Origin: Acidobacteriota bacterium
Lineage (GTDB): Bacteria; Acidobacteriota; JAAYUB01
Length of the DNA: 64,000 nucleotides
Direction of reading: 5' to 3'
Assembly (NCBI GenBank): GCA_012517875.1
Contig: JAAYUB010000134.1
Span: 1-64,000 of the forward strand
In this document: positions 1 through 64,000 of the stretch, piece after piece
Layout of the letters: the number at the start of each line of letters is the position of its first letter
Position numbering within the stretch: position 1 is the first letter of the stretch
Program-made: the position numbers and the translations under genes
Notes under the pieces: model-generated
Databases searched by the model: none
Seen by the model: only the letters and a program-made list of their open reading frames with translations
What the model was told of the DNA's origin: nothing

Positions 1-96
1 CACGATGCCATCGGGATCCGGGAAGGCGCGGGACTCCGGGCAATGGCGTGGTTGGGCCGCTGGCGGCGCAAACCGAATGCAAAGGATGATCCATGA
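1..96 (+). CDS. C-terminal end of an unidentified upstream protein (partial)
   Basis: Frame 1 is open from the first base to a TGA whose first bases overlap the ATG of the M23 peptidase gene (ATGA overlap), an arrangement typical of co-transcribed genes. The visible tail is about 31 residues, rich in Arg, Lys and Trp, and ends in KDDP. Too little remains to name a family. It could also be fortuitous open frame; the 4-base stop/start overlap is the main argument for it. Confidence 0.4.
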   Translation, partial: HDAIGIREGAGLRAMAWLGRWRRKPNAKDDP

Positions 97-1388
97 CGTT
101 GAAACGGATCGCGCTGCTGCTGGCGCTCACCCTGGTGCTGACCGGGGCGCTGGGCATGCTGGTTCAGCGGACCGGCGCCGGTGGTGATCGGGCCCGGGTT
201 GTTGCGCCGGCGGCGCCGCCGGCGGCGGAATCACGTCCGCGGACGGTGCGGGAAGCGATCGCGCCACGCACGGTGATCGGAGACTACCTGGGCCGTTATG
301 GCGTCACGCCGACCGAAGTGGAGCTCCTGCTCGGCGCCGTCCGTCCGGTGTATGACCTGACCATGATCCGCGCCGGCCATTTCCTCGATTTTCAACTGAC
401 CGGCGACGGACGGCTGGATAGTTTCCGTTACGGCATCGACGCCGACGGTTTCCTGCAGGTGGATCGCACCGAGTCGGGCTGGATGGCGGTTCGGAAGCCC
501 CACCCGTACATGTTCACCGACTGCTGCGCCGCCGGGGTGATCACCGACCATTTGTTCGGCGCCGTTGCGGACCTGGGTGAGCAGCCGCAACTGGCGGTGG
601 CACTGGCCGAACTCTTTGCCTGGGACGTGGATTTTTACGCCGATTTGCGCGAAGGCGACTCGTTCCGGATCCTGTTCCAGAAACGGCTCCTGAACGGGCA
701 GCCGACCGGCTACGGGCCGATCCTGGCCGCGGAGTTCGTCAACCAGGGGCAGGCCTACCGCGCCTTCCGGTATGTCCATGCCGACGGCAGGACTGAATAC
801 TACACGCCGGCGGGCGAGTCGGTGCGCAAGGAGCTGCTCAAATCACCGCTCAAGATGGGCCGGCTCACCTCGCGGTTCTCGCACCGCCGCCGCCACCCCA
901 CGCTCAAAATCTACCGACCGCACTTCGGGATCGACATCGCGGCGCCCGTGGGCACACCGGTCCACGCGGCGGGCGACGGCACCGTCGCGTTCGCGGGCTA
1001 CCGCGGCCAGGCCGGGCGGATGGTCGAGGTCCGGCATGCCCACCGGTTCACCACCCAGTACCTTCATCTGTCGCGTTACGCTGCGGGGATCCGGCCGGGC
1101 GCGCGCGTTCGTCAGGGGCAGGTCATCGGCTATGTGGGCTCGTCGGGCGAATCCACGGGACCGCACCTCGACTACCGGATCAAGCAGAACAACGCCTACG
1201 TCAATCCCGTCAGAACTCAGTTTCAACGGGCCGAACCGCTGCCGGCCGACCGGCTGCCGGAGTTCCAGCGCTTGGTGGTCGCGTACGGCCGCGTCCTCGG
1301 GGTGGAGGGCGAACTCCAGCAGTACTATCTGGCGCGGCTGTGGCCGACGGATGAGGACCCGTTCTGGGCCCGCCAGGCGGCAAGGTGA
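93..1388 (+). CDS. M23-family murein endopeptidase, membrane-anchored
   Basis: 431-residue peptidoglycan peptidase of the LytM/M23 family, expected to cut peptide cross-links in the periplasm. Residues 5-24 form a hydrophobic signal or anchor segment. A long N-terminal region (60-250) resembles the OapA/LysM-like part of MepM-type enzymes, followed by the M23 domain at about 270-375. The HxxxD metal motif is H277/D281 and a further histidine is H325. The usual HxH motif reads H358-L-D360, so the position that is normally a zinc-binding His is Asp; this variant can still coordinate metal. An AAAGGA ribosome site sits 6 bases before the ATG. The stop codon runs directly into a short heptamer-repeat remnant. 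Family assignment is firm; the exact bond cleaved is not visible. Confidence 0.9.
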   Translation: MTLKRIALLLALTLVLTGALGMLVQRTGAGGDRARVVAPAAPPAAESRPRTVREAIAPRTVIGDYLGRYGVTPTEVELLLGAVRPVYDLTMIRAGHFLDFQLTGDGRLDSFRYGIDADGFLQVDRTESGWMAVRKPHPYMFTDCCAAGVITDHLFGAVADLGEQPQLAVALAELFAWDVDFYADLREGDSFRILFQKRLLNGQPTGYGPILAAEFVNQGQAYRAFRYVHADGRTEYYTPAGESVRKELLKSPLKMGRLTSRFSHRRRHPTLKIYRPHFGIDIAAPVGTPVHAAGDGTVAFAGYRGQAGRMVEVRHAHRFTTQYLHLSRYAAGIRPGARVRQGQVIGYVGSSGESTGPHLDYRIKQNNAYVNPVRTQFQRAEPLPADRLPEFQRLVVAYGRVLGVEGELQQYYLARLWPTDEDPFWARQAAR

Positions 1389-1413
1389 TAGTGAACAGAT
1401 AACAGTGAGGCGA
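1386..1413 (+). repeat. Short heptamer-phased repeat remnant
   Basis: Four consecutive 7-base units (TGATAGT, GAACAGA, TAACAGT, GAGGCGA) begin at the M23 stop codon. The order GAACAG-x / xAACAGT / GAGGxGA matches the arrays at 41.59 and 43.1 kb. Further on, around 1455-1473, GACTCTTATCTCATAAGTC is the reverse orientation of the GACTTATGA-type unit seen at 43.2 kb. Confidence 0.5.
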
Positions 1414-1476
1414 TCGGGGGTGTGAGTCAGCAGGTTTCGGAAAATTCTGAACTTGACTCTTATCTCATAAGTCCCC

Positions 1477-2553
1477 TCAGGACTTGTCCTTATCGTCGTC
1501 CTTTTTGAGGGTGGGTTTGGACGGCGCCGCATCGGGGTCTTCGGTGCCGGAGGGGACGTCGGTGTCGGTGCTGCGCTTCAGGGTGGGTTTCCCGCCTTCT
1601 TTCTTGCCATCATCGCCGGCACCGCCGGTTTGGCCGGACTGGGCCAACAGGGCGTTGTCGTACGCCTTCAGCCGAGCCTTGATCTCGTCGAAGGTGGATG
1701 AGGTGACGATGTACTTGGGCTTGGGCGGCAGGCAGTCGGCAATCTCCTTCTGAACGTAATCGATGCGATCCGGCGTGGGCGGATGGGTGCGGAACCAGCT
1801 CGCAAAGCGGCCCGGCTGCTTCTTCTCCATGGCCATCATCTTCTCGAAGAACGACAGGTAGCCGTTGGGGTCGTAGCCGGCGTGCCAAGCGTACTGGGTG
1901 CCCAGGATGTCGGCTTCCTTTTCGGACCCGCGGGTGATGCCGAGGATCTGCAGATTCAGCGACAGGCCGAGGGCGTTGCGCAGCGCGATCCCGCCCACGC
2001 CGCCCACGAAGATCGAGGGGATCGACGCCCACTGGAGCAGCTCCATTTTTGTCAGGCGTTCGGTGGCGTGCCGGGCGGCTACGTGCGCGATTTCGTGGGT
2101 GATCACCCCCACCAGTTCGTCCTCGGTGTCGGCCGCCTGGAGCAGGCCTTTGTTGATGAACAGGTAGCCGCCGGGCAGAGCGAAGGCGTTCACCTCGTCC
2201 GAATCGAGCACCTTCACGTGGAACGGCACCTTGGCGTCGCTATGGCGGACCAACTCCTGGACCAACCCATTCACGTAATCGTTCACTTCGGACATGTTCA
2301 AGAGCCGGGCACTCTGATCGATCTGGGCCGCGTACTGGGCGCCGATCTGGATCTCCCGTTCGTAGGAGATGAAATTGGGAAACAGCAGGTAGACGCGGCC
2401 GTTGATGTCCCGGGCGCCGATGTTCTCCACGTCGGGGTAGGAGCAATCCTTGGCCATCTCCCACGGCGGCAGCTGGGTTTCGTCCGCGCCGGGCGCCGCC
2501 GGCGCGGCGCCGGCCGTCAGAGCCAGGATCAAGGCGAGTGTCAACATGCGCAT
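1477..2553 (-). CDS. M48-family metalloprotease (BepA/LoiP-like), secreted
   Basis: 358-residue zinc endopeptidase of the M48 family, probably periplasmic and involved in envelope protein quality control. The N-terminus is a signal peptide (hydrophobic residues 4-20). HEIAH lies at 153-157 and the third ligand is likely E213 in an EKEAD motif, the standard M48 arrangement. A hydrophobic stretch follows near 178-190. The C-terminal 60 residues are charged and low-complexity and contain two KPTLK copies; this tail is not part of the catalytic fold. I chose the ATG at 2553 because AGGAGG lies 5 bases upstream; a GTG two codons earlier overlaps that site. It converges on the M23 gene and follows the HtrA gene on the same strand. 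Confidence 0.88.
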   Translation of the reverse strand: MRMLTLALILALTAGAAPAAPGADETQLPPWEMAKDCSYPDVENIGARDINGRVYLLFPNFISYEREIQIGAQYAAQIDQSARLLNMSEVNDYVNGLVQELVRHSDAKVPFHVKVLDSDEVNAFALPGGYLFINKGLLQAADTEDELVGVITHEIAHVAARHATERLTKMELLQWASIPSIFVGGVGGIALRNALGLSLNLQILGITRGSEKEADILGTQYAWHAGYDPNGYLSFFEKMMAMEKKQPGRFASWFRTHPPTPDRIDYVQKEIADCLPPKPKYIVTSSTFDEIKARLKAYDNALLAQSGQTGGAGDDGKKEGGKPTLKRSTDTDVPSGTEDPDAAPSKPTLKKDDDKDKS

Positions 2554-2686
2554 ATCCACCTCCTGAGGTGGTCGTCACCGGTAGAGATGAGCCGTTTCGC
2601 AGAAAGGTTCACGAGAGGCGCTCCGGTGGCCTGCCAGAGTGTACGCAGGCGGCGGCGACATGTTTGCGGCAACCGGAGCGGCCGCT

Positions 2687-3850
2687 TCACATCTGGTAGC
2701 CCCGTTCCTTGCCGATCAGTTTCACCGGCAGCCGGATTTTCCGGCCGTCGCGGTACAGGGTGACGGTGACGGTTTCGCCCAGGTTCTTGTTGAGCATGTA
2801 GCTGGTGAAATCGGCCTGACCGGTGACCGCGCGGTCGTCCACGGCAACGATGAAATCACCGCCGATGATCAGCCGGGAGAAGCCCAGTCGCACACGCTGC
2901 GTGCCGCCCTGGATGCCCGCCTGGCTGGCGCTGCTTCCGGGTTCCACATAGGCGACCAGCACGCCGATCTCCTCGGGCAGCTTCAGGTAGCCGGCGAGCT
3001 GGGGATCGATGTCCTGCCCGTAGACGCCCACCCAGGGCCGGCGGACCTTGCCGTACTGGATCAGGTCGGCGACCACCCGCCGGACGGTGTCAGCCGGCAC
3101 GGCGAAACCGATACCGATGCTCCCGCCGCTGGTGGTGAAAATGGAGGTGTTCACGCCGATCAGCCGGCCGGCGGCGTCGATCAGCGGGCCGCCGGAATTG
3201 CCCGGGTTGATGGCGGCATCGGTCTGGATGACGTTGTCGATGATGTATCCGGCCCGGGACTTGATGCTCCGGCCCAGGGAGGAAATGATCCCGTGGCTCA
3301 TGGTGCGGGTGAGCCCGAACGGATTGCCGATGGCGAACACGTGCTGGCCCACCTTCAGATCGGCCGACGTCCCCATGGGCAGCGGTTTGAGCTGGCTGGC
3401 CGGGGCCTTGATCCGGATCACCGCCAGATCGTCAATTTCATCAAAGCCCACCACCTCGGCGGGATACTTCAACTTGTCCGTCAGGCTGACGAGGATCTGG
3501 TCGGCTTTCTCGATCACGTGGTGGTTGGTCAGGATGTGACCGTCGGTATCCAGGATCGAACCCGAGCCGGTGCCCGACTCGCGGTACGGTTCGAAGAAGA
3601 AGTCATATGACACCTCGATGGTGGTGATGTTGACCACCGACGGGCTGAGCTGCTCATAGATGCGGATGCCCGTGGCTTCGTCCGGAGTTGGCGGTGCGGC
3701 AGCCGTGGCTTCAGCCAGGCGGGGCGGCTGGGTGGGTCCGGGAGCCGCCGGGGTTGCGGGTCCGCCCAGATGGTAAAACAGCAAACCGGTGAGTGCGCCG
3801 CCGATGAGGCAGCCGAGCACCAGGATGGCCAGCACGGAGCGTTTGGTCAT
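2687..3850 (-). CDS. HtrA/Deg-type serine protease with one PDZ domain
   Basis: 387-residue S1C protease/chaperone, membrane-anchored on the periplasmic side by residues 5-27. After a Pro/Ala-rich linker (35-60) comes the trypsin-like domain with catalytic triad H111, D141 and S219 (in GNSGGP), then a single PDZ domain from about 285 to the C-terminus. The length fits DegS/HhoA-like single-PDZ members rather than DegP. The start is the ATG at 3850, preceded by GGAGAGAAG; an alternative TTG six codons upstream would fall inside the terminator hairpin of the gene upstream. Function in misfolded-protein removal is inferred from the family. Confidence 0.92.
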   Translation of the reverse strand: MTKRSVLAILVLGCLIGGALTGLLFYHLGGPATPAAPGPTQPPRLAEATAAAPPTPDEATGIRIYEQLSPSVVNITTIEVSYDFFFEPYRESGTGSGSILDTDGHILTNHHVIEKADQILVSLTDKLKYPAEVVGFDEIDDLAVIRIKAPASQLKPLPMGTSADLKVGQHVFAIGNPFGLTRTMSHGIISSLGRSIKSRAGYIIDNVIQTDAAINPGNSGGPLIDAAGRLIGVNTSIFTTSGGSIGIGFAVPADTVRRVVADLIQYGKVRRPWVGVYGQDIDPQLAGYLKLPEEIGVLVAYVEPGSSASQAGIQGGTQRVRLGFSRLIIGGDFIVAVDDRAVTGQADFTSYMLNKNLGETVTVTLYRDGRKIRLPVKLIGKERGYQM

Positions 3851-3866
3851 GACGGCTTCTCTCCAC

Positions 3867-3894
3867 AAAAAAAAGGGCCAGCATACACTGGCCC
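3867..3894 (-). terminator. Rho-independent terminator after the amino-acid binding protein gene
   Basis: A 7-bp perfect stem (GGGCCAG/CTGGCCC, loop of 6) is followed on the minus strand by eight T. It lies 25 bases past the stop of the binding-protein gene and just before the HtrA ribosome site, separating the two transcripts. Confidence 0.9.
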
Positions 3895-3919
3895 GTTCAA
3901 AGTCCGTTAGGCGGCGAAG

Positions 3920-4744
3920 CTATTTGGGGGCCGGCGCGGCTGGCTCCGCCGGAGCCTGCGCCTCGACCGGCAGGTCGAGCTTCCATTTCTTGATCAGCTC
4001 GTCGAGCTCACCGCTGTCCTTGAGCTTCTGGATGATCCGGTCCACTTCCGTCTTGAGCTCGACGTCGTTCGGCCGGAACACCACCCCGTATTCCTCCTGG
4101 GTCAGCAGCCCGCCCACGAGCTTCAGATTGGTGAGCATCCGGATGTCGAACTGGACGGTGGGGGCGTCGCCGACGACCGCATCCAGCAGCTTCCGATTCA
4201 GCTCGAACAGGGCGTCGTCGGGAGAGTCGAACTGGACGATCTGGAGCTCGCCGGGACCCATCTTCATCAGGAACTGCTCGGCGGTGGTTTCCTTCTGCAC
4301 GCCGACCTTCTTGCCCTTCAGGTCAGTCGCCGACTTGATGTCCTCATTTTCCTTCCGGACGGCGATGATCTGGCCGGTGGTGTAGTACGGGATGGAAAAC
4401 AGGAATGTCTTGGTCCGCTCCGGGGTGATGGTCACGGCGTTGACCACCATGTCCACCTCATTGGTCTGCAGGTACTCGAAGCACTGTTCGAACTGCTTCT
4501 TGATCCACTGGGTTTTGACGCCCATTTCTCTGGCCACCGCTTCAGCCAGTTCGTAGTCGAAGCCGGCCACGCCGGTGCCTGAACCGAATTCGAAGGGCGG
4601 ATTGACCGGGTGCGTCGCGATGATCAGCTTGCCTTCTTTCTTGATCTTTTCCAGGGTGTTTTTGGGCGCCCCGGGACCGCAGGCGGCCATGAGGACCAAC
4701 AGGGCCAAAATCAAAACAGGGGCTATGATTGCGAGCTTTTTCAA
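3920..4744 (-). CDS. Amino-acid ABC transporter substrate-binding lipoprotein
   Basis: 274-residue periplasmic binding protein of the polar amino-acid family (SBP_bac_3, PBP2 fold). The N-terminal lipoprotein signal ends in the lipobox LMAAC, so Cys22 is the likely lipidated residue. The body carries the family hallmarks: a start of domain 1 with GKLIIATHPVNPPFEF and a GFDYELAEAVAREMG stretch. The C-terminus is an Ala/Pro-rich tail after residue 260. No permease or ATPase gene lies next to it in this window, so it is an orphan binding protein or acts with a transporter encoded elsewhere. It has its own promoter and terminator, making it a single-gene transcript. The ligand is not determinable from the sequence. 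Confidence 0.9.
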   Translation of the reverse strand: MKKLAIIAPVLILALLVLMAACGPGAPKNTLEKIKKEGKLIIATHPVNPPFEFGSGTGVAGFDYELAEAVAREMGVKTQWIKKQFEQCFEYLQTNEVDMVVNAVTITPERTKTFLFSIPYYTTGQIIAVRKENEDIKSATDLKGKKVGVQKETTAEQFLMKMGPGELQIVQFDSPDDALFELNRKLLDAVVGDAPTVQFDIRMLTNLKLVGGLLTQEEYGVVFRPNDVELKTEVDRIIQKLKDSGELDELIKKWKLDLPVEAQAPAEPAAPAPK

Positions 4745-4788
4745 GTTGTCCTCCTCGACATCCCGACTCGAATCAGAAGGTAAGATGT

Positions 4789-4818
4789 AACATACTCTCG
4801 CCGCCGGGGCAAAATCAA
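4789..4818 (-). promoter_or_regulatory. Sigma-70-type promoter for the binding-protein gene
   Basis: On the minus strand TTGATT and TATGTT are separated by 18 bases, ending about 45 bases before the ATG at 4744. The -35 lies within the last codons of rimI. Confidence 0.5.
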
Positions 4819-5300
4819 GTCAAAAATGCCTCCGCCGGTGTCCCGGGCAACCGACAGGACATGCACAGGGCGTCCTCGGGCGGCGCGGCGTAATACCCGC
4901 GCCGGACCCGATTCGGGGTGAACCCGTGGTGGGTGTACAGCGCGATCGCCGCACGGTTGGAGACGCGGACTTCCAGATGGCAGACCGAGACGCCGGCGGA
5001 AGGGAGGCCGGCCAAGGCGCCGCGTAGGAGGCAGCCGCCGAAGCCGCGCCGCGTGAATTCCGGCAAAACGCCCATGTCGAGGATCTCGGCCTCGGGCGGG
5101 ATCACCTGATACAGGATGAATCCCACCGGATGCCGCGCCAGCGGGGGGACCAGCAGCAGGCGGACGCGGGTGGCCGGACGGCGCCACAGGGCGTGGATCT
5201 GACTGAGCGTGGGGGGCGTCAGCCCGGTTCGAACCGCGATCCGGTGGATGCCGGCAGCGGCAAATACGTCCAGGGCGCGGTGAAACCGGTGGGCCAGCAT
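4815..5300 (-). CDS. rimI: RimI-like ribosomal-protein-alanine N-acetyltransferase (GNAT)
   Basis: 161-residue GNAT-family acetyltransferase. The acetyl-CoA binding motif A is visible around residues 75-100 (ILDMGVLPEFTRRGFGGCLL), with the R-R-G-x-G variant of the Q/RxxGxG/A loop, and the terminal NRAAIALYTHHGF block is typical of RimI. It starts 7 bases after the tsaB stop; tsaB-rimI pairing is common in bacteria and supports the RimI assignment. The protein would use acetyl-CoA to modify an N-terminal alanine, classically of ribosomal protein S18. It is the last gene of the six-gene minus-strand unit. Confidence 0.82.
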   Translation of the reverse strand: MLAHRFHRALDVFAAAGIHRIAVRTGLTPPTLSQIHALWRRPATRVRLLLVPPLARHPVGFILYQVIPPEAEILDMGVLPEFTRRGFGGCLLRGALAGLPSAGVSVCHLEVRVSNRAAIALYTHHGFTPNRVRRGYYAAPPEDALCMSCRLPGTPAEAFLT

Positions 5301-5307
5301 GATCGGA

Positions 5308-6012
5308 TCAACCGGTGGGGATCGGCCGGCGGATGTCCGGCGGCCGGATATAAAACGCCTCCGGCGCCTTCGCTCCGGCGAGCGCCGCCGGTCCGGCCCG
5401 GCCGATCTCCACGGCGAGGATGTCGACCGGCCCCAGCGGGTGTTGGCCGGCCGGGACGAATGCGGCTGGAGTGTCCGGCGCGTTTGTTTCCTGCAGCAAC
5501 GGAAGGGCGGAACCGATCAGCGCCGCGCCCGGATGCGCCGCCAATACCGCCCGCGTCCCGTCGAGGTCGCGCTCGCCATACGGCGCATGCAAGGTCAGCC
5601 GCCCGCCGTCCCGGTGAAACACCGCGCCGTAGATGCGGCCGCGGCGGGCGTCCAGAAAGACACCCACCGGGCCGTCGGGCAGCGACGGGTGCCGGGCCAG
5701 CAACTCCATGGCATTGCGTCCGACAACCGGGATGCCCAGCGTGTCCGCCAGCCCCAGTGCGGTGGCAATGCCGATCCGGATGCCGGTGAACGAGCCCGGA
5801 CCCGTGACCACGGCGACAGCCCCCAGCTCCACCAGGCGCCAACCGCTGAGAGCCAGCACACGGTCGACGCTGACCAGCAGCGTCTCGGCATGCGGGGAGT
5901 TATCGCGAAGTTCCAGCCGCCGGTGGAGCATCGAGCCTTCAGCCGTGGCCAGCGCCTGGACGGGCGTTGTGGTGTCGAGGGCCAGAATCCGCAACGATGG
6001 CGCGATGTGCAT
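5308..6012 (-). CDS. tsaB: TsaB, tRNA threonylcarbamoyladenosine biosynthesis protein
   Basis: 234-residue ASKHA-fold protein, the TsaD partner in t6A37 tRNA modification. The N-terminus ILALDTTTPVQALAT and the GPGSFTGIRIGIATALGLAD segment near 70-90 are diagnostic of TsaB (YeaZ). Length agrees with the family (about 230). It lies between the unknown secreted gene (33-base gap) and rimI (7-base gap). The protein is cytoplasmic, unlike the envelope proteins encoded upstream in the same transcript. Confidence 0.93.
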   Translation of the reverse strand: MHIAPSLRILALDTTTPVQALATAEGSMLHRRLELRDNSPHAETLLVSVDRVLALSGWRLVELGAVAVVTGPGSFTGIRIGIATALGLADTLGIPVVGRNAMELLARHPSLPDGPVGVFLDARRGRIYGAVFHRDGGRLTLHAPYGERDLDGTRAVLAAHPGAALIGSALPLLQETNAPDTPAAFVPAGQHPLGPVDILAVEIGRAGPAALAGAKAPEAFYIRPPDIRRPIPTG

Positions 6013-6045
6013 CGGTCCGCCTGGGGGGCGCCTGCGGGCGCCCGG

Positions 6046-6798
6046 TCAATGGGTGTGGAAACCCGCCGGAAAGCCTTTGTTCGGGAACGCTCGGCGCAGC
6101 GCGCGGGCGATCTCGCGGATTTCCTGAATATCAGTCAACGGCGTGCCGTGCTCAGCCAGCTCGTCGATGGAGACGGTGTGGGTCTGCGGAAACAGGAGGT
6201 TGCAGAATCGTCGCTCGAATGCGCTGAGCCGGTGCAGCATGAGCGTGATCATGGCATGATGTTGTCCCTTGCGTGCCATCTCGCTGTAGCGGCGCCGGAT
6301 CTTTTTCTGGTCAAACTGGTCGTCGAGTTGCATCGGCAGGAGGAAGCTGAGGCGGTTGGCCAAGCCGCCGCTGATCTTGTCGATATCGTCGAATATGCCG
6401 CTCACGGGGTATTCCTTGTACCGCTCGGGCGGCGATAAACGAAGATAGAGCACTTCCCGGGCGGTGGTGACCAGCTTGGCGTTCGTGCTGAGCAGATCGT
6501 TGATGTAGATCCGGAACCGCCCGCGAAAGATCAGCCGGTCGCTCTCCGCCATCTCCGGTTCGTGCGAGTTGGCGCCGATCAGAGGGGCCAGTGAGCGGGA
6601 CATATACTCGTAGTACTGCTCGCGGAGGGTGGGGTTGACCTGATAAAAATCGTCCGGTTTGTCCAGTGTGGGCGGCATACACTCGTAGATGTCCTGAACG
6701 GCCAGGGGGACCTCTTCGGCCGGCTCCTGCGGGAACCCGGTTGTTCCCATCCAGATCCCCAGCAACAACCCCGTGATGACGCGGCAGGTTCTCTTCAT
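6046..6798 (-). CDS. Unidentified secreted protein
   Basis: 250 residues with a clear signal peptide (positive MKRTCR, hydrophobic core to about residue 22). I recognise no family. The mature part is mostly helical in character, begins with an acidic segment containing one Cys, and includes a HEPEMAESDRLIFRGRF-like block around 65-85 and a basic KKIRRRY stretch around 155. It starts 6 bases after uppP and is followed by tsaB after 33 bases, so it is translated from the same transcript as the Bat/UppP genes and probably acts in the envelope. No catalytic motif is apparent. Confidence 0.75.
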   Translation of the reverse strand: MKRTCRVITGLLLGIWMGTTGFPQEPAEEVPLAVQDIYECMPPTLDKPDDFYQVNPTLREQYYEYMSRSLAPLIGANSHEPEMAESDRLIFRGRFRIYINDLLSTNAKLVTTAREVLYLRLSPPERYKEYPVSGIFDDIDKISGGLANRLSFLLPMQLDDQFDQKKIRRRYSEMARKGQHHAMITLMLHRLSAFERRFCNLLFPQTHTVSIDELAEHGTPLTDIQEIREIARALRRAFPNKGFPAGFHTH

Positions 6799-6804
6799 GA
6801 GGCG

Positions 6805-7605
6805 TCAATCCTTCGGCCAGAAGATCAGAATCAGCGGCACGAGCGCCAGGCGGTACCAGGCGAACGGCCGGAGCGTCGCGCGGCTGAGCAGGTGAATGAA
6901 ACCTTTGACCGCCAGCCACGCCGAGGCGAACGCGATCACGAAGCCGACAAGGAGAAACAACAGGTCGCCAGCGGACAGCTCGGCCCAACTGCCGGCCAGC
7001 TCGAAGCAGCCGGCCGCCAACAGGAGCGGCACGGCGGCGATGAACGAGTACTCAGCCGCCAGGCGGCGGCCGGCGCCCAGGATCATGGCACCCATGATGG
7101 TGGCGGCGGACCGGGAAAAGCCGGGCCAGAGGGACAGGCACTGGAACAGGCCGATGCCGAGCGCCGCTTTGAAATCCAGCTCGTCGAGGCTGGCGATGTG
7201 CGGGGCGGGCGGTCGGGCCTCGATGGCCAGAATGGCCACGGCGCCCACAGCCAGGGCCCCGGCCACGGTCAGGGGCGTGAACAGGTGCGTCTTGATCAGC
7301 CGATGGACCAGCAGACCTAGCAGGGCGGCCGGCGCCGACGTGGCGGCGAGCAGCAGCAGTCCCCGCCAACCGGAAAACCGGCGGGCGGGATCAGTGCGGA
7401 GCAGCCCCGTGAAACGCCGCCAGTAGATCACAACCACCGAGAGAATCGCTCCCATCTGGATGACGATCTCGAACGTGGCGGCCTTGGGTCCCTTGAAATC
7501 GAGGAGGTAACCGGCCAGGATGAGGTGGCCCGTGGAGGACACGGGCAGGAACTCGGTCAGTCCTTCGACGAAGCCCAAAATCATGGCGGCGGCAAGTGAG
7601 ATCAT
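6805..7605 (-). CDS. uppP: Undecaprenyl-diphosphatase UppP (BacA type)
   Basis: 266-residue polytopic membrane enzyme that removes a phosphate from undecaprenyl pyrophosphate to recycle the lipid carrier of cell-wall synthesis. Family signatures are present: the EGLTEFLPVSSTGHLIL motif at residues 14-30 with the catalytic Glu and Ser, and the second conserved block PGFSRSAATIMGAMI around 160-175 with the catalytic Arg. About seven to eight membrane segments are evident. Its ATG overlaps the BatD stop by 4 bases, indicating translational coupling. Confidence 0.95.
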   Translation of the reverse strand: MISLAAAMILGFVEGLTEFLPVSSTGHLILAGYLLDFKGPKAATFEIVIQMGAILSVVVIYWRRFTGLLRTDPARRFSGWRGLLLLAATSAPAALLGLLVHRLIKTHLFTPLTVAGALAVGAVAILAIEARPPAPHIASLDELDFKAALGIGLFQCLSLWPGFSRSAATIMGAMILGAGRRLAAEYSFIAAVPLLLAAGCFELAGSWAELSAGDLLFLLVGFVIAFASAWLAVKGFIHLLSRATLRPFAWYRLALVPLILIFWPKD

Positions 7606-9419
7606 GAGGCGTTCTCCGGCGTGCTCTTGGCCTGTTTGAGTTGCGTGTGGAGGCGTTTCACCTGGTTCAGCATCCGGGTACGTTCGGGCACGTCGTACTT
7701 CACACCGGCGAACCGGGCCTCGTCGCAGTTGTTCAGGACCTGAAAAACGCTGTCAACGCCCTCGGCGTCGACGCCGCGGCGCCGGAGGACATCCCGCAAC
7801 TCATCCTGAACCAGGGCGGCGGGCGCTACGCCGGCGGTTTCCTGGATGGACCGGATGAGCGCGTCCGACAGCAGGTCCCACAGTGAATCCGCCCCCCGAT
7901 GGGCGGCCACCTCCTCGGCCTCCTTGAGCACGGCGTCCACCGACGGCGGCCGCCGCTTGAGCGCCTTGACCGTGGGCGAACGGCGGCTGAGCCAGACGCC
8001 GGCACCGACCATCACCGCCAGAGTGGCGGCCAGAACGATGAGGATGCCGACAAGCACGGGAGCGGGCGCCGCCGCCCTCCGGGCCGGCGCCTGGGTATCG
8101 GCCAGCGAAGCGGCCGGGTTGTCCAACTCCAGCACGTTGAAGCGCACCGGCTCCGTCGCCCGCTGCACATACTCCTGGCGGTCGGTGTCGAATGTCACGA
8201 ACGCCACCGCGGGGAATTGGATCTGCCCGAGCCGCTTCGGGTACAGGAGGATTTCCCAGATCTTTTCGCCGCCGAACCGCGTCCGTGGCGGATTGTGGGA
8301 CTGGTCCACGAACGGCTGGAAGCTTGCATGAACCGCGCGCACCGAAACGATGTTGAAATCCGGGTTGTCCAGCGGCATCTCCGGCGGCATCAGACCGCGG
8401 ATGTTGCCGGAGCCCTTGATGGTCAGGTACAGGGGGAAAGCCTGACCGAGTTTGATTTTGGCGGAGGCATAATTGAGCGCCAATTGGTAGACGCCCACCT
8501 CGGTACGGGCGCGGGCGGCCCCGGGCGGTGCGGGTAGCGGCCGGACGTTGAACTGGAGCGGCTCGGTGCTCAGGGTCCGGTCCTCAGCCGCCGCGGCGCC
8601 GGGCGCGGACGATTCGCCGAGGATTTTCCAGCTGGCGGGCTCCACGGTGAACTGGCCCGTCTCCAGCGGGAAAAGCACGACCCGTTCCAGGATAAGCTGG
8701 TGATAGGTGACTCCCTGCCGGACGACCGTCTCAAGCGGGTTGTCCGCCTGCATGGGCAGCTGCTCGGCCCAGAAATGCTTGAAATCGGGTTTTTTCACCT
8801 GGACCGCCTTGCGTCCGAGTCCTCGGCTGGTGAGCAGCTTGTAGGTGACCAGGATCTGTTCGCCCAGATAGGGCGATGTCGTGCTGGCTTCGACGCTGAG
8901 CTTGATCTCAGCGCCGGGCTGGATGTCCACCCGCCGCTGGGCTGACGGCATCGTGGGGGTGGCGGCCGCCGCCGCCAGACGCCGCGAATTTTCCGTGCCG
9001 TCGGCGTTCAGGATCTTGATGTCGATGGGTTTGGACCGGAATTGAAAAGTGGGTAGCCGGACCTCGATGACGGGCACCGTGGTGACGCCGCTCTCCATCG
9101 GCACGTAGGACGCCACGAAGCGGAACAGGGTGACCGTTTTGCCGCCGATCCCGAAGGGGACGACGGAGCTGGTCTGATCCACCAGGATGCAACCCGGGAT
9201 CTTCGGCCACTGGGGTGAGGACAGGGCCGCCAGGTTGACGCCCTTGATCTGCAGGGTGACGTTCAGCGTGTCCGACGGTGTCAGCGTAATCTTGCTGATG
9301 GTCAGGCGCACGTCGGGTTTGGCCTCGGCGGCAACGTCGGCCCGCAGCCAACCGGTGATGACGGTCAGGACGAGCAACAGCAGGGGGATCGACAACCGGG
9401 TGCGCATGGATCCGTTCAC
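7602..9419 (-). CDS. BatD-like protein (oxygen-tolerance family)
   Basis: 605-residue membrane protein of the BatD family (PF13584). A signal peptide (about 1-27) is followed by beta-rich immunoglobulin-like repeats facing the periplasm, with the family's YLGEQILVTYKLL-type segment near 180-195. A single membrane helix lies at about 465-487, and a cytoplasmic alpha-helical tail follows. The gene overlaps the VWA/TPR gene upstream and uppP downstream by 4 bases each. Bat proteins were linked to aerotolerance in Bacteroides and to MoxR-type chaperone systems; no MoxR ATPase is visible in this window, so the upstream part of a usual Bat cluster is missing here. Confidence 0.85.
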   Translation of the reverse strand: MNGSMRTRLSIPLLLLVLTVITGWLRADVAAEAKPDVRLTISKITLTPSDTLNVTLQIKGVNLAALSSPQWPKIPGCILVDQTSSVVPFGIGGKTVTLFRFVASYVPMESGVTTVPVIEVRLPTFQFRSKPIDIKILNADGTENSRRLAAAAATPTMPSAQRRVDIQPGAEIKLSVEASTTSPYLGEQILVTYKLLTSRGLGRKAVQVKKPDFKHFWAEQLPMQADNPLETVVRQGVTYHQLILERVVLFPLETGQFTVEPASWKILGESSAPGAAAAEDRTLSTEPLQFNVRPLPAPPGAARARTEVGVYQLALNYASAKIKLGQAFPLYLTIKGSGNIRGLMPPEMPLDNPDFNIVSVRAVHASFQPFVDQSHNPPRTRFGGEKIWEILLYPKRLGQIQFPAVAFVTFDTDRQEYVQRATEPVRFNVLELDNPAASLADTQAPARRAAAPAPVLVGILIVLAATLAVMVGAGVWLSRRSPTVKALKRRPPSVDAVLKEAEEVAAHRGADSLWDLLSDALIRSIQETAGVAPAALVQDELRDVLRRRGVDAEGVDSVFQVLNNCDEARFAGVKYDVPERTRMLNQVKRLHTQLKQAKSTPENAS

Positions 9420-10978
9420 CAGTATGGGCCGCTGGTGTCCAGCGGGAGATGGCGCGACTGGGGCATGCGGGTCTGTTCTTGGTCCCGCAGGGAATCCAGT
9501 AGCCGGTCGAGCGGCTCGTCCGGCGGGCGAGGCTGTGACGTGGGCGGCGTCGGCGGCTCCCGGTGGCGGAGCAACAGCTCCAGGTTCCAGCGGGCCCCGA
9601 AATCGGCGGGCGTGTGCTCCAGGGCGAGCCGGTAGGCGGCCGCAGCCGGCTCGGAGCGTCCCTGCAGATGGCGGCAGCAGCCCAGGTTGTACTGCAAGTC
9701 ACCGGCGCGGGAGCCCGATCCATTCCGACGGACGGCCGCCTCCAGAACGTTGACGGCCGCGTTGAGCCGGCCGCCCATGGCCAGCGCCGCGGACAGGTTG
9801 GCGGCGGCCAGCGTGTACGGTTCGCTGCCGGCGGGTGCTGCCTCCAGGCAGGCGCGGTAGGCGGCCGCCGCCCGGTCATAATCGCCGCTGCGGTAAAAGG
9901 CGTTACCCGTCTCGATCTGCCCGGCCCAACGGCTTGCGTCGCGACAACCGCCCAGGGCGGCGGGCAGGAGGATGACCAGGATCGCCACTGCCGCCGTCGG
10001 CACTCGGAACTCGCGGTCTCGCAGCACGAGCAAGGCCCCGAGGATGAGCAGGGCGAGTCCGGCGGCCCAAGGGGAGCGGTCACGGGCCCGCCGGGCTTTA
10101 CCGAAGGTGCCGGACACCTGGTTTTTCAGGTTCTTGTCCAGAATTTCCCGCGCGGTGACCCCGACGGTTTCCAGCCGGTGGTAATCGCCGGCGAGGGACT
10201 GGGCCAGAGCCGTGAGGTGCGCTTCCTGAAGGCGGGAGCGGACGTACCGGCCGTCGCGGTCCTTGATCCAGCTCTGGAAGCGGGTGCGGGGGTCCTCAAT
10301 GAACGCGCCGTCGGTGGTGCCGATACCGACCACGATCAGGTTGACGGCTTCCCGGCGCAGGGCGTCGATGACACGGGGCGCCGGCGATTTGAAGGACTCC
10401 CCGTCCGAAAGGAAGACGACCGCCAGCTGGCGGCCCGATTCCCGCTTGGCGATCATCCGCGACAGCGTGTCCATCGGGGCGTCGAAGTTGGTCCCCTGGC
10501 GGTTGAGCACCTCGGGGCTGATCTGGGTCAGCAGCCGGCCGATGATGTCCATGTCCGCAGTCATGGGGCAGACGGGGAATGCGCCGCCGGCGAATGCGAT
10601 CAGACCTGCGCGCGCTCCGGGCAGCTCCTTGAGGAGGCTCAGCGCGAGGAAGGAAGCCGCCTTGAGACGGGACGGCGGCACGTCGCGCGCGGTCATGCTG
10701 TAGGAACAGTCGAGGACGAAGTAGATATCCAGCCCGCTCGTGTAAACGACCTGAACCTCGTCGCCCCAGCTGGGTCCAGCCAGAGCGATCAGGATGGCGA
10801 CGGCCGCGGCCGGGATCAACCAGGCCCACCCGATCCCCGTGCGCCGCCGGCCCGGTGTCTGCGGCAGGAAGCGGCGGCGCTCCGCGTCGGACCGCCGCCA
10901 CTGCCAGTACAGCCAGGCCAGCCCGACGGCCAGCGCCAGCCACGCCAAACTCAGCAGGTATGTGTTCCGAAACACCAT
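9416..10978 (-). CDS. BatA/BatB-like VWA domain fused to TPR repeats
   Basis: 520 residues. Two N-terminal membrane helices (about 8-24 and 52-70) precede a von Willebrand A domain with the MIDAS start D90-C-S-Y-S, then two further helices near 310-350 and a C-terminal tetratricopeptide segment (about 365-480), ending in a Pro-rich tail. The architecture fuses what are separate BatB (VWA) and BatC (TPR) genes in other bacteria. I placed the start at the ATG at 10978, 11 codons into the longest frame, because AAGGATC lies just upstream and the hydrophobic helix then begins normally. It is the first gene of the unit that continues through batD, uppP, an unknown gene, tsaB and rimI. Confidence 0.85.
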   Translation of the reverse strand: MVFRNTYLLSLAWLALAVGLAWLYWQWRRSDAERRRFLPQTPGRRRTGIGWAWLIPAAAVAILIALAGPSWGDEVQVVYTSGLDIYFVLDCSYSMTARDVPPSRLKAASFLALSLLKELPGARAGLIAFAGGAFPVCPMTADMDIIGRLLTQISPEVLNRQGTNFDAPMDTLSRMIAKRESGRQLAVVFLSDGESFKSPAPRVIDALRREAVNLIVVGIGTTDGAFIEDPRTRFQSWIKDRDGRYVRSRLQEAHLTALAQSLAGDYHRLETVGVTAREILDKNLKNQVSGTFGKARRARDRSPWAAGLALLILGALLVLRDREFRVPTAAVAILVILLPAALGGCRDASRWAGQIETGNAFYRSGDYDRAAAAYRACLEAAPAGSEPYTLAAANLSAALAMGGRLNAAVNVLEAAVRRNGSGSRAGDLQYNLGCCRHLQGRSEPAAAAYRLALEHTPADFGARWNLELLLRHREPPTPPTSQPRPPDEPLDRLLDSLRDQEQTRMPQSRHLPLDTSGPYW

Positions 10979-11001
10979 GGGTGATCCTTCAGATCCTTCC
11001 C

Positions 11002-11031
11002 AATATAACATACCCCCCGGACTCCGACCAA
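11002..11031 (-). promoter_or_regulatory. Promoter of the Bat-uppP-tsaB-rimI unit
   Basis: Minus-strand TTGGTC and TATATT with an 18-base spacer, ending about 24 bases before the VWA/TPR start codon. It is divergent from the FHA gene promoter 68 bases away. Confidence 0.5.
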
Positions 11032-11098
11032 CGGACTTCCCGCCCCGGTCGAGAGTCGGCCGGCCACCGATCCATCCGACACCGCTTGCGGCACAGGC

Positions 11099-11127
11099 TT
11101 GACAGAGGCGTTAAGGTGGTCTATAAA
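11099..11127 (+). promoter_or_regulatory. Strong sigma-70-type promoter for the FHA gene
   Basis: A perfect -35 TTGACA and a -10 TATAAA are separated by 17 bases, placing the transcript start near 11134, about 47 bases before the ATG. Confidence 0.7.
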
Positions 11128-11180
11128 AATGACACTTCTGAATGACACGGCGGCAACATTCGTTGGGTGGGAGGCAGCCC

Positions 11181-12230
11181 ATGCTGTTCAGCAAACGCAA
11201 GAAAACCATCATCACGCTCGGGATCGGGCAAGCGCCTCAGGGAGTGGCCACTCCGCCCACCCAGCCGGCTGCCGCCACCCGACCCGAGCCGGCGCAAGTT
11301 CCGTCCGAACCTGAGCCGCCGCGGCGCACCGAGGCACCCGTCCCGCCGCCGGTGGTGATCGCCGACAAACCCGCACCGACGCCGCAGCCTGCGGCGCCGC
11401 CGGCCGTCGAACCCGTCCTCCCGGCGCCGCCGGCAGCAGTCCCGGCGGAGGTCCCGCGGCCTGCGGCAGCGGCCGAAGCTCAGGCGACGGTGGCGCCGGC
11501 GCCGAAACCCGTTGGAACAGAAGCTTCCCCGCGGCCCGAGGCCGCGCCGCCAGCCGTGCCGGTGGGAGATGTCCCCCCGCAGATCCTGGAGGTGCCGCCC
11601 GCCGAGTTCGAGATTCAGGCCGAAGAGGTGCCGGGCGAACCGGCTGGATTCATCCAGTGCCCGTTCTGCCTCAAGAACAGCCGGGTGGGACTGACCCACT
11701 GCGAGTCGTGCGGCAACCTGATCGAGAGCACGCGGTTGCCGGCGGAACTGGAGCCTGAAGCGGCGGTTCCGGAGCCCGCGGCGCAGACCGCGCTCGGATC
11801 GGTCCTGGTGGAGCGGCCCGACCAGGCGGACACCCAACGCCTGGCCCACCACCCCGTGCCCCAGATCCTCAAGGAAACCACGCTATTCACGCCCGCCATG
11901 CTCCGGCTGCAGCCGGAACAGGGGCAGACCGGGGAAAAGACGTACAACTTGAACATCGGTGACAGCACCATCGGGCGCGGCCTCGACAACACGCTGGCGT
12001 TCCCCGACGAGGAGTTCATCAGCCGGCGTCACTGCAGCATCGGCTACCACAAGTACCAGTACGTCTTGAAGGATCATGACAGCGCCAACGGAACGTATGT
12101 GAACGACGTCCGGATCCGGGAGACCATCCTTCGGGACGGCGATTGCCTGCAGATCGGCTCAATGCGTTTCATTTTCGACGATCCCATGGAGCGGATCAAA
12201 AAGAAGAAGGCCGCCGCCGGCGAGGAGTGA
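11181..12230 (+). CDS. FHA-domain protein with Pro/Ala-rich linker and zinc ribbon
   Basis: 349 residues, probably a cytoplasmic phospho-threonine reader. A basic N-terminus (LFSKRKKTIITLGIG) is followed by about 120 residues of Pro/Ala/Val-rich disordered linker. A C-x2-C ... C-x2-C zinc ribbon lies near 155-180, and the C-terminal FHA domain (about 250-335) shows the expected GRG, SRRHC and NGTYVN motifs for phosphopeptide binding. The ATG at 11181 has GGGAGG just upstream; the longer frame starts within the leader. It precedes the Roadblock and MglA genes on the same strand, though a separate promoter follows it. A role in signalling with MglA is inference from neighbourhood. Confidence 0.85.
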   Translation: MLFSKRKKTIITLGIGQAPQGVATPPTQPAAATRPEPAQVPSEPEPPRRTEAPVPPPVVIADKPAPTPQPAAPPAVEPVLPAPPAAVPAEVPRPAAAAEAQATVAPAPKPVGTEASPRPEAAPPAVPVGDVPPQILEVPPAEFEIQAEEVPGEPAGFIQCPFCLKNSRVGLTHCESCGNLIESTRLPAELEPEAAVPEPAAQTALGSVLVERPDQADTQRLAHHPVPQILKETTLFTPAMLRLQPEQGQTGEKTYNLNIGDSTIGRGLDNTLAFPDEEFISRRHCSIGYHKYQYVLKDHDSANGTYVNDVRIRETILRDGDCLQIGSMRFIFDDPMERIKKKKAAAGEE

Positions 12231-12273
12231 GCCGATTGGGTAGCGGACCGATCGGGCGAAGGCCATTTATTTG

Positions 12274-12303
12274 TTGAAATGGCTGAATTGCATCGTGTAA
12301 GAT
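12274..12303 (+). promoter_or_regulatory. Promoter of the Roadblock-mglA pair
   Basis: TTGAAA and TAAGAT spaced by 18 bases, 40 bases before the Roadblock start codon. Confidence 0.5.
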
Positions 12304-12342
12304 GATCCTGTCGAATGAGTCAGACGGGATGAGGAGTCGCGG

Positions 12343-12843
12343 ATGGGACATTCGAACATCGTCCTGTACGAAGAGGAATACCAGCAGATCAAGACCATCC
12401 TGGGCCGCCTCAACCAGGAGGCCAATGCCCGGGTGGTGTTCCTCGTGGACAAGAACGGCCAGCAGATCGCGGCCTGCGGTGAGATCGAGAACCTCGACAC
12501 GACCTCGCTCGCGTCCCTCACCGCCGGCAACGTCGCGGCCACCGACGGCCTGGCCAAGCTCATCGGCGAGAAGGAATTCTCCATCCTGTTCCACGAAGGC
12601 GAGCGCGACAACATCCACATCTCCCTGGTGGGCAAGCGCGTAATCCTGGTGATCATCTTCGACGAGCGGTCCTCGCTGGGCCTGGTCCGGCTGCGGGTCA
12701 AGCGCGCCTCGATCGAGCTGGAGCGGGTCTTTGACACGATCGTCAAGAAGGTGGAGATGGAGCGTCAGGCTCAGGAGACCGGCACCGCCTCACCGTTCGC
12801 CGAGATCACGGACGAGGACATCGACAACCTGTTTTCCAGTTGA
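12343..12843 (+). CDS. Roadblock/LC7-domain protein (MglB-like)
   Basis: 166 residues. The central region (about 25-110) has the Roadblock/LC7 pattern: a helix, then VVFLVDKNGQQIAACGEIENLD, and a later LHLSLVGKRVILVIIF-like strand pair. Proteins of this type form dimers that act as GTPase-activating partners of MglA. The gene lies 24 bases before mglA on the same transcript, which supports that role. The C-terminal 50 residues form a charged helix ending in an acidic DEDIDNLFSS tail. Close functional equivalence to Myxococcus MglB is plausible but not proven from sequence. Confidence 0.85.
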   Translation: MGHSNIVLYEEEYQQIKTILGRLNQEANARVVFLVDKNGQQIAACGEIENLDTTSLASLTAGNVAATDGLAKLIGEKEFSILFHEGERDNIHISLVGKRVILVIIFDERSSLGLVRLRVKRASIELERVFDTIVKKVEMERQAQETGTASPFAEITDEDIDNLFSS

Positions 12844-12867
12844 TTTTGCGGGTAAAAGGGACCGACT

Positions 12868-13458
12868 TTGACTTTCATCAACTACGCTTCGCGGGAAATC
12901 AATTGTAAAATTGTCTATTACGGCCCCGGCTTGGGCGGGAAGACCACCAATATCCAGTACATCTACGACACCACCAATTCCGACTCCAAGGGCAAGCTCA
13001 TCTCGCTGGCAACCGAAACCGACCGCACCCTCTTCTTCGATTTCCTGCCGCTGGACCTGGGCACCATCCGCGGCTTCAAGACCCGCTTTCACCTGTACAC
13101 CGTGCCGGGCCAGGTGTTCTACGATGCGTCGCGCAAGCTCATCCTGAAGGGCGTCGACGGCATCGTCTTCGTCGCCGACTCGCAGGACGAGCGGATGGAC
13201 GCCAATATCGAGAGCATCTCGAACCTGAAGATCAACCTCGTGGAGAACGGGTTCGACATCAACGCCATCCCATACGTCCTGCAGCTCAACAAACGCGACC
13301 TGCCCAACATCACGAACATCGACGACATGGTGAAGGAGCTCAAGGTCCGGGATGAACCCATCTTCGAGGCGGTGGCCATCAAGGGTATCGGCGTGATGGA
13401 AACGCTCAAGGCGGTGGCCAAGCAGGTGATCATGGAACTCAAGCGGGGCAGCAAGTAG
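12868..13458 (+). CDS. mglA: MglA-family small Ras-like GTPase
   Basis: 196-residue GTPase of the bacterial MglA family, which controls cell polarity and gliding or pilus motility in bacteria where it has been studied. The P-loop [10 protein letters not shown] is at residues 19-28, the switch II region reads TVPGQ (family-specific replacement of the usual DxxG Asp), and the base-recognition motif is NKRD near 142. The start is TTG at 12868, with AAAGGG 7 bases upstream; the family's conserved N-terminus ([18 protein letters not shown]) begins exactly here, which decides the start. The Roadblock partner lies directly upstream. Confidence 0.95.
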
Positions 13459-13486
13459 GCCGGCCGACCCGCCCGTTCCTGTCAAT

Positions 13487-13515
13487 AAAAAAATCGCCCG
13501 GCGCGCCGGGCGATT
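13487..13515 (-). terminator. Terminator between convergent mglA and membrane-protein genes
   Basis: A 24-base perfect palindrome (AATCGCCCGGCG and its complement, 13492-13515) is followed on the minus strand by seven T. It should stop the minus-strand transcript, and its GC-rich stem may also serve mglA from the other side. Confidence 0.9.
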
Positions 13516-13540
13516 CGCATTTTCGGAGCACGGCCGCCGA

Positions 13541-14143
13541 TCAGTCGATTTTGGGCGGCGGAATCACTTCGGGCGCCGTCACAGCGGCGCTCCCCGTCAG
13601 GCTGCGGGCGAATTTTTCGGGCAGCATGAAGATGAGGATGATCACGGGATAGGGCAAGCCGCAGCAGAGGCCAAAAGCCGGCTTGAATTTCGCGGTCATC
13701 ACCATGGCGTTGACCATATTCTCGTCCAGGCCGCTGGCCATGTAGAGATCCATTTCGGCCGGCATGATGGCCAGGTAGTTGAAGGCGACGGAGATGATGG
13801 TGTAGGCGATGCCGATGCCGGCATACGCCAGCGAGAGCGTGCGCCCGGACGACTGGCGCTTGAGCAGGTGAAGTCCGGCAACCACGAGCAGGACGGTCAT
13901 GAGCACACCGACGACAATGCCGATGTACATGTTCGCCTTCATCGCGGGCAAGGCCATCAGGTCATGTTGAATCTGCTGAATTTCCTCGGCGCCGGGAGCA
14001 TCGCCGCCGAACGACATGCCGCTGCCGCCGGTGGCCAGGCTGATGACGCCGAAGATCAGCATGACGGCGCCCAGGCCGGCAAAGACGAGATGGATGATCC
14101 CGAACGTTTTCGCTACGCCGGGCGAGGACACTTCCTCGTTCAT
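13541..14143 (-). CDS. Unidentified four-helix membrane protein
   Basis: 200 residues with four predicted membrane helices (about 12-38, 70-95, 103-125 and 150-172) and short soluble ends. I recognise no family beyond resemblance to generic small integral membrane proteins of unknown function. The ATG at 14143 has AAGGAGG 7 bases upstream; the longer open frame lacks a ribosome site. It is transcribed toward mglA and ends at the shared terminator. Confidence 0.75.
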   Translation of the reverse strand: MNEEVSSPGVAKTFGIIHLVFAGLGAVMLIFGVISLATGGSGMSFGGDAPGAEEIQQIQHDLMALPAMKANMYIGIVVGVLMTVLLVVAGLHLLKRQSSGRTLSLAYAGIGIAYTIISVAFNYLAIMPAEMDLYMASGLDENMVNAMVMTAKFKPAFGLCCGLPYPVIILIFMLPEKFARSLTGSAAVTAPEVIPPPKID

Positions 14144-14289
14144 GAAGACCTCCTTGAAAGTTAATCCCTGCTGAGTATACGTGCGGACCGCAACGGTGTT
14201 GCCGGGTGCGAGTGTGCAATGCCGCTCATGGCCGATCACCGACAGTGTTTGTGACTGCCCCTCAGTATATCACGCCCGCTGGTTGTTGG

Positions 14290-14321
14290 AAAAAAAGAGG
14301 CTGCCGTGGTGCGGCAGCCTC
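14290..14321 (-). terminator. Terminator after the ECF sigma factor gene
   Basis: A 9-bp stem GAGGCTGCC/GGCAGCCTC with a 7-base loop is followed on the minus strand by seven T, 25 bases past the stop. Confidence 0.9.
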
Positions 14322-14345
14322 GAAAACCGGCGGATGTCCGCACGA

Positions 14346-14939
14346 TCAGTTGCTCGGGGTGGCGTACTCCCGGATCTGGTCCCGCAGGAAGAGCCGGGCC
14401 CGGTGGATGCGGGATTTGATCGCCGCCACACTGAGGTTGAGCATCTCGCTGACCTCTTCGTTGGAATACTGCTTGAGGTCGCGGAGCTGAAAGACCTCAC
14501 GGTATTTGTCGGGGAGCTGCTCCATGGACTGGAGCACCTTGTCCATGAACTCCCGCTCGATCACCGATTCATCGGCGAATTTCCGCTTGTCCGGAATGAT
14601 GGCGGTGAGCAGCGCCTCATCCCCGTCGGGCCGGCTGAATTCCTCGATGGGTATGTGCTTCTCCTTCCGCCGGGAGCGGAGTTTCATGAAGGCGTAGTTG
14701 ACGGTGATGCGATATATCCAGGTATAGAACGACGAGTTGCCTTTGAACGTGTGGATCTTCCGGTAGATGGTGAAAAACACATCCTGGACGATTTCCTGTG
14801 CGTCGTTATGGTTCTTGACGATGTTGTAGGCGGTGTTGTAAATCTTGGAGTTGTAAGTCTCCATGATCTCCTCGAGGGCGGTCGCGTCGCCCTGGAGAAG
14901 TCTGTCCACATAGATGCGATCCGGGTTCACTTTCTTCAT
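14346..14939 (-). CDS. RNA polymerase ECF sigma factor (RpoE-like)
   Basis: 197 residues with sigma-70 region 2 (about 15-85, including a YNSKIYNTAYNIVKNHNDAQEIVQD-type 2.1/2.2 segment and WIYRITVNYAFMKLR for 2.3/2.4) and region 4 at about 125-185 with the helix-turn-helix YSNEEVSEMLNLSVAAIKSRIHRAR. Length matches ECF factors. The ATG at 14939 is preceded by GAGGTGGGG. No anti-sigma gene is adjacent: the neighbour is a small ferredoxin on the other strand. It is a single-gene transcript with its own promoter and terminator, so regulation is not obvious from context. Confidence 0.92.
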   Translation of the reverse strand: MKKVNPDRIYVDRLLQGDATALEEIMETYNSKIYNTAYNIVKNHNDAQEIVQDVFFTIYRKIHTFKGNSSFYTWIYRITVNYAFMKLRSRRKEKHIPIEEFSRPDGDEALLTAIIPDKRKFADESVIEREFMDKVLQSMEQLPDKYREVFQLRDLKQYSNEEVSEMLNLSVAAIKSRIHRARLFLRDQIREYATPSN

Positions 14940-15000
14940 GGCCCCACCTCGAAGAATGTAAATCTTATGTCCAGTGATTTCAGAGATCAAATACTTGTAT

Positions 15001-15029
15001 AATCTACTTCACTATTGGGAGCCTGTCAA
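15001..15029 (-). promoter_or_regulatory. Promoter of the ECF sigma factor gene
   Basis: Minus-strand TTGACA (consensus) and TAGATT with a 17-base spacer; ends 61 bases before the ATG at 14939. Confidence 0.6.
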
Positions 15030-15173
15030 CAAATTTTTTTACACCGTCCCTCACCCGGGCAGACATCGATCGGAAGGCATGAAATCGGCGCACCGGGCGG
15101 CACAGACGGCAAACAACTTAAAATCAATTGATAGAATGTATTACGCTTTTTTCGAGACGGGATCAGATTCATC

Positions 15174-15203
15174 TTGACACCCGCTTCGGTCGCCGATTAC
15201 ACT
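15174..15203 (+). promoter_or_regulatory. Promoter of the small ferredoxin gene
   Basis: Consensus TTGACA and TACACT separated by 18 bases, 30 bases before the ferredoxin ATG. Confidence 0.65.
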
Positions 15204-15233
15204 GAGCCCGCAAAACTGCGTTAGGAGGTTCGC

Positions 15234-15404
15234 ATGGCACACGTTATCAGTGACGAATGCACGGCTTGTGGAACTTGCCAGCCGGAATGCCCGGTGGATG
15301 CGATCAGCGAAGGCGACATCTACAAGATCGATCCCGATATCTGCACGGATTGCGGCGCGTGCGCCGAAGTCTGCCCCGTGGGCGCCATCTCCCCGGGCGA
15401 ATAG
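15234..15404 (+). CDS. Small 2[4Fe-4S] clostridial-type ferredoxin
   Basis: 56-residue electron carrier. Two C-x2-C-x2-C-x3-C-P motifs are intact (Cys9/12/15/19 and Cys37/40/43/47), the pattern of low-potential 2[4Fe-4S] ferredoxins. AGGAGG lies 5 bases before the ATG, a consensus promoter lies upstream and a strong terminator follows, so it is a monocistronic and probably abundant protein. It is the natural electron acceptor for the IorAB and AOR enzymes encoded in the next 6 kb, although that pairing is inferred. Confidence 0.95.
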   Translation: MAHVISDECTACGTCQPECPVDAISEGDIYKIDPDICTDCGACAEVCPVGAISPGE

Positions 15405-15428
15405 CCGCCGTCTGTTCACCTGCCACCA

Positions 15429-16025
15429 TCAACGGGGGCCGTCAGGCCCCTGTTTTTTTTCCCCCTGAGACTCCCCCAGGAATGCCGCTTCGTTGACCGC
15501 CAGCAGCGCCGGCTTCACGATCTGTCGCAACGCCTGCCGGATGTCCTCGCGCGCCAGCACGAACGGGTGCGCGTTCATGAACCGGCCCAGCAGAACCAGG
15601 TTGGCGATGCGCGGCTGGCCGAGCCGCAGGGCGACGGCGTCGGCATCGTGGACAAACACGCGGTAACCAACGGCCGCCAGTCGGCGGATCTCCGGTGCAT
15701 CCGGATCCGGGTGATTCAGCACCACCTGCCCGTCGGCTCGCAGCTGCCGCAGGTGGGTGTACAGTTCGGAGCGTTCCAGCACGAATAGGGTGTCCACGCT
15801 GCCTGGGAACAGCACGGGGGAGCGGAAGGCGCCGATCTTCAACGAGCTGTACACCGAGCCGCCACGCTGACTCATCCCGTGGATCTCGTACGTGAAGACG
15901 GGCCGGCGCTGGATCTGGGCGGCGGTGTACAGGAGCCGGCTCAGGAAGAGCACGCCTTGTCCGCCCAGGCCGGCAATGAGAATCTGGTGGTCCACCCGCG
16001 CCTCCTTGAGAACCGGCGTGTTCAT
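15429..16025 (-). CDS. iorB: Indolepyruvate:ferredoxin oxidoreductase beta subunit
   Basis: 198-residue gamma-domain subunit (PF01558) of the archaeal-type 2-oxoacid oxidoreductase. The N-terminal QILIAGLGGQGVLFLSRLL motif and the MSQRGGSVYSSLKIG segment near 50 are characteristic. With IorA it converts aryl pyruvates from aromatic amino-acid transamination to aryl-acetyl-CoA, reducing ferredoxin. Its ATG overlaps the iorA stop as ATGA, so the two are coupled. A longer in-frame extension upstream is only the shadow of iorA. Confidence 0.9.
   Translation of the reverse strand: MNTPVLKEARVDHQILIAGLGGQGVLFLSRLLYTAAQIQRRPVFTYEIHGMSQRGGSVYSSLKIGAFRSPVLFPGSVDTLFVLERSELYTHLRQLRADGQVVLNHPDPDAPEIRRLAAVGYRVFVHDADAVALRLGQPRIANLVLLGRFMNAHPFVLAREDIRQALRQIVKPALLAVNEAAFLGESQGEKKQGPDGPR
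15434..15460 (+). terminator. Terminator of the ferredoxin gene
   Basis: GGGGCC/GGCCCC stem with a 4-base loop followed by TG and eight T, 30 bases past the ferredoxin stop. It overlaps the 3' end of iorB on the opposite strand. Confidence 0.9.
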
Positions 16026-17845
16026 GGCTGCTCCCGGATCGCCCCGGACGGGCAGACGGTGATGCAGTTCCCGCATTGGGCGCAGATCCGGCGGTCTATG
16101 GCCGCCTTGCCGTCGGGGGTGGCGATGATCGCCGGGCACTGGAACACGTTCATGCAGACCTTGCAACCGGTGCAGGCGGCCGGGTCGACCCTCACCGGGC
16201 GTTTCACGGGCACACCGCCCCTGGGATCGTTGAGCACGCACGGATGCCGGAAGATCAGCACGGCGACGCCGCCGTCGGGCTGACGGGTGAATGCGTGCGC
16301 CGCCCGCAGCGCCTCGATGCACGCGTCCATTGTATAGGGGTCGCGGATTTCCAGGAAGCGCACGCCGCAGCCCCGGACGGCCTCCTCGAGCCGGACCGGC
16401 CGGCCCGGCGTGCCGTCGATCCGCACGCCGGTGGAGACGGCGGGCTGCATGCCGGTCATCGCCGTCACCTCATTGTCCAGGATGACCACGATGATCCGGC
16501 TGTCGTTGTACACCGCGTTGGCCAGCTGCGGCAGGCCGGAATGCAGGAACGTCGAATCGCCGATGGTGGCCACGACGGGTTGTTCCCGGCCGTCCTGGCG
16601 GTAGGCCTGGTGGATGCCCATGGCCAGGCCGATGGAGGCGCCCATGACCAGCACCGTGTCCACCGCCTTCATGTTGACGCCCAGAGTGTAGCAGCCGATG
16701 TCCCCGGTGTAGATGCCCTTGGGGAGCGCCTTGCGGATGACGTGGAACGAGTTGCGGTGGGGGCAGGCCGGGCAGAGCGTCGGCCGCCGGACCGTCGCCG
16801 GGGCCGGGTTCTCCGGGACCGTGATCGAAATAGCGGGCTGCTCGAGGAACCGGCACAGAATGTCGTCGAGCCGCTGGCCGTCGATCTCCCCTTCGGCGGG
16901 CACCTGGCCGTTGAGGCGGCCGGACACATGGCCGCGGTCGGCGATCTGCTGTTCGATCACCGGACCGGTCTCCTCCAGGACCAGCACCCGCTCGTGCCGG
17001 CCGATGAACGCCGCCACCGGTCCGGCGGGAAACGGGAAGGCGCAGCCCACGTGGAGCAGTGGCAGCGTCAGGCCGCGGCTCGCCGCCCAGTCCTGGATCA
17101 TGCCGCGGAGGACCCCGCCGGCGATGATGCCGCAAACGCCCTCGCCCGGGTCGGCCCAGGTGAGCGCCCGCTCAGCCTCGACGTGGGCGCGGATTGCCTC
17201 CAGCTTCCGGTTCAGCTCCCGGTGCAGCTCCAGGCGGTACTTCGGCGTGGCGGCCCAGCGGTTGGGATTCTTGACGAATGCAGCGGGCGGGCAGGCGTCG
17301 ATCGCCGCGTCCAGCGATACGGACTGGCGGGCGTGGCACACCCGCAGCGACGGGCGCAGGATCACCGGGATCTCGAAGCGCTCCGACAGGGCCACCGCCA
17401 GCTTCGCGTAGGCGCAGGCTTCCTGCGGCGTGGCCGGATCGAAGACCGGCACCTTGGCGAACTGGGCGAAGGCGCGCGTGTCCTGTTCGGTCTGGGACGA
17501 GTAGGGGCCGGGATCGTCGGCGCTCACGATCACGAAGCCGCCTTTGCACCCGGTGTACGCCGAGCTCATGAGCGCATCGGCGGCGACGTTGAGCCCCACC
17601 TGCTTCATGATCGTGGCGCTGCGCTTGCCCGCTAAGGAAGCCCCCAATGCCACCTGGAAGGCGACCATCTCGTTGAGTGACCACTCGACGGCGACCGCGG
17701 CGCCCAGTTCGGAGCGGATGGCGAGAACAGCCGGGAGGATCTCGGAGCTGGGCGTGCCCGGGTACGAGGTGACCACCTGACAGCCGCCGGTCACCAGTCC
17801 CCAGGCGACCGCCTCGTTACCCATGAGAACACGCTGATCCGGCAT
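16022..17845 (-). CDS. iorA: Indolepyruvate:ferredoxin oxidoreductase alpha subunit
   Basis: 607 residues. The N-terminal half carries the pyrimidine-binding (pyruvate:ferredoxin oxidoreductase-like) domain (GNEAVAWGLVTGGCQVVTSYPGTPSSEI), the middle to C-terminal part is the TPP-binding domain with GDIGCYTLG and GDSTFLHSG metal/diphosphate motifs, and the last 70 residues hold two [4Fe-4S] motifs (CTGCKVCMNVFQCP and CAQCGNCITVCP). The first motif has an extra residue before its last Cys. The length fits the family (about 600). AGGAG lies upstream of the ATG. It indicates fermentative use of aromatic amino acids through ferredoxin. Confidence 0.94.
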   Translation of the reverse strand: MPDQRVLMGNEAVAWGLVTGGCQVVTSYPGTPSSEILPAVLAIRSELGAAVAVEWSLNEMVAFQVALGASLAGKRSATIMKQVGLNVAADALMSSAYTGCKGGFVIVSADDPGPYSSQTEQDTRAFAQFAKVPVFDPATPQEACAYAKLAVALSERFEIPVILRPSLRVCHARQSVSLDAAIDACPPAAFVKNPNRWAATPKYRLELHRELNRKLEAIRAHVEAERALTWADPGEGVCGIIAGGVLRGMIQDWAASRGLTLPLLHVGCAFPFPAGPVAAFIGRHERVLVLEETGPVIEQQIADRGHVSGRLNGQVPAEGEIDGQRLDDILCRFLEQPAISITVPENPAPATVRRPTLCPACPHRNSFHVIRKALPKGIYTGDIGCYTLGVNMKAVDTVLVMGASIGLAMGIHQAYRQDGREQPVVATIGDSTFLHSGLPQLANAVYNDSRIIVVILDNEVTAMTGMQPAVSTGVRIDGTPGRPVRLEEAVRGCGVRFLEIRDPYTMDACIEALRAAHAFTRQPDGGVAVLIFRHPCVLNDPRGGVPVKRPVRVDPAACTGCKVCMNVFQCPAIIATPDGKAAIDRRICAQCGNCITVCPSGAIREQP

Positions 17846-17933
17846 CGGTGGCTCCTGAAAGATGATCTGAAACAGTCAAGGCATGCAGGAAACCTCATTA
17901 AAACAGAACGCTGAGCTCAAACAAAGAAAAATA

Positions 17934-17962
17934 TTGTCGCGGTTCCGTCCCCCCGCTATCAT
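17934..17962 (+). promoter_or_regulatory. Promoter of the HAD-like gene
   Basis: TTGTCG and TATCAT with a 17-base spacer. The transcript would start around 17969, only about 9 bases before the ATG, leaving almost no leader. Confidence 0.5.
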
Positions 17963-17977
17963 ACCTGCGGATCGACC

Positions 17978-18805
17978 ATGCACCGAGATCTGACCGCAAC
18001 TTACCGGGACATGATGCCCGGCGTCCGGAGCCGGTTGGACGCCGCCGAACTCAGGCGCCGCCTCACCGCGGCGGACGTCGCCGTCCTGGACGTGGACGAG
18101 TGCATGATGCCCGGCTTCGCCCAGATCGCCCTCGGTCACCGCCTGTTGCGGGACGCGCTGAGCGGCGGTGGCCCGGCCGGGGCGCGCGCCGTCCGCATCG
18201 GGCGGCTGGTCGCACTGGGAGCCTGCCTGTACGGCCTCAAGCTGCTGCCCGGTGACCCGGTCCGCAAGAACCTCCGCCTCCACACCCTGTACGGGCGCGC
18301 GCTCCGGGGCGTCGAGCGCGCCGCGTTCCACCGGGTCATGCCGGACGTGTGGCGGTGCGTCTACCCGGAGGTGCGGTCCTGCCTGCGCCGCCTGGCCGAG
18401 CGGCGGCCCGTCGGCGTCATCTCGCTGGGTCTCGACTGCCTGCTCGACGGCCTCACCGCGGCGCTGGCTGAGGGCGGGAACCCAATCCCGTTCCGCTTTC
18501 TCGAGGGGAACCGGATCATCTGGCGGAACGACCGGTTCGCCGGCCTGGCGCCGCCGATCCGCCATGGGCCGCGGGACAAGGCGGCGGCCTTCGAGACGGT
18601 AGCGGTGCGCCATGGCTGGCGCGCGCCGCTCGTGGTCGGCCACAACGCCGACGAGACGGAGCTGTGTGTCATCGCCGAATCAGCCGGCGGACTCAGCATC
18701 GGCATCGGCGCCCGTCCGGCCCACCGGGACCAGTTCCACGTGCTGCTGCCCCGGGGAGCGTGGGATCGGCTGGAAGAGTTTCTCCACGCGTACGATGTGG
18801 GGTGA
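17978..18805 (+). CDS. HAD-superfamily hydrolase-like protein
   Basis: 275 residues with the HAD phosphatase pattern: motif I D38-V-D40 in VAVLDVDECM, motif II as a Ser after a strand in GVISLGLDCL (about 150), a lysine in the RDKAAAFE segment (about 190) and motif IV in LVVGHNADETE (about 215, where the usual DD is replaced by N-A-D). The cap region is helical. The replacement at motif I+4 and motif IV makes catalytic status uncertain. No clear ribosome site precedes the ATG, in keeping with a near-leaderless transcript. It diverges from iorA and converges on the AOR gene; the substrate is unknown. Confidence 0.7.
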   Translation: MHRDLTATYRDMMPGVRSRLDAAELRRRLTAADVAVLDVDECMMPGFAQIALGHRLLRDALSGGGPAGARAVRIGRLVALGACLYGLKLLPGDPVRKNLRLHTLYGRALRGVERAAFHRVMPDVWRCVYPEVRSCLRRLAERRPVGVISLGLDCLLDGLTAALAEGGNPIPFRFLEGNRIIWRNDRFAGLAPPIRHGPRDKAAAFETVAVRHGWRAPLVVGHNADETELCVIAESAGGLSIGIGARPAHRDQFHVLLPRGAWDRLEEFLHAYDVG

Positions 18806-18863
18806 GCCGTCACGCGACCGGTACCTGACCGCCGGGCGCCGGCTGCAGCCGGTGGTCGTGCAC

Positions 18864-18895
18864 AAAAAAACAGGGCGGCCGGTGCAGCCGCCCTG
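18864..18895 (-). terminator. Terminator of the ferredoxin-AOR operon
   Basis: CAGGGCGGC/GCCGCCCTG stem with a 7-base loop followed on the minus strand by seven T, 24 bases past the AOR stop. Confidence 0.9.
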
Positions 18896-18918
18896 TGATT
18901 CCTGCCGCGGCAAAGGGA

Positions 18919-21096
18919 TCAACGCAGGTGACGCTCCACCACAGCCAGGACCTCAGGCAGGTCCATGCCGATCTTGCGGAGATGTTCGGGCGTGGGCACG
19001 CCTTCGGGCGTCCAGCCCTTGCGTGCGTAGACGGCGTTCAACAGATGCTGGTATTGCTCCTCCCGGTAATGGCGCAGGATCCTGAGTTTTTCCTCGCTGC
19101 TCTTGCCGGCGGGATCGACGCCCACTTTCTCGCGCAGTTGCTGATCGTACCGGTCCTGCCGTGATTCATACTCCTCGACGGTGACCGGGCCCACCATCCG
19201 GAACGGCGGGATGTCGTCGCTGCGCCGGCCGCGCCCGAGGCGCATGCAGAGGACTTTCTGGAAGTTGTACACCCGCTCCGATTGCAGAATCAGTTCCTTC
19301 TTGTCGAGGTTCCCGCCGGTGATGGCGTTGTAAATGTCGACGTAGTTCTGAACATGTTCCGGGACCTTGGCCGGTTCGGCGGTTTGGGCGTTGTCGGCGG
19401 GTTCCACGTCGTTCCATGGCAGTTTGCACAGTCCCTGCAATCCGAACCAGGTCCGGAACATGGGAAAGTAGTGGAGCGCCTCCGCCTTGTCTTCAAAGGT
19501 GGGGATCTGGTTGTTGACCATGTCCATGAAGATCAACCAAGCTTCGTCGTGCTGCGGGCCCTTGAGCGCCATGCTGTAACCGCCCTGCTGGGCCAGCGAC
19601 TCCTTGGAGACGTACTGGGAGTACTCGAGACCCTTGCACTCGCAGCCGATGTCCTGCATGAGCTGGGGATCGGCATCGAAATGATCGATGAAATACTCCT
19701 TCATCTTCCGGGTACCCAGTCCGGCGATGAGGCCGAAGCCTTCGCCTCGGGCGATCTGGTGCATCATTTCCAGCGTGTCCCGCCAGTTCCCCCAAGTGAA
19801 ATCCAGGCCGCCCGTGCGCTCGGCGTTGAGCACGCCCTTCTCCCAGCATTCCATGATGAAGGCGGTCATGGTGCCGAAGGAGATGGTATCCAGGCCGTAG
19901 GTGTCGCAGTAGAAGTTGATCTCGAGAACCGCGCGGGCATCGAAGACGCCGATGTTGGAACCGCAGCCGCCCACGGTCTCGTACTCGGGGCCGTCGACGG
20001 TGACGCGATGCCCCTTGTAGGGACCGGTCAGCAACTCGAAGCCGTCCGCCGCCTTGGCGCAGGCCATGGTGCAACCGAACCAGCAGCCGTCGGGCAGCCC
20101 GTGGGTGACATACTTGTAAAAGGCGTGCGAATTGATTTTGGGCGTGTCCACGTGCCGGCCGAACTTGAAATTGTGCGTGGGCAGCAGGTCGTATTCGTCC
20201 ATGATCTCGACGAGGTGGGCGGTGCCGATCTGGCGCATTCGGCACTGCTGGTCGTCCAGGGCGATGATCTCCTTATGGAGCTTCAGGCCGGTGTGCTGGA
20301 GCTTGTCCAGGTCGGCGGGATCGTTGGACTTGCCCGACAGGCCCGAATACTTGACCACAACCGCCTTGATCTTCTTGTCGCGGAACACCGTGCCGATGCC
20401 TCCGCGGCCGGCCTGCTTGAGCCGCGCCACCTTGCGGCGCCGGTCATAGAAGGAAAAGTTCAGGCACCCGATCAGGGCGTGCTCGGCGCCGCGGCCGGCG
20501 CTGACCGAGGAGATGTGCATCTTCTCCAGCTCGTTGTCGGCGAACATCTCCACCATCTGCTCGGCCAGAATGTGGCTGTCCACCGCTTCACCGGGGGCCT
20601 CGAAGATCTGAACCAGCCCCTGGTTGCCGTCGATATACACGATGACGTCGCGCTCGGCCTTGCCCTGGATTTCGATTGCGTCGAAGCCGGAGAACTTCAG
20701 GTAGGGGCCGAAGTAGCCGCCCACGTTACTGTCGATGGGGATGTCGGTAAGTGGCGAGATGGACACCACCAGCGATTTTCCCGAACCCGGGTAGTTGGTA
20801 TTGCCGCAGATCGGCCCCATGCCGATGTTGATCTCGTTCTCGGGGTCGTTCCAGCGCGTGGTGTCGGAGATGGCGTCCCAAAGCAGTTTCAGGCCGAAAC
20901 CCTTGCCCCCGGTGAACTTCTGTTTCATTTCCTCGGAAACCGGTTTTTCCCGGATCTCGTGCGACGAGACGTTCACATACAGTGTGCGCATGTTATAGCC
21001 GCGCACCACCGGCCGGAGCTTGTAGCGGAATTCCTTGAGCAGAACGTGCCGGGCCTTCAGGGCGTCGACGTCGGTGTGGATCTTGGTGTTGTTCAT
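18919..21096 (-). CDS. Tungsten-type aldehyde:ferredoxin oxidoreductase
   Basis: 725-residue member of the AOR family, which oxidises aldehydes to acids with a tungsto-bispterin cofactor and one [4Fe-4S] cluster. The first domain (about 37-245) contains GGKGFGLKLLWD, GPICGNTNYPGSGK and the pterin-binding GRGAEHALIG and AGRGGIGTVFRDKKIKAV blocks. Cluster ligands are C338-x3-C342-x3-C346 and probably C557. The first spacing is x3 rather than the more usual x2. The C-terminal GWTPEGVPTPEHL is typical. Compared with roughly 600-residue archaeal AORs it has extra N-terminal and C-terminal material. GAGGAG precedes the ATG, 5 bases after the ferredoxin-subunit stop. Substrate range is not determinable. 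Confidence 0.92.
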   Translation of the reverse strand: MNNTKIHTDVDALKARHVLLKEFRYKLRPVVRGYNMRTLYVNVSSHEIREKPVSEEMKQKFTGGKGFGLKLLWDAISDTTRWNDPENEINIGMGPICGNTNYPGSGKSLVVSISPLTDIPIDSNVGGYFGPYLKFSGFDAIEIQGKAERDVIVYIDGNQGLVQIFEAPGEAVDSHILAEQMVEMFADNELEKMHISSVSAGRGAEHALIGCLNFSFYDRRRKVARLKQAGRGGIGTVFRDKKIKAVVVKYSGLSGKSNDPADLDKLQHTGLKLHKEIIALDDQQCRMRQIGTAHLVEIMDEYDLLPTHNFKFGRHVDTPKINSHAFYKYVTHGLPDGCWFGCTMACAKAADGFELLTGPYKGHRVTVDGPEYETVGGCGSNIGVFDARAVLEINFYCDTYGLDTISFGTMTAFIMECWEKGVLNAERTGGLDFTWGNWRDTLEMMHQIARGEGFGLIAGLGTRKMKEYFIDHFDADPQLMQDIGCECKGLEYSQYVSKESLAQQGGYSMALKGPQHDEAWLIFMDMVNNQIPTFEDKAEALHYFPMFRTWFGLQGLCKLPWNDVEPADNAQTAEPAKVPEHVQNYVDIYNAITGGNLDKKELILQSERVYNFQKVLCMRLGRGRRSDDIPPFRMVGPVTVEEYESRQDRYDQQLREKVGVDPAGKSSEEKLRILRHYREEQYQHLLNAVYARKGWTPEGVPTPEHLRKIGMDLPEVLAVVERHLR

Positions 21097-21101
21097 GTTC
21101 G

Positions 21102-21494
21102 CTACTCCTCGGTCACGATCTCGATCGCCTGGGTGGGGCAGCCCTTGACGCAGACGCCGCAAGCCACGCACTTGAAGGGATTCAACACGCCGTCACACCG
21201 CCGCATGGCGTCGATGGGACAGACGGCCACGCAGGCGAAACAGCTGATGCACAGTTTCTTGTTGATCATCACCACGCCCTGCTTGTTGACGGTGATGGCC
21301 TGGGTGGGACACTCGTCGACGCACTTGCGGTACTGCTGGTCGCAGACCACCAGATGGAACCCCCCGTCGGGCTTCTCGATGACCTGGATGGCCGATTTGG
21401 CGGGGTTGTCCTCTTTGAAGAACGCCATGGAACAGGCCGTCATGCACTGGTTGCAGCCGATGCATTTCTCGTCATAGGTTTTGAGATACTTCAT
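21102..21494 (-). CDS. 16-cysteine ferredoxin-like electron-transfer subunit
   Basis: 130 residues with 16 Cys, enough for four [4Fe-4S] clusters: C11/14/17/21, C82/85/88/92 and C108/111/114/118 form classical motifs, and C51, C58, C62 with C99 complete an atypical fourth set. This is the HycB-like pattern of electron-transfer subunits that accompany AOR-family enzymes (for example in Aromatoleum AOR and related complexes). The gene is first in the operon, 5 bases before the AOR gene, so the two proteins very likely form a complex. Confidence 0.9.
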   Translation of the reverse strand: MKYLKTYDEKCIGCNQCMTACSMAFFKEDNPAKSAIQVIEKPDGGFHLVVCDQQYRKCVDECPTQAITVNKQGVVMINKKLCISCFACVAVCPIDAMRRCDGVLNPFKCVACGVCVKGCPTQAIEIVTEE

Positions 21495-21526
21495 GGGGGC
21501 AGGACCTCCATTTATAGTGGCACTTC

Positions 21527-21555
21527 ATATTATCGGCCACGGTGTAATAAGTCAA
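21527..21555 (-). promoter_or_regulatory. Promoter of the ferredoxin-AOR operon
   Basis: Minus-strand TTGACT and TAATAT separated by 17 bases, 33 bases before the ferredoxin-subunit ATG. Confidence 0.65.
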
Positions 21556-21582
21556 CCGGATTTCCGCTTCGTTTCGGCCTCT

Positions 21583-21611
21583 TGCGCCCGCACTCGGCCG
21601 GCGGTTATAAT
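21583..21611 (+). promoter_or_regulatory. Promoter of the MoaD/ThiS-like gene
   Basis: TTGCGC and a perfect TATAAT separated by 17 bases, 30 bases before the ATG at 21642. It is back-to-back with the AOR operon promoter. Confidence 0.6.
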
Positions 21612-21641
21612 CACCGGGACAGGATGCGTGAGAGGTGCGGC

Positions 21642-21845
21642 ATGCGGCTCATCATCAACAACCGGGAAACCGATCTGACGGGCAGCCAGCTCACCGTCCG
21701 CCAGATGCTGCAGCAGATGAAGTACACCTTCCCGATGATTTTCGTTCGGGTCAACGGTGATGTGATCCGGAAAGACCAGTATGACTCGTTCGTGATTCGG
21801 GACGGAGACCGCGTGGACGCCATCCACCTGATGGGCGGAGGATAA
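21642..21845 (+). CDS. MoaD/ThiS-family small sulfur-carrier-like protein
   Basis: 67 residues with the ubiquitin-like beta-grasp layout and a C-terminal Gly-Gly-Gly, the site that is adenylated and thiocarboxylated in MoaD and ThiS. It lies divergently 148 bases from the AOR operon. MoaD-like proteins are often encoded beside AOR genes because the enzyme needs dithiolene pterin, so a role in making or sulfurating the tungstopterin is likely. A ThiS role in thiamine synthesis cannot be excluded, but no thi genes are near. AGAGGTG precedes the ATG. Confidence 0.8.
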   Translation: MRLIINNRETDLTGSQLTVRQMLQQMKYTFPMIFVRVNGDVIRKDQYDSFVIRDGDRVDAIHLMGGG

Positions 21846-21900
21846 GGCGGTTGCCCGGGACACCCGGTCTTCCGGCCGCCCCCGCGCGTGTCGCAGCGTT

Positions 21901-23715
21901 TCAGGGCCGGTCGCCCGTCGCGGGTGGGAACCGGACAGGCAGGCCGTTCCGTTCCAGGCACTCCCAGACATCGATGACGGAGATGCCGGCCGCCAGCACC
22001 TGGCGCAGGCAATCTTCGGGAATCTTGCCGGTCAGGTGTTGCCGGACGGCGTCCCGCAGCGCGCCCGGGGGCGCCAGACCCAGGTTGTGGCCGAGGCGTT
22101 CCATCTTCTCGTCGTCCAGACCTTGGCTGATGGCGGCTGCCAGGTGGTCGGTTGACAGGCCGGCCTGGATCCAGAATCGGATCAGATGGTCGGCGCGGTC
22201 CACCGCGTTCGGCTCCGGCCGGGAGCGGAAGTCCTGCGGCTGGCAGGGCGTGAGGCGGTGCGTGGCCGCGGCGGCCCGGACCGTTTCCGGACAATCGGGC
22301 AGGTCGGTGACGGCGTCGTAGAACTGCAAGGCCCGGTCACGCTCGCCGGCGACATCCCACAGCTGCCCCGCCAGGAGCAGGCCGTCGGCCCAGGCGGCGG
22401 CGGGCAGCATCGCGCGGAGTGACTCCGGGCGGTCGGCGAAGTCCCGGACCGCAGCCCGCGCGTCCGCCGGCCGGTCGGCGCCGGCCAGAACCCGGGCCAG
22501 CATGAGCCGCCCCAGGGGCGACAGATCGGTGCGCGACTCCAACATCCGCACGCCATCGGCGTAGAGACCGGGGGCCAGAATCTCGTCCCGGAAGTTTCCC
22601 CAGACCGAGAACTCGCTCACGGGGACTTGCTGCAGGCTCGCCGCCCACCGGGTCCACAGCTCCGCCAGCGGGGCGCCGAAGCAGGCGGGGAAATCCTTGT
22701 CGAGGCCCTGGCCGCGATGCCAGAATTCCAGATACTTGGCCCAGCCGACCTGATCCACCAGAAACGCCGTGAAGGAGCAGACCAGGTCGAACACCCACGG
22801 GTTGTTCCGGTAGCAGTCGATCCGCTCCAGTTCGGCCAGAGTCGGTAGTTCCCGGCTCTGGACGATCCGTGCGGCCGGCTGATGCCACCGCTCCGGCTGC
22901 TCCCGCCGGTTGAGGTATTCGGTGAGGCCTTCGGTGATCAGAAACGACGGGTAGTTGCGCCGATTGATCCGCCAGACCAGCAGATGCATGAACTCGTGGC
23001 GCAGGCGGGCCTCCGGCCACCCGTGGATGACCTGCTCCTGGAGCAGGATGAACGTGTGGGGGGCGTCGGGTTGCAGACGACGGAACAGCGTCTCGTCGGG
23101 ATAATAGTAGAAGTGGATCCGGGGATCCTCCGGCAGCTTGTGCTCCCGGCAGAAGGATTGAACGAGGGCCGTGTAGTCCCGCTGGAGTCGATCCACCACC
23201 GGTTCGAGGTCGGCCTGTTCCGGATAATGGAATACGATCTGGGAGGTCGGCCGTGTCCGCCAGCCGGCGAGTTCCTTCTCCAGCGAGATCTTGGCGAACA
23301 GTTCCTCGATCTGACGCAATTGCGCCGCGGGGAGCCGCGGCAGCCGGCGTGCCTGGGCGAACCAGCGCAGCGCGGCCTGGTAGTTGCCGAACTGGTAGTC
23401 GATCAAACCCAGCATGGTGAACGTCCGGGCCATGACCGGCGCGCTGACGGCGCCCTGGAGGGCTTTGTTGAGGACCGTGTACGCCTGCATGTAGTCGCGC
23501 TTTTCGAACAGAACCATGCCCAGCGCGTAGTACGACGCGGGGCCCGGCTCCCGTTCCGCCCACTGCGCGGCCAGCGTCTCCGCCTCCGCCAACCGGTGTT
23601 CCCGGATCAGCCGGTTGATCTGGTCCCCGGACTCGTTTCCCGCTTCCGCCGGTTGGGCCATGCCGGCGGTGGCGAGAACCGCCACCAGCACTCCGATCAC
23701 GACCAGTCGCACCAT
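21901..23715 (-). CDS. Secreted TPR protein with peptidase-MA-like gluzincin domain
   Basis: 604 residues. A signal peptide (about 1-20) is followed by tetratricopeptide-like helices (25-150), then a gluzincin-type peptidase domain with HEFMH at 240-244 and E262 in ITEGLTEYLN as the likely third zinc ligand, the arrangement of the peptidase MA-like family (PF13485). The C-terminal 200 residues are helical and resemble further TPR-type repeats. GGAGGTG lies before the ATG at 23715, which begins the signal peptide; longer frames upstream lack a ribosome site. Probably a periplasmic or surface metallopeptidase; substrate unknown. Confidence 0.8.
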   Translation of the reverse strand: MVRLVVIGVLVAVLATAGMAQPAEAGNESGDQINRLIREHRLAEAETLAAQWAEREPGPASYYALGMVLFEKRDYMQAYTVLNKALQGAVSAPVMARTFTMLGLIDYQFGNYQAALRWFAQARRLPRLPAAQLRQIEELFAKISLEKELAGWRTRPTSQIVFHYPEQADLEPVVDRLQRDYTALVQSFCREHKLPEDPRIHFYYYPDETLFRRLQPDAPHTFILLQEQVIHGWPEARLRHEFMHLLVWRINRRNYPSFLITEGLTEYLNRREQPERWHQPAARIVQSRELPTLAELERIDCYRNNPWVFDLVCSFTAFLVDQVGWAKYLEFWHRGQGLDKDFPACFGAPLAELWTRWAASLQQVPVSEFSVWGNFRDEILAPGLYADGVRMLESRTDLSPLGRLMLARVLAGADRPADARAAVRDFADRPESLRAMLPAAAWADGLLLAGQLWDVAGERDRALQFYDAVTDLPDCPETVRAAAATHRLTPCQPQDFRSRPEPNAVDRADHLIRFWIQAGLSTDHLAAAISQGLDDEKMERLGHNLGLAPPGALRDAVRQHLTGKIPEDCLRQVLAAGISVIDVWECLERNGLPVRFPPATGDRP

Positions 23716-23819
23716 GCGGCACCTCCATGATCTGAAAAAGAGGCAGTATAGCACAGGCTCGTCGGCAGCGGACGGGAGAGTTCGCGCGGGCCGACGCCGA
23801 CGCCAGACATCACTTGACA

Positions 23820-23848
23820 TTGATTTGTCGAAGTTGTTCCGCTAAAAT
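23820..23848 (+). promoter_or_regulatory. Promoter of the radical SAM gene
   Basis: TTGATT and TAAAAT separated by 17 bases, 41 bases before the ATG at 23890. A second TTGACA begins 6 bases further upstream but would give an over-long spacer. Confidence 0.45.
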
Positions 23849-23889
23849 GGCGCCGAAAAATTTTTCGGTTCTCGCTGCGAGCATCCACC

Positions 23890-25350
23890 ATGAGCGACAC
23901 GAATCACGAGATCCTGAAGACCCAACAGAACGAGATCGAGAAATTCCTGCTCGATCCGCGGGTCCAGCGCGTGGCCGGCTTCTTGAGCCGCGGAGACGGC
24001 GATCGACGGACGCTGTTCGAGCGGATAATGTATTCATACGACAACGCATCGGCGCCCCGGTCCGACCGGCTGCTGTTCTATCCCCTGCACATGGTGTTCG
24101 AGCACTTCATCCGGACCCGCGGCGCCAACGCCGATATGGTGAAGTTCAAGCTGTTCCACCACCGGCCCACACTGCGGGCGCTGGTGAACACGTTTCGCAG
24201 CATCCATGCCTATGGTCTGACCGTGCCGCAGAAATTCCAGATGCCCCTGATGATCGTCTGGAACTTCACCCAGGCCTGTAATCTGAAGTGCGTCCATTGC
24301 TATCAGGATGCCTGCAGCCGGCCGCTCCCCGACGAGCTGGATCTGGAGCAGAAGTTGAAGGTCGTGGACGAAATGGGCCGGGCGTACGTCCCCTTCCTGG
24401 CGCTGGCCGGCGGCGAGCCGCTCATGGGCCGGTACTTCTGGGAGGTGCTCGAGCGGTGCCGGCAATGGGGAATCCACGTCACCATCGCTTCCAACGGCAC
24501 GATGCTGACTCCGGACGTGACCGCCCGGCTGGTGCAACACGGCGTCAAGTATGTCGAGGTCAGCCTGGACTCGGTGGATCCGGACAAACACGACGCGTTC
24601 CGCGGCATTCCCGGCGCCTGGCGCCGCGCCGTGAACGGGATCGAAAACGGGGCGCGCACACCGGGGCTGCGCGTCGGGATGGCCACCTGCATCTCCCGCA
24701 TGAATGTCGAGGAAACGGACCAGATCATCCAGCTGGCCATCGATAAAGGTTGCTCCACCTTCGTCCATTTCAACTACATTCCGGTGGGCCGGGGAACGCG
24801 GAACGACATCCAGGACCTGGACCCGGTCCAGCGCGAGCAGGTGCTCCGGATACTGGAGCGACGGCTGCAGCAGAAGGAGATCAGCATCATGAGCACGGCG
24901 CCGCAGTTCGGCCGAGCCTGCTTCATGTACGCCGACACGGAGAGCCGCATGGCGCTCGGCCACGCCGGTTCGGGCCCCGGGGCCAAGACCCGCGTCCTGG
25001 CCAAATACATCGGCGGCTGCGGCGCGGCCCGGTGCTACTGTTCCCTGCAGCCCAACGGTGACGTCACGCCGTGCGTCTATATCCCCCACCGTGTGGTGGG
25101 CAACGTTCGGCACCAGAGCCTCCGTGAGATCTGGCAGACCAACGTCTACTTTGAGAAACTGACGGATCGGGAACTCCTGGGCGACCACTGCGGCGTATGC
25201 GACTACCGCCCCGTGTGCGGCGGCTGCCGCGCCCGCGCGGATGCCTACACGGGCGATATTCTGGCCGGCGATCCGGGCTGCATGCTCAACACCGAATTGT
25301 GGGAGCGGCTGACCGCGGCGACACCCGAAATCGCATCCGCGGACCGGTGA
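23890..25350 (+). CDS. Radical SAM/SPASM-domain protein with novel N-terminal region
   Basis: 486 residues. The radical SAM cluster motif is C130-x3-C134-x2-C137, followed by the GGEPL SAM-binding motif near 175. A C-terminal SPASM region (about 370-465) provides at least seven Cys (CGAARCYC, CGVC, CGGC, C near 459) for auxiliary Fe-S clusters. The first 110 residues have no recognised motif and may be a recognition domain. SPASM proteins modify ribosomal peptides, mature quinohaem enzymes or act in haem metabolism; no precursor peptide gene is visible beside it. The ATG at 23890 has only a weak ribosome site. Confidence 0.88.
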   Translation: MSDTNHEILKTQQNEIEKFLLDPRVQRVAGFLSRGDGDRRTLFERIMYSYDNASAPRSDRLLFYPLHMVFEHFIRTRGANADMVKFKLFHHRPTLRALVNTFRSIHAYGLTVPQKFQMPLMIVWNFTQACNLKCVHCYQDACSRPLPDELDLEQKLKVVDEMGRAYVPFLALAGGEPLMGRYFWEVLERCRQWGIHVTIASNGTMLTPDVTARLVQHGVKYVEVSLDSVDPDKHDAFRGIPGAWRRAVNGIENGARTPGLRVGMATCISRMNVEETDQIIQLAIDKGCSTFVHFNYIPVGRGTRNDIQDLDPVQREQVLRILERRLQQKEISIMSTAPQFGRACFMYADTESRMALGHAGSGPGAKTRVLAKYIGGCGAARCYCSLQPNGDVTPCVYIPHRVVGNVRHQSLREIWQTNVYFEKLTDRELLGDHCGVCDYRPVCGGCRARADAYTGDILAGDPGCMLNTELWERLTAATPEIASADR

Positions 25351-25447
25351 TCCGCCGGGCGGTCGCGGGGTGGTGTCCGCCGCCTGATGATCCGGACCGG
25401 CAGGCGTCGATGGCGGCGGCACCGTTGGCGGGGAGACAGCCTCCAAC

Positions 25448-26497
25448 ATGATCGCAGCGGCGATGATTCTTGCGGCCGGCTACGCCACGCGGCTGCGCCC
25501 CCTCAGCGACGAGATCCCCAAGGCCTGTCTGCCGGTGCTCGGCCGGCCGCTGGTTCATCACCTGTTCGATTGGCTGGGCCGGTGGGGTGTACAGGATGTG
25601 GCCGTCAACCTCCATCACCTGCCCGACGCGGTGCGTCGGGCGGTGACCGCCTACGACGGCCGCCCCTTCAGGTTCCGTTTCTCCGAGGAGCAGGGGCCGA
25701 TCCTGCTCACTGCCGGCGCGCTGGCGCCGCTGCGCGGCTGTTTCACCGGCGGTGGCACGTTCCTGCTGGTCAACGCGAAAATCATCACCACGATCGACTT
25801 GGCCCCGGCGCTAGCCGCCCACCGGGCCGCCGGCAGCCTGGCCACGATGATCCTGACACCGAACCGGCGGCGCGATCCGTTCACCCACGTGCGGCTGGAC
25901 GCTGATGGCTGCATCGGCGGCTACGTGCCGTTCGCCGAGGCGGACGGGCGGGTGGACCCGCTTCTGGCGTTCACCGGCATCCATCTGCTGGAGCCGCGGG
26001 TGCTGGATTTCATCCCCGACGGCCAGCCCTTCGACACCATCCGGCACCTTTACCCCGCACTGGCGGCGGCCGGCCACCCGGTGCGCGGATTTGTCGCGGA
26101 CGGCGACTGGCTGGAATTCTCCACCCCCGGCCGGTACCTGCGCAACAGCCTGGAACTGCTGCGGGCGGGAGGGCTGGACAATTGGACCACCTGGAACGTG
26201 ATGCTCGATCCGGCCGCCAGGGTGCGCGAGGCCGTGTTCGGCGAACACGTGATCGTGGACGCCGGCGCCGCGGTGGCGCGCAGCCTGCTGCTGGGCCGCA
26301 ACTCGGTGAGTGCCGGGGCGACAGTGGAGGACTGCATCGTGGCGCCGGGCGTGGACGTGCCGCCGGGCGCATGGCGCCGCGCGCTGCTGGCCTACGGAAC
26401 CGGTCGACCGGCGGGGCCGACAATGGAGCTGATGGCGCATCCGCTCGATGCGGCGGCTGATCCGGGTACCGGAGCCGACGGGCCGGCCGGGGGATGA
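25448..26497 (+). CDS. Sugar-phosphate nucleotidyltransferase
   Basis: 349 residues of the NTP-transferase family. The N-terminal MILAAGYATRLRPLSDEIPKACLPVLGRPL (residues 6-35) is the nucleotide-binding signature (consensus GxGTRLxPLT..PK). The C-terminal 90 residues show short hexapeptide-like repeats ending a partial left-handed beta helix, as in GlmU-, ManC- and MurU-like enzymes. It would activate a sugar 1-phosphate to an NDP-sugar for cell-wall or exopolysaccharide synthesis; which sugar is unclear. It lies 97 bases after the radical SAM gene on the same strand. Confidence 0.85.
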   Translation: MIAAAMILAAGYATRLRPLSDEIPKACLPVLGRPLVHHLFDWLGRWGVQDVAVNLHHLPDAVRRAVTAYDGRPFRFRFSEEQGPILLTAGALAPLRGCFTGGGTFLLVNAKIITTIDLAPALAAHRAAGSLATMILTPNRRRDPFTHVRLDADGCIGGYVPFAEADGRVDPLLAFTGIHLLEPRVLDFIPDGQPFDTIRHLYPALAAAGHPVRGFVADGDWLEFSTPGRYLRNSLELLRAGGLDNWTTWNVMLDPAARVREAVFGEHVIVDAGAAVARSLLLGRNSVSAGATVEDCIVAPGVDVPPGAWRRALLAYGTGRPAGPTMELMAHPLDAAADPGTGADGPAGG

Positions 26498-26549
26498 GTG
26501 GATCCGCTGCCGGTGCTGGAACAACTTGTCTTGGGAGGTTGAGGCTGCT

Positions 26550-27623
26550 GTGAGAGGCCGCATGTCGTGGATGCTCGTTATCGGGCTGCTGGTGCTGACC
26601 GCCGGGGCGTCTGGCCAGGTGGTTCGCGTCAAGATGAAGAATGGGGACGTTTTGTCCGGCACCCTCGTGGCGCTGGACGTCTCGCAGGCGGTGCTCCGGA
26701 CCGACTACGCGCCGTTGCTGGGCCTGCCGCTGGAACGAGTGGCCGAGGTGACGAGCAGCGCCGCCGTCCGGCTGTGGCTCGACGACGACACCACGCTGCG
26801 GACCACGCTGACGGGCTGGGCGGACGGCGTGTTCCGTCTGACCAGCGGCGATCGGACGTTCAACCTCGCCTCGGCCCGGGTCCGGGGCATCGAGCTGGAG
26901 CCGGAGGCGGCTGAACCGGCGACGGATCTCCGCGCGATCGCGGCCCGGGTGGACGGGCTGGACGAAGTCCGGCCGAAACGCTGGAGCGGCGCGGTCAATT
27001 TCGGCTACACCCTGGCGCGGGGCAACGCGTCGTCCGACGATCTGTACCTGCGGACCTCCGCACGCTACGCGCGGCAGCGCGACACGTTTTCCGCCAGCGC
27101 CCATACGCTTTACGGCGTGCTGGCCGACACCACGTCGCGCGATGAGGTGTATGGCTCGTTCCGGTACGACTACAAGCTGCCGAAGCGGTATTTCGTGTTC
27201 GGCTCGGTGAGCGGGGAGTACGATGAGGTGGAGGGGATCGACCTGCGCCACACATGGAACGCGGGCGTCGGCTACAGCCTGGTCACCCGGCCGGCGCTGA
27301 GCCTGGACGTGGGCACCGGCATTGGCTTTCTCCAGGAGATCTATCCCAGCCTGTCCAACCGGAGCGACGGCAGTACCCTGCTTGAGGGACATCTGAACTG
27401 GAAGCTGAATGACCGGGTCGCGTTCACCCAGAACCTGCTGGTCATTCCATACCTGACCGGCGACTCGCGGTACCGGACAGTCCTGGACGCCACGCTGAAC
27501 CTGACCGTGAATCGCATGTTCAAATTCAACATCGGCATGCTCAACCGGTACGATTCACGGCCGCTCCCCGACGTGGAGCACAACGATTTCACCATGTTCA
27601 CGGGAGTCGGCTGGATCTTCTGA
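26550..27623 (+). CDS. DUF481 outer-membrane beta-barrel-like protein (YdiY type)
   Basis: 357 residues. The signal peptide includes the hydrophobic WMLVIGLLVLTAGASG. Residues 24-110 form a small beta-rich domain (VVRVKMKNGDVLSGTLVALD), and the rest is the DUF481 domain of alternating amphipathic strands ending in Phe (GVGWIF), as expected for an outer-membrane barrel. The start is most likely the GTG at 26550, 11 bases after GGGAGG; an ATG at 26562 is the alternative. Transport or salt-stress roles have been suggested for the family, but no specific function can be assigned. Confidence 0.82.
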   Translation: MRGRMSWMLVIGLLVLTAGASGQVVRVKMKNGDVLSGTLVALDVSQAVLRTDYAPLLGLPLERVAEVTSSAAVRLWLDDDTTLRTTLTGWADGVFRLTSGDRTFNLASARVRGIELEPEAAEPATDLRAIAARVDGLDEVRPKRWSGAVNFGYTLARGNASSDDLYLRTSARYARQRDTFSASAHTLYGVLADTTSRDEVYGSFRYDYKLPKRYFVFGSVSGEYDEVEGIDLRHTWNAGVGYSLVTRPALSLDVGTGIGFLQEIYPSLSNRSDGSTLLEGHLNWKLNDRVAFTQNLLVIPYLTGDSRYRTVLDATLNLTVNRMFKFNIGMLNRYDSRPLPDVEHNDFTMFTGVGWIF

Positions 27624-27700
27624 CGGCGGGCGGGTGCACCGCGGGCCGCGGTCCGGACCGGGTCCGGCCGTAACACCGCGCCGTCGGGCGGAGGGAACGG

Positions 27701-28462
27701 ATGACGCAGCCACCGCCGCTGTTCCGGCGCCAGCCGGATACGTCACCGCTGATCGGCGCCCACCGGGGCGCCCACGACGGCGGGCGCCCCGAGAACACGC
27801 CGGCGGCCTTCCGGCGGGCCATCGAGCTGGGGTGTGACCTCGTGGAGCTCGACGTCCGCCGCACCGCGGACGGCGAGCTCCTCGTGTTCCATGACGCCGC
27901 CATCGGCGGTCGGGCGGTCGCGGCGGTGACCGCGGCCGAAGCCCGCGGCGCGGCGGCGCGCCAGGGCATCGACATCCCGACGCTGGACGAGGCGCTGGGC
28001 ATCTGTGCCGGCCGGATCCTGGTGGACATCGAGATCAAGGACCCGGTCGCAGCCGCCGCCGCCGCCGCGACGGCTGCCCGGCTGCTGCCGCCGGACTCCT
28101 TCCTGCTCTCCTCGTTTTCCCGTCGGGCGCTGCGGATCGTGCGGCGGATGTTTCCCGCGCTGCCGCGCGGCTGGATCGTGGGACGCGCGGTCCCAGGCGG
28201 ATGGCGGACGCTGGCGGGGCTGACGGCCGGACCGCTGGCCGGGCTGTTTGGCCGTCCGGCGTGCCTGATCGTCAACCACCGCCTGGTCGTTGCCGGCACG
28301 GCCGGGGGAGGGGGCGCCCCGTCGTTGCCCTGGCTGGCCTGGACGGTCAACGATCCGGCCGAAGCCGGCCGTCTGGCCGATCTCGGCGCCTGGGCGCTCA
28401 TCACCGACGTCCCGGACGCTCTGCTGGCGTGGCGCCGGGAGCGCCGGGGGGCGGACCGCTAA
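27701..28462 (+). CDS. Glycerophosphodiester phosphodiesterase (GDPD/UgpQ type)
   Basis: 253 residues. The GDPD hallmark H-R-G at residues 22-24 in a GAHRGAHDGGRPENT segment, the metal-binding VELDVRRTADGELLVFHD block (49-66) and the C-terminal AWTVNDPAEAGRLADLGAWALITD block are all present. Residues H23, E33, E50, D52 and H65 fit the usual catalytic set. It hydrolyses glycerophosphodiesters to glycerol 3-phosphate; no signal peptide is present, so it is cytoplasmic. GGAGGG precedes the ATG. Its stop overlaps that of the convergent propeller gene by 4 bases. Confidence 0.9.
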   Translation: MTQPPPLFRRQPDTSPLIGAHRGAHDGGRPENTPAAFRRAIELGCDLVELDVRRTADGELLVFHDAAIGGRAVAAVTAAEARGAAARQGIDIPTLDEALGICAGRILVDIEIKDPVAAAAAAATAARLLPPDSFLLSSFSRRALRIVRRMFPALPRGWIVGRAVPGGWRTLAGLTAGPLAGLFGRPACLIVNHRLVVAGTAGGGGAPSLPWLAWTVNDPAEAGRLADLGAWALITDVPDALLAWRRERRGADR

Positions 28463-31068
28463 TTCCGCGGCACGGCCGACAGCAGCCGGGAATTGTTATC
28501 CAGGAACAGCTCAAACGCCACGACGGGTCCCGTGGCATCCAGGACCACGTAGCCGCCCAGTTGCGGCCACGCCGCCGGGATGATGTTGCTGAGCAGCCCG
28601 AGGTAGCGGCTGTCGGCCTCCAGGTGCAGGACGTGCGTGCCGGTGAGCGTGCCGTCCTGACGGTAGATCCAGACGGTGGCGTCCACGGGGTAGGTGTTGA
28701 AATTGCACACGCTGATGCCGTTGAAGTACATCAGCGTTCCGTCGCCCACCGGGCCGTGCGCCACGTGGCTGAAGACGGCCTGCCGCGCCGGGGCGGTCTC
28801 CAGGGCCAGACAGGATTCGAAGGCCGGCAGGGCATTCAGGCCGTCGCCGAACACCACGTCGCCGAGGAGGCCGGTGCGGTCGGACGTGATTTTCACGTTG
28901 CCGGTCACGTAGGGCGGCCGGGTCGCGGGGTCCGTCAGGCCGAAGGCCTGCCAGGCGGGGACGACGAGCTGCTGCCCGGCAGTGAGCGTGTAGTTGGCCG
29001 TGGTGCTGGCGACGTGGGCGTCGTCGGTGAAGGCAAGGGTCACCTCGGCCGTCTCCGCCGCCGTGTTGATCACGTGGAAAACGGTATCGTACGGATTGAT
29101 GAACCCCGGCTGCTCCCCGCCGCTGGCCACGTGGGCGCTGTACAGCGTGTTCACGTTCGGATCCCACTGCAGCGGGACCGAATGGACGGTGACGACCCCG
29201 CCCTCGGCGTTCAGGTGGCGGATCATGGCGAAGCCCACCACGCCGTATCCGTCGTCGGTGGTCCCCACGAGATAGCCGTCGGGCAGGTTCAGGAAGCTCT
29301 CGTTGCGGAAGAAGAGATCGTGCATCGTGCCCGTCAGCATGTGCCGGCCTTCCAGATCCGTTTCCATGAAGCCGATCTGCGTCCCGGCGGCGTTCCGGAG
29401 CGAGAGCTCCACGTGGATCGTGTCGTCGTATGGGTTGAGGATGAACAGCTCGGTCTGCACGGTGTAGACGCCGCCGCTGAAATGCTCCTGGACGTGGGTG
29501 ACGGTGTAGTCCTCGAACACGCCGTCGGTGGCGATCGTGCCGTCCATGTAATCACCGGTCAGATTGGTGTTCAGGAAGAACGCCCGGGCGGTGAGGCTGT
29601 TGCTGACCAATCGGAGCCAGCCGGTGTGGGTGCCGGCCGGCAGGCCGAGCTGGATGTCGCCGATGAACGAGAACTGGGTCAGGGGCTCCATGAGCTGGGC
29701 GGCGCCGTTGTTGGTGCCGGCGAGCAGGTCGCCGTCGTTGTCGTAGCCGTAGATCAGCAGGCTCTGCGAGCCGTTCACGGGATTGCTCACCCCGTAGCCG
29801 GTGAACTCGCCGGTGCCGGTGCGGAAGAACGGAAAGTCGATGATGGCGGGCGTCAGGCAGAAGATGGAGGTGCTGTCCTCGCCCAGGGCGCGGCCCACGT
29901 TGAGCCCGGCCAGGAACTGTTCGTCGGGTGAGACGGCCAGATCCTCCGGCGCCGGACCGGTGTCGCGGAAGGCGTACCCGCCGGTCAGGCAGTCGAAGAT
30001 CATCAGTTCGTCGCTGCCCACCGAGTGGATCAGGCCCGTCCGGTTGTCCGACAGCACGGCGATGTTGTTGTACCCGTCGAAGTCGGCGAAGCCCATGGCG
30101 TCGGTAATGGTGCGGAGGAGTTCCAGCGAGCCGGCGTCGACCACGTAGAGGCGGTTGAGCACGATCGACGACGCGACCAGGCGGGCGCCGTCGGGCGTGA
30201 TGGCGATCCGGCTGAGGCTGGCATCCGGCGTGGCCTCGCCCGGGATGTCCAGGTACGGCTGGTTGGCGTAGTTGCCGATCTCGAAGGCGACCACGTCGTT
30301 GTACTGGGGGTCGCAGACGTACCCCCACCGGCTGTCGGGGGAGAAGACGATGTTGTTGAGGCAGAGGAAGTCGGAGCCCGTGCGGTCGAAGTCGGCATCC
30401 ACCACCACGAACGTGTGCTGGACGGCGAAGGTGGGCTCATTGAACAGGTCGATGACGCTGATCTGGTCGTCGTCGGTCCGTCCGTTGCAGAGCACGAACG
30501 CGCGCTGGCCGTCGGGGGTGACATAGGTCCGGGCGGGACCGGTGCCCATGTTGGCCCACAGCGTCGCGTGATGCAGATCACCCGGCGTGGTGGTCACCCG
30601 GAACACGTAGAGCTGGTTGACGGTGGTCCGGGCGTCGCAGACGAAGCCGTAGAGGCCGGTCGAGCTGAAGGCGATGTTGTTGTAGTAGGCGAAGTCGGAG
30701 AGGACCGGCGGCGTGTAGGTGGCGGTCTGGAAGTCGGCGAGGCGGATGATGGTCACCGTGTCGCTGTCGATGTTCAGCACGCAGGCGTGCAGGCCGTCGG
30801 GAGTCAGGTAGATGCCGGCCGGCTCCTGGCCGGTGGCGACGTAGGCGATGATGTTGTCGGTCCAGCGGTAGGGATCGAAAACGATCACCCGCGAGTTCTG
30901 GGGATCGGTGACCAGCCCCAGCAGCCCGTCGGCTGTGAACACGGCGTTGTTGTAGAAGCCGAAATCCTCGTCGCCGGCGACGACTTCGCCCATCAGGATC
31001 TGGGCCGCCGCCGCGGCGGTGAGACCGGCGATGAGAATCAGTCCGATCAGGGCACGTTGACGGTTCAT
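28459..31068 (-). CDS. Large secreted YVTN-type beta-propeller protein
   Basis: 869 residues with a signal peptide (about 1-22). Residues 30-400 contain at least six repeats with motifs such as FDPYRW, TPDG and ARAYVTPDGQRAFV, the YVTN/lactonase-like propeller pattern. Residues 400-869 are beta-rich without a named domain and contain Thr/Gly-rich strands typical of surface proteins. GGGAGGTC precedes the ATG. It may be a surface structural or binding protein; no enzymatic motif is visible. It is in the same orientation as asnS (27-base gap), which is likely chance neighbourhood rather than function. Confidence 0.82.
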   Translation of the reverse strand: MNRQRALIGLILIAGLTAAAAAQILMGEVVAGDEDFGFYNNAVFTADGLLGLVTDPQNSRVIVFDPYRWTDNIIAYVATGQEPAGIYLTPDGLHACVLNIDSDTVTIIRLADFQTATYTPPVLSDFAYYNNIAFSSTGLYGFVCDARTTVNQLYVFRVTTTPGDLHHATLWANMGTGPARTYVTPDGQRAFVLCNGRTDDDQISVIDLFNEPTFAVQHTFVVVDADFDRTGSDFLCLNNIVFSPDSRWGYVCDPQYNDVVAFEIGNYANQPYLDIPGEATPDASLSRIAITPDGARLVASSIVLNRLYVVDAGSLELLRTITDAMGFADFDGYNNIAVLSDNRTGLIHSVGSDELMIFDCLTGGYAFRDTGPAPEDLAVSPDEQFLAGLNVGRALGEDSTSIFCLTPAIIDFPFFRTGTGEFTGYGVSNPVNGSQSLLIYGYDNDGDLLAGTNNGAAQLMEPLTQFSFIGDIQLGLPAGTHTGWLRLVSNSLTARAFFLNTNLTGDYMDGTIATDGVFEDYTVTHVQEHFSGGVYTVQTELFILNPYDDTIHVELSLRNAAGTQIGFMETDLEGRHMLTGTMHDLFFRNESFLNLPDGYLVGTTDDGYGVVGFAMIRHLNAEGGVVTVHSVPLQWDPNVNTLYSAHVASGGEQPGFINPYDTVFHVINTAAETAEVTLAFTDDAHVASTTANYTLTAGQQLVVPAWQAFGLTDPATRPPYVTGNVKITSDRTGLLGDVVFGDGLNALPAFESCLALETAPARQAVFSHVAHGPVGDGTLMYFNGISVCNFNTYPVDATVWIYRQDGTLTGTHVLHLEADSRYLGLLSNIIPAAWPQLGGYVVLDATGPVVAFELFLDNNSRLLSAVPRN

Positions 31069-31095
31069 GGCGCTGACCTCCCGGTTGTCTCGACG

Positions 31096-32388
31096 TCAGG
31101 GATAGATCTTGTACAGCATGCGGGGGAAGGCGATGGTTTCCCGGATGTGCTCCAGGCCGCACAACCAGGCGACGCACCGCTCGATGCCCATGCCGAAGCC
31201 GCCGTGGGGACAGGTGCCGTAGCGGCGCAGGTCCAGGTACCACTGGAACGCCGCCTCGGGCAGGCCGTGCTCGCGGATGCGCGCCCGCAGCTTGTCCAGA
31301 TCCGCCAGGCGCTGGCCGCCGCCGATCACCTCGCCGTAGCCCTCGGGGGCCAGCACGTCCACGCAGAGGGCCTTGCCGGGGTCGGCCGGGTCGGTCTCCA
31401 TGTAGAACGCCTTGACCGCGGCCGGATAGCGGTGGACCATCACCGGCCGGTCGAACCCCTCGCTGACCAGGGTCTCGTCGGTGCCGCCGAAGTCACCGCC
31501 GTACACAAATTCGGTGCCTTTCCCCTCGAGCATCTTGGCGGCGTCGTCGTACGCCAGGCGGGGAAACGGCGTCCGGACGTTCTCCAGCTTGGAGGTGTCT
31601 CGTTCCAGCACCTTGAGCTCCTCACGGCGTGTGTCCAAGACGAAGGCGACGATGTGGCTGATGAAGTTCTCAGCCAGTTCCATCACGTCGTCGAGGGTGG
31701 CCCAGGCCATCTCCGGCTCGATCATCCAAAACTCCATCAGGTGGCGGCGGGTCTTCGATTTTTCGGCCCGGAAGGTGGGGCCGAAACAGTACACCTTGCC
31801 GAACGCCATGGCCGTCGCCTCGTTGTAGAGCTGGCCGCTCTGGGTGAGATAGGCCGTGTCGTCGAAGTACTGGGTTTCGAACAGGGTGGTGGTGCCCTCG
31901 CAGGCGTTGGGCGTGAAGATGGGCGTGTCCACCAGGGTGAAGCCGTTGGCGTCCAGGTAGTCGCGGCAGGCCTTGATGATGGCGTGGCGGACCCGGATCA
32001 CCGCGTGCTGGCGGCGAGAACGCAGCCAGAGGTGGCGGTTCTCCATGAGGAACGCGGTTCCGTGCTCCTTCTTGGTGATGGGGTAGTCGGCGACCGCCTG
32101 GACCACCTCCAAGCCGGTGACGTCCATCTCGTGTCCGCCGGCGGCGCGGGCCTCGGCGCGGACGCGACCGGTGACGATCAAGCTTGATTCCAGGCCGATC
32201 GCCTCAGCCTGCGCGAACACGTCCGGGGCGACGTTGTTTTTGGCCATCACGCACTGCATGATGCCTGTACCGTCACGCACGATCAGGAACAGGATCTTGC
32301 CGCTGGAACGGCGATTGTACAGCCAGCCCTTGAGAGTAACCGTCTGGTCGACGAACCGGGCGGCGGTTTCGATGGTGAACGCGGACAT
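31096..32388 (-). CDS. asnS: Asparaginyl-tRNA synthetase
   Basis: 430-residue class IIb synthetase. The N-terminal OB-fold binds the anticodon ([20 protein letters not shown]), motif 2 is [23 protein letters not shown] and motif 3 [27 protein letters not shown]. The motif-2 E-M-A(W) residues and length (about 430-465) favour AsnS over AspRS, which is typically longer in bacteria with an insertion. It charges tRNA-Asn with asparagine directly. GGAGGT precedes the ATG and a promoter lies 34-62 bases upstream. Confidence 0.95.
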
Positions 32389-32421
32389 GGGTACCTCCGG
32401 CAGGGGTGACTGATTTCACCG

Positions 32422-32450
32422 ATGATAATCAAAGACGCGCCAAAAGACAA
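32422..32450 (-). promoter_or_regulatory. Promoter of asnS
   Basis: Minus-strand TTGTCT and TATCAT separated by 17 bases. It sits between the transglycosylase stop and asnS. Confidence 0.5.
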
Positions 32451-32457
32451 TGGCCGA

Positions 32458-34875
32458 TCAGCGCTCGGCGGCGGGTTCCGCGAGGCGGGCGAGCTCGGGG
32501 TGGACCAGGCGGTAGAGCCGCATATTGGCCATCACGTGGTTCACGTAGCCGCGGGTCTGGTGGAAGTGGATCTCCGGCGGCAGGTACAGGTCGGCCGGCT
32601 GGCCGGCCAGGCGCGTCCAGTACGCCGCCTGGCCGAGGCCGGCGTTGTAAGCGGCGGCCGCGGCGGCGGGGGACTGGAGGCGGTCCAGCAGCTGGCGCAG
32701 GTAGCGGACGCCGAGCCGGATGTTCAGCCCCGGCTGGTACAGGGCGGCACCGGCGTCGGGCAGCTCGATGCCGCTCTGAGCCGCCACCGTACGGGCCGTG
32801 TCGGGCATGAGCTGCATGAGCCCGCGGGCGGAGACCGGAGAGTGGGCGCGGGGGTTGAACCGGCTCTCCTGGTGGATGATGCTGTAGATGAGGCTGGGGT
32901 CGACACCCGCCTCGCGGTTGGCGGCGCGGACGTCCTCCTGGTAGGGCGCCGGGTAGCTGAGGCGGAGCAGCTCCGGGTTGATCATCGCCAGCGGCGTGCC
33001 CTCGGGATAGCGCTCCAGAGCCAGGTAGGACCAGCGGTACGCCTGGTGTGGGGCGCCGGCCCGCTCAAACAGGCGGGCCAGCGTCACAGCGCGCCGGATG
33101 GCCGGGTCGTGTTCGGAGTCGCCGGTATGCCGCGCCACGAGCACCAGCGGCGTGCGGCTGTACTCGAGGGCGGCCGGCTCTGCCAGCCCCAGCCGTTGGA
33201 AGGTCCGCGCGCGGAACAGCCGTCCTGCCGGCGTGTCGACGGCCGAAGGGGCGGGCGGGGTCATGGCATCGGTCGGAAGCGACGGGATGTCCGCCAGCGC
33301 AGTGATCACCGCCCGGTACCGAGGCAGCTGCTGAAGACCCCGGTGCCACGCGGCGGCGTCGCCGGTCAAGAAATACAGCCGGCCGTATTCCTCATAGGCG
33401 GCCGTCTGGTCGCCTTGCGCGGCGAGGTCGGCCGCCCGGGTGCGGGCCGCGGCGGCGAGCGCCGTCCGCAGGTCCGGCCGGCTGGCCAGGACGGCGTCCG
33501 CCCGGTCCATGGACAGGAACGCGTACTGGCTGTGGCGGTGGTTCAGTTCGGCGGTCCACGTCTCCACCGCCCGCTGCGGATCGCCTGCGCCCTCCAGGGC
33601 GAGGCCGAGAAAGAACCGGGCCTCGAGCCGGTCCGGCAGATTGCCGGAGGCGGGGGATGGGAGTTGCGGCAGCAGCGTCTCGAGGATGGGGACGGCCTGT
33701 TTGGGCATCCCTAGTCGCAGGTGGAACAGCGCTTCCAGATATTCGAAGCGCCGGCGCTCCCGCCCGTTGAATTCGGCGGCAGCCCGCTGCAGCCAGCCGA
33801 GCGGCGCCGTGCTCGGGCCCGTGAGGCGGGTGACGTTGTAGAGGGCGGCATAGACATCCGACCGCGTGGCCTCATCGTCGGCCAGCTCCAGCCCGTCGGT
33901 GTACACCGGCAGGGCCTCGGCCTCCCGGCCGGCCAGCAGCAGCGTCCGGCCCAGGGCAAGCCGGCTCTGGACCTGGAGGTCCTTGCCGCCGGAGCGTCCC
34001 GCTTCATCGTAGAATTGCGCGGCGGCGGCGTAATCGCCCTGGAGAAAGCGACAGCGGCCCACCCAGAAGGTGTAGAGCGGCCGCTTGGCCGACTGGGGGA
34101 AGCGTTGGCGGAGCGCCTCGGCCAGCGGGAGCGCCCGTCGTGCTTCGCGGTTCTGCACCAGCACCGCCGTCAGCCGGGCCAGGCGGTCCTCCGACTGGCG
34201 GACCCGGTTCATGAGCGGTTCGCTGTCGAGCAGACCCAGCGCCGCGGCCGCCTCGGTGCGCGCCCGGCCGGACGCCAGCGCCGGCCAGAGCAGCCCCCAG
34301 GCGGCGTCCCACTGCTTGAGCCGGGCGTGGATGCCGGCCGCCGCCAGCCGAGCCTCGTCGCGGCGGGACTTGTACTTGTGGGCGCAGTTCAGGAAGGTCT
34401 GCAGCGCCAGGCTGAGCTTGCCGCTGTCGCGGTAACTTGCCGCCAGCAGAAAGTGGGCGTCCGGGTTGTAGGGGCTCTTCGGTTGGCTCTTGACCAGCGC
34501 GTACCAGCACTTGCGGGCCGCGACGGGGTTCCCCGCCGCGTCGTGCAGACGAGCCTGCTCCGCGAGCATGTAGTCGGCGAAGAGAGAGTCGCGGGGGATC
34601 CAGGCGGCGTAGAGAGCGATTGCCTCCGCGCGTTGGCCGGACGATTCGTGCAGCCAGGCCTGCAGCAGGTAGAGGCGGTCGCGCCGGTACGCAGTCGGAT
34701 CGGTCTGCTGCAGGGTGGCCACCTCGGCCAGCGCCTCCGGCCAGCGTCCGGCCTGGACATGCGGCTCCACTTCGGGAATCCCGATGGACGCGCGCAGCGG
34801 CAACGCACCCGCACCCAAAGGCAGGGCGAGGAACAACAGGCAATGTATCCACGAGCGGACGGCCGGTGCTTTCAT
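32458..34875 (-). CDS. TPR-repeat soluble lytic transglycosylase (Slt type)
   Basis: 805 residues. A signal peptide (about 5-25) is followed by a long superhelical region of tetratricopeptide-like helical pairs (about 30-620) as in Slt70, then an SLT domain (about 655-795). The catalytic glutamate is E670 in IIHQESRFNP; the downstream GLMQLMPDTA and AYNAG(L)G motifs are intact. It cleaves the MurNAc-GlcNAc bond of peptidoglycan to form 1,6-anhydro ends. The ATG at 34875 starts the signal peptide; a long in-frame extension upstream is within repeat DNA and is not used. No good ribosome site is visible. Confidence 0.9.
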   Translation of the reverse strand: MKAPAVRSWIHCLLFLALPLGAGALPLRASIGIPEVEPHVQAGRWPEALAEVATLQQTDPTAYRRDRLYLLQAWLHESSGQRAEAIALYAAWIPRDSLFADYMLAEQARLHDAAGNPVAARKCWYALVKSQPKSPYNPDAHFLLAASYRDSGKLSLALQTFLNCAHKYKSRRDEARLAAAGIHARLKQWDAAWGLLWPALASGRARTEAAAALGLLDSEPLMNRVRQSEDRLARLTAVLVQNREARRALPLAEALRQRFPQSAKRPLYTFWVGRCRFLQGDYAAAAQFYDEAGRSGGKDLQVQSRLALGRTLLLAGREAEALPVYTDGLELADDEATRSDVYAALYNVTRLTGPSTAPLGWLQRAAAEFNGRERRRFEYLEALFHLRLGMPKQAVPILETLLPQLPSPASGNLPDRLEARFFLGLALEGAGDPQRAVETWTAELNHRHSQYAFLSMDRADAVLASRPDLRTALAAAARTRAADLAAQGDQTAAYEEYGRLYFLTGDAAAWHRGLQQLPRYRAVITALADIPSLPTDAMTPPAPSAVDTPAGRLFRARTFQRLGLAEPAALEYSRTPLVLVARHTGDSEHDPAIRRAVTLARLFERAGAPHQAYRWSYLALERYPEGTPLAMINPELLRLSYPAPYQEDVRAANREAGVDPSLIYSIIHQESRFNPRAHSPVSARGLMQLMPDTARTVAAQSGIELPDAGAALYQPGLNIRLGVRYLRQLLDRLQSPAAAAAAYNAGLGQAAYWTRLAGQPADLYLPPEIHFHQTRGYVNHVMANMRLYRLVHPELARLAEPAAER

Positions 34876-35000
34876 GATTGATTGATCAACCGATCCGGGC
34901 CTGTAACCAGCCGCCCGGATCAACCGCTCATTGTAATGGAAGCGGCGGTTTCGCCCAACCCTTTTTGCACGGACTTCAACCACCTCCAGTCGTGCGACCG
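34876..35000. other. Gene-free spacer upstream of the transglycosylase gene
   Basis: No open frame of coding character. The ATTGATTGATCAACC segment just before the gene is AT-rich and could hold its promoter, but no confident -35/-10 pair was found. It continues into the octamer array. Confidence 0.5.
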
Positions 35001-35072
35001 GTGGAATCGATGGACAGTTGAATCGGTGAATGGATGGCTGGGTGAATAGGTGAACGGGTGGATTGGTGATGG
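35001..35072. repeat. Octamer-phased degenerate tandem repeat
   Basis: Nine contiguous 8-base units in one register: GTGGAATC, GATGGACA, GTTGAATC, GGTGAATG, GATGGCTG, GGTGAATA, GGTGAACG, GGTGGATT, GGTGATGG. The consensus is close to GGTGAATC. The same unit recurs as four perfect-phase copies at 43151-43182. Confidence 0.85.
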
Positions 35073-35095
35073 GCACGTAGATCCGGTTTCTGTAA

Positions 35096-35178
35096 TCCAG
35101 GATCCAGGACTCAGAACCCGAGACCCAGGTCCGAATTCCGATTTCCGATGTTCGATAGCCGAAGTCCGATGTCCGGTT
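35096..35178. repeat. Heptamer-phased degenerate tandem repeat
   Basis: About twelve contiguous 7-base units: TCCAGGA twice, CTCAGAA, CCCGAGA, CCCAGGT, then a run of CCGAxxT units (CCGAATT, CCGATTT, CCGATGT, TCGATAG, CCGAAGT, CCGATGT). It abuts the stop codon of the unknown secreted gene on the minus strand. Confidence 0.85.
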
Positions 35179-36310
35179 AAGGGGCGTTCCCCAGCGTCGA
35201 CCCTTCTCGTCGGTGATCACGCGAGAAGGCGATCCACGCTTTTTTCCCATCCAGCTGATAATGAACTTTCAACGTTTCCTGGCCTCTCTCGGGCTTGAAG
35301 GTGTGCTCGATGACGGCATCGACCCATATTCCCGGTTCGCGGTAACGGAAACAGAAGAACTGGCCGTAATAATTGCCCGAAGCATTGCGCTGGTCGGCGA
35401 ATTTCAGAAAGACCATCCCCTTCTGGTACCCCACGTAATAATCCGGAACGTGATCGTCATATTTTCGGGCGACGTAATAGCCCCCTTCCCTGGAGATGAC
35501 GGTCAGGCCCTCCCGCCAGCCGCCGGTCAGGTCATTTGGATTGGTCGGCGGATTCGGCGGCGGCGGATCGACGCGCTGGTTTGCGGCCAAAGTTCCCTTT
35601 GTCGCCGGCGAATCGAAGCCCGGTTCCAGGTTCAGGTTGGCCAGCCGGACGTCGTTTTCCAGGGTCCTGATCATTGCGTTGAAGTCCCCAGTGGTTTTCA
35701 GGTTTGGAACATTCAGATTGTTCGCCTGATCCTCGGTGAGAAAGGAACAGCCGAGCGTGTTGCGCACCGTGAGTCCCATCGTGAGGGCCTGATTGATTCC
35801 GCTTCTTGCCATTTCGAGGCGAAAGCTGTTCCCTACCCGGGTGGCGGCAACGGCCTGGCCGCTGTGGAACCCGAGATCGGCGACGTAGGTGTCGCAGGTG
35901 GCGAACGATTGCAAGCCCTGATCGGACCTGAAGATGGTCGACATCGCCGTCTTTAAATTGGAGTGGCATCCCTCCAGATACGCCATCTTCTGCCGGTTGT
36001 TCATGCGTTCCGTCGCCTGGGGGAAGCGCTGCAGCAACTCGGTGATCCGGCGGATCTGGCCGGAATCGAAGGGTGGATCGAAGTACCGGTCGGCGAGCTG
36101 GTTCAGCATGGTGATGGCCGTGTTGATGTAGCCGTTGATGGTGTTGGAATTTTCGGAGGTGATTCCCTGGTATTCGACGATCAGTGCGGTCATGCCGATG
36201 TTGCCCGCCGCGTTGAACACCAGGCGCTGGCGCTCGTTGGCTTTCAGTTGCTGGCCGCCCAGCCAGAGCAGCAGACAGGGCACGACGAACAACACTTTCG
36301 TGATTCTCAT
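35177..36310 (-). CDS. Unidentified secreted protein flanked by phased repeats
   Basis: 377 residues with a signal peptide (MRITKVLFVVPCLLLWLGGQQLKA). I recognise no family. The first 220 residues are helical with a few Cys (C134, C158 and C213, roughly), then a Pro/Asn-rich linker around 265-275 (PPPPNPPTNPNDL) leads to a beta-rich C-terminal domain (about 275-365) with Trp, Tyr and Lys clusters. GGAGGTGACAGG precedes the ATG. It stands alone between a TPR-transglycosylase and MFS genes, with repeat arrays directly at its 3' side and just beyond its 5' side. Base composition looks less GC-rich than its neighbours. Confidence 0.75.
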   Translation of the reverse strand: MRITKVLFVVPCLLLWLGGQQLKANERQRLVFNAAGNIGMTALIVEYQGITSENSNTINGYINTAITMLNQLADRYFDPPFDSGQIRRITELLQRFPQATERMNNRQKMAYLEGCHSNLKTAMSTIFRSDQGLQSFATCDTYVADLGFHSGQAVAATRVGNSFRLEMARSGINQALTMGLTVRNTLGCSFLTEDQANNLNVPNLKTTGDFNAMIRTLENDVRLANLNLEPGFDSPATKGTLAANQRVDPPPPNPPTNPNDLTGGWREGLTVISREGGYYVARKYDDHVPDYYVGYQKGMVFLKFADQRNASGNYYGQFFCFRYREPGIWVDAVIEHTFKPERGQETLKVHYQLDGKKAWIAFSRDHRREGSTLGNAP

Positions 36311-36422
36311 CCTGTCACCTCCGCTGGTTGGCGATTCTTCTTCTTACATTTCAAAGTATGGTAAAACCCGGCCGATGTCAATCAGCGGTTGATCGGCCAT
36401 TTGGATACGAGTCCGGCGATGC

Positions 36423-36527
36423 TGGAATCCGGGACCCAGGTCCGATCTCAGAAATCCGATTTCCGAAGTCCGAAGTCCGAGTTCCGATGCCGGGAACGAG
36501 CCTCCGGCCTCGAGCCTCTAGCCTCGA
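36423..36527. repeat. Heptamer-phased degenerate tandem repeat
   Basis: Fifteen contiguous 7-base units in one register, including CGGGACC, CAGGTCC, GATCTCA, GAAATCC, GATTTCC, GAAGTCC twice, GAGTTCC and GATGCCG, ending with four GCCTCxA-type units (GCCTCCG, GCCTCGA, GCCTCTA, GCCTCGA). The CCCAGG/TCCGA phrase also occurs in the array at 35.1 kb. Lies in the leader region of the MFS gene; 36528-36613 shows nothing else. Confidence 0.85.
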
Positions 36528-36613
36528 TTCTGATGTGCCTTGACTTTGCCGCGGCCGGACATTATCTTCGCGAGGATGATCTTGCAATCCGTGTTACGGA
36601 GCCCCCGTCCCGC

Positions 36614-37858
36614 ATGAACAAGCCCTCGCCCAACCTGAAGCGGCTGCCGGCGGCCGTGGTGGCACTGGGCGTGGTGAGCTTCTGCAACGACCTGTCCAGC
36701 GAGATGATCTACCCGCTGCTGCCGCTGTTTCTCGCCACGACCATGGGAGCGGGGGCGTGGGTGATCGGGCTCATCGAGGGGGTGGCCGAGTCCACCGCCG
36801 CGGCGCTGAAGCTGGTCGCCGGCCTCCTGGCCGACCGGGTGCGGCGGCGTAAGCCCATGCTGCTGGCCGGCTACGGGATCTCCGCGGCGGCCCGGCCCCT
36901 CATCGGCCTGGCCGGCGCCTGGCCGTTTGTTCTGGCCATGCGCTTCGCCGACCGGGTGGGCAAGGGCGTCCGCACCTCGCCCCGCGACGCGCTCATCGCC
37001 GACGTGACCGCGCCGGAAATCCGCGGTGCTGCCTTCGGCTTCCACCGCGCCATGGACCACGCCGGCGCAGTGGTGGGGCCGCTCGCGGCCGCGGCGCTGC
37101 TGGTGGGCGCCGGACTGGAGCTGGGCCAGGTGTTCCTGCTCGCGGCGATCCCCGGCGTGGCGGTGCTTGTCGTCCTCGTCGCGGGGGTTCGGGAGCCGGC
37201 GCGCGCCGCGCCCGCCGCGCCGCCCGCATGGGACGTGCGCCGCGACTGGCGTGGCCTCGGGCGCCCGTTCCACCGGTTCCTGCTGGCCATGCTGGTGTTC
37301 ACGCTGGGCAACTCGGCCGACGCATTCCTGCTGCTGCGACTGGCGCAGTCGGGCGTGCCCGAGGCGTGGGTGGCGGTGCTCTGGTCGCTCCACCATGTGG
37401 TGAAGATGGCCGCCACGTATGTCGGCGGGCGCCTGTCCGACCGGCTGGGCCGGCGGCGCATGGTGCTGGCCGGCTGGGCGGTCTACGCGGCGGTCTACCT
37501 GGTCTTCGCCGCCGGTCCGTCCATGCCCGGGCTCGTCGCCGCGTTCATGGTGTACGGAATCTACTTCGGCCTCACCGAGCCGGTGGAGAAGGCGTGGGTC
37601 GCCGACCTGGCCCCGACGGCGCTGCGCGGCGCGGCATTCGGGTCGTACCACGCGGTGGTGGGGCTGGGCGCGCTGCCCGCCAGCCTCGTCTTTGGCCTGG
37701 TCTGGCAGGCCTGGGGCGCTCCGGCCGCATTCGGTTTGGGTGCCGCCCTGGCCGCCGCGGCGGCCGCCCTGCTCGTGCGTGTGAGCGCCGAGGAGGCAAT
37801 CGCGGCCGATGGGCTGAACCAGGCGCCGAAATCCACGTACAATCAACCCAAGGAGTAG
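36614..37858 (+). CDS. MFS transporter (drug-resistance-type)
   Basis: 414 residues with about 12 membrane helices and the major facilitator loop 2-3 motif GLLADRVRRRKPMLLAGYG (near 70-90), plus a second copy GRLSDRLGRRRMVLAG in the second half. Residues SFCNDLSSEMIYPLLPLF at the N-terminus resemble the YfcJ/fosmidomycin-resistance-like subgroup. The ATG at 36614 begins the first helix; longer frames enter repeat DNA. Its stop overlaps the ribosome site of the next MFS gene, so the two are probably co-transcribed. Substrate unknown. Confidence 0.85.
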   Translation: MNKPSPNLKRLPAAVVALGVVSFCNDLSSEMIYPLLPLFLATTMGAGAWVIGLIEGVAESTAAALKLVAGLLADRVRRRKPMLLAGYGISAAARPLIGLAGAWPFVLAMRFADRVGKGVRTSPRDALIADVTAPEIRGAAFGFHRAMDHAGAVVGPLAAAALLVGAGLELGQVFLLAAIPGVAVLVVLVAGVREPARAAPAAPPAWDVRRDWRGLGRPFHRFLLAMLVFTLGNSADAFLLLRLAQSGVPEAWVAVLWSLHHVVKMAATYVGGRLSDRLGRRRMVLAGWAVYAAVYLVFAAGPSMPGLVAAFMVYGIYFGLTEPVEKAWVADLAPTALRGAAFGSYHAVVGLGALPASLVFGLVWQAWGAPAAFGLGAALAAAAAALLVRVSAEEAIAADGLNQAPKSTYNQPKE

Positions 37859-37862
37859 CGGT

Positions 37863-39302
37863 ATGACGGAAACCCCCGGGACCACCGAGAAGAAGAGCCC
37901 CTGGCGCGAGATCGTGGAACCGTTCGTAAACCTGGTGCAGGCGCCGATGGCCCTCTGGGCGGCCAATCTGAGCTACTGCCTCGAGGGGCTGGCCTACTTC
38001 GGAACACTGGCCCTGCTGGCGATCTACTACAACGACTTCCTCGGCTTCGACGACCACGCCGCCGACTGGATGGTGGGTGTGCTCACAGGCGGCATCACCC
38101 TGGGCATGCTGTTCCTCGGCAGCATCCCCGACCGTTGGGGCGTCCGCCGGGCGCTGGTGGCGGCGATGGCGTTCGTCCTGGTGGGCCGGGCGCTGCTCGC
38201 GGCCGGTCCCACGTTCCTGCCGTGGTTCGGCGGCGCGACATCGCCGCTGTTCCTGGTGTCGCTGGCGGGGATCCTGTGCGTAGTGGTGGGCTGGGGGATG
38301 TACCAGCCGGCGATTTTCTCCGCCGTCAAGCATTTCACGGACGAGAAGACCGCGGCGATGGGCTTCGCCATGCTGTACGCGGTGAACAACCTGGGCGGCT
38401 TCCTCCCCGGGCTGCTGTCGCCCCGGGTGCGCGCCGCCACTAACGCGTTCTTCGAGGCCCACGCGCCCACCGCCGGCCCCGGACCCCGCGGCGAGATCCA
38501 TTACGGCATCCTCGGGGTGTACTGGGTATATGTGGCCCTGACCGTGGTGGGCCTGCTGGTGGTGGCGCTCCTGCTGAACCGGCGCGCGGTGGAGCGGGCC
38601 CGCCGGATCCTGGCCGGCGACTCGGCCGCCGGCGCGCCCCCCGCGGCGGAGGGGACCGGCCGGCCCCGGCGCACGCTGGGCGAGTATCTGCGCCAACATC
38701 CGCTGCGGGACGGCAAGTTCACCTTTTTTGTTTTCGTCCTGATCCCGGTGCAGACGCTGTTCGCCCACAACTGGCTGACCCTGCCCCAGTACGTGGACCG
38801 CTGCTTCGGCCAGGGCGTCCGGGACAACATGGAGTTCTTCGTCAACTTCAGCCCGCTGCTCATCTTTGTGCTGACGCCGCTGGTGGCCGCGCTCACCACG
38901 AAGGTGCCGGTGTACCGCATGATGATGCTGGGCACGCTGGTGATGGCCGCCCCCACGTTCCTGCTGTCGCTCGGCACCAACGTCTATCTGCTGGTCGCGT
39001 ACATCGTGATCATGTCGGTGGGCGAGGCCATGTGGTCGCCCCGCTTTCTGCAGTTCATCACCCAGATCGCACCCGCGGGGCGCACCGGCGAATACGTGGG
39101 CGTGGGGCAGTTCCCCTGGTTCCTGACCAAGATCCTCACCAGCCTGTACGCCGGCTTCTTCCTGGCCCGCTTCGTGCCCATCGATGGCTTGCGCCATCCC
39201 CAGACCTTGTGGCTGGTGTACGGCGGCGTCGCCATGATCACGCCGGTGGCGCTGTTCCTGGCCCGCCGGCGGGTCAGCGGCAAGCTGGAGGAGAAGGGCT
39301 GA
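37863..39302 (+). CDS. MFS/POT-like transporter
   Basis: 479 residues with about 12-14 membrane helices. The N-terminal SYCLEGLAYFGTLALLAIYY resembles the ExxER-like helix of the proton-dependent oligopeptide family, with E-G-L-A-Y-F-G in place of ERFSYYG, and the loop motif GSIPDRWGVRRALV follows. A charged loop at about 235-275 divides the halves. AAGGAG lies 8 bases before the ATG. Coupling to peptide uptake is plausible because a prolyl oligopeptidase follows, but this is inference. Confidence 0.8.
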   Translation: MTETPGTTEKKSPWREIVEPFVNLVQAPMALWAANLSYCLEGLAYFGTLALLAIYYNDFLGFDDHAADWMVGVLTGGITLGMLFLGSIPDRWGVRRALVAAMAFVLVGRALLAAGPTFLPWFGGATSPLFLVSLAGILCVVVGWGMYQPAIFSAVKHFTDEKTAAMGFAMLYAVNNLGGFLPGLLSPRVRAATNAFFEAHAPTAGPGPRGEIHYGILGVYWVYVALTVVGLLVVALLLNRRAVERARRILAGDSAAGAPPAAEGTGRPRRTLGEYLRQHPLRDGKFTFFVFVLIPVQTLFAHNWLTLPQYVDRCFGQGVRDNMEFFVNFSPLLIFVLTPLVAALTTKVPVYRMMMLGTLVMAAPTFLLSLGTNVYLLVAYIVIMSVGEAMWSPRFLQFITQIAPAGRTGEYVGVGQFPWFLTKILTSLYAGFFLARFVPIDGLRHPQTLWLVYGGVAMITPVALFLARRRVSGKLEEKG

Positions 39303-39419
39303 CGCGACGGGCGCGGCGGCGGTGCAGACACCCGGCCGCCGGCGCACCTTGAGATACGTGGGACAATATCCGCGAGGCCTGGTCGGGCCCGCGAACCTTA
39401 TTCCGACTGAGGAGGCGAC

Positions 39420-41555
39420 ATGCGCAACGCGACCATCGGCATCCTGCTGACGGCGATCCTGACGGCCGCCGGCATCCTGGGCGTGCCGGCGGCGGATCCG
39501 CCGGCGATCCAGTATCCCAAGACGGCCACGGTGGACCAGACGGACGACTACCACGGCACGAAGGTGGCCGACCCGTACCGCTGGCTCGAAGACGACAAGG
39601 CCCCGGCCGTGGCCGCTTGGGTGCAGGAGCAGAACGCCCTCACCTTCGGCTACCTGGACAAGATCCCTTACCGCGACGCCATCCGCAAGCGACTGGAGAC
39701 GCTGATGAACTATCCCCGCTACAGCGCGCCGTTCCGGGCGGGCGATTACTACTTCTTCAGCAAGAACGACGGCCTCCAGAACCAGAGCGTGACCTATTAC
39801 CAGAAGGGCCTGACCGGCGAGCCCCGGGTCTTCCTCGACCCCAATGCGCTCTCGAAGGACGGCACCACGCGGGCCGGCCTGGCCGGTTTCTCCGAGGACG
39901 ACCGCTACGTCGTGGTCCGCTACTCGGCGGCCGGCTCCGACTGGGGCGAGTTGAAGGTCATGGGCGTGGCCAGCCGCCGCGAACTGTCGGACCACCTGAA
40001 GTGGGTCAAGTTTTCCGGCGCGGCCTGGCGGGGCAACGGCTTCTACTACAGCCGCTATGACGCTCCCAAGTCGGGCGAGGAGCTCACCGCCCGCAACGAG
40101 AACCAGAAGATTTACTACCACAAGCTGGGCGACCCCCAGGACAAGGACCGCCTCGTCTTCGAGGACCCCGAGCATCCGCTGCGCTACCACGGCGCCAGCG
40201 TGACCGAGGACGGGCGTTACCTGATCATCTCCAGCTCCGAGGGGACCCACGGCAACGAGGTGCGCGTCCGCGACCTGAAGCGCAAGGGCAGCCAGTTCCA
40301 GGTGCTCTGCCCGGGCTTCCGGTACAACTACTCGATCATCGACAACGTGGGCGATCGCTTCCTCGTCCACACGGACCACGGGGCGCCCAACTATCGGGTG
40401 GTGCTGATCGACCCGCGCCGGCCCGAACCGGAGAACTGGCAGACCGTCGTCGCCGAGAAGAAGGACGTGCTGCGCGGCGCCTCGACCGCCGGCGGCAAGC
40501 TGTTCTGCACCTACCTCGTGGACGTGTCCACCCGCGTCTACCAGCACGCCCTCAACGGCAGGCTGGAAAAAGAGATCGAACTCCCCGGCCTGGGATCGGC
40601 GGGCGGATTCTACGGCAAGAAGAAGGACACGACCCTGTTCTATACCTTCACCAACTTCACCTATCCACCGGTGATCTTCAAGTATGACCTGAAGACGGGC
40701 CGGAGCGAGCTGTTCCGCCGCACCGAGCTCCCCTTCGACCCGGCCGGCTTCGAGGCGAAGCAGGTGTTCTACCCCTCGAAGGACGGCACGAAGATCCCCA
40801 TGTTCATCGTGCACAGGAAGGGGCTGGCGCTCACCGGCGACAACCCCACCTACTTGTACGGCTACGGTGGCTTCAACGCCAGCATGACACCGTCGTTCAG
40901 CGCCACGCTGATGCTCTGGCTGGAAAGCGGCGGCGTCTACGCCATGGCCAACCTGCGGGGCGGCGGCGAGTACGGCGAGAGCTGGCACCAGGCCGGCATG
41001 CGCGAAAAGAAGCAGAACGTGTTCGACGACTTCATCGCCGCGGCCGAGTACCTGATCCGCGAAAAGTACACCTCGTCGGAGCGGCTGGCCATCGCCGGCG
41101 GCTCCAACGGCGGGCTGCTCGTGGGCGCCTGCATGACCCAGCGCCCCGAGCTGTACAAAGTCGCCCTGCCGGCGGTGGGCGTGATGGACATGCTCCGCTT
41201 CCACAAGTTCACGGTGGGGTGGGGCTGGACCGTGGAGTATGGCACCAGCGACGACCCCGACCAGTTCAACTACCTGAAGGCGTACTCGCCGCTCCACAAC
41301 CTGAAGCCGGGCGTGCGCTATCCGGCCACCCTGGTCACCACCGCCGATCACGACGACCGCGTGGTGCCGGCCCACTCGTTCAAGTTCATCGCCACGCTGC
41401 AGGCGTGCCAGGCCGGCCCGGACCCGGTGCTCATCCGCATCGAGACGCGCTCCGGCCACGGCGCCTCTTCGCTCACCAAGGGCCTCGACCTTCAGGCGGA
41501 CACCTGGGCGTTCACGTTCTGGAACATGGGGGTGAAGCCGAAGGTCGGGGAATAG
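39420..41555 (+). CDS. Prolyl oligopeptidase (S9A), with signal peptide
   Basis: 711 residues. A signal peptide (about 1-24) is followed by the POP N-terminal seven-bladed propeller (about 30-420) with the usual [27 protein letters not shown] opening, and an alpha/beta hydrolase domain. The triad is S562 (GGSNGG), an Asp in ADHDDRV around 643-646, and H680 in SGHGA. The oxyanion-side [13 protein letters not shown] motif is intact. It hydrolyses Pro-containing peptides on the C-side of proline, here in the periplasm if the signal is used. GAGGAGG precedes the ATG. Preceding MFS/POT-like genes suggest a peptide scavenging module. Confidence 0.93.
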
Positions 41556-41583
41556 GTGGCGCAGGCGTCCCGCCTGCGGAAGT
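41556..41583. repeat. REP-like hairpin after the prolyl oligopeptidase gene
   Basis: GCAGGCG-TCC-CGCCTGC forms a 7-bp stem with a 3-base loop at 41561-41577, immediately after the stop. Its stem/loop geometry is the same as in the hairpin block at 43.3-44.0 kb; a related broken copy (GCCGGCCTCCCGCCTGC) lies near 41831. Confidence 0.6.
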
Positions 41584-41660
41584 GAACGGTGAACAGTGAA
41601 CAGTAAACAGTGAGGAGATAGGAGGTGGCAGGTAGGAGTTAGGAGATGGGAGTTGGGATG
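41584..41660. repeat. Heptamer-phased degenerate tandem repeat
   Basis: Eleven contiguous 7-base units: GAACGGT, GAACAGT twice, AAACAGT, GAGGAGA, then TAGGAGG, TGGCAGG, TAGGAGT, TAGGAGA, TGGGAGT, TGGGATG. The GAACAGT...GAGGxGA phrase matches the repeats at 1.39 kb and 43.1 kb. Confidence 0.85.
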
Positions 41661-41959
41661 CTCCCGATTTCCAGACAGTCGAGATGATTGGCCCGCCGCC
41701 GGCGGGACGTGCTGTCGGTTGTATTAGAATGAATCGGTGAATCGGGCAGAGGGCTCCGCCGGGACGCTCTGCCCGATATTTTTCTCGCGCCTGCAAACCT
41801 GGACCCTGCAAATCTCGAATAATCGATAGCGCCGGCCTCCCGCCTGCGAGACGGGCGTTCAATACCATTCGCTCGAGCGGACGGCCCTGACGGACGGCCG
41901 CCCAGCGCACACGTTGGAGCAGCGGTTCGAATCCAGCAGAGCGACAGGAGGGTGACAGC
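41661..41959. other. Gene-free spacer between prolyl oligopeptidase and PQQ-propeller genes
   Basis: Holds a terminator (41741-41784), a GC-hairpin remnant near 41831 and nothing with coding character. A GGTTCGAATCC string near 41930 was examined and does not form a tRNA T-arm. Confidence 0.5.
41741..41784 (+). terminator. Rho-independent-like terminator
   Basis: An 11-bp perfect stem (ATCGGGCAGAG/CTCTGCCCGAT) with a 15-base loop is followed by ATTTTTC. It lies 186 bases past the prolyl oligopeptidase stop. Confidence 0.75.
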
Positions 41960-43075
41960 ATGAAGCTCGGTACCCGGTACATACCAGTCATCGTGGCTTT
42001 CTTCCTCGGAATTGGAGGATCTGCGGCTGTAGCCCAGATGGTGACTTACAACGGCGGCGTCACGCATACGGGCTACTACGACGAGCCGCCGCTGCATGAA
42101 CTGAAAGGGTTGAAATGGAAATACGACACCGGCGCCGACCTGGTCACGTCGCCGCTGCTGGCCTATGGCGGCTGTCTGTTTTTTGGGGATGGAGCCGGGT
42201 GGTTTCACGCCGTCGATATTCAATCAGGAAAAGAGAGGTGGCGATTCAATGCCGGCCAGACTGTCGCCGGCTGCCCCACCGTCTTCAACGACAAGGCCTA
42301 CTGGGGCTGCGGAGCGGGCATTCTCTACGTGCTGGATCCGCGTTCGGGCAAGGAACTCCGCCGATTTCAGACTGATGGTCGCCTCGAGAACCGAGATGGG
42401 GCGATTTGTTTCCCGCCGCTGGTTCATGACGGGATGGTTTTCTTTACCAGTCATGACCACAGTCTCTATGCGTTGGATGTCGACTCCCTCGAGATCAAGT
42501 TCAAGCTCCAGACCGAGAACTCCATGTGCTGCAGCCCTTCCCGGTGCGGCAATGTCATCTATCTGGCCAACGCGAGCGGATACGTCTCTGCGATTGACGT
42601 GAGCGCGCGTGCCGTGATCTGGCGATTCAAAGCCGCGAAGAATGTCTATCATGCGCCGGCCATAGCCGACGGGATTGCGTATTTCTGCAGCCAGGACCAC
42701 TTCGCCTACGCGGTGGACGCAACCACCGGCAAGGAGATATGGAGATTTGAGGCCGACGGCGTGATCAGCAAGGAGCCCGCGATTCACAACGGATGTGTGT
42801 ATTTCACCACCCTCTTCAGCCACCTCTACGCGCTGGACGCAAAGAGCGGCCGATTGATCTGGGACGTCCGGAAGGAGGGTAAAGCGTATTCCAAAGCGAT
42901 CGTCGCCGGCGATGTGGTCTACTGGGGCGGTGGCGATCATCATCTCTATGCGCTCAGCGCTTCGAGCGGCAAGATGCTGTGGCGGTTTGAGGCTGATGCG
43001 GCGGTCAATTACCCGAGTTGTCATGGCGGCATGGTGTTTTTTGGAAGCGGTGGCAGCGTCTATGCCCTGGAATAA
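41960..43075 (+). CDS. Secreted PQQ-like beta-propeller protein
   Basis: 371 residues with a signal peptide (about 1-26). The rest consists of about seven repeats of the PQQ enzyme repeat type, with motifs such as YALDxxSGKELW / AVDATTGKEIWRFEADG / YALSASSGKMLWRFEAD, giving a complete propeller. No quinoprotein catalytic residues are evident, so it may be a binding or scaffold protein, similar to BamB-like or extracellular propellers. AGGAGGGTGA precedes the ATG. Like the gene at 35.2-36.3 kb it is flanked on both sides by phased repeat arrays, and its codon use looks less GC-rich than the neighbouring prolyl oligopeptidase. Confidence 0.85.
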   Translation: MKLGTRYIPVIVAFFLGIGGSAAVAQMVTYNGGVTHTGYYDEPPLHELKGLKWKYDTGADLVTSPLLAYGGCLFFGDGAGWFHAVDIQSGKERWRFNAGQTVAGCPTVFNDKAYWGCGAGILYVLDPRSGKELRRFQTDGRLENRDGAICFPPLVHDGMVFFTSHDHSLYALDVDSLEIKFKLQTENSMCCSPSRCGNVIYLANASGYVSAIDVSARAVIWRFKAAKNVYHAPAIADGIAYFCSQDHFAYAVDATTGKEIWRFEADGVISKEPAIHNGCVYFTTLFSHLYALDAKSGRLIWDVRKEGKAYSKAIVAGDVVYWGGGDHHLYALSASSGKMLWRFEADAAVNYPSCHGGMVFFGSGGSVYALE

Positions 43076-43105
43076 TGGTCGTGACGGCGAGCCCCTGGCT
43101 ACCAA

Positions 43106-43224
43106 GAACAGTGAACGGTGAACAGTGAACGGTGAACAGTGAGGAAAATTGGTGAATCGGTGAGTCGGTGAATCGGTGAATCGGGAGACGTCAAACGTCA
43201 GACTTAAGACTTAAGACTTATGAC
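43106..43224. repeat. Compound heptamer/octamer-phased repeat array
   Basis: Five alternating heptamers (GAACAGT/GAACGGT) at 43106-43140 are followed by GAGGAAA, four octamers GGTGAATC/GGTGAGTC at 43151-43182, and five heptamers GTCAAAC, GTCAGAC, TTAAGAC twice and TTATGAC at 43190-43224. Three unit families, each found alone elsewhere in the window, are joined here. Confidence 0.88.
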
Positions 43225-44140
43225 ACTGATTTCCGCGTCGGGCGGCGCCGGCGGCCCGGCTGCGCAGTAACTGCGGCGTGTAGCCCGGGCCGAAAGGCCC
43301 GGGTGGGGCGGATCCCGTACGGCGTGGGCGAGCCGCGCCAGCGGCGACAGGAATGGATCGGGATCAGTGCCCGATGATTCACGCGTTGCTAATATGTTCG
43401 AACGGATTTGAAAGGGTCCAACCCATTCACCCGTCTCCGTCGCTCCCGCGGAGCGCTGATTGCTCCACCCCTCCGCCGACCCGGACCTGTGGGTCCGGGC
43501 TGCATGCCGCTGCCGGTTGCGACGCAACCGCCCTCCCCGTGTTTTCTCGCGCCCCTGCAGGGCGCGGGCCGGCTCGCGATGCGTCGCCCCCCCTGGGCCT
43601 GCGGCCCAGGCTATTGACCGCCGTCCCTCCGGGCCGGATGCGTGCGTTCCATGACGAAATGATCGGCAGACGTCCTGCCCCTCACGATCCGGCGAGGGGC
43701 CGGACGCCGAGGACCGGCGAGGCCGGTCCAATGTGGGTAGCCCCGAGTGAAACCTGGGGTGGGCTGGCGGCCGGCCGATTGAGGGCGATGACCCGCGAGG
43801 CGGGTCGAATGTGGATCCGGTCCGTCGGTGACGGGGGTACGACGGGCGCGGATGTCCGTCGCATGTTCGACCCGCGTTGCGGGTCGGACCCTTCCCCCAC
43901 CGACCCGGCACACCCCGGGCTCGCGCCCGGGGCTACCCATATCCGACCCGCCCTGCGGGTCGCTCCGGCTCACGCCGGAGCGGAACAGACCCCAGCTTTA
44001 ACCTGGCGATACATTCCAAATAACACTGCCACTGCCACCCCCATTCTGATCTCCCGCTATCCATGTTATCGCCGCCATGTTTTGGATGCTGCAGAGCGGG
44101 TTGACACGGATGGGTTCGGATGGTAAAGGACGATAACGAT
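43225..44140. repeat. Block of REP-like hairpins with conserved flanks
   Basis: No gene with coding character. At least ten hairpins with 6-8 bp stems and 3-5 base loops occur between 43281 and 43981. Type A (flank GTAGCCC, end GGGTGGG) is at 43281-43307 and 43738-43765 on the plus strand and 43911-43938 on the minus strand. Type B (GACCCGC-nnn-GCGGGTC-GAATGTGG) is at 43711-43736, 43790-43814 (plus) and 43861-43890, 43938-43963 (minus). Others are at 43441-43455, 43480-43499, 43514-43530, 43548-43566, 43592-43610 and 43962-43981. Compensatory base changes keep the stems paired. 43990-44140 is less structured. Confidence 0.8.
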
Positions 44141-44278
44141 ATGGCCATATCTGATTTCCGGAGCGCGATGCAATCACGTCTTGTGTTCTGTGCGGACGGG
44201 AAAGATCACACCAGCCGTGAGGCGTCCGATACGCTCGCTCCTGAAGGCAAACTGGCTGAGGACGAGCTAATGACGTGA
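44141..44278 (+). CDS. Possible 45-residue small protein
   Basis: ATG at 44141 preceded by AAAGGA ten bases upstream; the frame runs 45 codons to a TGA 12 bases before the next gene. The product is soluble and acidic at its C-terminus (KLAEDELMT). No family is recognised and codon bias is weak, so this may be chance. Confidence 0.25.
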   Translation: MAISDFRSAMQSRLVFCADGKDHTSREASDTLAPEGKLAEDELMT

Positions 44279-44290
44279 CGGAGACATGAC

Positions 44291-44821
44291 ATGCGCAAGG
44301 AGTACGGAAAAGCGCTCCGGCAGTATTTCTCAAAGCAGATGAAGGAGCGACTGCCGGAGTTCAAAGAGGAAAAGGTGCAGTCCGTGTACCTGTGGCCCGG
44401 GCAGCGGGCGTTCAGCCGGCCGCTCTCCGGCTCGCTGAAGTGCTGGATCGTGCTCAGCCCCAGTCCCAAGGACTTCGACGAGTTCACCGTCCTGATCGGA
44501 TGGTCGACGCTGGGGCGGTACCCGGAGCTCTCGGTGATCCCTTCTCCCCAATCGCCGTCGCCGGACCGGGTGGAATTCAGCCAGCCGGAGTACCTCACGC
44601 GACTCCCGCAGCTCTGGACCCGGCAGGACGAATGGTGGGTCATCCAGGAGTTCGAGCCGGCGCTCACCGTGGAGCAGATGACGGCCCGGATGGCGCCCAT
44701 CCCGGCGCCGGCGGCCGAGGAGAAAGTGATCCCCCGCGTGCAGGAGTCCATCGACAAGGTGATTGAATACGGCCTCCCCTATCTGTCCGAGTTCGTGCGG
44801 TCGAGGGGCGAGGGCGGCTGA
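44291..44821 (+). CDS. Unidentified 176-residue protein
   Basis: Soluble protein, no signal peptide. The N-terminus is basic and helical (MRKEYGKALRQYFSKQMKERLPEFKEEK), the middle is beta-rich with aromatic residues (VYLWPGQRAFSRPLSGSLKCWIVLSPSP), and the C-terminus is helical (VIPRVQESIDKVIEYGLPYLSEF). The general outline resembles small immunity- or DUF4304-like proteins, but I cannot assign a family. It is followed by other short unknown genes on the same strand, after a hairpin-rich stretch. Confidence 0.7.
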   Translation: MRKEYGKALRQYFSKQMKERLPEFKEEKVQSVYLWPGQRAFSRPLSGSLKCWIVLSPSPKDFDEFTVLIGWSTLGRYPELSVIPSPQSPSPDRVEFSQPEYLTRLPQLWTRQDEWWVIQEFEPALTVEQMTARMAPIPAPAAEEKVIPRVQESIDKVIEYGLPYLSEFVRSRGEGG

Positions 44822-44985
44822 GCGGGCGTTCCCGGCGGACGCGCGCCGCGCACCCCGCTGCTGAGGCGAAGTGCTGACGTCACACATATACACGACTGAC
44901 AATGTGCGGTACCGAATGTCCATTCGGCTACGAGCCGGTGTCGCCGTTGCGAGCGGTTGTTAGCCGGCTAGTTCAGAAGGTCACC

Positions 44986-45149
44986 ATGCCAAGTTTCCGG
45001 TTGAACGCGTCTCGGTTCATTGTCGGCATGATGCTGATCGTTTTTGCATTCTGATTTTTCTATTCGTCAAGGGGGACTACTCGACCCCCGGGGCGATTGG
45101 GATCGGCATCATCGGCCTGGTAAGCATTGCGATCTCGAGAAGAAAGTAA
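44986..45149 (+). pseudogene. Frameshifted small two-helix membrane protein
   Basis: From the ATG at 44986 (AAGG upstream) frame 1 encodes a basic start and a hydrophobic helix (RFIVGMMLIVFAF) and stops at 45052. The -1 frame, entered at the T5 run 45041-45045, continues as IFLFVKGDYSTPGAIGIGI and a second hydrophobic helix to RRK and a TAA at 45147. Restoring one T gives an uninterrupted 54-residue two-helix protein. It is either a real inactivation or a homopolymer sequencing error. Confidence 0.65.
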
Positions 45150-45309
45150 ATGCTCAACCCAGGCCATTTCACCGGCGGCTGCCGCCGACATGCGGATCGC
45201 GGCATCAATGGTTGCCGGCTTTCACCGGACGTCGCTTCGGCATATGCCGAGCGCGTCGGTTCGCCCGCCCGCGGCTGAGCTGCTGGTTGTCGGGCAAAGG
45301 AGGAAGCGC

Positions 45310-45981
45310 ATGACACCGCAAACCCTTGCGGCCCTGGTGGATGCGTTGGTGGCGCTGACACCGGGCAGCCCGGAGGCGGAGCCCATCCAGCACGCCATCG
45401 AGAGCCGGCTGATGGACGCGCTGCGAAACGGCAGGCGTCCGGCAGGTGAGGGGCTGGTGGAGTCGCTCGCCGCGCACGGCTACACGGTCCAGCGGCTCGA
45501 CGCGCTCCCCTGCATGTGGCGGGTGGCGCTCCCCTCGCCGCGGGTGCTGGAGATCTGGTTCACGGGGGGCGAGGCGCCGGTGGTGGCCGCGGTGTCCTAC
45601 CGGGTCGGCAAACCGTGGGGCAGCCCGGCGCAGCGACGGGCCGCCAAACTGCAGGCCGAGTTCTATCGGCGCTACGAGCGGCTGGCGCCGGACGGCGGCG
45701 AGCTGGCGACGGACGACCGTCTGGTTCAGCTCGTGGGCGAGCTCGAGGCCGACGTGAACAACGGCGGCTTTGGCCAGTATCTCGGCAACAAGGGCGCGGC
45801 ACGTGCCCGGGAAGCTCTCGCGTGCCTGTTCGCCATCGGTGCCGGGCAAACGGCCGGGTGGCTGCAAGCAGCGCTTGAAGGCAGCGGCGCGGAGGACCTG
45901 TCGCGCCTCGACCAGGAGTTTTACGAGGGGGCGGAGGACCTGGCAGCGTTGGCCATGGCGTACATCAAACGCAGAACGTGA
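45310..45981 (+). CDS. DUF4375/DMP19-like protein
   Basis: 223 residues, soluble. The C-terminal half contains ELEADVNNGGFGQYLGNKGAARAREALACLFAIGA, matching the DMP19-like (DUF4375) pattern of E..vNNGGF.QY.....; the N-terminal half is helical with a central beta sheet segment and is not recognised. AAAGGAGG lies just before the ATG at 45310; longer frames upstream are not supported. Genes of this type are common in bacterial accessory regions; the molecular role is unknown. Confidence 0.75.
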   Translation: MTPQTLAALVDALVALTPGSPEAEPIQHAIESRLMDALRNGRRPAGEGLVESLAAHGYTVQRLDALPCMWRVALPSPRVLEIWFTGGEAPVVAAVSYRVGKPWGSPAQRRAAKLQAEFYRRYERLAPDGGELATDDRLVQLVGELEADVNNGGFGQYLGNKGAARAREALACLFAIGAGQTAGWLQAALEGSGAEDLSRLDQEFYEGAEDLAALAMAYIKRRT

Positions 45982-46307
45982 CGGCGCCCTGGACGAATCA
46001 GCTTCCTTCCGGAAGGGAGCGATAGAGGTCAACCGCAGAAGCGGGAGGCGGAGGACGCAATGGCGTCTGGCGATCCCCCGCTCAACAGCGGCGCGTTCCA
46101 TCCGGCGGCCAACCGGCTCCATCCGCTCCTCCGTCCTGCCTGGCGTGTGGCCGGCCACCCCTGAACGCGGCACGCGCACACGGCCGTCACCGGCCGAAAT
46201 CCGGTTGCTTTTCCGTCTGCAGATGTCCCAAAATGAGATCCAAGCAAGAACGGAACGTGCAGAATGGCGGCGCCGCAGAAAAGTCCAGCGGGGCACGGGA
46301 GTGAACG
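45982..46307. other. Gene-free leader of the B12-sensor/exporter operon
   Basis: No open frame of coding character. A weak TTGCTT-18-CAAAAT element at 46205-46234, about 70 bases before the operon's first ATG, is the best promoter candidate. No cobalamin riboswitch motif was recognised. Confidence 0.4.
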
Positions 46308-47363
46308 ATGAGTGACGAATGGTCCGATTCGGCGGCTCCTGTTTTTGACTCCGAGTATGCGTCGATTCTGGCGGTTGTGGACCAGCGCATTCACCTGGAA
46401 TGGCGTGCCCACCCGGAACAGCATCTGGATGCAGCCGGCGGGCATCTGATCGAAGCGGCCCGTCATCTGGGCCGATTGCTCCGGGTCATCTATCGCCACC
46501 GACTGCTGGACGCTCTCCGCGACGAGTTCATGTGGTATGTCCATCTGTTCGCCGCTCACGGTTGGGGGCACGATGCGTTATCCTTGGTTCTTGACAGCTG
46601 GATCGTCGGCATTCAAGGGCTGATTCCGACGCCGGAGTGCAACCAACTGGCCGCACCGCTGCAAGCCCTCCGGGACGACTTGTCCCACCTGTTCGCGACG
46701 GCCGAGGCCGGGGACGGGACCGGCCGGCCGGCCTTCGACCCGCGGCTGATGGACGATCTGTTGCGGGGCGACGTCCAACACGCGCAGCAGCGCCTCCTGT
46801 CGAGCACAGCATCCGTCGCGACGCCGGACCGCTGGATCGTGGACATGCTGCTCCCGGCCATGGCCGAGGTTGGCAGTCGGTGGGAGCGACACCAGATTGA
46901 AATTTACGAGGAACACCTCGCCTCCCAGGCGATCAAAAGCCTCCTGATCCGGCTGCCGGCGCTGCCGGCCGCTGCCGCGCCACTGATCGGACGGACGGCG
47001 CTGGTCACGTGCGCCCCCGGCGACGAACACGACCTGATCCCGATGGCCATGAGCGCGTATCTCGAGACGAAAGGCTGGCAGGTGAAAAACCTCGGCGGCA
47101 GCCTGCCGGTCGGGCAGATTGTCGCCGCCGCGACAGCCCTGGAACCGGACGTGCTGTTCATCACCCTGACGATGCTGTTTCTGATCGATGAGCTGCTCGC
47201 GGTTCTGGATGGATTGCGCCGGGACTACCCGGACGGCAAGGTGATCGTGGGAGGCCGCGGAACTGTGGCCGCACAGGCCTTGCTGGAAAGTCGCGGGGCC
47301 TTCGTGGCCCGGGATTTTGATCACGGACACCGCCTGGCTCTGCAGGTGAGCCATCATGCGTAG
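46308..47363 (+). CDS. CarH-type cobalamin-binding sensor with unknown N-terminal domain
   Basis: 351 residues. The C-terminal half is a B12-binding module: a four-helix cap (about 150-220) with W192-x9-E202-H203, the W-x9-EH signature of the CarH/LitR photoreceptor family, and a Rossmann-type cobalamin domain (about 228-345) with PGDEH, where H241 fits the lower axial cobalt ligand. The next conserved Gly of DxHxxG is replaced (H-D-L-I-P). Residues 1-140 are helical and lack the MerR-type DNA-binding domain of CarH. Its stop overlaps the permease start by 8 bases. Light or adenosylcobalamin sensing is inferred from motif identity; ligand and output are unproven. Confidence 0.85.
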   Translation: MSDEWSDSAAPVFDSEYASILAVVDQRIHLEWRAHPEQHLDAAGGHLIEAARHLGRLLRVIYRHRLLDALRDEFMWYVHLFAAHGWGHDALSLVLDSWIVGIQGLIPTPECNQLAAPLQALRDDLSHLFATAEAGDGTGRPAFDPRLMDDLLRGDVQHAQQRLLSSTASVATPDRWIVDMLLPAMAEVGSRWERHQIEIYEEHLASQAIKSLLIRLPALPAAAAPLIGRTALVTCAPGDEHDLIPMAMSAYLETKGWQVKNLGGSLPVGQIVAAATALEPDVLFITLTMLFLIDELLAVLDGLRRDYPDGKVIVGGRGTVAAQALLESRGAFVARDFDHGHRLALQVSHHA

Positions 47364-48477
47364 TCTGACCGCTCTGCGGATGGTCATCCACGATCGGTCG
47401 TCCACGGCGGGTTCGCTTCTCGGCGTGGTGGCCATCGTGTTTTTGGTCGGGCAGCAGCTGTCCATTCTGTTCGGGCTGTTGAATTACATGTCCGTTCTGG
47501 TGGATCACAGCGGCGCGGACGCATGGATCATGAGCCGGAACGCGCGCAATGCCGATGCCGGGTTTTTAATCTCGGATCGCTACATCGATCGGATCATCGG
47601 ATTGCCGGAAGTCGCCTGGGCCGAGCCGGTCCTGATCGGGAACGGGCTGTTCCGAACCACGGATGGTTCGTATGAGTCGGTTCGGGTGGTGGGCAGCCGC
47701 CGGCCGCGATTTGCAGGCGGGCCGTGGCGATTCGCCCAGTCGAATGAGGATGCGTTGCTGGACCTGGAATCCGTCACCGTGGACCGCCTGGATCTGGACA
47801 AGCTGGGCAATCCGGGTCTCGAGGAGATAACGGAAATCGGCGAACGCCGCGTCCGCGTGCGGGCGGTCACGGAGGGAGCCCGGGGCTTTCAGGGGACACT
47901 GGTCTTTGCCTCCATCGAGAAAGTCAGGGAAATCGCCCGCACGCCGGCGGGGATGGCCTCCGTCATTCTGGTGCGCTTCGTCGACGGTTCCAACGCTGCG
48001 GCCACACTGGCCAAGTTGCGGACGATCATGTCGTTCGCGAGCGTGTACAGCACCGCTGAACTCGCGCACCGGACCCGGCTGTATTATTTTACCAACACCG
48101 GTATCGGCGGCAGCTTCGGCTTCTCCACGGTGATCGCGGTCCTGATCGGCGTGGTGATCATTTCCCTGACCATGTACACCAGTGTGCTGGGCCGAACGCA
48201 GGATTTCGCGGTGATGCGCGCCATCGGCGGCCGCAAATGGGACATCGCCGTGGTGGTGTTCGTCGAGGCGCTCATCATCACCGGTGTCGGTCTGTTCGCC
48301 GGTTTCCTGATGCTGGCCGCTTTGCTCAACACCACCGGAAATTCCTCCATCCCCAGCTATCTGCCCGGTGTTGTGCCGCCCGTCCTGGCGGCGGGGACCT
48401 TGATCGTCAGCCTGCTGGGTTCCGCCATCGCTCTGCGCACGGCGCTCAAGGCCGATCCGGCGGCGGTATTCCACTGA
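47356..48477 (+). CDS. FtsX/MacB-like ABC transporter permease (DevC-type)
   Basis: 373 residues. One helix near the N-terminus (about 15-45) is followed by a periplasmic MacB-like domain (50-240) and three C-terminal helices (about 255-285, 300-325 and 340-365), the topology of FtsX/MacB family permeases. The VMRAIGGRKWDI-like segment before the second C-terminal helix is the coupling-helix area. The gene overlaps the B12-sensor gene by 8 bases and is followed 17 bases later by its ATPase, so a membrane complex is likely. Such systems usually export lipids, peptides or transmit signals. Confidence 0.88.
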   Translation: MRSLTALRMVIHDRSSTAGSLLGVVAIVFLVGQQLSILFGLLNYMSVLVDHSGADAWIMSRNARNADAGFLISDRYIDRIIGLPEVAWAEPVLIGNGLFRTTDGSYESVRVVGSRRPRFAGGPWRFAQSNEDALLDLESVTVDRLDLDKLGNPGLEEITEIGERRVRVRAVTEGARGFQGTLVFASIEKVREIARTPAGMASVILVRFVDGSNAAATLAKLRTIMSFASVYSTAELAHRTRLYYFTNTGIGGSFGFSTVIAVLIGVVIISLTMYTSVLGRTQDFAVMRAIGGRKWDIAVVVFVEALIITGVGLFAGFLMLAALLNTTGNSSIPSYLPGVVPPVLAAGTLIVSLLGSAIALRTALKADPAAVFH

Positions 48478-48493
48478 TGAACGGGGCAGTCTC

Positions 48494-49195
48494 ATGGTGA
48501 CGTTGCGATTGGAGGGGATCGCGAAGGATTTTTCGGACGGGCGTCAGATCCGCCGGGTGCTGTTCCCGACGGATTTGACGCTGTTGTCGGGGAAACTGAT
48601 GGTTGTCTCCGGCCCTTCGGGCAGCGGCAAAACCACGCTGCTTTCCATCATGGGGCTTGTGCTCCGACCGTCCGAAGGCCGGCTGTTTCTCAACGATCAA
48701 AACATCACGAGCCTGTCCGACAACCAGTCGGCGGATATCCGTTTGCGGAACTATGGTTTTGTGTTTCAGCAGCCGATGCTGATCGAAGGTCTCAGCGTGA
48801 TGGACAATATCTTGTTGGCCATGGCGGTGCAGGGTGGACGTCCGCCGGCAACCGCGCGGGCGAAGGCCCGCGGTCTCCTGAAGAACCTCGGTCTCGATGA
48901 CGTGGGCCATTTTCAACCGCGCTTGCTGTCCGGTGGAATGAAACAGCGGGCCTCCATCGCTCGGGCCCTGGTCAAGGACCCGGCTGTTCTGCTGTGCGAT
49001 GAACCGACATCGGCACTCGATGCCGAGAGCGGACAAGGGGTGATGGGCGTTCTCAAGCGCATCGCCATCGAGGAGCAGCGGATCGTCGCCGTGGTCTCGC
49101 ATGACGCCCGGGTGTTCCCCTACGCCGACCGCCTCATCAAAATCGAGAATGGCCGTGTGGTCTCAGATACGATGGAACATTATGTCAGACAATAG
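48494..49195 (+). CDS. ABC transporter ATPase (DevA/LolD type)
   Basis: 233 residues. Walker A GPSGSGKTT (about 36-44), signature LSGGMKQR (about 138-145), Walker B AVLLCDEPTSALD (about 158-170) and the switch His SHD (about 197) are all intact, as in LolD/MacB/DevA ATPases that energise FtsX-type permeases. Lies between permease and membrane fusion protein genes. GGGG upstream of the ATG is only a weak ribosome site. Confidence 0.93.
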   Translation: MVTLRLEGIAKDFSDGRQIRRVLFPTDLTLLSGKLMVVSGPSGSGKTTLLSIMGLVLRPSEGRLFLNDQNITSLSDNQSADIRLRNYGFVFQQPMLIEGLSVMDNILLAMAVQGGRPPATARAKARGLLKNLGLDDVGHFQPRLLSGGMKQRASIARALVKDPAVLLCDEPTSALDAESGQGVMGVLKRIAIEEQRIVAVVSHDARVFPYADRLIKIENGRVVSDTMEHYVRQ

Positions 49196-49206
49196 GATAT
49201 GACGCC

Positions 49207-50280
49207 ATGAAATTGCCGAAATGGATCATTTGGTTGATCTTCGTAATTGTGGTGATCGCCGGATCCTACTACACGGTTGTATCCCTCCGCCGGGCGGCGG
49301 CGCCGCCGGAGCCGGCCAAAACACCTTCGCTGGACAACGCCCCGGTCCGGCTGTATGGCCGCGTGGAACCCCTGCACCGGGAGGTGTTCCTCGGGCCGCT
49401 GCAACCCCGCCGCGTGACGAAGATCCTGGTCAAAGAGGGAATGGAAGTCCATCCGGGGCAGGTGCTGGTGGAGTTGGATTCGGATGTGGAGCAACAGGCG
49501 GCCCAGCTTGCCCGCTTGCGGGTCCTGGAATTGGAATCCCAACTGGACAGGCTCCTTGACGAACTCAGGCGCGAGGTTCCGCTGACCGAGATCCGCCCCG
49601 GTGAAATGCAGAACGCCCTGCAGGTTTTGGTACTGCGGGTTCGGGAGCTGGAATCCCGGCTGGATCTCGTTCTGGATGAGCTGAAACGCAAGGAGCCGTT
49701 GTCCCAAATCGGAGCGGTGTCGGAGCAGGATTTCAGCCAGAAGATTCTGGAAGCGAAAAGCATCCGCAGCCAGATCGCCACCGCGACAGCGGAAGCGGAA
49801 TTGGATTTCCAGCAGAAACAGTTGCAGGCCGAAAGCATCCGCCGGCAGATCGCCACTGCCAAAGCCGAAGTGGAATTGAAACGCCGTGAGCTGGACAAGC
49901 TGACTCTGGTTTCACCCATCGAAGGGATGGTGTACAAACTGGACGTTCGCATCGGCGAGCTGCTGACCGCCCAGGATTACGCCCGCATCGTGCTGGGCGA
50001 AAGGCGGAAACAGATCCGGATGTATGTCGAGAGCTACTGGTTTGGCAAGATCCGCCAGGGGGATCGGTTTCAGATTCGAGATGGCGAAACTCTGGAACGG
50101 ATCGGCGAGGGAACCGTCACCGAGGTTTCCCAGTATGTGGGCGTCCGGGATTTTCGGACGGAGGATTCCATGGAACGCCTGGATACAAAATACGCGCAGG
50201 CGATTCTGAGCGTGGACAACAGCACGGACATCCCTCTCGGCAAACTGGTGCTGTGCGATCGCACACTTTCGGGACAATGA
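49207..50280 (+). CDS. HlyD-type membrane fusion protein with duplicated coiled coil
   Basis: 357 residues. A membrane anchor (about 5-28) is followed by a lipoyl half-motif (RLYGRVEPLHREVFL), a long coiled-coil region (about 95-225) and a beta-barrel domain with the second lipoyl half (LVSPIEGMVYKLDVRIGE). The coiled coil contains two pairs of near-repeats: ELESxLDxxLDELxRxxPL twice, and KxIxAxSIRxQIATA-type twice. This points to internal duplication extending the hairpin. It completes a DevB-DevC-DevA-like tripartite exporter preceded by a B12-sensor gene. Confidence 0.88.
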   Translation: MKLPKWIIWLIFVIVVIAGSYYTVVSLRRAAAPPEPAKTPSLDNAPVRLYGRVEPLHREVFLGPLQPRRVTKILVKEGMEVHPGQVLVELDSDVEQQAAQLARLRVLELESQLDRLLDELRREVPLTEIRPGEMQNALQVLVLRVRELESRLDLVLDELKRKEPLSQIGAVSEQDFSQKILEAKSIRSQIATATAEAELDFQQKQLQAESIRRQIATAKAEVELKRRELDKLTLVSPIEGMVYKLDVRIGELLTAQDYARIVLGERRKQIRMYVESYWFGKIRQGDRFQIRDGETLERIGEGTVTEVSQYVGVRDFRTEDSMERLDTKYAQAILSVDNSTDIPLGKLVLCDRTLSGQ

Positions 50281-50430
50281 TACCGTGCGCCGTGCGCCTG
50301 CAGCGGCATCTGCGACGACCGGCTCGATCTCTGCGGGTGGCGCAGGTTGGCGTGGACTCTGATTGGTTCGGCCGGTCCGGGGCCGAGAATCGGCCATTCA
50401 TGAAAACCCGCCGGTCGTCATGAACAGCGC

Positions 50431-50464
50431 GCGGGGCCTGGTATCCAGGCCCCGCATTGTTTTG
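50431..50464 (+). terminator. Terminator of the B12-sensor/exporter operon
   Basis: An 11-bp perfect stem GCGGGGCCTGG/CCAGGCCCCGC with a 3-base loop is followed by ATTGTTTT. Lies 150 bases past the HlyD stop; the spacer 50281-50430 shows no gene. Confidence 0.75.
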
Positions 50465-50516
50465 GTCAGCAATAGCGGCGCTTCCCGGTGAGCGGGCCGC
50501 CGAGACTCCGCCGCGA

Positions 50517-52754
<2,238 letters not shown>

Positions 52755-52818
52755 TCACCGGTTTGGTCAGCACGCGCCGCCGGGACCGGCGGTTCCGTTA
52801 CGCGCGTCCGGCGGTGCT

Positions 52819-53490
52819 TCACGGGCACTTCTTGAATACCATGAACCAGTCGAGAACCTTCATGTCCTTGTCCGGCTTGTCCACGCGCTGCTTGGCCACG
52901 CCGCAGGAACCGGGCGGTGGAACGATCACATCCTCGCCCGGCTGCCAGTTTGCCGGAGTGGCCACCTTGTGCTGGTCCGACAGTTGCATGGCCATCAGCA
53001 GCCGCTTGACTTCTTCCATGTTGCGGCCGTTGCTGAGCGGGTAGTACAGGATAGCCCGGACCACGGCGTTCGGATCGATGATGAAGACCGCCCGGACCGC
53101 TTGGGTGGTGCTGGCCGCCGGCTGCAGCATCCCGAAGGCCTTGGAGACTTCCATGGTCAAATCGCTGATCACCGGGAAGTTGACTTCGATGTCCTTCATG
53201 CCCTTATATTCGATTTTCTCCTTGATAGTGCGCAGCCAGGCGATGTGGCTGTACGTGCTGTCAATGGACAGCCCGATGAGTTTGCAGTTCAACTTCTCAA
53301 ACTCCGGCTGCATGTGTGCGAACGTCATGAACTCGGTGGTGCACACCGGCGTGAAATCCGCCGGGTGGGAAAAAAACACCACCCATTTCCCCGCGTAGTC
53401 GTCAGGGAAATTGATGGGACCCTGGGTCGTTTCCGCCTTGAAAGCGGGCGCCTTCTCGCCGATCAATGGCAGTCTGACAGTTTGTTCCAT
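52819..53490 (-). CDS. Peroxiredoxin of the 1-Cys/Prx6 type
   Basis: 223-residue thiol peroxidase. The active Cys is C50 in PADFTPVCTTEF, with the usual Pro and Thr neighbours, and the C-terminal half shows the Prx6-type extension (LLMAMQLSDQHKVATPANWQPG). There is one further Cys (in PGSCGVAK), so it may be a 2-Cys variant in practice. GGAGGATGAG precedes the ATG at 53490. It lies between perR and katG, making a peroxide-response cluster. Confidence 0.93.
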   Translation of the reverse strand: MEQTVRLPLIGEKAPAFKAETTQGPINFPDDYAGKWVVFFSHPADFTPVCTTEFMTFAHMQPEFEKLNCKLIGLSIDSTYSHIAWLRTIKEKIEYKGMKDIEVNFPVISDLTMEVSKAFGMLQPAASTTQAVRAVFIIDPNAVVRAILYYPLSNGRNMEEVKRLLMAMQLSDQHKVATPANWQPGEDVIVPPPGSCGVAKQRVDKPDKDMKVLDWFMVFKKCP

Positions 53491-53548
53491 CTCATCCTCC
53501 AAAAATTGTGATATATGGCGTATACAGATCAATAATTGGACGTGCGGC

Positions 53549-54058
53549 TCAATGCCGGCATCCAGTCTTGACCGGGGAATGTGGTCCCACTCGGCCGGCC
53601 GTCGATTGCCGGCAGTTGAGGCAGATTCCGAAGAAATCCAACCGATGGGTGACGATCTCAAAACCGGTTTCGCAGGCGACTTCGCGGGTGAGCGCCTCCA
53701 GGCTGTCCAGGTTCGGATCGAGAATGGCCCCGCACCGCGTGCAGATCAGGTGTGGATGCGGGTGCGGCTGGTGGCCATCGTAGCGATTCCCGCTGTCGGC
53801 AAAACCTAGTTCCAGCACCTCGCCGATCTCCTTCAGGACACCGATGGTCTTGTAGATCGTGGCCAGGCTGATGGTAGGAAAGCGCACCCGGACCTCGTCG
53901 TAGACCATCTCGACGTTGGGGTGCCACTCGCTGGCGGCCAGCGCCTCGATCACCGCCAGGCGCTGGGGGGTGATGCGGAACCCGCGGCTCCGCAACCTGG
54001 CCAGCATTTGTCCAACCCGTGACGTCGCTTCGGTAGCCGTTTTCGTATGTTTTAGCAC
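53549..54058 (-). CDS. perR: Fur-family peroxide regulator (PerR-like)
   Basis: 169 residues. The N-terminal winged helix contains RITPQRLAVIEAL, and the C-terminal metal-binding dimerisation domain has the structural zinc CxxC pairs (ICTRC and ICLNC) and HQPHPHPH, giving regulatory ligands. Assignment to PerR rather than Fur rests on the genomic neighbours (peroxiredoxin and katG). The longest frame begins with GTG at 54058, which would fall almost at the start of the transcript; the ATG at 54007 (about 152 residues) is an alternative and leaves a start similar to other family members. Confidence 0.8.
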   Translation of the reverse strand: MLKHTKTATEATSRVGQMLARLRSRGFRITPQRLAVIEALAASEWHPNVEMVYDEVRVRFPTISLATIYKTIGVLKEIGEVLELGFADSGNRYDGHQPHPHPHLICTRCGAILDPNLDSLEALTREVACETGFEIVTHRLDFFGICLNCRQSTAGRVGPHSPVKTGCRH

Positions 54059-54064
54059 GTAGAT

Positions 54065-54093
54065 ACATTATCGTAGTAGTATGATTTTGTCAA
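54065..54093 (-). promoter_or_regulatory. perR promoter overlapping an AT-rich operator-like region
   Basis: Minus-strand TTGACA and TAATGT with a 17-base spacer. The surrounding 54080-54125 is unusually AT-rich: TCAATAAATA occurs twice (54090-54099 and 54103-54112), and ATTAT/ATAAT inverted arms flank the second copy. It resembles the AT-rich sites of Fur/PerR-family regulators and lies between perR and the cytochrome operon. Confidence 0.55.
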
Positions 54094-54231
54094 TAAATAT
54101 TATCAATAAATAATAATTGCTGATAAGAACTAGCAACCGATCCGATGGCGGTGAAATCCGATGCCGTCCCGGGCGGTTTATGTTAATCTGCCCATCGAAA
54201 AAGAACATTGCCGGATCTCGATGAGGTGACC

Positions 54232-55725
54232 ATGAATTACCCCGTCTGGGAACCGTACATCGCCAACGGCGTGCTCATTGGCGTGATCGCCATCGTCCAC
54301 GTGTTCGTGTCCCACTTCGCCATCGGCGGCGGGCTGTACCTGGTGCTCGCCGAGATCTGGGCGCGGCGCCGGAACGACGCCGCCCACCTGGCGTACCTGG
54401 AACGGTACTCCCGGTTCTTCGTTCTGCTCACCCTGGTGTTCGGCGCCGTGACCGGCGTCGCCATCTGGGTGACCATCGGGCTGATCCACCCGGTGGGCAC
54501 CAAGTGGCTGATCAACCACTTCGTCTGGGGCTGGGCCACGGAGTGGGTGATGTTCTTCCTGGAGATCACCGCCGCCATGCTTTACCTGTACGGCTGGCGG
54601 CGGCTGTCGCCGAAACTGCACCTGGCCATCGGCTGGATCTACTTCGTCACCGCCTGGCTGTCGCTGGTGATCATCAACGGCATCCTCACCTTCATGCTGA
54701 CCCCCGGCGGCTGGCTGGCTTCGGGCAGCTTCTGGGAAGGATTCTTCAACCCCGGTTTTCTGCCGGGGATGGTTTTCCGCACCGGCATCTGCCTGGCCCT
54801 GGCCGGCCTCTACGCCTCGCTCTCGGCGGCCCGGGAGCAGAACGCGGAGCTCAAGACGCGGATTCTCCGCTTCAACGGCTCCCTGACGCTGGGGGCGCTG
54901 GCGGTGGGCGTGCCGTCGGGCTACTGGTATTTCCTCACGCTGCCGCCGGTCGCGGCCGAGCAACTGGTGTCGGCGCGGGTACCGGCGCTGGCGGTGCAGG
55001 TGATGCTCGCGGCCGCCGGAGTGCTGGCACCGGCGGTCCTGGTTCTGCTGCTGCTCATCCCCCGACGAACCGGCGCCGTCGCCGCCGGCGTGATGCTGGC
55101 ACTGGCGCTTGTTTCCATGGGCGGCTTCGAGTGGGCCCGCGAGGCCATCCGCAAGCCGTACGTCATTCACGAATTCCTCTACAGCAACAATCTGCTGGCG
55201 CGCGACGCGGCCGCGCTGCCGGCCGCCGACCCGCTGCCGGTGACCTTTTCCACCGGGGACCGGGGCCGCGACCTGTATCTCCACGGCTGCCGCTCCTGCC
55301 ACACCATCGACAGCTATCACCCGCTGCGGGAGTATGTGGCCGGTCTCGATGAAGCCTGGATCGCCGGCATCATCCCACGACTCCATCTCTACCGCGAGAA
55401 GATGCCGCCGTTCCCGGGCAACACGGCCGACGCCGAAGCCCTGGGGCGCTACCTGAAGTCCGTGGCCGGACCCGATCCGCTGGTTGACGGACGGCTGAGC
55501 GCCGCGGCGCAGGATGCGCTTGCATTCAGGCGGCGCTGCGGCGGCTGTCACACCCTCGCCGGCAATTTCCGTCCGCTGGCGGACGCCTTTACCGGCCTGA
55601 CGCCCGCGGACGCGGCCGACATCGTTGCCGGCATCGGCGACATGTCCGATTCCATGCCTCCCTTCACGGGAACCGACGAGGAAAAGGAACAGGTGGCCCG
55701 CCACCTGACCGGAGGTGCACAATGA
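54232..55725 (+). CDS. CydA-like membrane protein fused to two c-type haem sites
   Basis: 497 residues. Nine or so helices (about 12-310) resemble CydA of cytochrome bd: H23 and H28 in the first helix, a TEWVMFFLEITAAML segment (E104, E111) matching the CydA motif, and a REAIRKPYVIHEF segment resembling CydA's GRQPW region. The position of the b558-ligand histidine seems to be R183. The C-terminal 150 residues are soluble with two CxxCH motifs (353-357 and 435-439) for c-type haems. Start: ATG at 54232 with GAGGTG upstream. Overlaps the next gene by 4 bases. Whether it reduces oxygen or another acceptor is undecided. Confidence 0.8.
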   Translation: MNYPVWEPYIANGVLIGVIAIVHVFVSHFAIGGGLYLVLAEIWARRRNDAAHLAYLERYSRFFVLLTLVFGAVTGVAIWVTIGLIHPVGTKWLINHFVWGWATEWVMFFLEITAAMLYLYGWRRLSPKLHLAIGWIYFVTAWLSLVIINGILTFMLTPGGWLASGSFWEGFFNPGFLPGMVFRTGICLALAGLYASLSAAREQNAELKTRILRFNGSLTLGALAVGVPSGYWYFLTLPPVAAEQLVSARVPALAVQVMLAAAGVLAPAVLVLLLLIPRRTGAVAAGVMLALALVSMGGFEWAREAIRKPYVIHEFLYSNNLLARDAAALPAADPLPVTFSTGDRGRDLYLHGCRSCHTIDSYHPLREYVAGLDEAWIAGIIPRLHLYREKMPPFPGNTADAEALGRYLKSVAGPDPLVDGRLSAAAQDALAFRRRCGGCHTLAGNFRPLADAFTGLTPADAADIVAGIGDMSDSMPPFTGTDEEKEQVARHLTGGAQ

Positions 55726-56819
55726 ACGTCCTGCAATCGTTCGGACCGGTGTTGGCCACCGCCGGACCGGCCCTGGTCCAGCCGGCGCCCTACTGGCTGC
55801 TCACCGCGCTCCACTGGCTCACCTTCACCCTGCACCTGGTGGCGATGAACCTGCTGTTCGGCCTGCTGCTGGTGCTGCTGCTGGCCCGCCGGCATGCGAC
55901 CGTGCGGCTCCTGGAAGAGACCGCCATCAAAATATTCCCGGTGGCGATGGCCGCCACCATCACCCTGGGGGTGGCGCCGCTGCTGTTCACCCAGGTGGTG
56001 TACGGCGAGTTCTTCTACGCCGCCACCATCATCTCGGGCTGGAACTGGTTCCTCCAGATCCCGGTGGTGATGGTCGTATACTACCTGCTCTACATCGTGG
56101 CGCTGCGGAAAAACCTGTCGGCCGGCGTCCGGCGCGGCCTGCTGGCGGCGGTGGCGGTGGGCTTCGTGTACATCTCCTACACGTTCACCATGATCTCGGA
56201 CCTGGCGGAGAAGCCGGCCCTGTGGGCAGGGCTCTACCGGTCGTCGCCGGAAGGCGGCAGCCTCAATCCGCACGTGGCGGAGACCATCTGCCGCTGGGGC
56301 CACTCGATCGCCGGCGCCGTCGCGGTGGCCGGGATCATGATCCTCTGGTTCGCGCTCTTCCATCCGCAGCTGAAGGGGCGGACCGACCTGCTGGCGCTGG
56401 GCGGCCGGGTGTTCGTGGTCGCCGCGGTGAAGGCGACCATCCTGAGCCTGATCTACCTGGCACTCATCGACCGGACCGTTTTGGGCCGGTACCTCGAATC
56501 GCCCGCGCTGCACGCGCTTGTCACCGCCATCGTCCTTAACGTCGCGGCGGGAGTGCTCGCGTGGCGGGTCCGGCACGCGGCGCGCCCGCTCGGACACGTG
56601 CTGGCCGCCTCGGGACTTGTCTTTCTCGGCGTGGCATGCATGGTGGCGGCGCGGCATCACCTGCGGCTGGTGTACCTGCGCGACGCATTCGATCCGGCGG
56701 TCCTGGCCGTGATTCCGCAGTGGGGCCCGCTCGCCATGTTCCTCGTGACGTTCGTCATCGGCCTGGTGGTGCTGTACTGGATGCTGCGGCGGTTTTTTTC
56801 CGCCCCACATCCAGCGTGA
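55722..56819 (+). CDS. Polytopic membrane partner of the CydA-like cytochrome
   Basis: 365 residues with about nine helices and several membrane His residues (TALHWLTFTLHLVAMN near 30-45, RWGHSIAG near 188). Its start overlaps the CydA-like stop by 4 bases (ATGA). It may be a second subunit equivalent to CydB or a CydA-like paralogue (as in CydAA' complexes), but resemblance is too weak to decide. Ends with a basic tail. No gene for an export factor such as cydCD lies beside it. Confidence 0.7.
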   Translation: MNVLQSFGPVLATAGPALVQPAPYWLLTALHWLTFTLHLVAMNLLFGLLLVLLLARRHATVRLLEETAIKIFPVAMAATITLGVAPLLFTQVVYGEFFYAATIISGWNWFLQIPVVMVVYYLLYIVALRKNLSAGVRRGLLAAVAVGFVYISYTFTMISDLAEKPALWAGLYRSSPEGGSLNPHVAETICRWGHSIAGAVAVAGIMILWFALFHPQLKGRTDLLALGGRVFVVAAVKATILSLIYLALIDRTVLGRYLESPALHALVTAIVLNVAAGVLAWRVRHAARPLGHVLAASGLVFLGVACMVAARHHLRLVYLRDAFDPAVLAVIPQWGPLAMFLVTFVIGLVVLYWMLRRFFSAPHPA

Positions 56820-57029
56820 CGGGCGCGCCCAGCGCCAGACCGGAACTGACTGACAGGATCGTTTCGTCGTCGCGCCACCGGGCGGGGTGCGGGCGCCGCA
56901 CCCTGTGGCGGCCCCGGGTGCCGCTCCGTGCGGACAAGCAAAAATTTGTGCGGACAAAGCAGCCGTTTGCCGCTATGCTGCAGGCACAATCTGAGGTTGG
57001 CTGGATCCGTTTGATTTGGAGTTTGTCGG

Positions 57030-59012
57030 ATGAGCATCTTGGCCGATGGCCTCATCGTCCTGGGGCTGGCGATCGCAGTGGCAGTCATCTGCCACCGTCT
57101 GCGCATTCCGGCGGTGGTGGGTTTCCTCATGACCGGGGTGATCGCCGGTCCCTGCGGTCTGGCGCTGGTGCCCACTACGACCGAGGTGGACCATCTCGCC
57201 GAGCTGGGCGTGATCCTGCTGCTGTTCACCATCGGGGTCGAGTTTTCCCTGACCCAGCTGCTGGCCATCCGCCGCTACGTCCTGCTCGGGGGCACCCTCC
57301 AGGTGGGGCTGACCGCCGCCGTGGCCGCCGCTCTGGCGCTCGGCCTGGGCCGGCCCTGGGGGGAGGCGGTGTTCATCGGCTGGCTGGTGTCGCTGAGCAG
57401 CACCGCGGTGGTCCTGAAGCTGATGCAGGAACGGGCCGAAGTGGACACGCCCCACGGTCGAATGATCCTCGGCATCCTGATCTTCCAGGACATCATCGCG
57501 GTGCCCATGATGCTGGTCGCGCCGTTGCTGTCCGCCAGCCATGCCGGCGGCGTCGGCGCAATCGCCCCCCTCCTGGCCAAGGGGGCCGCCATCATCGCCG
57601 TCACCGGCCTGGCGGCCCGCTGGGCGGTGCCCCGGTTGTTACACCTCGTGGCGCGCACCCGAAACCGCGAAGTGTTCCTGCTGGCGGTGATCGCCGTCTG
57701 CCTGAGCGTGGCCTGGCTGACCGCGACGGCGGGCTTGTCGCTGGCCCTGGGCGCGTTTCTGGCCGGACTCATCATCTCCGAATCCGAGTACGGCCTGCAG
57801 GCGCTGGGGAATATCATCCCCCTGCGCGACGTGTTCACCAGCTTCTTCTTCGTTTCGGTGGGCATGTTGCTCGATACCGGCTTCCTCGTCCGGCACCCCC
57901 TCCTGGTGACCGTGGCGGTGCTCGGCGTGATCCTCGTCAAGGGGATGCTGGCCGGCGTCACCGCCTGGCTCATGGGTGGTATCCTGCGAGCGTCGGTCGG
58001 GGTGGGGCTGGCGCTGGCCCAGGTCGGTGAATTTTCGTTCATCCTGGCCCGGGTGGGGCAGGCGAACGGCCTCATGGCGGACTGGGTCTTTCCGCTCTTT
58101 CTCGCGGCTGCGGTGGCCAGCATGGCCGCCACGCCCCTGACGATGGCCGCCGCGGACCGCGTCACCGCCTGGCTCAGCCACCTGCCGCTGCCGGAGCGGG
58201 CGTGGTCCGGCCGCTTTCCGGCGCTCCCGCGCGACGTCGGGCCCCTGCGGGATCACTTGGTGATCGTGGGCTTCGGCGTCAACGGCCGCAACGTGGCCGC
58301 GGCGGCCAGGCGGGCTGGCATTCCGTACATCGTGACGGAGCTCAATCCGGATACCGTTCGCCGCGAGCAGGCCGCCGGCGAGCCCATCCTCTTCGGCGAC
58401 GCCAGCCGCGAGCTGGTGCTGGAGCACGCGGGCGTGGCGGCGGCGCGGGTGGTGGTGGTGGCCATCAACGATCCGGCGGCCACGCGGGCGGTGGCCGCGG
58501 CCGTGCGCCGGCTCCACCCGGCGGTCCACCTGATCGTGCGGACGCGGTACCTGCAGGAGGTTCAGCCTCTGGCGGCGCTGGGCGTGAGCGAGATCATCCC
58601 TGAGGAGTTCGAAACCTCGGTGGAGATCTTCACCCGCGTCCTGTCCCACTACCTGGTGCCCCGCGACGCCATCGAGGAGCACGTGGCGGCGATCCGCGCG
58701 TCCGGATACGCGATGTTCCGCAGCCTGTCGGCCGGCGCGGCGCCGCTGCCCGCGCGGTCCGAGATCAACATCGCCGCGGTGCGCCTGGAGGCCGGGTCCG
58801 AGCTGGCCGGGCAGACGCTGGCGGAGGCGCGGTTGCGCAACCGGTTCGGTGTGACCGTGGCGTCCGTCCAGCGTGACGCCGAGACCCTCGATGCCGCCGC
58901 GGCCGATCTGCGGCTGCAGGAAGGGGACGTCCTGTACGTGATCGGCGCCCCGGACCGCGTGGCGGCCATGGGCCGGGCCTGCCGGGGTTGCCGGCCGGGT
59001 GATAATCTCTGA
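57030..59012 (+). CDS. Kef-type monovalent cation/H+ antiporter with RCK domains
   Basis: 660 residues. Twelve or so membrane helices (about 5-385) of the CPA2 family carry the GFLMTGVIAGPCGL and QDIIAVPMM signatures (with the FQD residues of the ion site). A TrkA-N (RCK) NAD-binding domain follows at about 410-540 (VIVGFGVNGRNVA, GDASRELVLEHAGV), then a TrkA-C domain at about 575-655. These act as nucleotide-gated K+ efflux or Na+/K+ exchangers. It is separated from the cytochrome genes by 210 bases that contain two GTGCGGACAA direct repeats (56929 and 56950 region). Confidence 0.9.
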   Translation: MSILADGLIVLGLAIAVAVICHRLRIPAVVGFLMTGVIAGPCGLALVPTTTEVDHLAELGVILLLFTIGVEFSLTQLLAIRRYVLLGGTLQVGLTAAVAAALALGLGRPWGEAVFIGWLVSLSSTAVVLKLMQERAEVDTPHGRMILGILIFQDIIAVPMMLVAPLLSASHAGGVGAIAPLLAKGAAIIAVTGLAARWAVPRLLHLVARTRNREVFLLAVIAVCLSVAWLTATAGLSLALGAFLAGLIISESEYGLQALGNIIPLRDVFTSFFFVSVGMLLDTGFLVRHPLLVTVAVLGVILVKGMLAGVTAWLMGGILRASVGVGLALAQVGEFSFILARVGQANGLMADWVFPLFLAAAVASMAATPLTMAAADRVTAWLSHLPLPERAWSGRFPALPRDVGPLRDHLVIVGFGVNGRNVAAAARRAGIPYIVTELNPDTVRREQAAGEPILFGDASRELVLEHAGVAAARVVVVAINDPAATRAVAAAVRRLHPAVHLIVRTRYLQEVQPLAALGVSEIIPEEFETSVEIFTRVLSHYLVPRDAIEEHVAAIRASGYAMFRSLSAGAAPLPARSEINIAAVRLEAGSELAGQTLAEARLRNRFGVTVASVQRDAETLDAAAADLRLQEGDVLYVIGAPDRVAAMGRACRGCRPGDNL

Positions 59013-59230
59013 GCCGGCGGCGCCGGGACCATCGATGGACATTGTGACCGTCCAATCGGAACATCCTTGGGTGCGATCCGGCACGCTGGTCGGATCGCCA
59101 CGAGCGTAGCCAGGCGCAGCCGGGCAGCGCCTGGACATGCCCGGGTGTCTCGGGAATGCACCTCCCGAGGATGGGGCGCAGAGACGTGCGGCGTCTGCGA
59201 CCACCCGTTCGCCGCGCCCCGCGGCCGGAT

Positions 59231-61465
59231 TCAGAGAGTCAGATCGCCGCTGAGGCAGCCGCAGAGGATGAGCAGATCCTGCACCGTCACGGCGGAGTCG
59301 TCGTCCAGGTCCACGTTCACACATCCCTGGGTGGTCAGGGCGGCTTGGCCGGTGAAGTGGTAGAGACAGGCCAGCGCGTCCAGGACGTTCACGGCGCCGT
59401 CGAGATTCGCGTCGCCGGGCAGTCTCGACAATCCCTCCGTGTAGGTGATCTCCAGGTACGTGCGGCTGCCGGCGGAGTATTCGCTCGCCTTGAGCTGGGT
59501 GATGGTGGCCGAGTCGTTGACCAGCAGGAAGCCGAAATTGTCCTCGACGCCGTCCACCCATTGCCGGACCTGCGCGGTCACGTCGATGGGCGGGTAGAAG
59601 CAGTGGTCGCAGCCCTGGGTGATCGCCGACTGGCCCAGCCATTCGCCGTAGTCGCCGCCGGGCTGGGTCCAGCTCTGTCCGGACCGGGCGCTGTTCCAGG
59701 TCACCTGGGATTCCGTCCAGGCGCGGGTGACCCGGTACAGGTCCATGTATTGACCCGGCTGCCAGTTGCTTTGCCCCCAGCCATAGAAATTGACTGCTGC
59801 GGCTATGATCTGCTTGCCCTGCAGTTCGGCCGGCAGCGCGAACCGGATGATGAAATGGTACAGGCGGGTGTAAGCCGTGTTGCCGAAATTTGTGTTGGGC
59901 TGGGTTGGATCCAGGAAGGCGTCCTCGACCTCGGTGGTGTCCTCCAGCCGGATGGTGTGGCTTTCGTCGGGCACGTAGACGGCGGCTTCGTTGCTGTACG
60001 CCGAATCACCGAATCCGTTTCGGGCCTTCACCCGGTAGTGGTAAGTGTGCAGCACATCCGGATGGATGTCCTGGTAGGTGGTGGTGTCGGCCGGCAGGGT
60101 GTCGTTCAAAATTTCGAAAGAGCCGCCGTCGACGGCCCGCTCCACCACGAAATGATCTTCGATGGTGGAGTTGTCGGTCCAGCTGAGGATGACATAAGCG
60201 CCGCTGAGCACAGCGCCCAGGCCGCTCGGGGCGGGCGGCGGCGTGGTCGAGAGCACCGCGGTGTCAATGGGAGACGGGGCGGAGGCGCACTCGAAGGTGA
60301 AGGCCACCACCCGGTATGCGTACGTGCCGTCGGGCAACGGCCCGCCGCCGTGGTTGTCATCCGTGTAGCCGGTGTCGTCGGTGCCCACTTCGGCGTAGTT
60401 GTTGTCCCAGTCGCCGCCGTCGTATTGGCGCTGGATCCTGAAGCCGGTTTCCTCGGGATCGTCGGAGTTGTCGGTCCAGGTCAGATGCACCCGGTGCTGG
60501 TTCTGGTCCGGTGTGGCCTGGAGGCCGGACGGGGCGGGCAGGCACTCGTCGCCATCCCAGCCGGCCAGCCGGGCGAAGAGCCACCAGGCCGCCCGGCCCT
60601 TGAGAATGCAGTTGAGATTGGCCGCGGCGGGATTGTCCGAATGGGCGCAGCCGGTGCAGCCGCTGTAGCCGGGCACGCCGTTGCCGGTGGTCAGCAACGC
60701 CAGTTCGGACGTCGGATTCGCGGCGATCCACTGGGCGGCCCAGTTGCCGCCGCTGTAATCCAGGTTGTCATACAGCCCCAGATTCCAGAAGTAATCACCG
60801 TCCGGGTCGTAGGCCTCGATGTCGGCGAAATCGAACAGCACCCGGCCGTGATTCTGGCAGTGCTGGCGGATGTACTGATTGTTGAAATGGACATTGCCGT
60901 TGCCCGTGTCCGGATTCTGGTACGCATATTCCCCTTCGCCTTCCGCGTGACCGGTCATGAACACGAAGGTGACGTCCGGATACTCGGCGATCAGTTTTTC
61001 CATGTTGGTGACGTAGCGGGGCGCGTTGTGGCCGTTGATGCTGCACCAGGACCAGATCACCACGTTGATGTGGCTGTTGGACGGGTTGTCCAGCAGCGTC
61101 CGGGTGGCCACGACCCACGGCGTGTCGCCGTTTGCGTCCACCCAATCCCCCTGGCTGAGGTCGGCGCAACCCGGGATGCCGTAATCATCCAAGTCCAGGG
61201 CGCCCGACGTGGCGCCCGAATCGTCCCAGTTGTATTTGGTCCCGAAGGGAGGGTAAGCGCGCAGGCTGCTCATTCCGGTGATCAGCTGGCTGCCGTGCGA
61301 GGTGTGCTGGTAGGCGATGTGGAGGTGCGACTTGGCCAGATCAAGCCATGCGTCCGGGATCTGCGCCAGGTCTGTGTTCTGGTGGCCGATCACCATGCCC
61401 TGTCCCAGGCACGACGCCGCCAGACATCCGCCCAACAGGCATTTCCAAAGCAAGCGTGTCAACAT
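59231..61465 (-). CDS. Secreted multidomain protein: SGNH-like, FN3, DNRLRE, dockerin-like
   Basis: 744 residues with a signal peptide (about 1-21). The N-terminal domain (about 30-290) has HTSHGSQLITGM and HAEGEGEYA segments that resemble hydrolase motifs of SGNH type but I cannot identify the triad. Two fibronectin type III domains (about 305-500) follow, then a DNRLRE-type beta module (about 500-675, FIIRFALP, TESQVTWNS), and a C-terminal dockerin-like pair of calcium loops (LPGDANLDGAVNVLDALAC and DLDDDSAVTVQDLL). The ATG at 61465 is nine bases from GGAG. Likely a surface protein attaching to or degrading polysaccharide. Confidence 0.8.
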   Translation of the reverse strand: MLTRLLWKCLLGGCLAASCLGQGMVIGHQNTDLAQIPDAWLDLAKSHLHIAYQHTSHGSQLITGMSSLRAYPPFGTKYNWDDSGATSGALDLDDYGIPGCADLSQGDWVDANGDTPWVVATRTLLDNPSNSHINVVIWSWCSINGHNAPRYVTNMEKLIAEYPDVTFVFMTGHAEGEGEYAYQNPDTGNGNVHFNNQYIRQHCQNHGRVLFDFADIEAYDPDGDYFWNLGLYDNLDYSGGNWAAQWIAANPTSELALLTTGNGVPGYSGCTGCAHSDNPAAANLNCILKGRAAWWLFARLAGWDGDECLPAPSGLQATPDQNQHRVHLTWTDNSDDPEETGFRIQRQYDGGDWDNNYAEVGTDDTGYTDDNHGGGPLPDGTYAYRVVAFTFECASAPSPIDTAVLSTTPPPAPSGLGAVLSGAYVILSWTDNSTIEDHFVVERAVDGGSFEILNDTLPADTTTYQDIHPDVLHTYHYRVKARNGFGDSAYSNEAAVYVPDESHTIRLEDTTEVEDAFLDPTQPNTNFGNTAYTRLYHFIIRFALPAELQGKQIIAAAVNFYGWGQSNWQPGQYMDLYRVTRAWTESQVTWNSARSGQSWTQPGGDYGEWLGQSAITQGCDHCFYPPIDVTAQVRQWVDGVEDNFGFLLVNDSATITQLKASEYSAGSRTYLEITYTEGLSRLPGDANLDGAVNVLDALACLYHFTGQAALTTQGCVNVDLDDDSAVTVQDLLILCGCLSGDLTL

Positions 61466-61795
61466 GTGCATCCACTCCGTGGTAAAGTCGGGAATTTTGT
61501 TGTTGCAATATTGGTGCCAAATTGTCACAAATGTATCGCTTGGCCGACCATCGGTCGCCACTCCATCCGGTTTTGGCGCATTGTTTAGATATTAAAAAGC
61601 ATTACGAAAATTCCCGCGGTGATCCGGCTGTGAAATTCCGGAGCCCGAGGAGCAGACCCGGGAATGTCACCGGTTACAATATTCATCACCGGTTGATGAA
61701 AACTGTTAACGGCCCGATCCAGACCTGGAGCGCATTGACGGTGATGGGAACAGCGCCCATTCTCAGCCATGACGATCGGAGCGCGGCCGGAACCG
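61466..61795. other. Gene-free spacer upstream of rubrerythrin
   Basis: No coding frame supported. Contains a 7-bp inverted repeat TTCATCA/TGATGAA with a 5-base spacer at 61682-61700 and CACCGGTT twice (61668 and 61687), possible regulator sites about 95 bases upstream of the rubrerythrin promoter. Confidence 0.4.
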
Positions 61796-61824
61796 TTGAC
61801 CAGCCTTACAACCTCCCGTATACT
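61796..61824 (+). promoter_or_regulatory. Strong promoter of the rubrerythrin gene
   Basis: TTGACC and TATACT with a 17-base spacer, 40 bases before the ATG. Confidence 0.7.
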
Positions 61825-61864
61825 CAACATTCGGCCTCAACACACCCCGTCGGAGGACAACCGC

Positions 61865-62371
61865 ATGAAGAAGATGACCGAGGAAAATCTCAAGGCCGCG
61901 TTCGCCGGCGAGAGCCAGGCCCACATGAAGTACCTGGCCTTCTCCCGGAAGGCGGAGGCGGAAGGAAAGCCCAATGTGGCCCGGCTGTTCGCGGCGGCCT
62001 CGTTCGCCGAGCAGGTGCACGCCACGGCCCACCTGCGCGTGCTCAAGGGGATCGGCGGCACCGCCGACAACCTGGGCGCCGCCATGGCCGGCGAGGCGTT
62101 CGAAGTGGAGGAGATGTATCCGGCGTACATCGCCGCCGCCGACGCGCAGGAGGAGAAGGCGGCGAAAACCGCCTTCCACCGCGCCATGGATGCGGAGGTG
62201 GTCCATCACCAGCTCTACAGCCGCGCGAAACAGGCGGTGGAAGCGGGCCGGGACGCCGAAATCGGGCCGGTCTGGGTCTGCGAGGTCTGCGGCCACACTG
62301 TGGAAGGCGCGGAGCCGCCGGACCAATGCCCGCTGTGCCAGGCCAGGAAAGAGCGCTACGTCAGGTTCTGA
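61865..62371 (+). CDS. Rubrerythrin
   Basis: 168 residues. A ferritin-like di-iron domain has the ExxH and E...EH..H sets (E15-x-QAHMKY, E49, EEMYPAY, E112-VVHH), and a C-terminal rubredoxin-like domain has CxxC (WVCEVCGH) and CPLC for one iron. Reduces hydrogen peroxide with electrons from rubredoxin/ferredoxin in anaerobes. GGAGGACAACC precedes the ATG. It fits the oxidative-stress theme of the window but lies apart from the perR cluster with its own promoter. Confidence 0.93.
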   Translation: MKKMTEENLKAAFAGESQAHMKYLAFSRKAEAEGKPNVARLFAAASFAEQVHATAHLRVLKGIGGTADNLGAAMAGEAFEVEEMYPAYIAAADAQEEKAAKTAFHRAMDAEVVHHQLYSRAKQAVEAGRDAEIGPVWVCEVCGHTVEGAEPPDQCPLCQARKERYVRF

Positions 62372-62468
62372 GGCCGCCGGACGCGGCAGCGGAGATCAAC
62401 CGACATCGGACGGAATGAGCCGGCGCGGTCGTCGGGCCGGACGGGCGGCGGACGACGGTGCCGCCGCT

Positions 62469-63575
62469 TCAGAAGACCCGGGCGACTGTGCAATCCTCGG
62501 CCACGCGGTCACGCAAGGTGCACGCCCGGCAGAACGGTGACTCGTTGTCGCCATGATGGAACGCGCCGCGGAAACGGGCGGCGGCTTCGCCCTTCCAGAT
62601 CGCCGTGACGGAGCCGTCCGGGAGAAGAGTCCCGAAGGCGGCGTCGTTCCGGTAATCGAACTCGCACGCTACGATCTCGCCGCCGGCCTGCAGGGTGACG
62701 CGCTTCCAGGGTCGGACGCAGCGGAAGGCGCGAGCACGGCGGCGCCGCGTGCCGGTTTCGTATTCGTAGCGCTGGTAGCGTGAGTCGCCGGGCGCCCAGC
62801 GGTCATCCACATCGGCGCCATGGACCGCGGGCATGTCCACCGTCTTCAGAGTGAGAAAGTCGACACCCAGTTCCCGGGCCATGGCCTCGACCATGGGCAG
62901 CTCGTGCTCGTTGTGCTGCATGACCACGAAGCGGATGTTGATCCGCGGCCGGTCGGCCCCGAGGCGCCTTCGGGCATCCAGAATCCGGCGGATGTTGTCC
63001 GTGGCCGCCGCCAGCGTGCCGCCCTGGCGGTATTTCTGATAGGTTGTCTCGCTGGCGCCGTCCACTCCGACGATGAGGGTGTCCAGCCCCGACGCGACCA
63101 GTTCCCGGATCCGCGCGTCGTCGAGCCGCATGTTGGCGTTCGTGCTGCAGTGGGTGAGAATGCCCCGCGCGCGGGCGTAGGCGATCATCCGGCCCAGGTC
63201 GGGATTCAGAAACGGTTCGCCCCAGTTCCAGAGAACGATCAGCAGCAGGTAGTCGCCCAGCTCGTCGATGAAGGTCCGGAACGTCTCGAAGGGCAGGACC
63301 GCGGCCCGCCGGGACGGGGTGACCGAGGTGGTCAGGCACAGTGGGCAGCTCAGATTGCAGATGTTGGCCGGTTCCACCTGGGCGAAAACCGGTCGGCCCA
63401 GGGGGCGGCGGGGCAGGACGAATTGGTTGAGGCCCGCCAGAAACAGGTTGGCGATCTTGCGACAGGACAGGCCGGTCGCTTCGTAAGGGATCAGCTCGAA
63501 CTGGAAACGGAAACGCCTCCGGACCAGCAGGTTGAAGATTTGGGGAGCGATGTCCCGGTAGTGAAAGATTTTCAT
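62469..63575 (-). CDS. Radical SAM protein with SPASM-like C-terminus
   Basis: 368 residues. The cluster motif is C-x3-C-x2-C (ICNLSCPLC, near 72-80), GEPFLNPDL is the SAM-binding region, and the C-terminal 100 residues carry Cys that fit a SPASM or twitch domain (FRCVRPW, IVACEF, FCRACTLRD, CTVARVF). The N-terminal basic 60 residues resemble those of MoaA-like proteins for lipid or sugar modification. Followed by a methyltransferase gene divergently at the window end. Function not assignable; the substrate may be an envelope lipid or peptide. Confidence 0.85.
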   Translation of the reverse strand: MKIFHYRDIAPQIFNLLVRRRFRFQFELIPYEATGLSCRKIANLFLAGLNQFVLPRRPLGRPVFAQVEPANICNLSCPLCLTTSVTPSRRAAVLPFETFRTFIDELGDYLLLIVLWNWGEPFLNPDLGRMIAYARARGILTHCSTNANMRLDDARIRELVASGLDTLIVGVDGASETTYQKYRQGGTLAAATDNIRRILDARRRLGADRPRINIRFVVMQHNEHELPMVEAMARELGVDFLTLKTVDMPAVHGADVDDRWAPGDSRYQRYEYETGTRRRRARAFRCVRPWKRVTLQAGGEIVACEFDYRNDAAFGTLLPDGSVTAIWKGEAAARFRGAFHHGDNESPFCRACTLRDRVAEDCTVARVF

Positions 63576-63717
63576 AGCCGCATGACCGAGTGTCCAAGAG
63601 GCGGATTAAATCATATCCGCCGTGCCTGTTCAAGCCGAAACCGTGCGAGCACACCCCGGGATGCCGACGTGAGAATTAGCAGTTGCGCTCAGAGATGGAT
63701 CTGGCACAATCGGAAGC

Positions 63718-64000
63718 ATGCACGATGCCGCGCGCCGAGAAGCGTTCCGCCGCATATGCCGCAGCTATGAGATTCTGTGGACGGGCCCGAACGCCGCGGC
63801 CGTGGATCTCGGCGCCCAGGCCCGCCTGGAGGAGCTGTATCGCCGGGTGATCCAGGCCGATGACATGCGGACCGCGCTGGCGGCGTCAGAACCACGCTGG
63901 ATTCTCGATCTCGGCGCGGGGCGGGGGTCGCGGCTGGTGCAGCTGCTGGCGGACTCCGGCTGCCGGATCGTGGCCCTGGACTGTTTCCCGGCGTTCGCCC
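63718..64000 (+). CDS. SAM-dependent methyltransferase, N-terminal part (truncated by window end)
   Basis: 94 codons visible. The Rossmann-fold motif I reads ILDLGAGRGSRLVQLLA, with VALD as the acidic motif II end, typical of class I methyltransferases. The ATG at 63718 begins MHDAARREAFRR; GGAAG just before it is a weak ribosome site. It diverges from the radical SAM gene with a 140-base gap. Substrate unknown. Confidence 0.75.
   Translation, partial: MHDAARREAFRRICRSYEILWTGPNAAAVDLGAQARLEELYRRVIQADDMRTALAASEPRWILDLGAGRGSRLVQLLADSGCRIVALDCFPAFA

Follow-up and report, generated by a model that had tools for sequence, protein, structure and literature searches.

Short tandem repeats joined into an ordered intergenic composite in an uncultured Aminicenantes genus

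The compound locus and the other arrays of the window

Behind a gene for a PQQ-like beta-propeller protein, three arrays of short tandem repeats lie in one spacer of the window, the 64,000-nucleotide stretch of DNA analysed here. The window belongs to a genome of 4.02 Mb in 182 contigs (G000), which was compared with two congeners (G001 and G002) and a sister genus (G003). As judged from the nearest relatives of its S9 peptidase, which are two Acidobacteriota MAGs (L059 and L060) at 95% protein identity followed by Candidatus Aminicenantes at 65–70%, the host is a Candidatus Aminicenantes (Acidobacteriota) MAG and not a cyanobacterium. The features of the window that concern us are the following, with modules lettered by repeat family:

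1389–1411, +, remnant of module A immediately past the stop codon of an M23 peptidase gene (compared with G001)
34999–35073, +, degenerate module B (TRF)
35095–35175, +, modules E (CCCAGGT) and C (TCCGAWN) (TRF, run calls)
36430–36528, +, modules E and C, linker GGGAACGAGCCT and module D (CGAGCCT) (TRF, aligned copies)
39420–41555, +, prolyl oligopeptidase (S9) gene, the syntenic anchor (Pfam PF02897, PF00326)
41579–41660, +, modules A (GAACRGT) then F (GGAGATA/GGAGTTG), immediately past the S9 gene (TRF, sequence, run calls)
41728–41745, +, short B module ahead of a terminator-like hairpin (TRF and pattern search)
41742–41784, +, terminator-like inverted repeat followed by a T run (TCGGGCAGAGGGCTCCGCCGGGACGCTCTGCCCGATATTTTT), recognised by eye
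41960–43075, +, PQQ-like beta-propeller protein gene, upstream of the compound array (ORF; Pfam PF13570, PF13360)
43106–43142, + (sense), module A, (GAACRGT)5.3, beginning about 30–31 bp past the stop codon of the upstream gene (TRF)
43143–43150, +, A-B linker GGAAAATT (GGAAAAT, about 43143–43149), read from the sequence
43151–43184, +, module B, (GGTGAATC)4, with one unit being GGTGAGTC (TRF)
43185–43228, +, third period-7 array, AGACGTC/AGACTTA (period-7 run call at about 43186–43228)

An earlier note on this DNA had placed three phased arrays at 43106–43224, and TRF recovers all three, with the units GAACRGT, GGTGAATC and AGACTTA, in this one spacer. The first is returned as GAACAGTGAACGGT repeated 2.6 times with a 100% match (43106–43142), corresponding to about 5.3 heptamers, the second as AATCGGTG repeated 4.8 times with a 90% match (43147–43184) and the third as AGACTTA repeated 3.6 times with a 94% match (43200–43224). 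Up to the end of the octamers the spacer reads ...ACCAA GAACAGT GAACGGT GAACAGT GAACGGT GAACAGT GAGGAAAATT GGTGAATC GGTGAGTC GGTGAATC GGTGAATC GG, and after this GG it continues as GAGACGTC AAACGTC AGACTTA AGACTTA AGACTTA TGACACTG. Phase is constant within each of the three arrays, as had been described, but they do not lie strictly end to end, the short linker GGAAAAT separating the first from the second; likewise, the four octamer units at 43151–43184 are present, but one of them is GGTGAGTC and not GGTGAATC. Comparison with Rfam gave zero matches at the gathering score across positions 34000–45000 of the window, and the array itself is predicted to be unstructured (z +1.25 and +1.16).

Within the window, AGACTTAAGACTTA (up to three mismatches) has 6 matches with 0.28 expected, and GGTGAATCGGTGAATC has 8 with 0.81 expected. 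The claim that each family also occurs alone elsewhere holds for GAACRGT (an array at 41584–41611 and a degenerate version at 1393–1406) and for GGTGAATC (35017–35056 and 41728–41743), but not for TTAAGAC, which has a single match, with three mismatches, in the rest of the window. The arrays at 35.1 and 36.4 kb had to be reassigned to other families, namely TCCGAWN, CGAGCCT and CCCAGGT, and the spacers in question read B-E-C (35.0–35.2 kb) and E-C-D (36.4–36.5 kb). Given the terminator-like repeat at 41742–41784, the A, F and B arrays behind the S9 gene would lie between its stop codon and a putative terminator; an element of the same make, with its T run, is also present in L059.

Genome-wide excess and module order

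Genome-wide statistics were taken from 763 kb of G000, 88.8% of which is coding according to our own simple gene caller (no standard annotation was used), and from 360 kb of G001, a sample partly picked for array-carrying contigs. The intergenic DNA of the 763 kb contains 70 period-7 and 26 period-8 runs, compared with 3.0 and 2.2 in shuffled sequence and 3 and 3 in coding DNA, a strong excess of the very periodicity on which the earlier note had staked its reading. Periods of 10, 11, 17 and 20 are not in excess in the same intergenic DNA, and Markov shuffles of 455 kb of G000 gave zero comparable period-7 or period-8 runs.

Searched as GAACRGTGAACRGT, family A has 33, 94 and 54 matches in G000, G001 and G002, with 0 for the reversed pattern, and is absent from the sister genus G003. 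Family B, searched as GGTGAATCGGTGAATC with at most one mismatch, has 144 matches in G000 and 0 in the reversed control. Genome-wide recurrence thus applies to GAACRGT and GGTGAATC, but TTAAGAC is all but confined to one place and does not rise above its reversed control (7 matches versus 5, most of the 7 being the 43106–43228 locus itself). De novo searches added the 7-bp families TCCGAWN, CGAGCCT, CCCAGRW, GGAGATA and ATCAACC and the 8-bp family GAACCTGC, and a 6-bp family, GATTAC, was recognised from aligned copies.

On one strand these modules follow the consensus order A (GAACRGT), F (GGAGATA), B (GGTGAATS), E (CCCAGRW), C (TCCGAWN), linker TTACGGGAACGAGCCTCGA, D (CGAGCCT), Z (GATTAC hexamers), G (ATCAACC) and H (GAACCTGC), about nine unit families of 6, 7 and 8 bp joined by conserved linkers. 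This order is followed in 37 spacers and violated in 2 (p = 2.8e-9); counted pairwise, 349 module pairs are concordant and 53 are not, although these pairs are not independent of each other. Linker and module edges are kept across 30 loci, with conserved joints such as ...TCCGATGTCCGCGTTACGGGAACGAGCCTCGAGCCTCGATTACGATTACGA..., and the linker TTACGGGAACGAGCCTCGA (up to three mismatches) is present in 67, 113 and 81 copies in G000, G001 and G002, with 0 in the reversed control and 0 in G003–G005. At some loci part of the composite is inverted, and at some, whole C-D-Z blocks are tandemly duplicated. Judged by these sequences, the composite, which takes up many of the spacers, is restricted to one genus of uncultured Aminicenantes; in Acidobacteriota outside the genus the units are not above control.

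The 43106–43228 locus reads as a partial copy of this ordered composite, representing its left part. The F module (GGAGATA) seen between A and B in other copies is missing, and the AGACGTC/AGACTTA array, which is specific to this locus, has probably diverged from the GGGAGACG stretch found behind B elsewhere. Instead of three joined unit families, as first described, we are thus dealing with an ordered composite of about nine modules, and the third of the original three, TTAAGAC, is not a recurrent family.

The arrays are unevenly spread, with 1 of 79 spacers carrying one in contig C17 of G000 (200 kb) and 7 of 40 in the contig of the window. A 200-bp GGTGAATS array of about 25 units, alternating between GGTGAATC and GGTGAATG, reaches the contig end at 13134–13335 of L053 (G000:C86), which indicates that MAG contigs break in arrays. 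Other recurrent intergenic phrases in G000 spacers (e.g. C82:1179 and C86:929) are TTTTTCATTTGTCATTGAGCATT and CCTTTGTGTCCTCCGTGACTTTGTGGTGAA. With 182 contigs, some of them ending in arrays (e.g. C86), an artefact of MAG assembly or binning might be suspected, but two congeners, assembled independently, have the same families, linkers and sites, and we give this explanation next to no credence.

A cross-phylum “dictionary” of the same units was considered and is not claimed, since viral contigs exceed the reversed control only about twofold (three units of A, 14 versus 7 contigs; three units of C, 39 versus 18). Exact GAACAGT x3 and TCCGAWR x3 arrays do occur in viral contigs (L215–L228, L229–L267), often between a stop codon and the next start.

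Shared sites and polarity at gene ends

Over about 130 kb of synteny with G001, nearly every spacer with an array in one species has one in the other as well, but the two differ in module content, in length and even in orientation at such shared sites. At 1389 the window has a remnant, where G001 has a long GAACAGT array and an inverted ACTGTTT array that face each other; at 36.4 kb the window has E-C-D, and G001 has inverted E', E and G'. Arrays accumulated 35 indels per 1,010 aligned bases, other intergenic DNA 179 per 10,964 and coding DNA 51 per 119,469, an indel density about twice that of other spacer DNA and about 80 times that of coding DNA. Because indel sizes in multiples of 7 or 8 are not in clear excess (7 of 19 in arrays versus 17 of 62 elsewhere), these data lend weak support to slippage by whole units. 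The composite at C69:11060 has the same module plan in both species, suggesting that copies are old and evolve in place.

Larger rearrangements are found at some of these sites. At 34950–35198 the window has only B-E-C arrays where both congeners hold an extra gene of about 3 kb (G001:C157 91451–94940, ORF 91565–94600). The hypervariable region at 41558–44077, with arrays at its edges, spans 2.5 kb here and 10.9 kb in G001 (C157 101440–112302), and another, on contig C134 (75914–82933), measures 7 kb versus 0.3 kb. Arrays may mark rearrangement breakpoints, although several other large synteny breaks are free of them.

Arrays stand at the 3' end of the S9 gene in the window, in L059 and, with different units, in the other Aminicenantes L063, L064 and L065, whereas M23 orthologues in other Aminicenantes have no array 3' of the gene. 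Class-wide conservation of array position, which holds for S9 and fails for M23, is therefore not established. Heptamer arrays of other Aminicenantes genomes (L063 5852–5927 and 8131–8175, L064 8130–8178, L065 3174–3210) consist of unrelated units (CTGGAAC, CGCGTGA, CGGCATA), and several lie immediately behind stop codons.

With respect to gene orientation, array spacers are enriched between convergent genes (11 of 41 versus 36 of 248) and depleted between divergent ones (5 of 41 versus 75 of 248). For 43 of 120 arrays the nearest boundary is a gene end within 40 bp, with 23.7 expected from random placement in the same spacers, whereas 11 lie within 40 bp of a gene start, with 12.8 expected; in tandem spacers the arrays show no strand preference. 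This distribution is hard to reconcile with upstream sites regulating translation or transcription, an idea that would otherwise suggest itself because Beggiatoaceae TAACTGA repeats are of the same kind and have been proposed to be binding sites ahead of start codons (PMC4679880), and we regard such a role as very unlikely.

The modules differ in the side of the gene end on which they fall. Of the A, F and B arrays, 15 of 26, 11 of 21 and 19 of 42 lie in sense within 60 bp of a gene end, right behind the stops, whereas Z is antisense to the adjoining gene end and E and C make no contact with gene ends in sense. Plus-strand stop codons are found in the left-hand modules A, F and B, minus-strand stops in the right-hand modules Z and G, and none in E, C and D. 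In many cases the gene ends inside the array, at the first stop triplet (TGA, TAG or TAA) that this contains, e.g. ...CTGGTGAATCGGTGAATC. Arrays within 30 bp of gene ends contain 0.60 stops per unit in sense and 0.06 in antisense (Fisher p = 1.5e-9 against distant arrays), and all three frames are closed in 27 of 44 on the sense strand versus 1 of 44 on the antisense strand. The sense strand of these gene-end arrays is purine-rich in 37 of 44 cases and pyrimidine-rich in 1; distant arrays have no purine bias (47 versus 69 of 178). Where the stop codon lies clearly ahead of the array (6–30 bp), polarity is weaker but present (8 sense versus 0 antisense).

Such polarity might reflect a functional 3'-end element. 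Either the arrays, transcribed between stop codon and terminator as unstructured, purine-rich RNA, would act on mRNA ends, or their C-rich antisense strand would work as an antisense terminator of the Rho type and protect genes against convergent transcription. The sense placement of A, F and B, the purine-rich sense strand, the enrichment between convergent genes and the predicted lack of structure of the window array all fit this proposal, as do the S9 stop codons followed by heptamer arrays of other units in L063, L064 and L065 and the same polarity reported for Xanthomonas GGGAATC repeats (PMC4692102). Yet most gene ends are without an array, as the single occupied spacer of C17 illustrates, orthologous ends differ in module content between species, and the M23 orthologues do without a 3' array, so that on balance we think a functional 3'-end element rather unlikely. 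Hairpin or terminator formation as the general function was rejected on the positive z-score of the window array and on the comparison of array spacers with others, which are no less structured (median z −0.29 versus −1.01); strong hairpins are confined to some loci, e.g. G001 C157:57918 (z −13.3).

Origin of the composite and relation to known repeats

What probably best explains the module order, linkers, copy number, restriction to the genus, changed contents at shared sites, divergent depletion and 3'-end polarity is a dispersed tandem-repeat composite driven by recombination and slippage and filtered at gene ends, likely without sequence-specific function. Rather than encoding regulation, the elements would most likely be spacer DNA that is neutral or weakly selfish. 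Slipped-strand mispairing would add and remove units, and ectopic recombination or conversion, together with local block duplication, would long ago have spread linked modules between spacers; present-day turnover would require no dedicated transposase. Where an array abuts coding sequence, only some orientations would survive: as 7- and 8-bp units cycle through all frames, a unit with a stop in sense should end any frame within about three units, while a stop-free array beside coding sequence would give the protein a long tail. Such a reading-frame filter would place A, F and B in sense and Z in antisense at gene ends and the stop-free E, C and D in the centre; H is an exception to the scheme, being free of stops on both strands. 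Nor does the filter fully explain the purine bias, because this persists in stop-poor gene-end arrays (10 versus 1). Together with the polarity at 6–30 bp, it suggests that transcript selection or a transcription-linked mutational bias may add to the filter.

Spread by a MITE- or REP/BIME-like family mobilised in trans, for instance by RAYT (Y1) transposases, would account for dispersed copies with conserved linkers and for the inverted A/F modules at both ends (A/F and F'/A') of several loci, and RAYT genes are indeed present in all three congeners, some beside array modules. A PF01797 search of five genomes nevertheless led us to reject RAYT mobilisation as the main cause, since the three RAYT loci near arrays have classical GC-rich REP hairpins of their own on either side, which do not resemble the arrays, and since arrays are absent from the neighbourhood of most RAYT genes. 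The hairpins flanking RAYT genes are thus distinct from the dispersed element, and true REPs exist separately in G000; the window has at 59106–59138 a REP-like hairpin, GTAGCCAGGCGCAGCCGGGCAGCGCCTGG, of the same type as those around RAYT genes elsewhere in G000. Furthermore, sites are common to both species, array spacers are not more structured than others, and neither a target-site duplication nor an empty site showing how copies spread was found, also at the loci with A/F and F'/A' ends. There was no sign of current transposition, and no enzyme could be tied to the arrays. Taken together, we hold a mobile element to be improbable.

The conserved module order could also mean function. In a gene-end device, selection would put purine-rich arrays with sense stops at 3' ends and stop-free arrays in the middle, replacing unit sequences and keeping position and period (7 or 8). 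If true, this would imply a period-specific, sequence-independent mechanism of synthesis or recognition, and we see little chance of it.

Why the long simple repeats of bacteria are most often heptamers is a long-standing question. For this the genus provides hundreds of copies of about nine ordered families with units of 6, 7 and 8 bp, together with congeners whose spacers can be compared. It also yields two simple rules against which any heptamer-rich genome can be examined, namely that arrays at gene ends have sense stops and are rich in purines and that units in the middle are free of stops. Should these hold elsewhere, a passive reading-frame filter would become separable from a real 3'-end function.

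Among known systems, the STRRs or long simple sequence repeats of heterocystous cyanobacteria (Calothrix, Nostoc) share with the arrays described here the intergenic location, the degenerate, phase-constant heptamers, the many copies, the several families per genome and the variable length. The likeness drawn by the earlier note is therefore one of kind, extending to genome-wide 7- and 8-mers that evolve in length, while the sequences are different, as it had itself pointed out. By intergenic excess, dispersed copies and variation between relatives, the arrays belong to the intergenic heptameric and octameric simple sequence repeats (STRR/LSSR) in the broad sense; in the narrow, cyanobacterial sense they do not, their host being an Aminicenantes and their units differing from the published ones, although a Brasilonema plasmid does carry a GAACAGT array. 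A fixed module order with conserved linkers and the mixing of 6-, 7- and 8-bp units were not found described for STRRs in the accessible literature.

The GGGAATC repeats of Xanthomonas and GGGGAYT repeats of Nostoc (Rehm et al, 2015; PMC4692102) are likewise intergenic heptamers that occur between the same gene pairs in related species, vary in length and sequence and are few between divergent genes. Those of Xanthomonas lie behind stops on the coding strand, at stable sites and with variable length (PMC4692102), and A, F and B share this location on the coding strand 0–50 bp past the stop. The difference is that one unit capable of forming a G-quadruplex stands there and about nine non-G4 units in set order here: on inspection of the consensus units, GAACRGT, GGTGAATC, TCCGAWN and CGAGCCT contain no GGG and hence not the four runs of at least three G, the variant GGTGAATG making GGG across unit joints. 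The TAACTGA repeats of Beggiatoaceae, cyanobacteria and Bacteroidetes (MacGregor, 2015; PMC4679880) are also genome-wide intergenic direct heptamer repeats, sometimes mixed with other heptamers and with 7-nt indels between related strains, but in Beggiatoaceae they lie ahead of start codons, whereas the arrays of this genus prefer gene 3' ends and avoid divergent spacers. REP/BIME and MITE families resemble the composite as dispersed, non-coding intergenic repeats with many copies and some inverted arrangements; they are built from hairpins or from terminal inverted repeats round a fixed core, in contrast to tandem 6–8-mers with occasional hairpins. Heptamer repeats are thus already known as a kind from cyanobacteria, Beggiatoaceae and Xanthomonas, though little understood, and the Aminicenantes composite is more elaborate: as far as the literature was searched, its fixed order of about nine families, its mixed 6-, 7- and 8-bp units, its conserved linkers and its module-wise rule of stop codons and purines are new.

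Follow-up and report, generated by a model that had tools for sequence, protein, structure and literature searches.

The window, a stretch of 64,000 nucleotides of contig JAAYUB010000134.1 from an Acidobacteriota bacterium, carries on its forward strand four closely spaced genes encoding a sensor of the adenosylcobalamin (AdoCbl) type, a permease, an ATPase, and a membrane fusion protein (MFP) (Table 1). The ATPase gene starts 16 bases past the permease stop and the MFP gene 11 bases past the ATPase stop. A terminator-like hairpin follows about 150 bases 3' of the MFP stop, just ahead of a convergent katG-like gene, so that it may serve both the operon and that gene. An earlier reading made from the sequence alone (the sequence-only reading) had described an 8-base overlap of the sensor and permease genes, the ATPase and MFP genes within 20 bases, and a terminator at the operon end. 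The overlap (permease ORF from 47356, sensor end at 47363) and the short gaps stand as described, and the terminator holds with the proviso that it is perhaps shared.

Table 1. Features of the sensor-exporter operon in the window
Feature	Position	Strand	Description	Basis
AdoCbl-type sensor ORF	46308..47363	+	351 aa	Pfam, AF2, Foldseek, signature table
Sensor domains		+	Residues ~9-135, predicted globin/phycobiliprotein-like; ~145-215, four-helix bundle; ~230-335, Rossmann B12-binding	PF02607 (bundle); PF02310 (Rossmann)
GxxW-x9-EH segment	46872..46916	+	Residues 189-203; equivalent of the CarH AdoCbl adenosyl-side cap and upper His	Sequence; signature (PMC11796333)
Lower cobalt ligand motif	47016..47108	+	P237-GDEH241 and G263-x3-P267	Sequence
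Sensor/permease stop/start overlap	47356..47363	+	8 bases, ATGCGTAG	Sequence
DevC/MacB-type (FtsX) permease	47356..48477	+	373 aa; TM1 ~15-45, TM2-4 ~248-364	PF02687; TIGR01185 devC below cut-off
ABC ATPase, DevA/MacB/LolD type	48494..49195	+	233 aa	PF00005; TIGR02982 below cut-off
MFP, DevB/HlyD type	49207..50280	+	357 aa; N-terminal hydrophobic segment and long alpha-hairpin	PF13437; TIGR02971 below cut-off
Terminator-like hairpin	50431..50455	+	11-pair, GC-rich; between the operon and the convergent katG-like gene	

The exporter resembles the DevBCA/MacAB-type tripartite systems in having an FtsX-type permease, a DevA/MacB-like ATPase, and a DevB/HlyD-like fusion protein. The permease is laid out as TM1, a periplasmic domain, and three C-terminal TMs (assigned by hydropathy only), with the ATPase and the adaptor as separate proteins. 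It differs from the known systems in the scores of its proteins, which all stay below the DevA, DevB, and DevC family cut-offs (187/296, 62/129, and 67/290 bits), in the gene order permease-ATPase-MFP, and in the dedicated B12-type protein. In the permease tree, the subfamily forms a single clade (100/100) that is distant from the other DevC permeases. By conservation and hydropathy, the TM1 region is specific to this subfamily and highly conserved, making it a possible candidate site for specific contact with the sensor. The operon contains no gene for an outer membrane factor, and an Rfam search of the window matched neither a cobalamin riboswitch nor any other element.

The long hairpin of the window MFP (49510-49710) contains an internal near-repeat, ELESQLDRLLDELRREVPL / ELESRLDLVLDELKRKEPL, which makes it longer than that of the homologue at locus L068. 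The operon is adjoined at 50517-55725 by katG-like, peroxiredoxin-like, Fur/PerR-like, and cytochrome-bd-like genes, whose translations were read by eye, and by this reading the neighbourhood is of an oxidative-stress type.

Cobalamin-binding domain of the sensor

Pfam matches PF02607 at residues 146-214 and PF02310 at residues 230-333 of the window sensor. The sequence reads G189-x2-W192-x9-E202-H203, P237-G-D-E-H241, and G263-x3-P267, and thereby holds all four motifs (GxxW, EH, GxxH, and GxxxP) that separate light-responsive from other cobalamin domains (PMC11796333). When the protein was shuffled 20,000 times, the full spaced signature never arose. By profile and model comparison, the cobalamin-binding domain (CBD) matches the CBD structures of CarH and of the photocobilins, with 8j2w/8j2x (photocobilin) as the best PDB matches of the sensor profile and 7te2 (AerR) as a distant one. 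An adenosyltransferase of the CobA or PduO type, which forms AdoCbl, is encoded in all 22 genomes checked.

The W192-x9-E202-H203 and PGDEH (H241) motifs, the CarH-type cobalamin domain, and the missing MerR domain, all noted in the sequence-only reading, are confirmed here; Pfam finds no MerR/HTH domain in the window sensor or in 34 homologues. The placement of the protein in the CarH/LitR family holds for the CBD and fails for the family. The sensor shares with CarH/LitR the CBD fold and the residues equivalent to CarH W131/E141/H142/H177, but it scores 59.1 bits against a cut-off of 400 for the CarH equivalog (NCBIfam), lacks the MerR domain, lies in an operon with an exporter, and has a predicted globin-like N-terminus, which brings it nearer to the photocobilins/photoglobins than to CarH.

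Predicted fold of the N-terminal domain

The six-helix N-terminal domain yields no sequence match in Pfam or the PDB. AF2 models, predicted with the 34 homologues, reach a pLDDT of 90.8 for the whole sensor and 91.0 for residues 1-142 alone. The nearest folds are smURFP, phycocyanin, allophycocyanin, and globins, with a TM score up to 0.67 at 2.9 A but a Foldseek E value of only 0.06. We predict a globin/phycobiliprotein-like fold for residues 1-140, a domain that the sequence-only reading had missed; it had proposed a structural search of this region.

Photoglobins and photocobilins are described as a bilin-binding globin fused to a CBD (PMC10979010, PMC10151467). The window sensor resembles SasPcob and AbDPcob in joining a CBD with the full light signature to a predicted globin/phycobiliprotein-like domain in one protein, with the domain order reversed. 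Further differences are that its genomic partner is an exporter and not a diguanylate cyclase and that the family lacks the bilin motifs. The resemblance opens the reading that biliverdin is bound by the N-terminal domain, as it is in SasPcob, and that the exporter is gated by a true photocobilin with two chromophores. The smURFP, allophycocyanin, and phycocyanin matches favour it, but the E value does not, the motifs CxRD/CxQD and RGMC, as quoted in those papers, occur in none of the 35 sensors, and no heme oxygenase turned up in any of 22 host genomes, making biliverdin doubtful. AbDPcob also has low biliverdin occupancy. We consider a bilin chromophore very improbable and, given the absence of both motifs and heme oxygenase, claim none.

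Conservation of the cassette

We scanned the permease alignment against 84,980 species, each represented by a single genome, and obtained 36 loci from about 15 phyla, where many loci are MAG contigs, some of them short, and binning errors may inflate the phylum count. Two firmer cases are Desulfobulbus alkaliphilus DSM 24258 (L051), an isolate, and UASB270 (L045), a 1.15-Mb scaffold. The hosts belong to Synergistota, Planctomycetota, Verrucomicrobiota/Lentisphaerota, Nitrospirota, Bacteroidota, Desulfobacterota, Ozemobacteraceae, KSB1, Acidobacteriota, WOR-3, Edwardsbacteria, Zixiibacteriota, and others. A B12 protein lies directly upstream of the permease in 35 of the 36 loci, although at L047 no more than a fragment of it remains at the contig end; L075 is the exception. 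The operon proposed in the sequence-only reading, which had suggested a survey for such co-occurrence, is borne out far beyond the window. The 8-base overlap is found in 29 of 36 loci and the sequence [AG]TGCGTAG at 31 of 36 permease starts, L075 included; the fixed overlap implies translational coupling, and chance neighbourhood is rejected on the strength of the 35 of 36 loci and the fixed overlap.

Sensor and permease are co-inherited, their distances correlating with r=0.87 (0/2000 permutations). In the permease sub-clade of the window the phyla are intermixed, indicating horizontal transfer, and the cassette has, judging from the tree, moved between phyla. Cargo of phages or plasmids is rejected as an explanation, with no relative in viral contigs and with plasmid matches only to general DevC-type permeases of about 30% identity. 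The flanking genes vary by locus, so that the conserved unit consists of just these four genes. In several Desulfobacterota/Deltaproteobacteria loci, a cyclophilin-type peptidyl-prolyl-isomerase-like gene with a signal-like N-terminus is located upstream of the cassette, just before the sensor gene in L061, L063, L064, and L067 and at 2056-2667 in L062.

At the Zixiibacteriota locus L075 (7900-8060) the exporter has no sensor gene and is preceded by a CorA gene; the exporter can therefore persist without the sensor. The permease start there is still ATGCGTAG, apparently a relic of a lost sensor/permease overlap.

A sensor without a DNA-binding domain could also target a transcription factor encoded at another site in the genome, and so control only the expression of the exporter operon. 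AerR gives the precedent, being a MerR-less B12 photoreceptor that works by protein contact through CrtJ (PMC5362033, PMC6199135), and the 7te2 structure of AerR is among the distant matches. AerR/PpaA differ from the window sensor in that AerR acts on a transcription factor, while the window sensor neighbours an exporter and has the extra N-terminal domain. Among the flanking-gene matches listed, no transcription factor is conserved beside the operon across loci, a cassette present in about 15 phyla would need a matching partner everywhere, and the fixed permease overlap would be unnecessary. We regard this explanation as unlikely.

A lineage without the cobalamin residues

W192, E202, H203, and H241 are intact throughout the window's clade (18 of 18 sensors), in most other sensors outside one lineage, and in the four sister proteins examined (see below). 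In 9 of the 35 sensors, those of a mostly deltaproteobacterial group (L061, L062, L063, L064, L065, L067, L070, L072, and L078), the cobalt His is replaced by D/E and the GxxxP proline by S/T; the two are lost together, G189 and H203 are usually gone too, and the operon is kept. The joint loss suggests that the cobalt His, the GxxxP proline, and the co-lost residues act together. Since the outgroup is intact, the loss is derived. Homologues without the W-x9-EH context, which the sequence-only reading had named as evidence against its proposal, do exist in these nine cases, where the cobalt His and usually the EH pair are lost. Linkage to the exporter stands in this lineage, and universal cobalamin sensing does not, so that AdoCbl control cannot be general to the family.

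The continued exporter linkage argues for a coupling to the pump. It suggests that the sensor protein continues to serve the exporter once cobalamin binding is lost, as a regulator or subunit and not as a B12 carrier. A carrier role would mean that cobalamin or another corrinoid is what the pump exports, and the joint encoding of a CBD protein and an exporter speaks for it. We also know of no established route by which B12 producers release it. The nine members without cobalamin ligands disfavour such an exporter, as does the absence of any B12 synthesis or uptake family among the 25 Pfam families listed for the flanking genes, and we give a cobalamin exporter very little credence.

Sister sensors with other partners

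We searched whole genomes of 247 Acidobacteriota, 297 Desulfobacterota, and 294 Planctomycetota with a profile of the N-terminal domain. The Acidobacteriota contain the window sensor and one weak match, the Desulfobacterota 11 strong and 5 weak matches, and the Planctomycetota one match. All 11 strong Desulfobacterota matches adjoin the permease, in a comparison that is not fully independent, as pump-linked sensors were the source of the profile and 10 of the 11 (all but G663) are loci already found by the permease. Homologues away from the exporter had also been put forward as counter-evidence to the coupling; in the genomes searched of these three phyla, no close relative, as judged by this domain, is so placed. 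Exactly one sensor is encoded in 13 of 14 cassette genomes tested and none in the L075 genome.

The weak matches form a sister group, with the same two-domain architecture and no exporter at the loci whose contigs could be read. The sister family (L114, L115, L116, and L094, with L080) has hosts in Desulfobacterota and Acidobacteriota. The partner gene was read in four of these loci (L117, at a contig edge, and L118 were left out): the sister sensor lies directly ahead of a histidine kinase in L114, L094, and L116 and of a GGDEF enzyme in L115. These pairs are probably split two-gene light-signalling systems. With other output genes following the sister sensors, the architecture can be understood as an input module whose partner is the next gene, and the partner of the globin-like and CBD sensor appears to be interchangeable.

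Light, redox, or B12 supply as the signal

A RudS-type (TudS-DUF1722) gene lies directly 3' of the MFP gene in L073 (3352-4311), L077 (10854-11813), and L075 (10751-11524), and a TudS-only gene in L074 (10292-10876). RudS is known from LitR-controlled light operons (PMC11417400), and this linkage points to light. The RudS/TudS gene is a fifth operon member in WOR-3/Zixiibacteriota, RudS itself being present in two loci of WOR-3 and the one of Zixiibacteriota. On the other side, many hosts appear to be anaerobes of sediments and digesters with little light, which counts against a light signal. A photolyase is encoded in 9 of 22 genomes, and its co-occurrence with intact signatures (7/13 against 2/8 with degenerate ones) is not significant (p=0.37).

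The same regulatory subunit might instead respond to AdoCbl supply, the cobalt redox state, or oxygen, tuning the exporter to the B12 or redox status of mostly anaerobic hosts. Several hosts bear anaerobic-lineage names, the window operon has the katG-like, peroxiredoxin-like, and Fur/PerR-like genes read beside it, and CarH itself integrates oxygen, without which its light state is not completed (PMC10442372). Against this explanation weigh the retention of the residues that mark light-responsive CBDs (PMC11796333), the RudS linkage, and the Rfam search of the window, which matched no riboswitch or other element. We consider it possible but not probable, and it remains a serious rival given the dark anaerobic hosts, the missing photolyase link, and the oxygen response of CarH.

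Proposed mechanism

We propose, with a probability of about one half, that the four genes form one unit in which a cytoplasmic AdoCbl sensor, probably of light, regulates a DevBCA/MacB-type exporter by direct contact. The sensor would be made in step with the permease, the ATPase, and the MFP. In the dark, AdoCbl would keep it in one oligomeric form or conformation. Cleavage of the Co-C bond by light, or the cofactor being lost, would alter that form, and the altered sensor would switch ATPase activity or complex assembly.

MacB-type transporters couple cytoplasmic ATP hydrolysis to periplasmic movements and take up their substrate in the periplasm (PMC5985334). For a sensor in the cytoplasm, the most plausible target is therefore the ATPase or complex assembly, in the way that MlaB acts on MlaF. 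The STAS protein MlaB is a precedent for a small cytoplasmic protein regulating or stabilising an ABC transporter (PMC7367683), with a fold unrelated to that of the window sensor and without a ligand or light signal. Action on a partner protein is also documented for a standalone photocobilin, which activates a diguanylate cyclase in trans (PMC10979010).

More tentatively, the cassettes may represent a widespread and horizontally moving class of light-gated export pumps, in which an AdoCbl photosensor is a subunit of an ABC exporter and switches the exporter by contact, and in one lineage of which the sensor lost its chromophore site and became a fixed subunit.

Significance

B12 photoreceptors without a MerR domain (AerR and the photocobilins) and DevBCA/MacB exporters are already known, so that the missing MerR domain, as part of the sequence-only reading, is not new. 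As to the coupling of sensor and exporter, which that reading held to be undescribed, in the full-text literature, whose coverage excludes most subscription papers, we found no description of a cobalamin photoreceptor and a DevBCA/MacB exporter in one system. We infer direct control of the exporter by the sensor. The B12 photoreceptors known so far have transcription or cyclic-di-GMP as their output, whereas here the same module is tied to a membrane exporter in about 15 phyla. The ligand-loss lineage is a natural experiment on the role of the sensor at the pump without its cofactor. If confirmed, the cassette would provide a genetically encoded pump controlled by light or B12, of use in optogenetics, and the globin-CBD sensor would be an exchangeable input module with its partner encoded by the next gene. 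The findings suggest that a membrane pump may be under the direct control of light or of B12 state.
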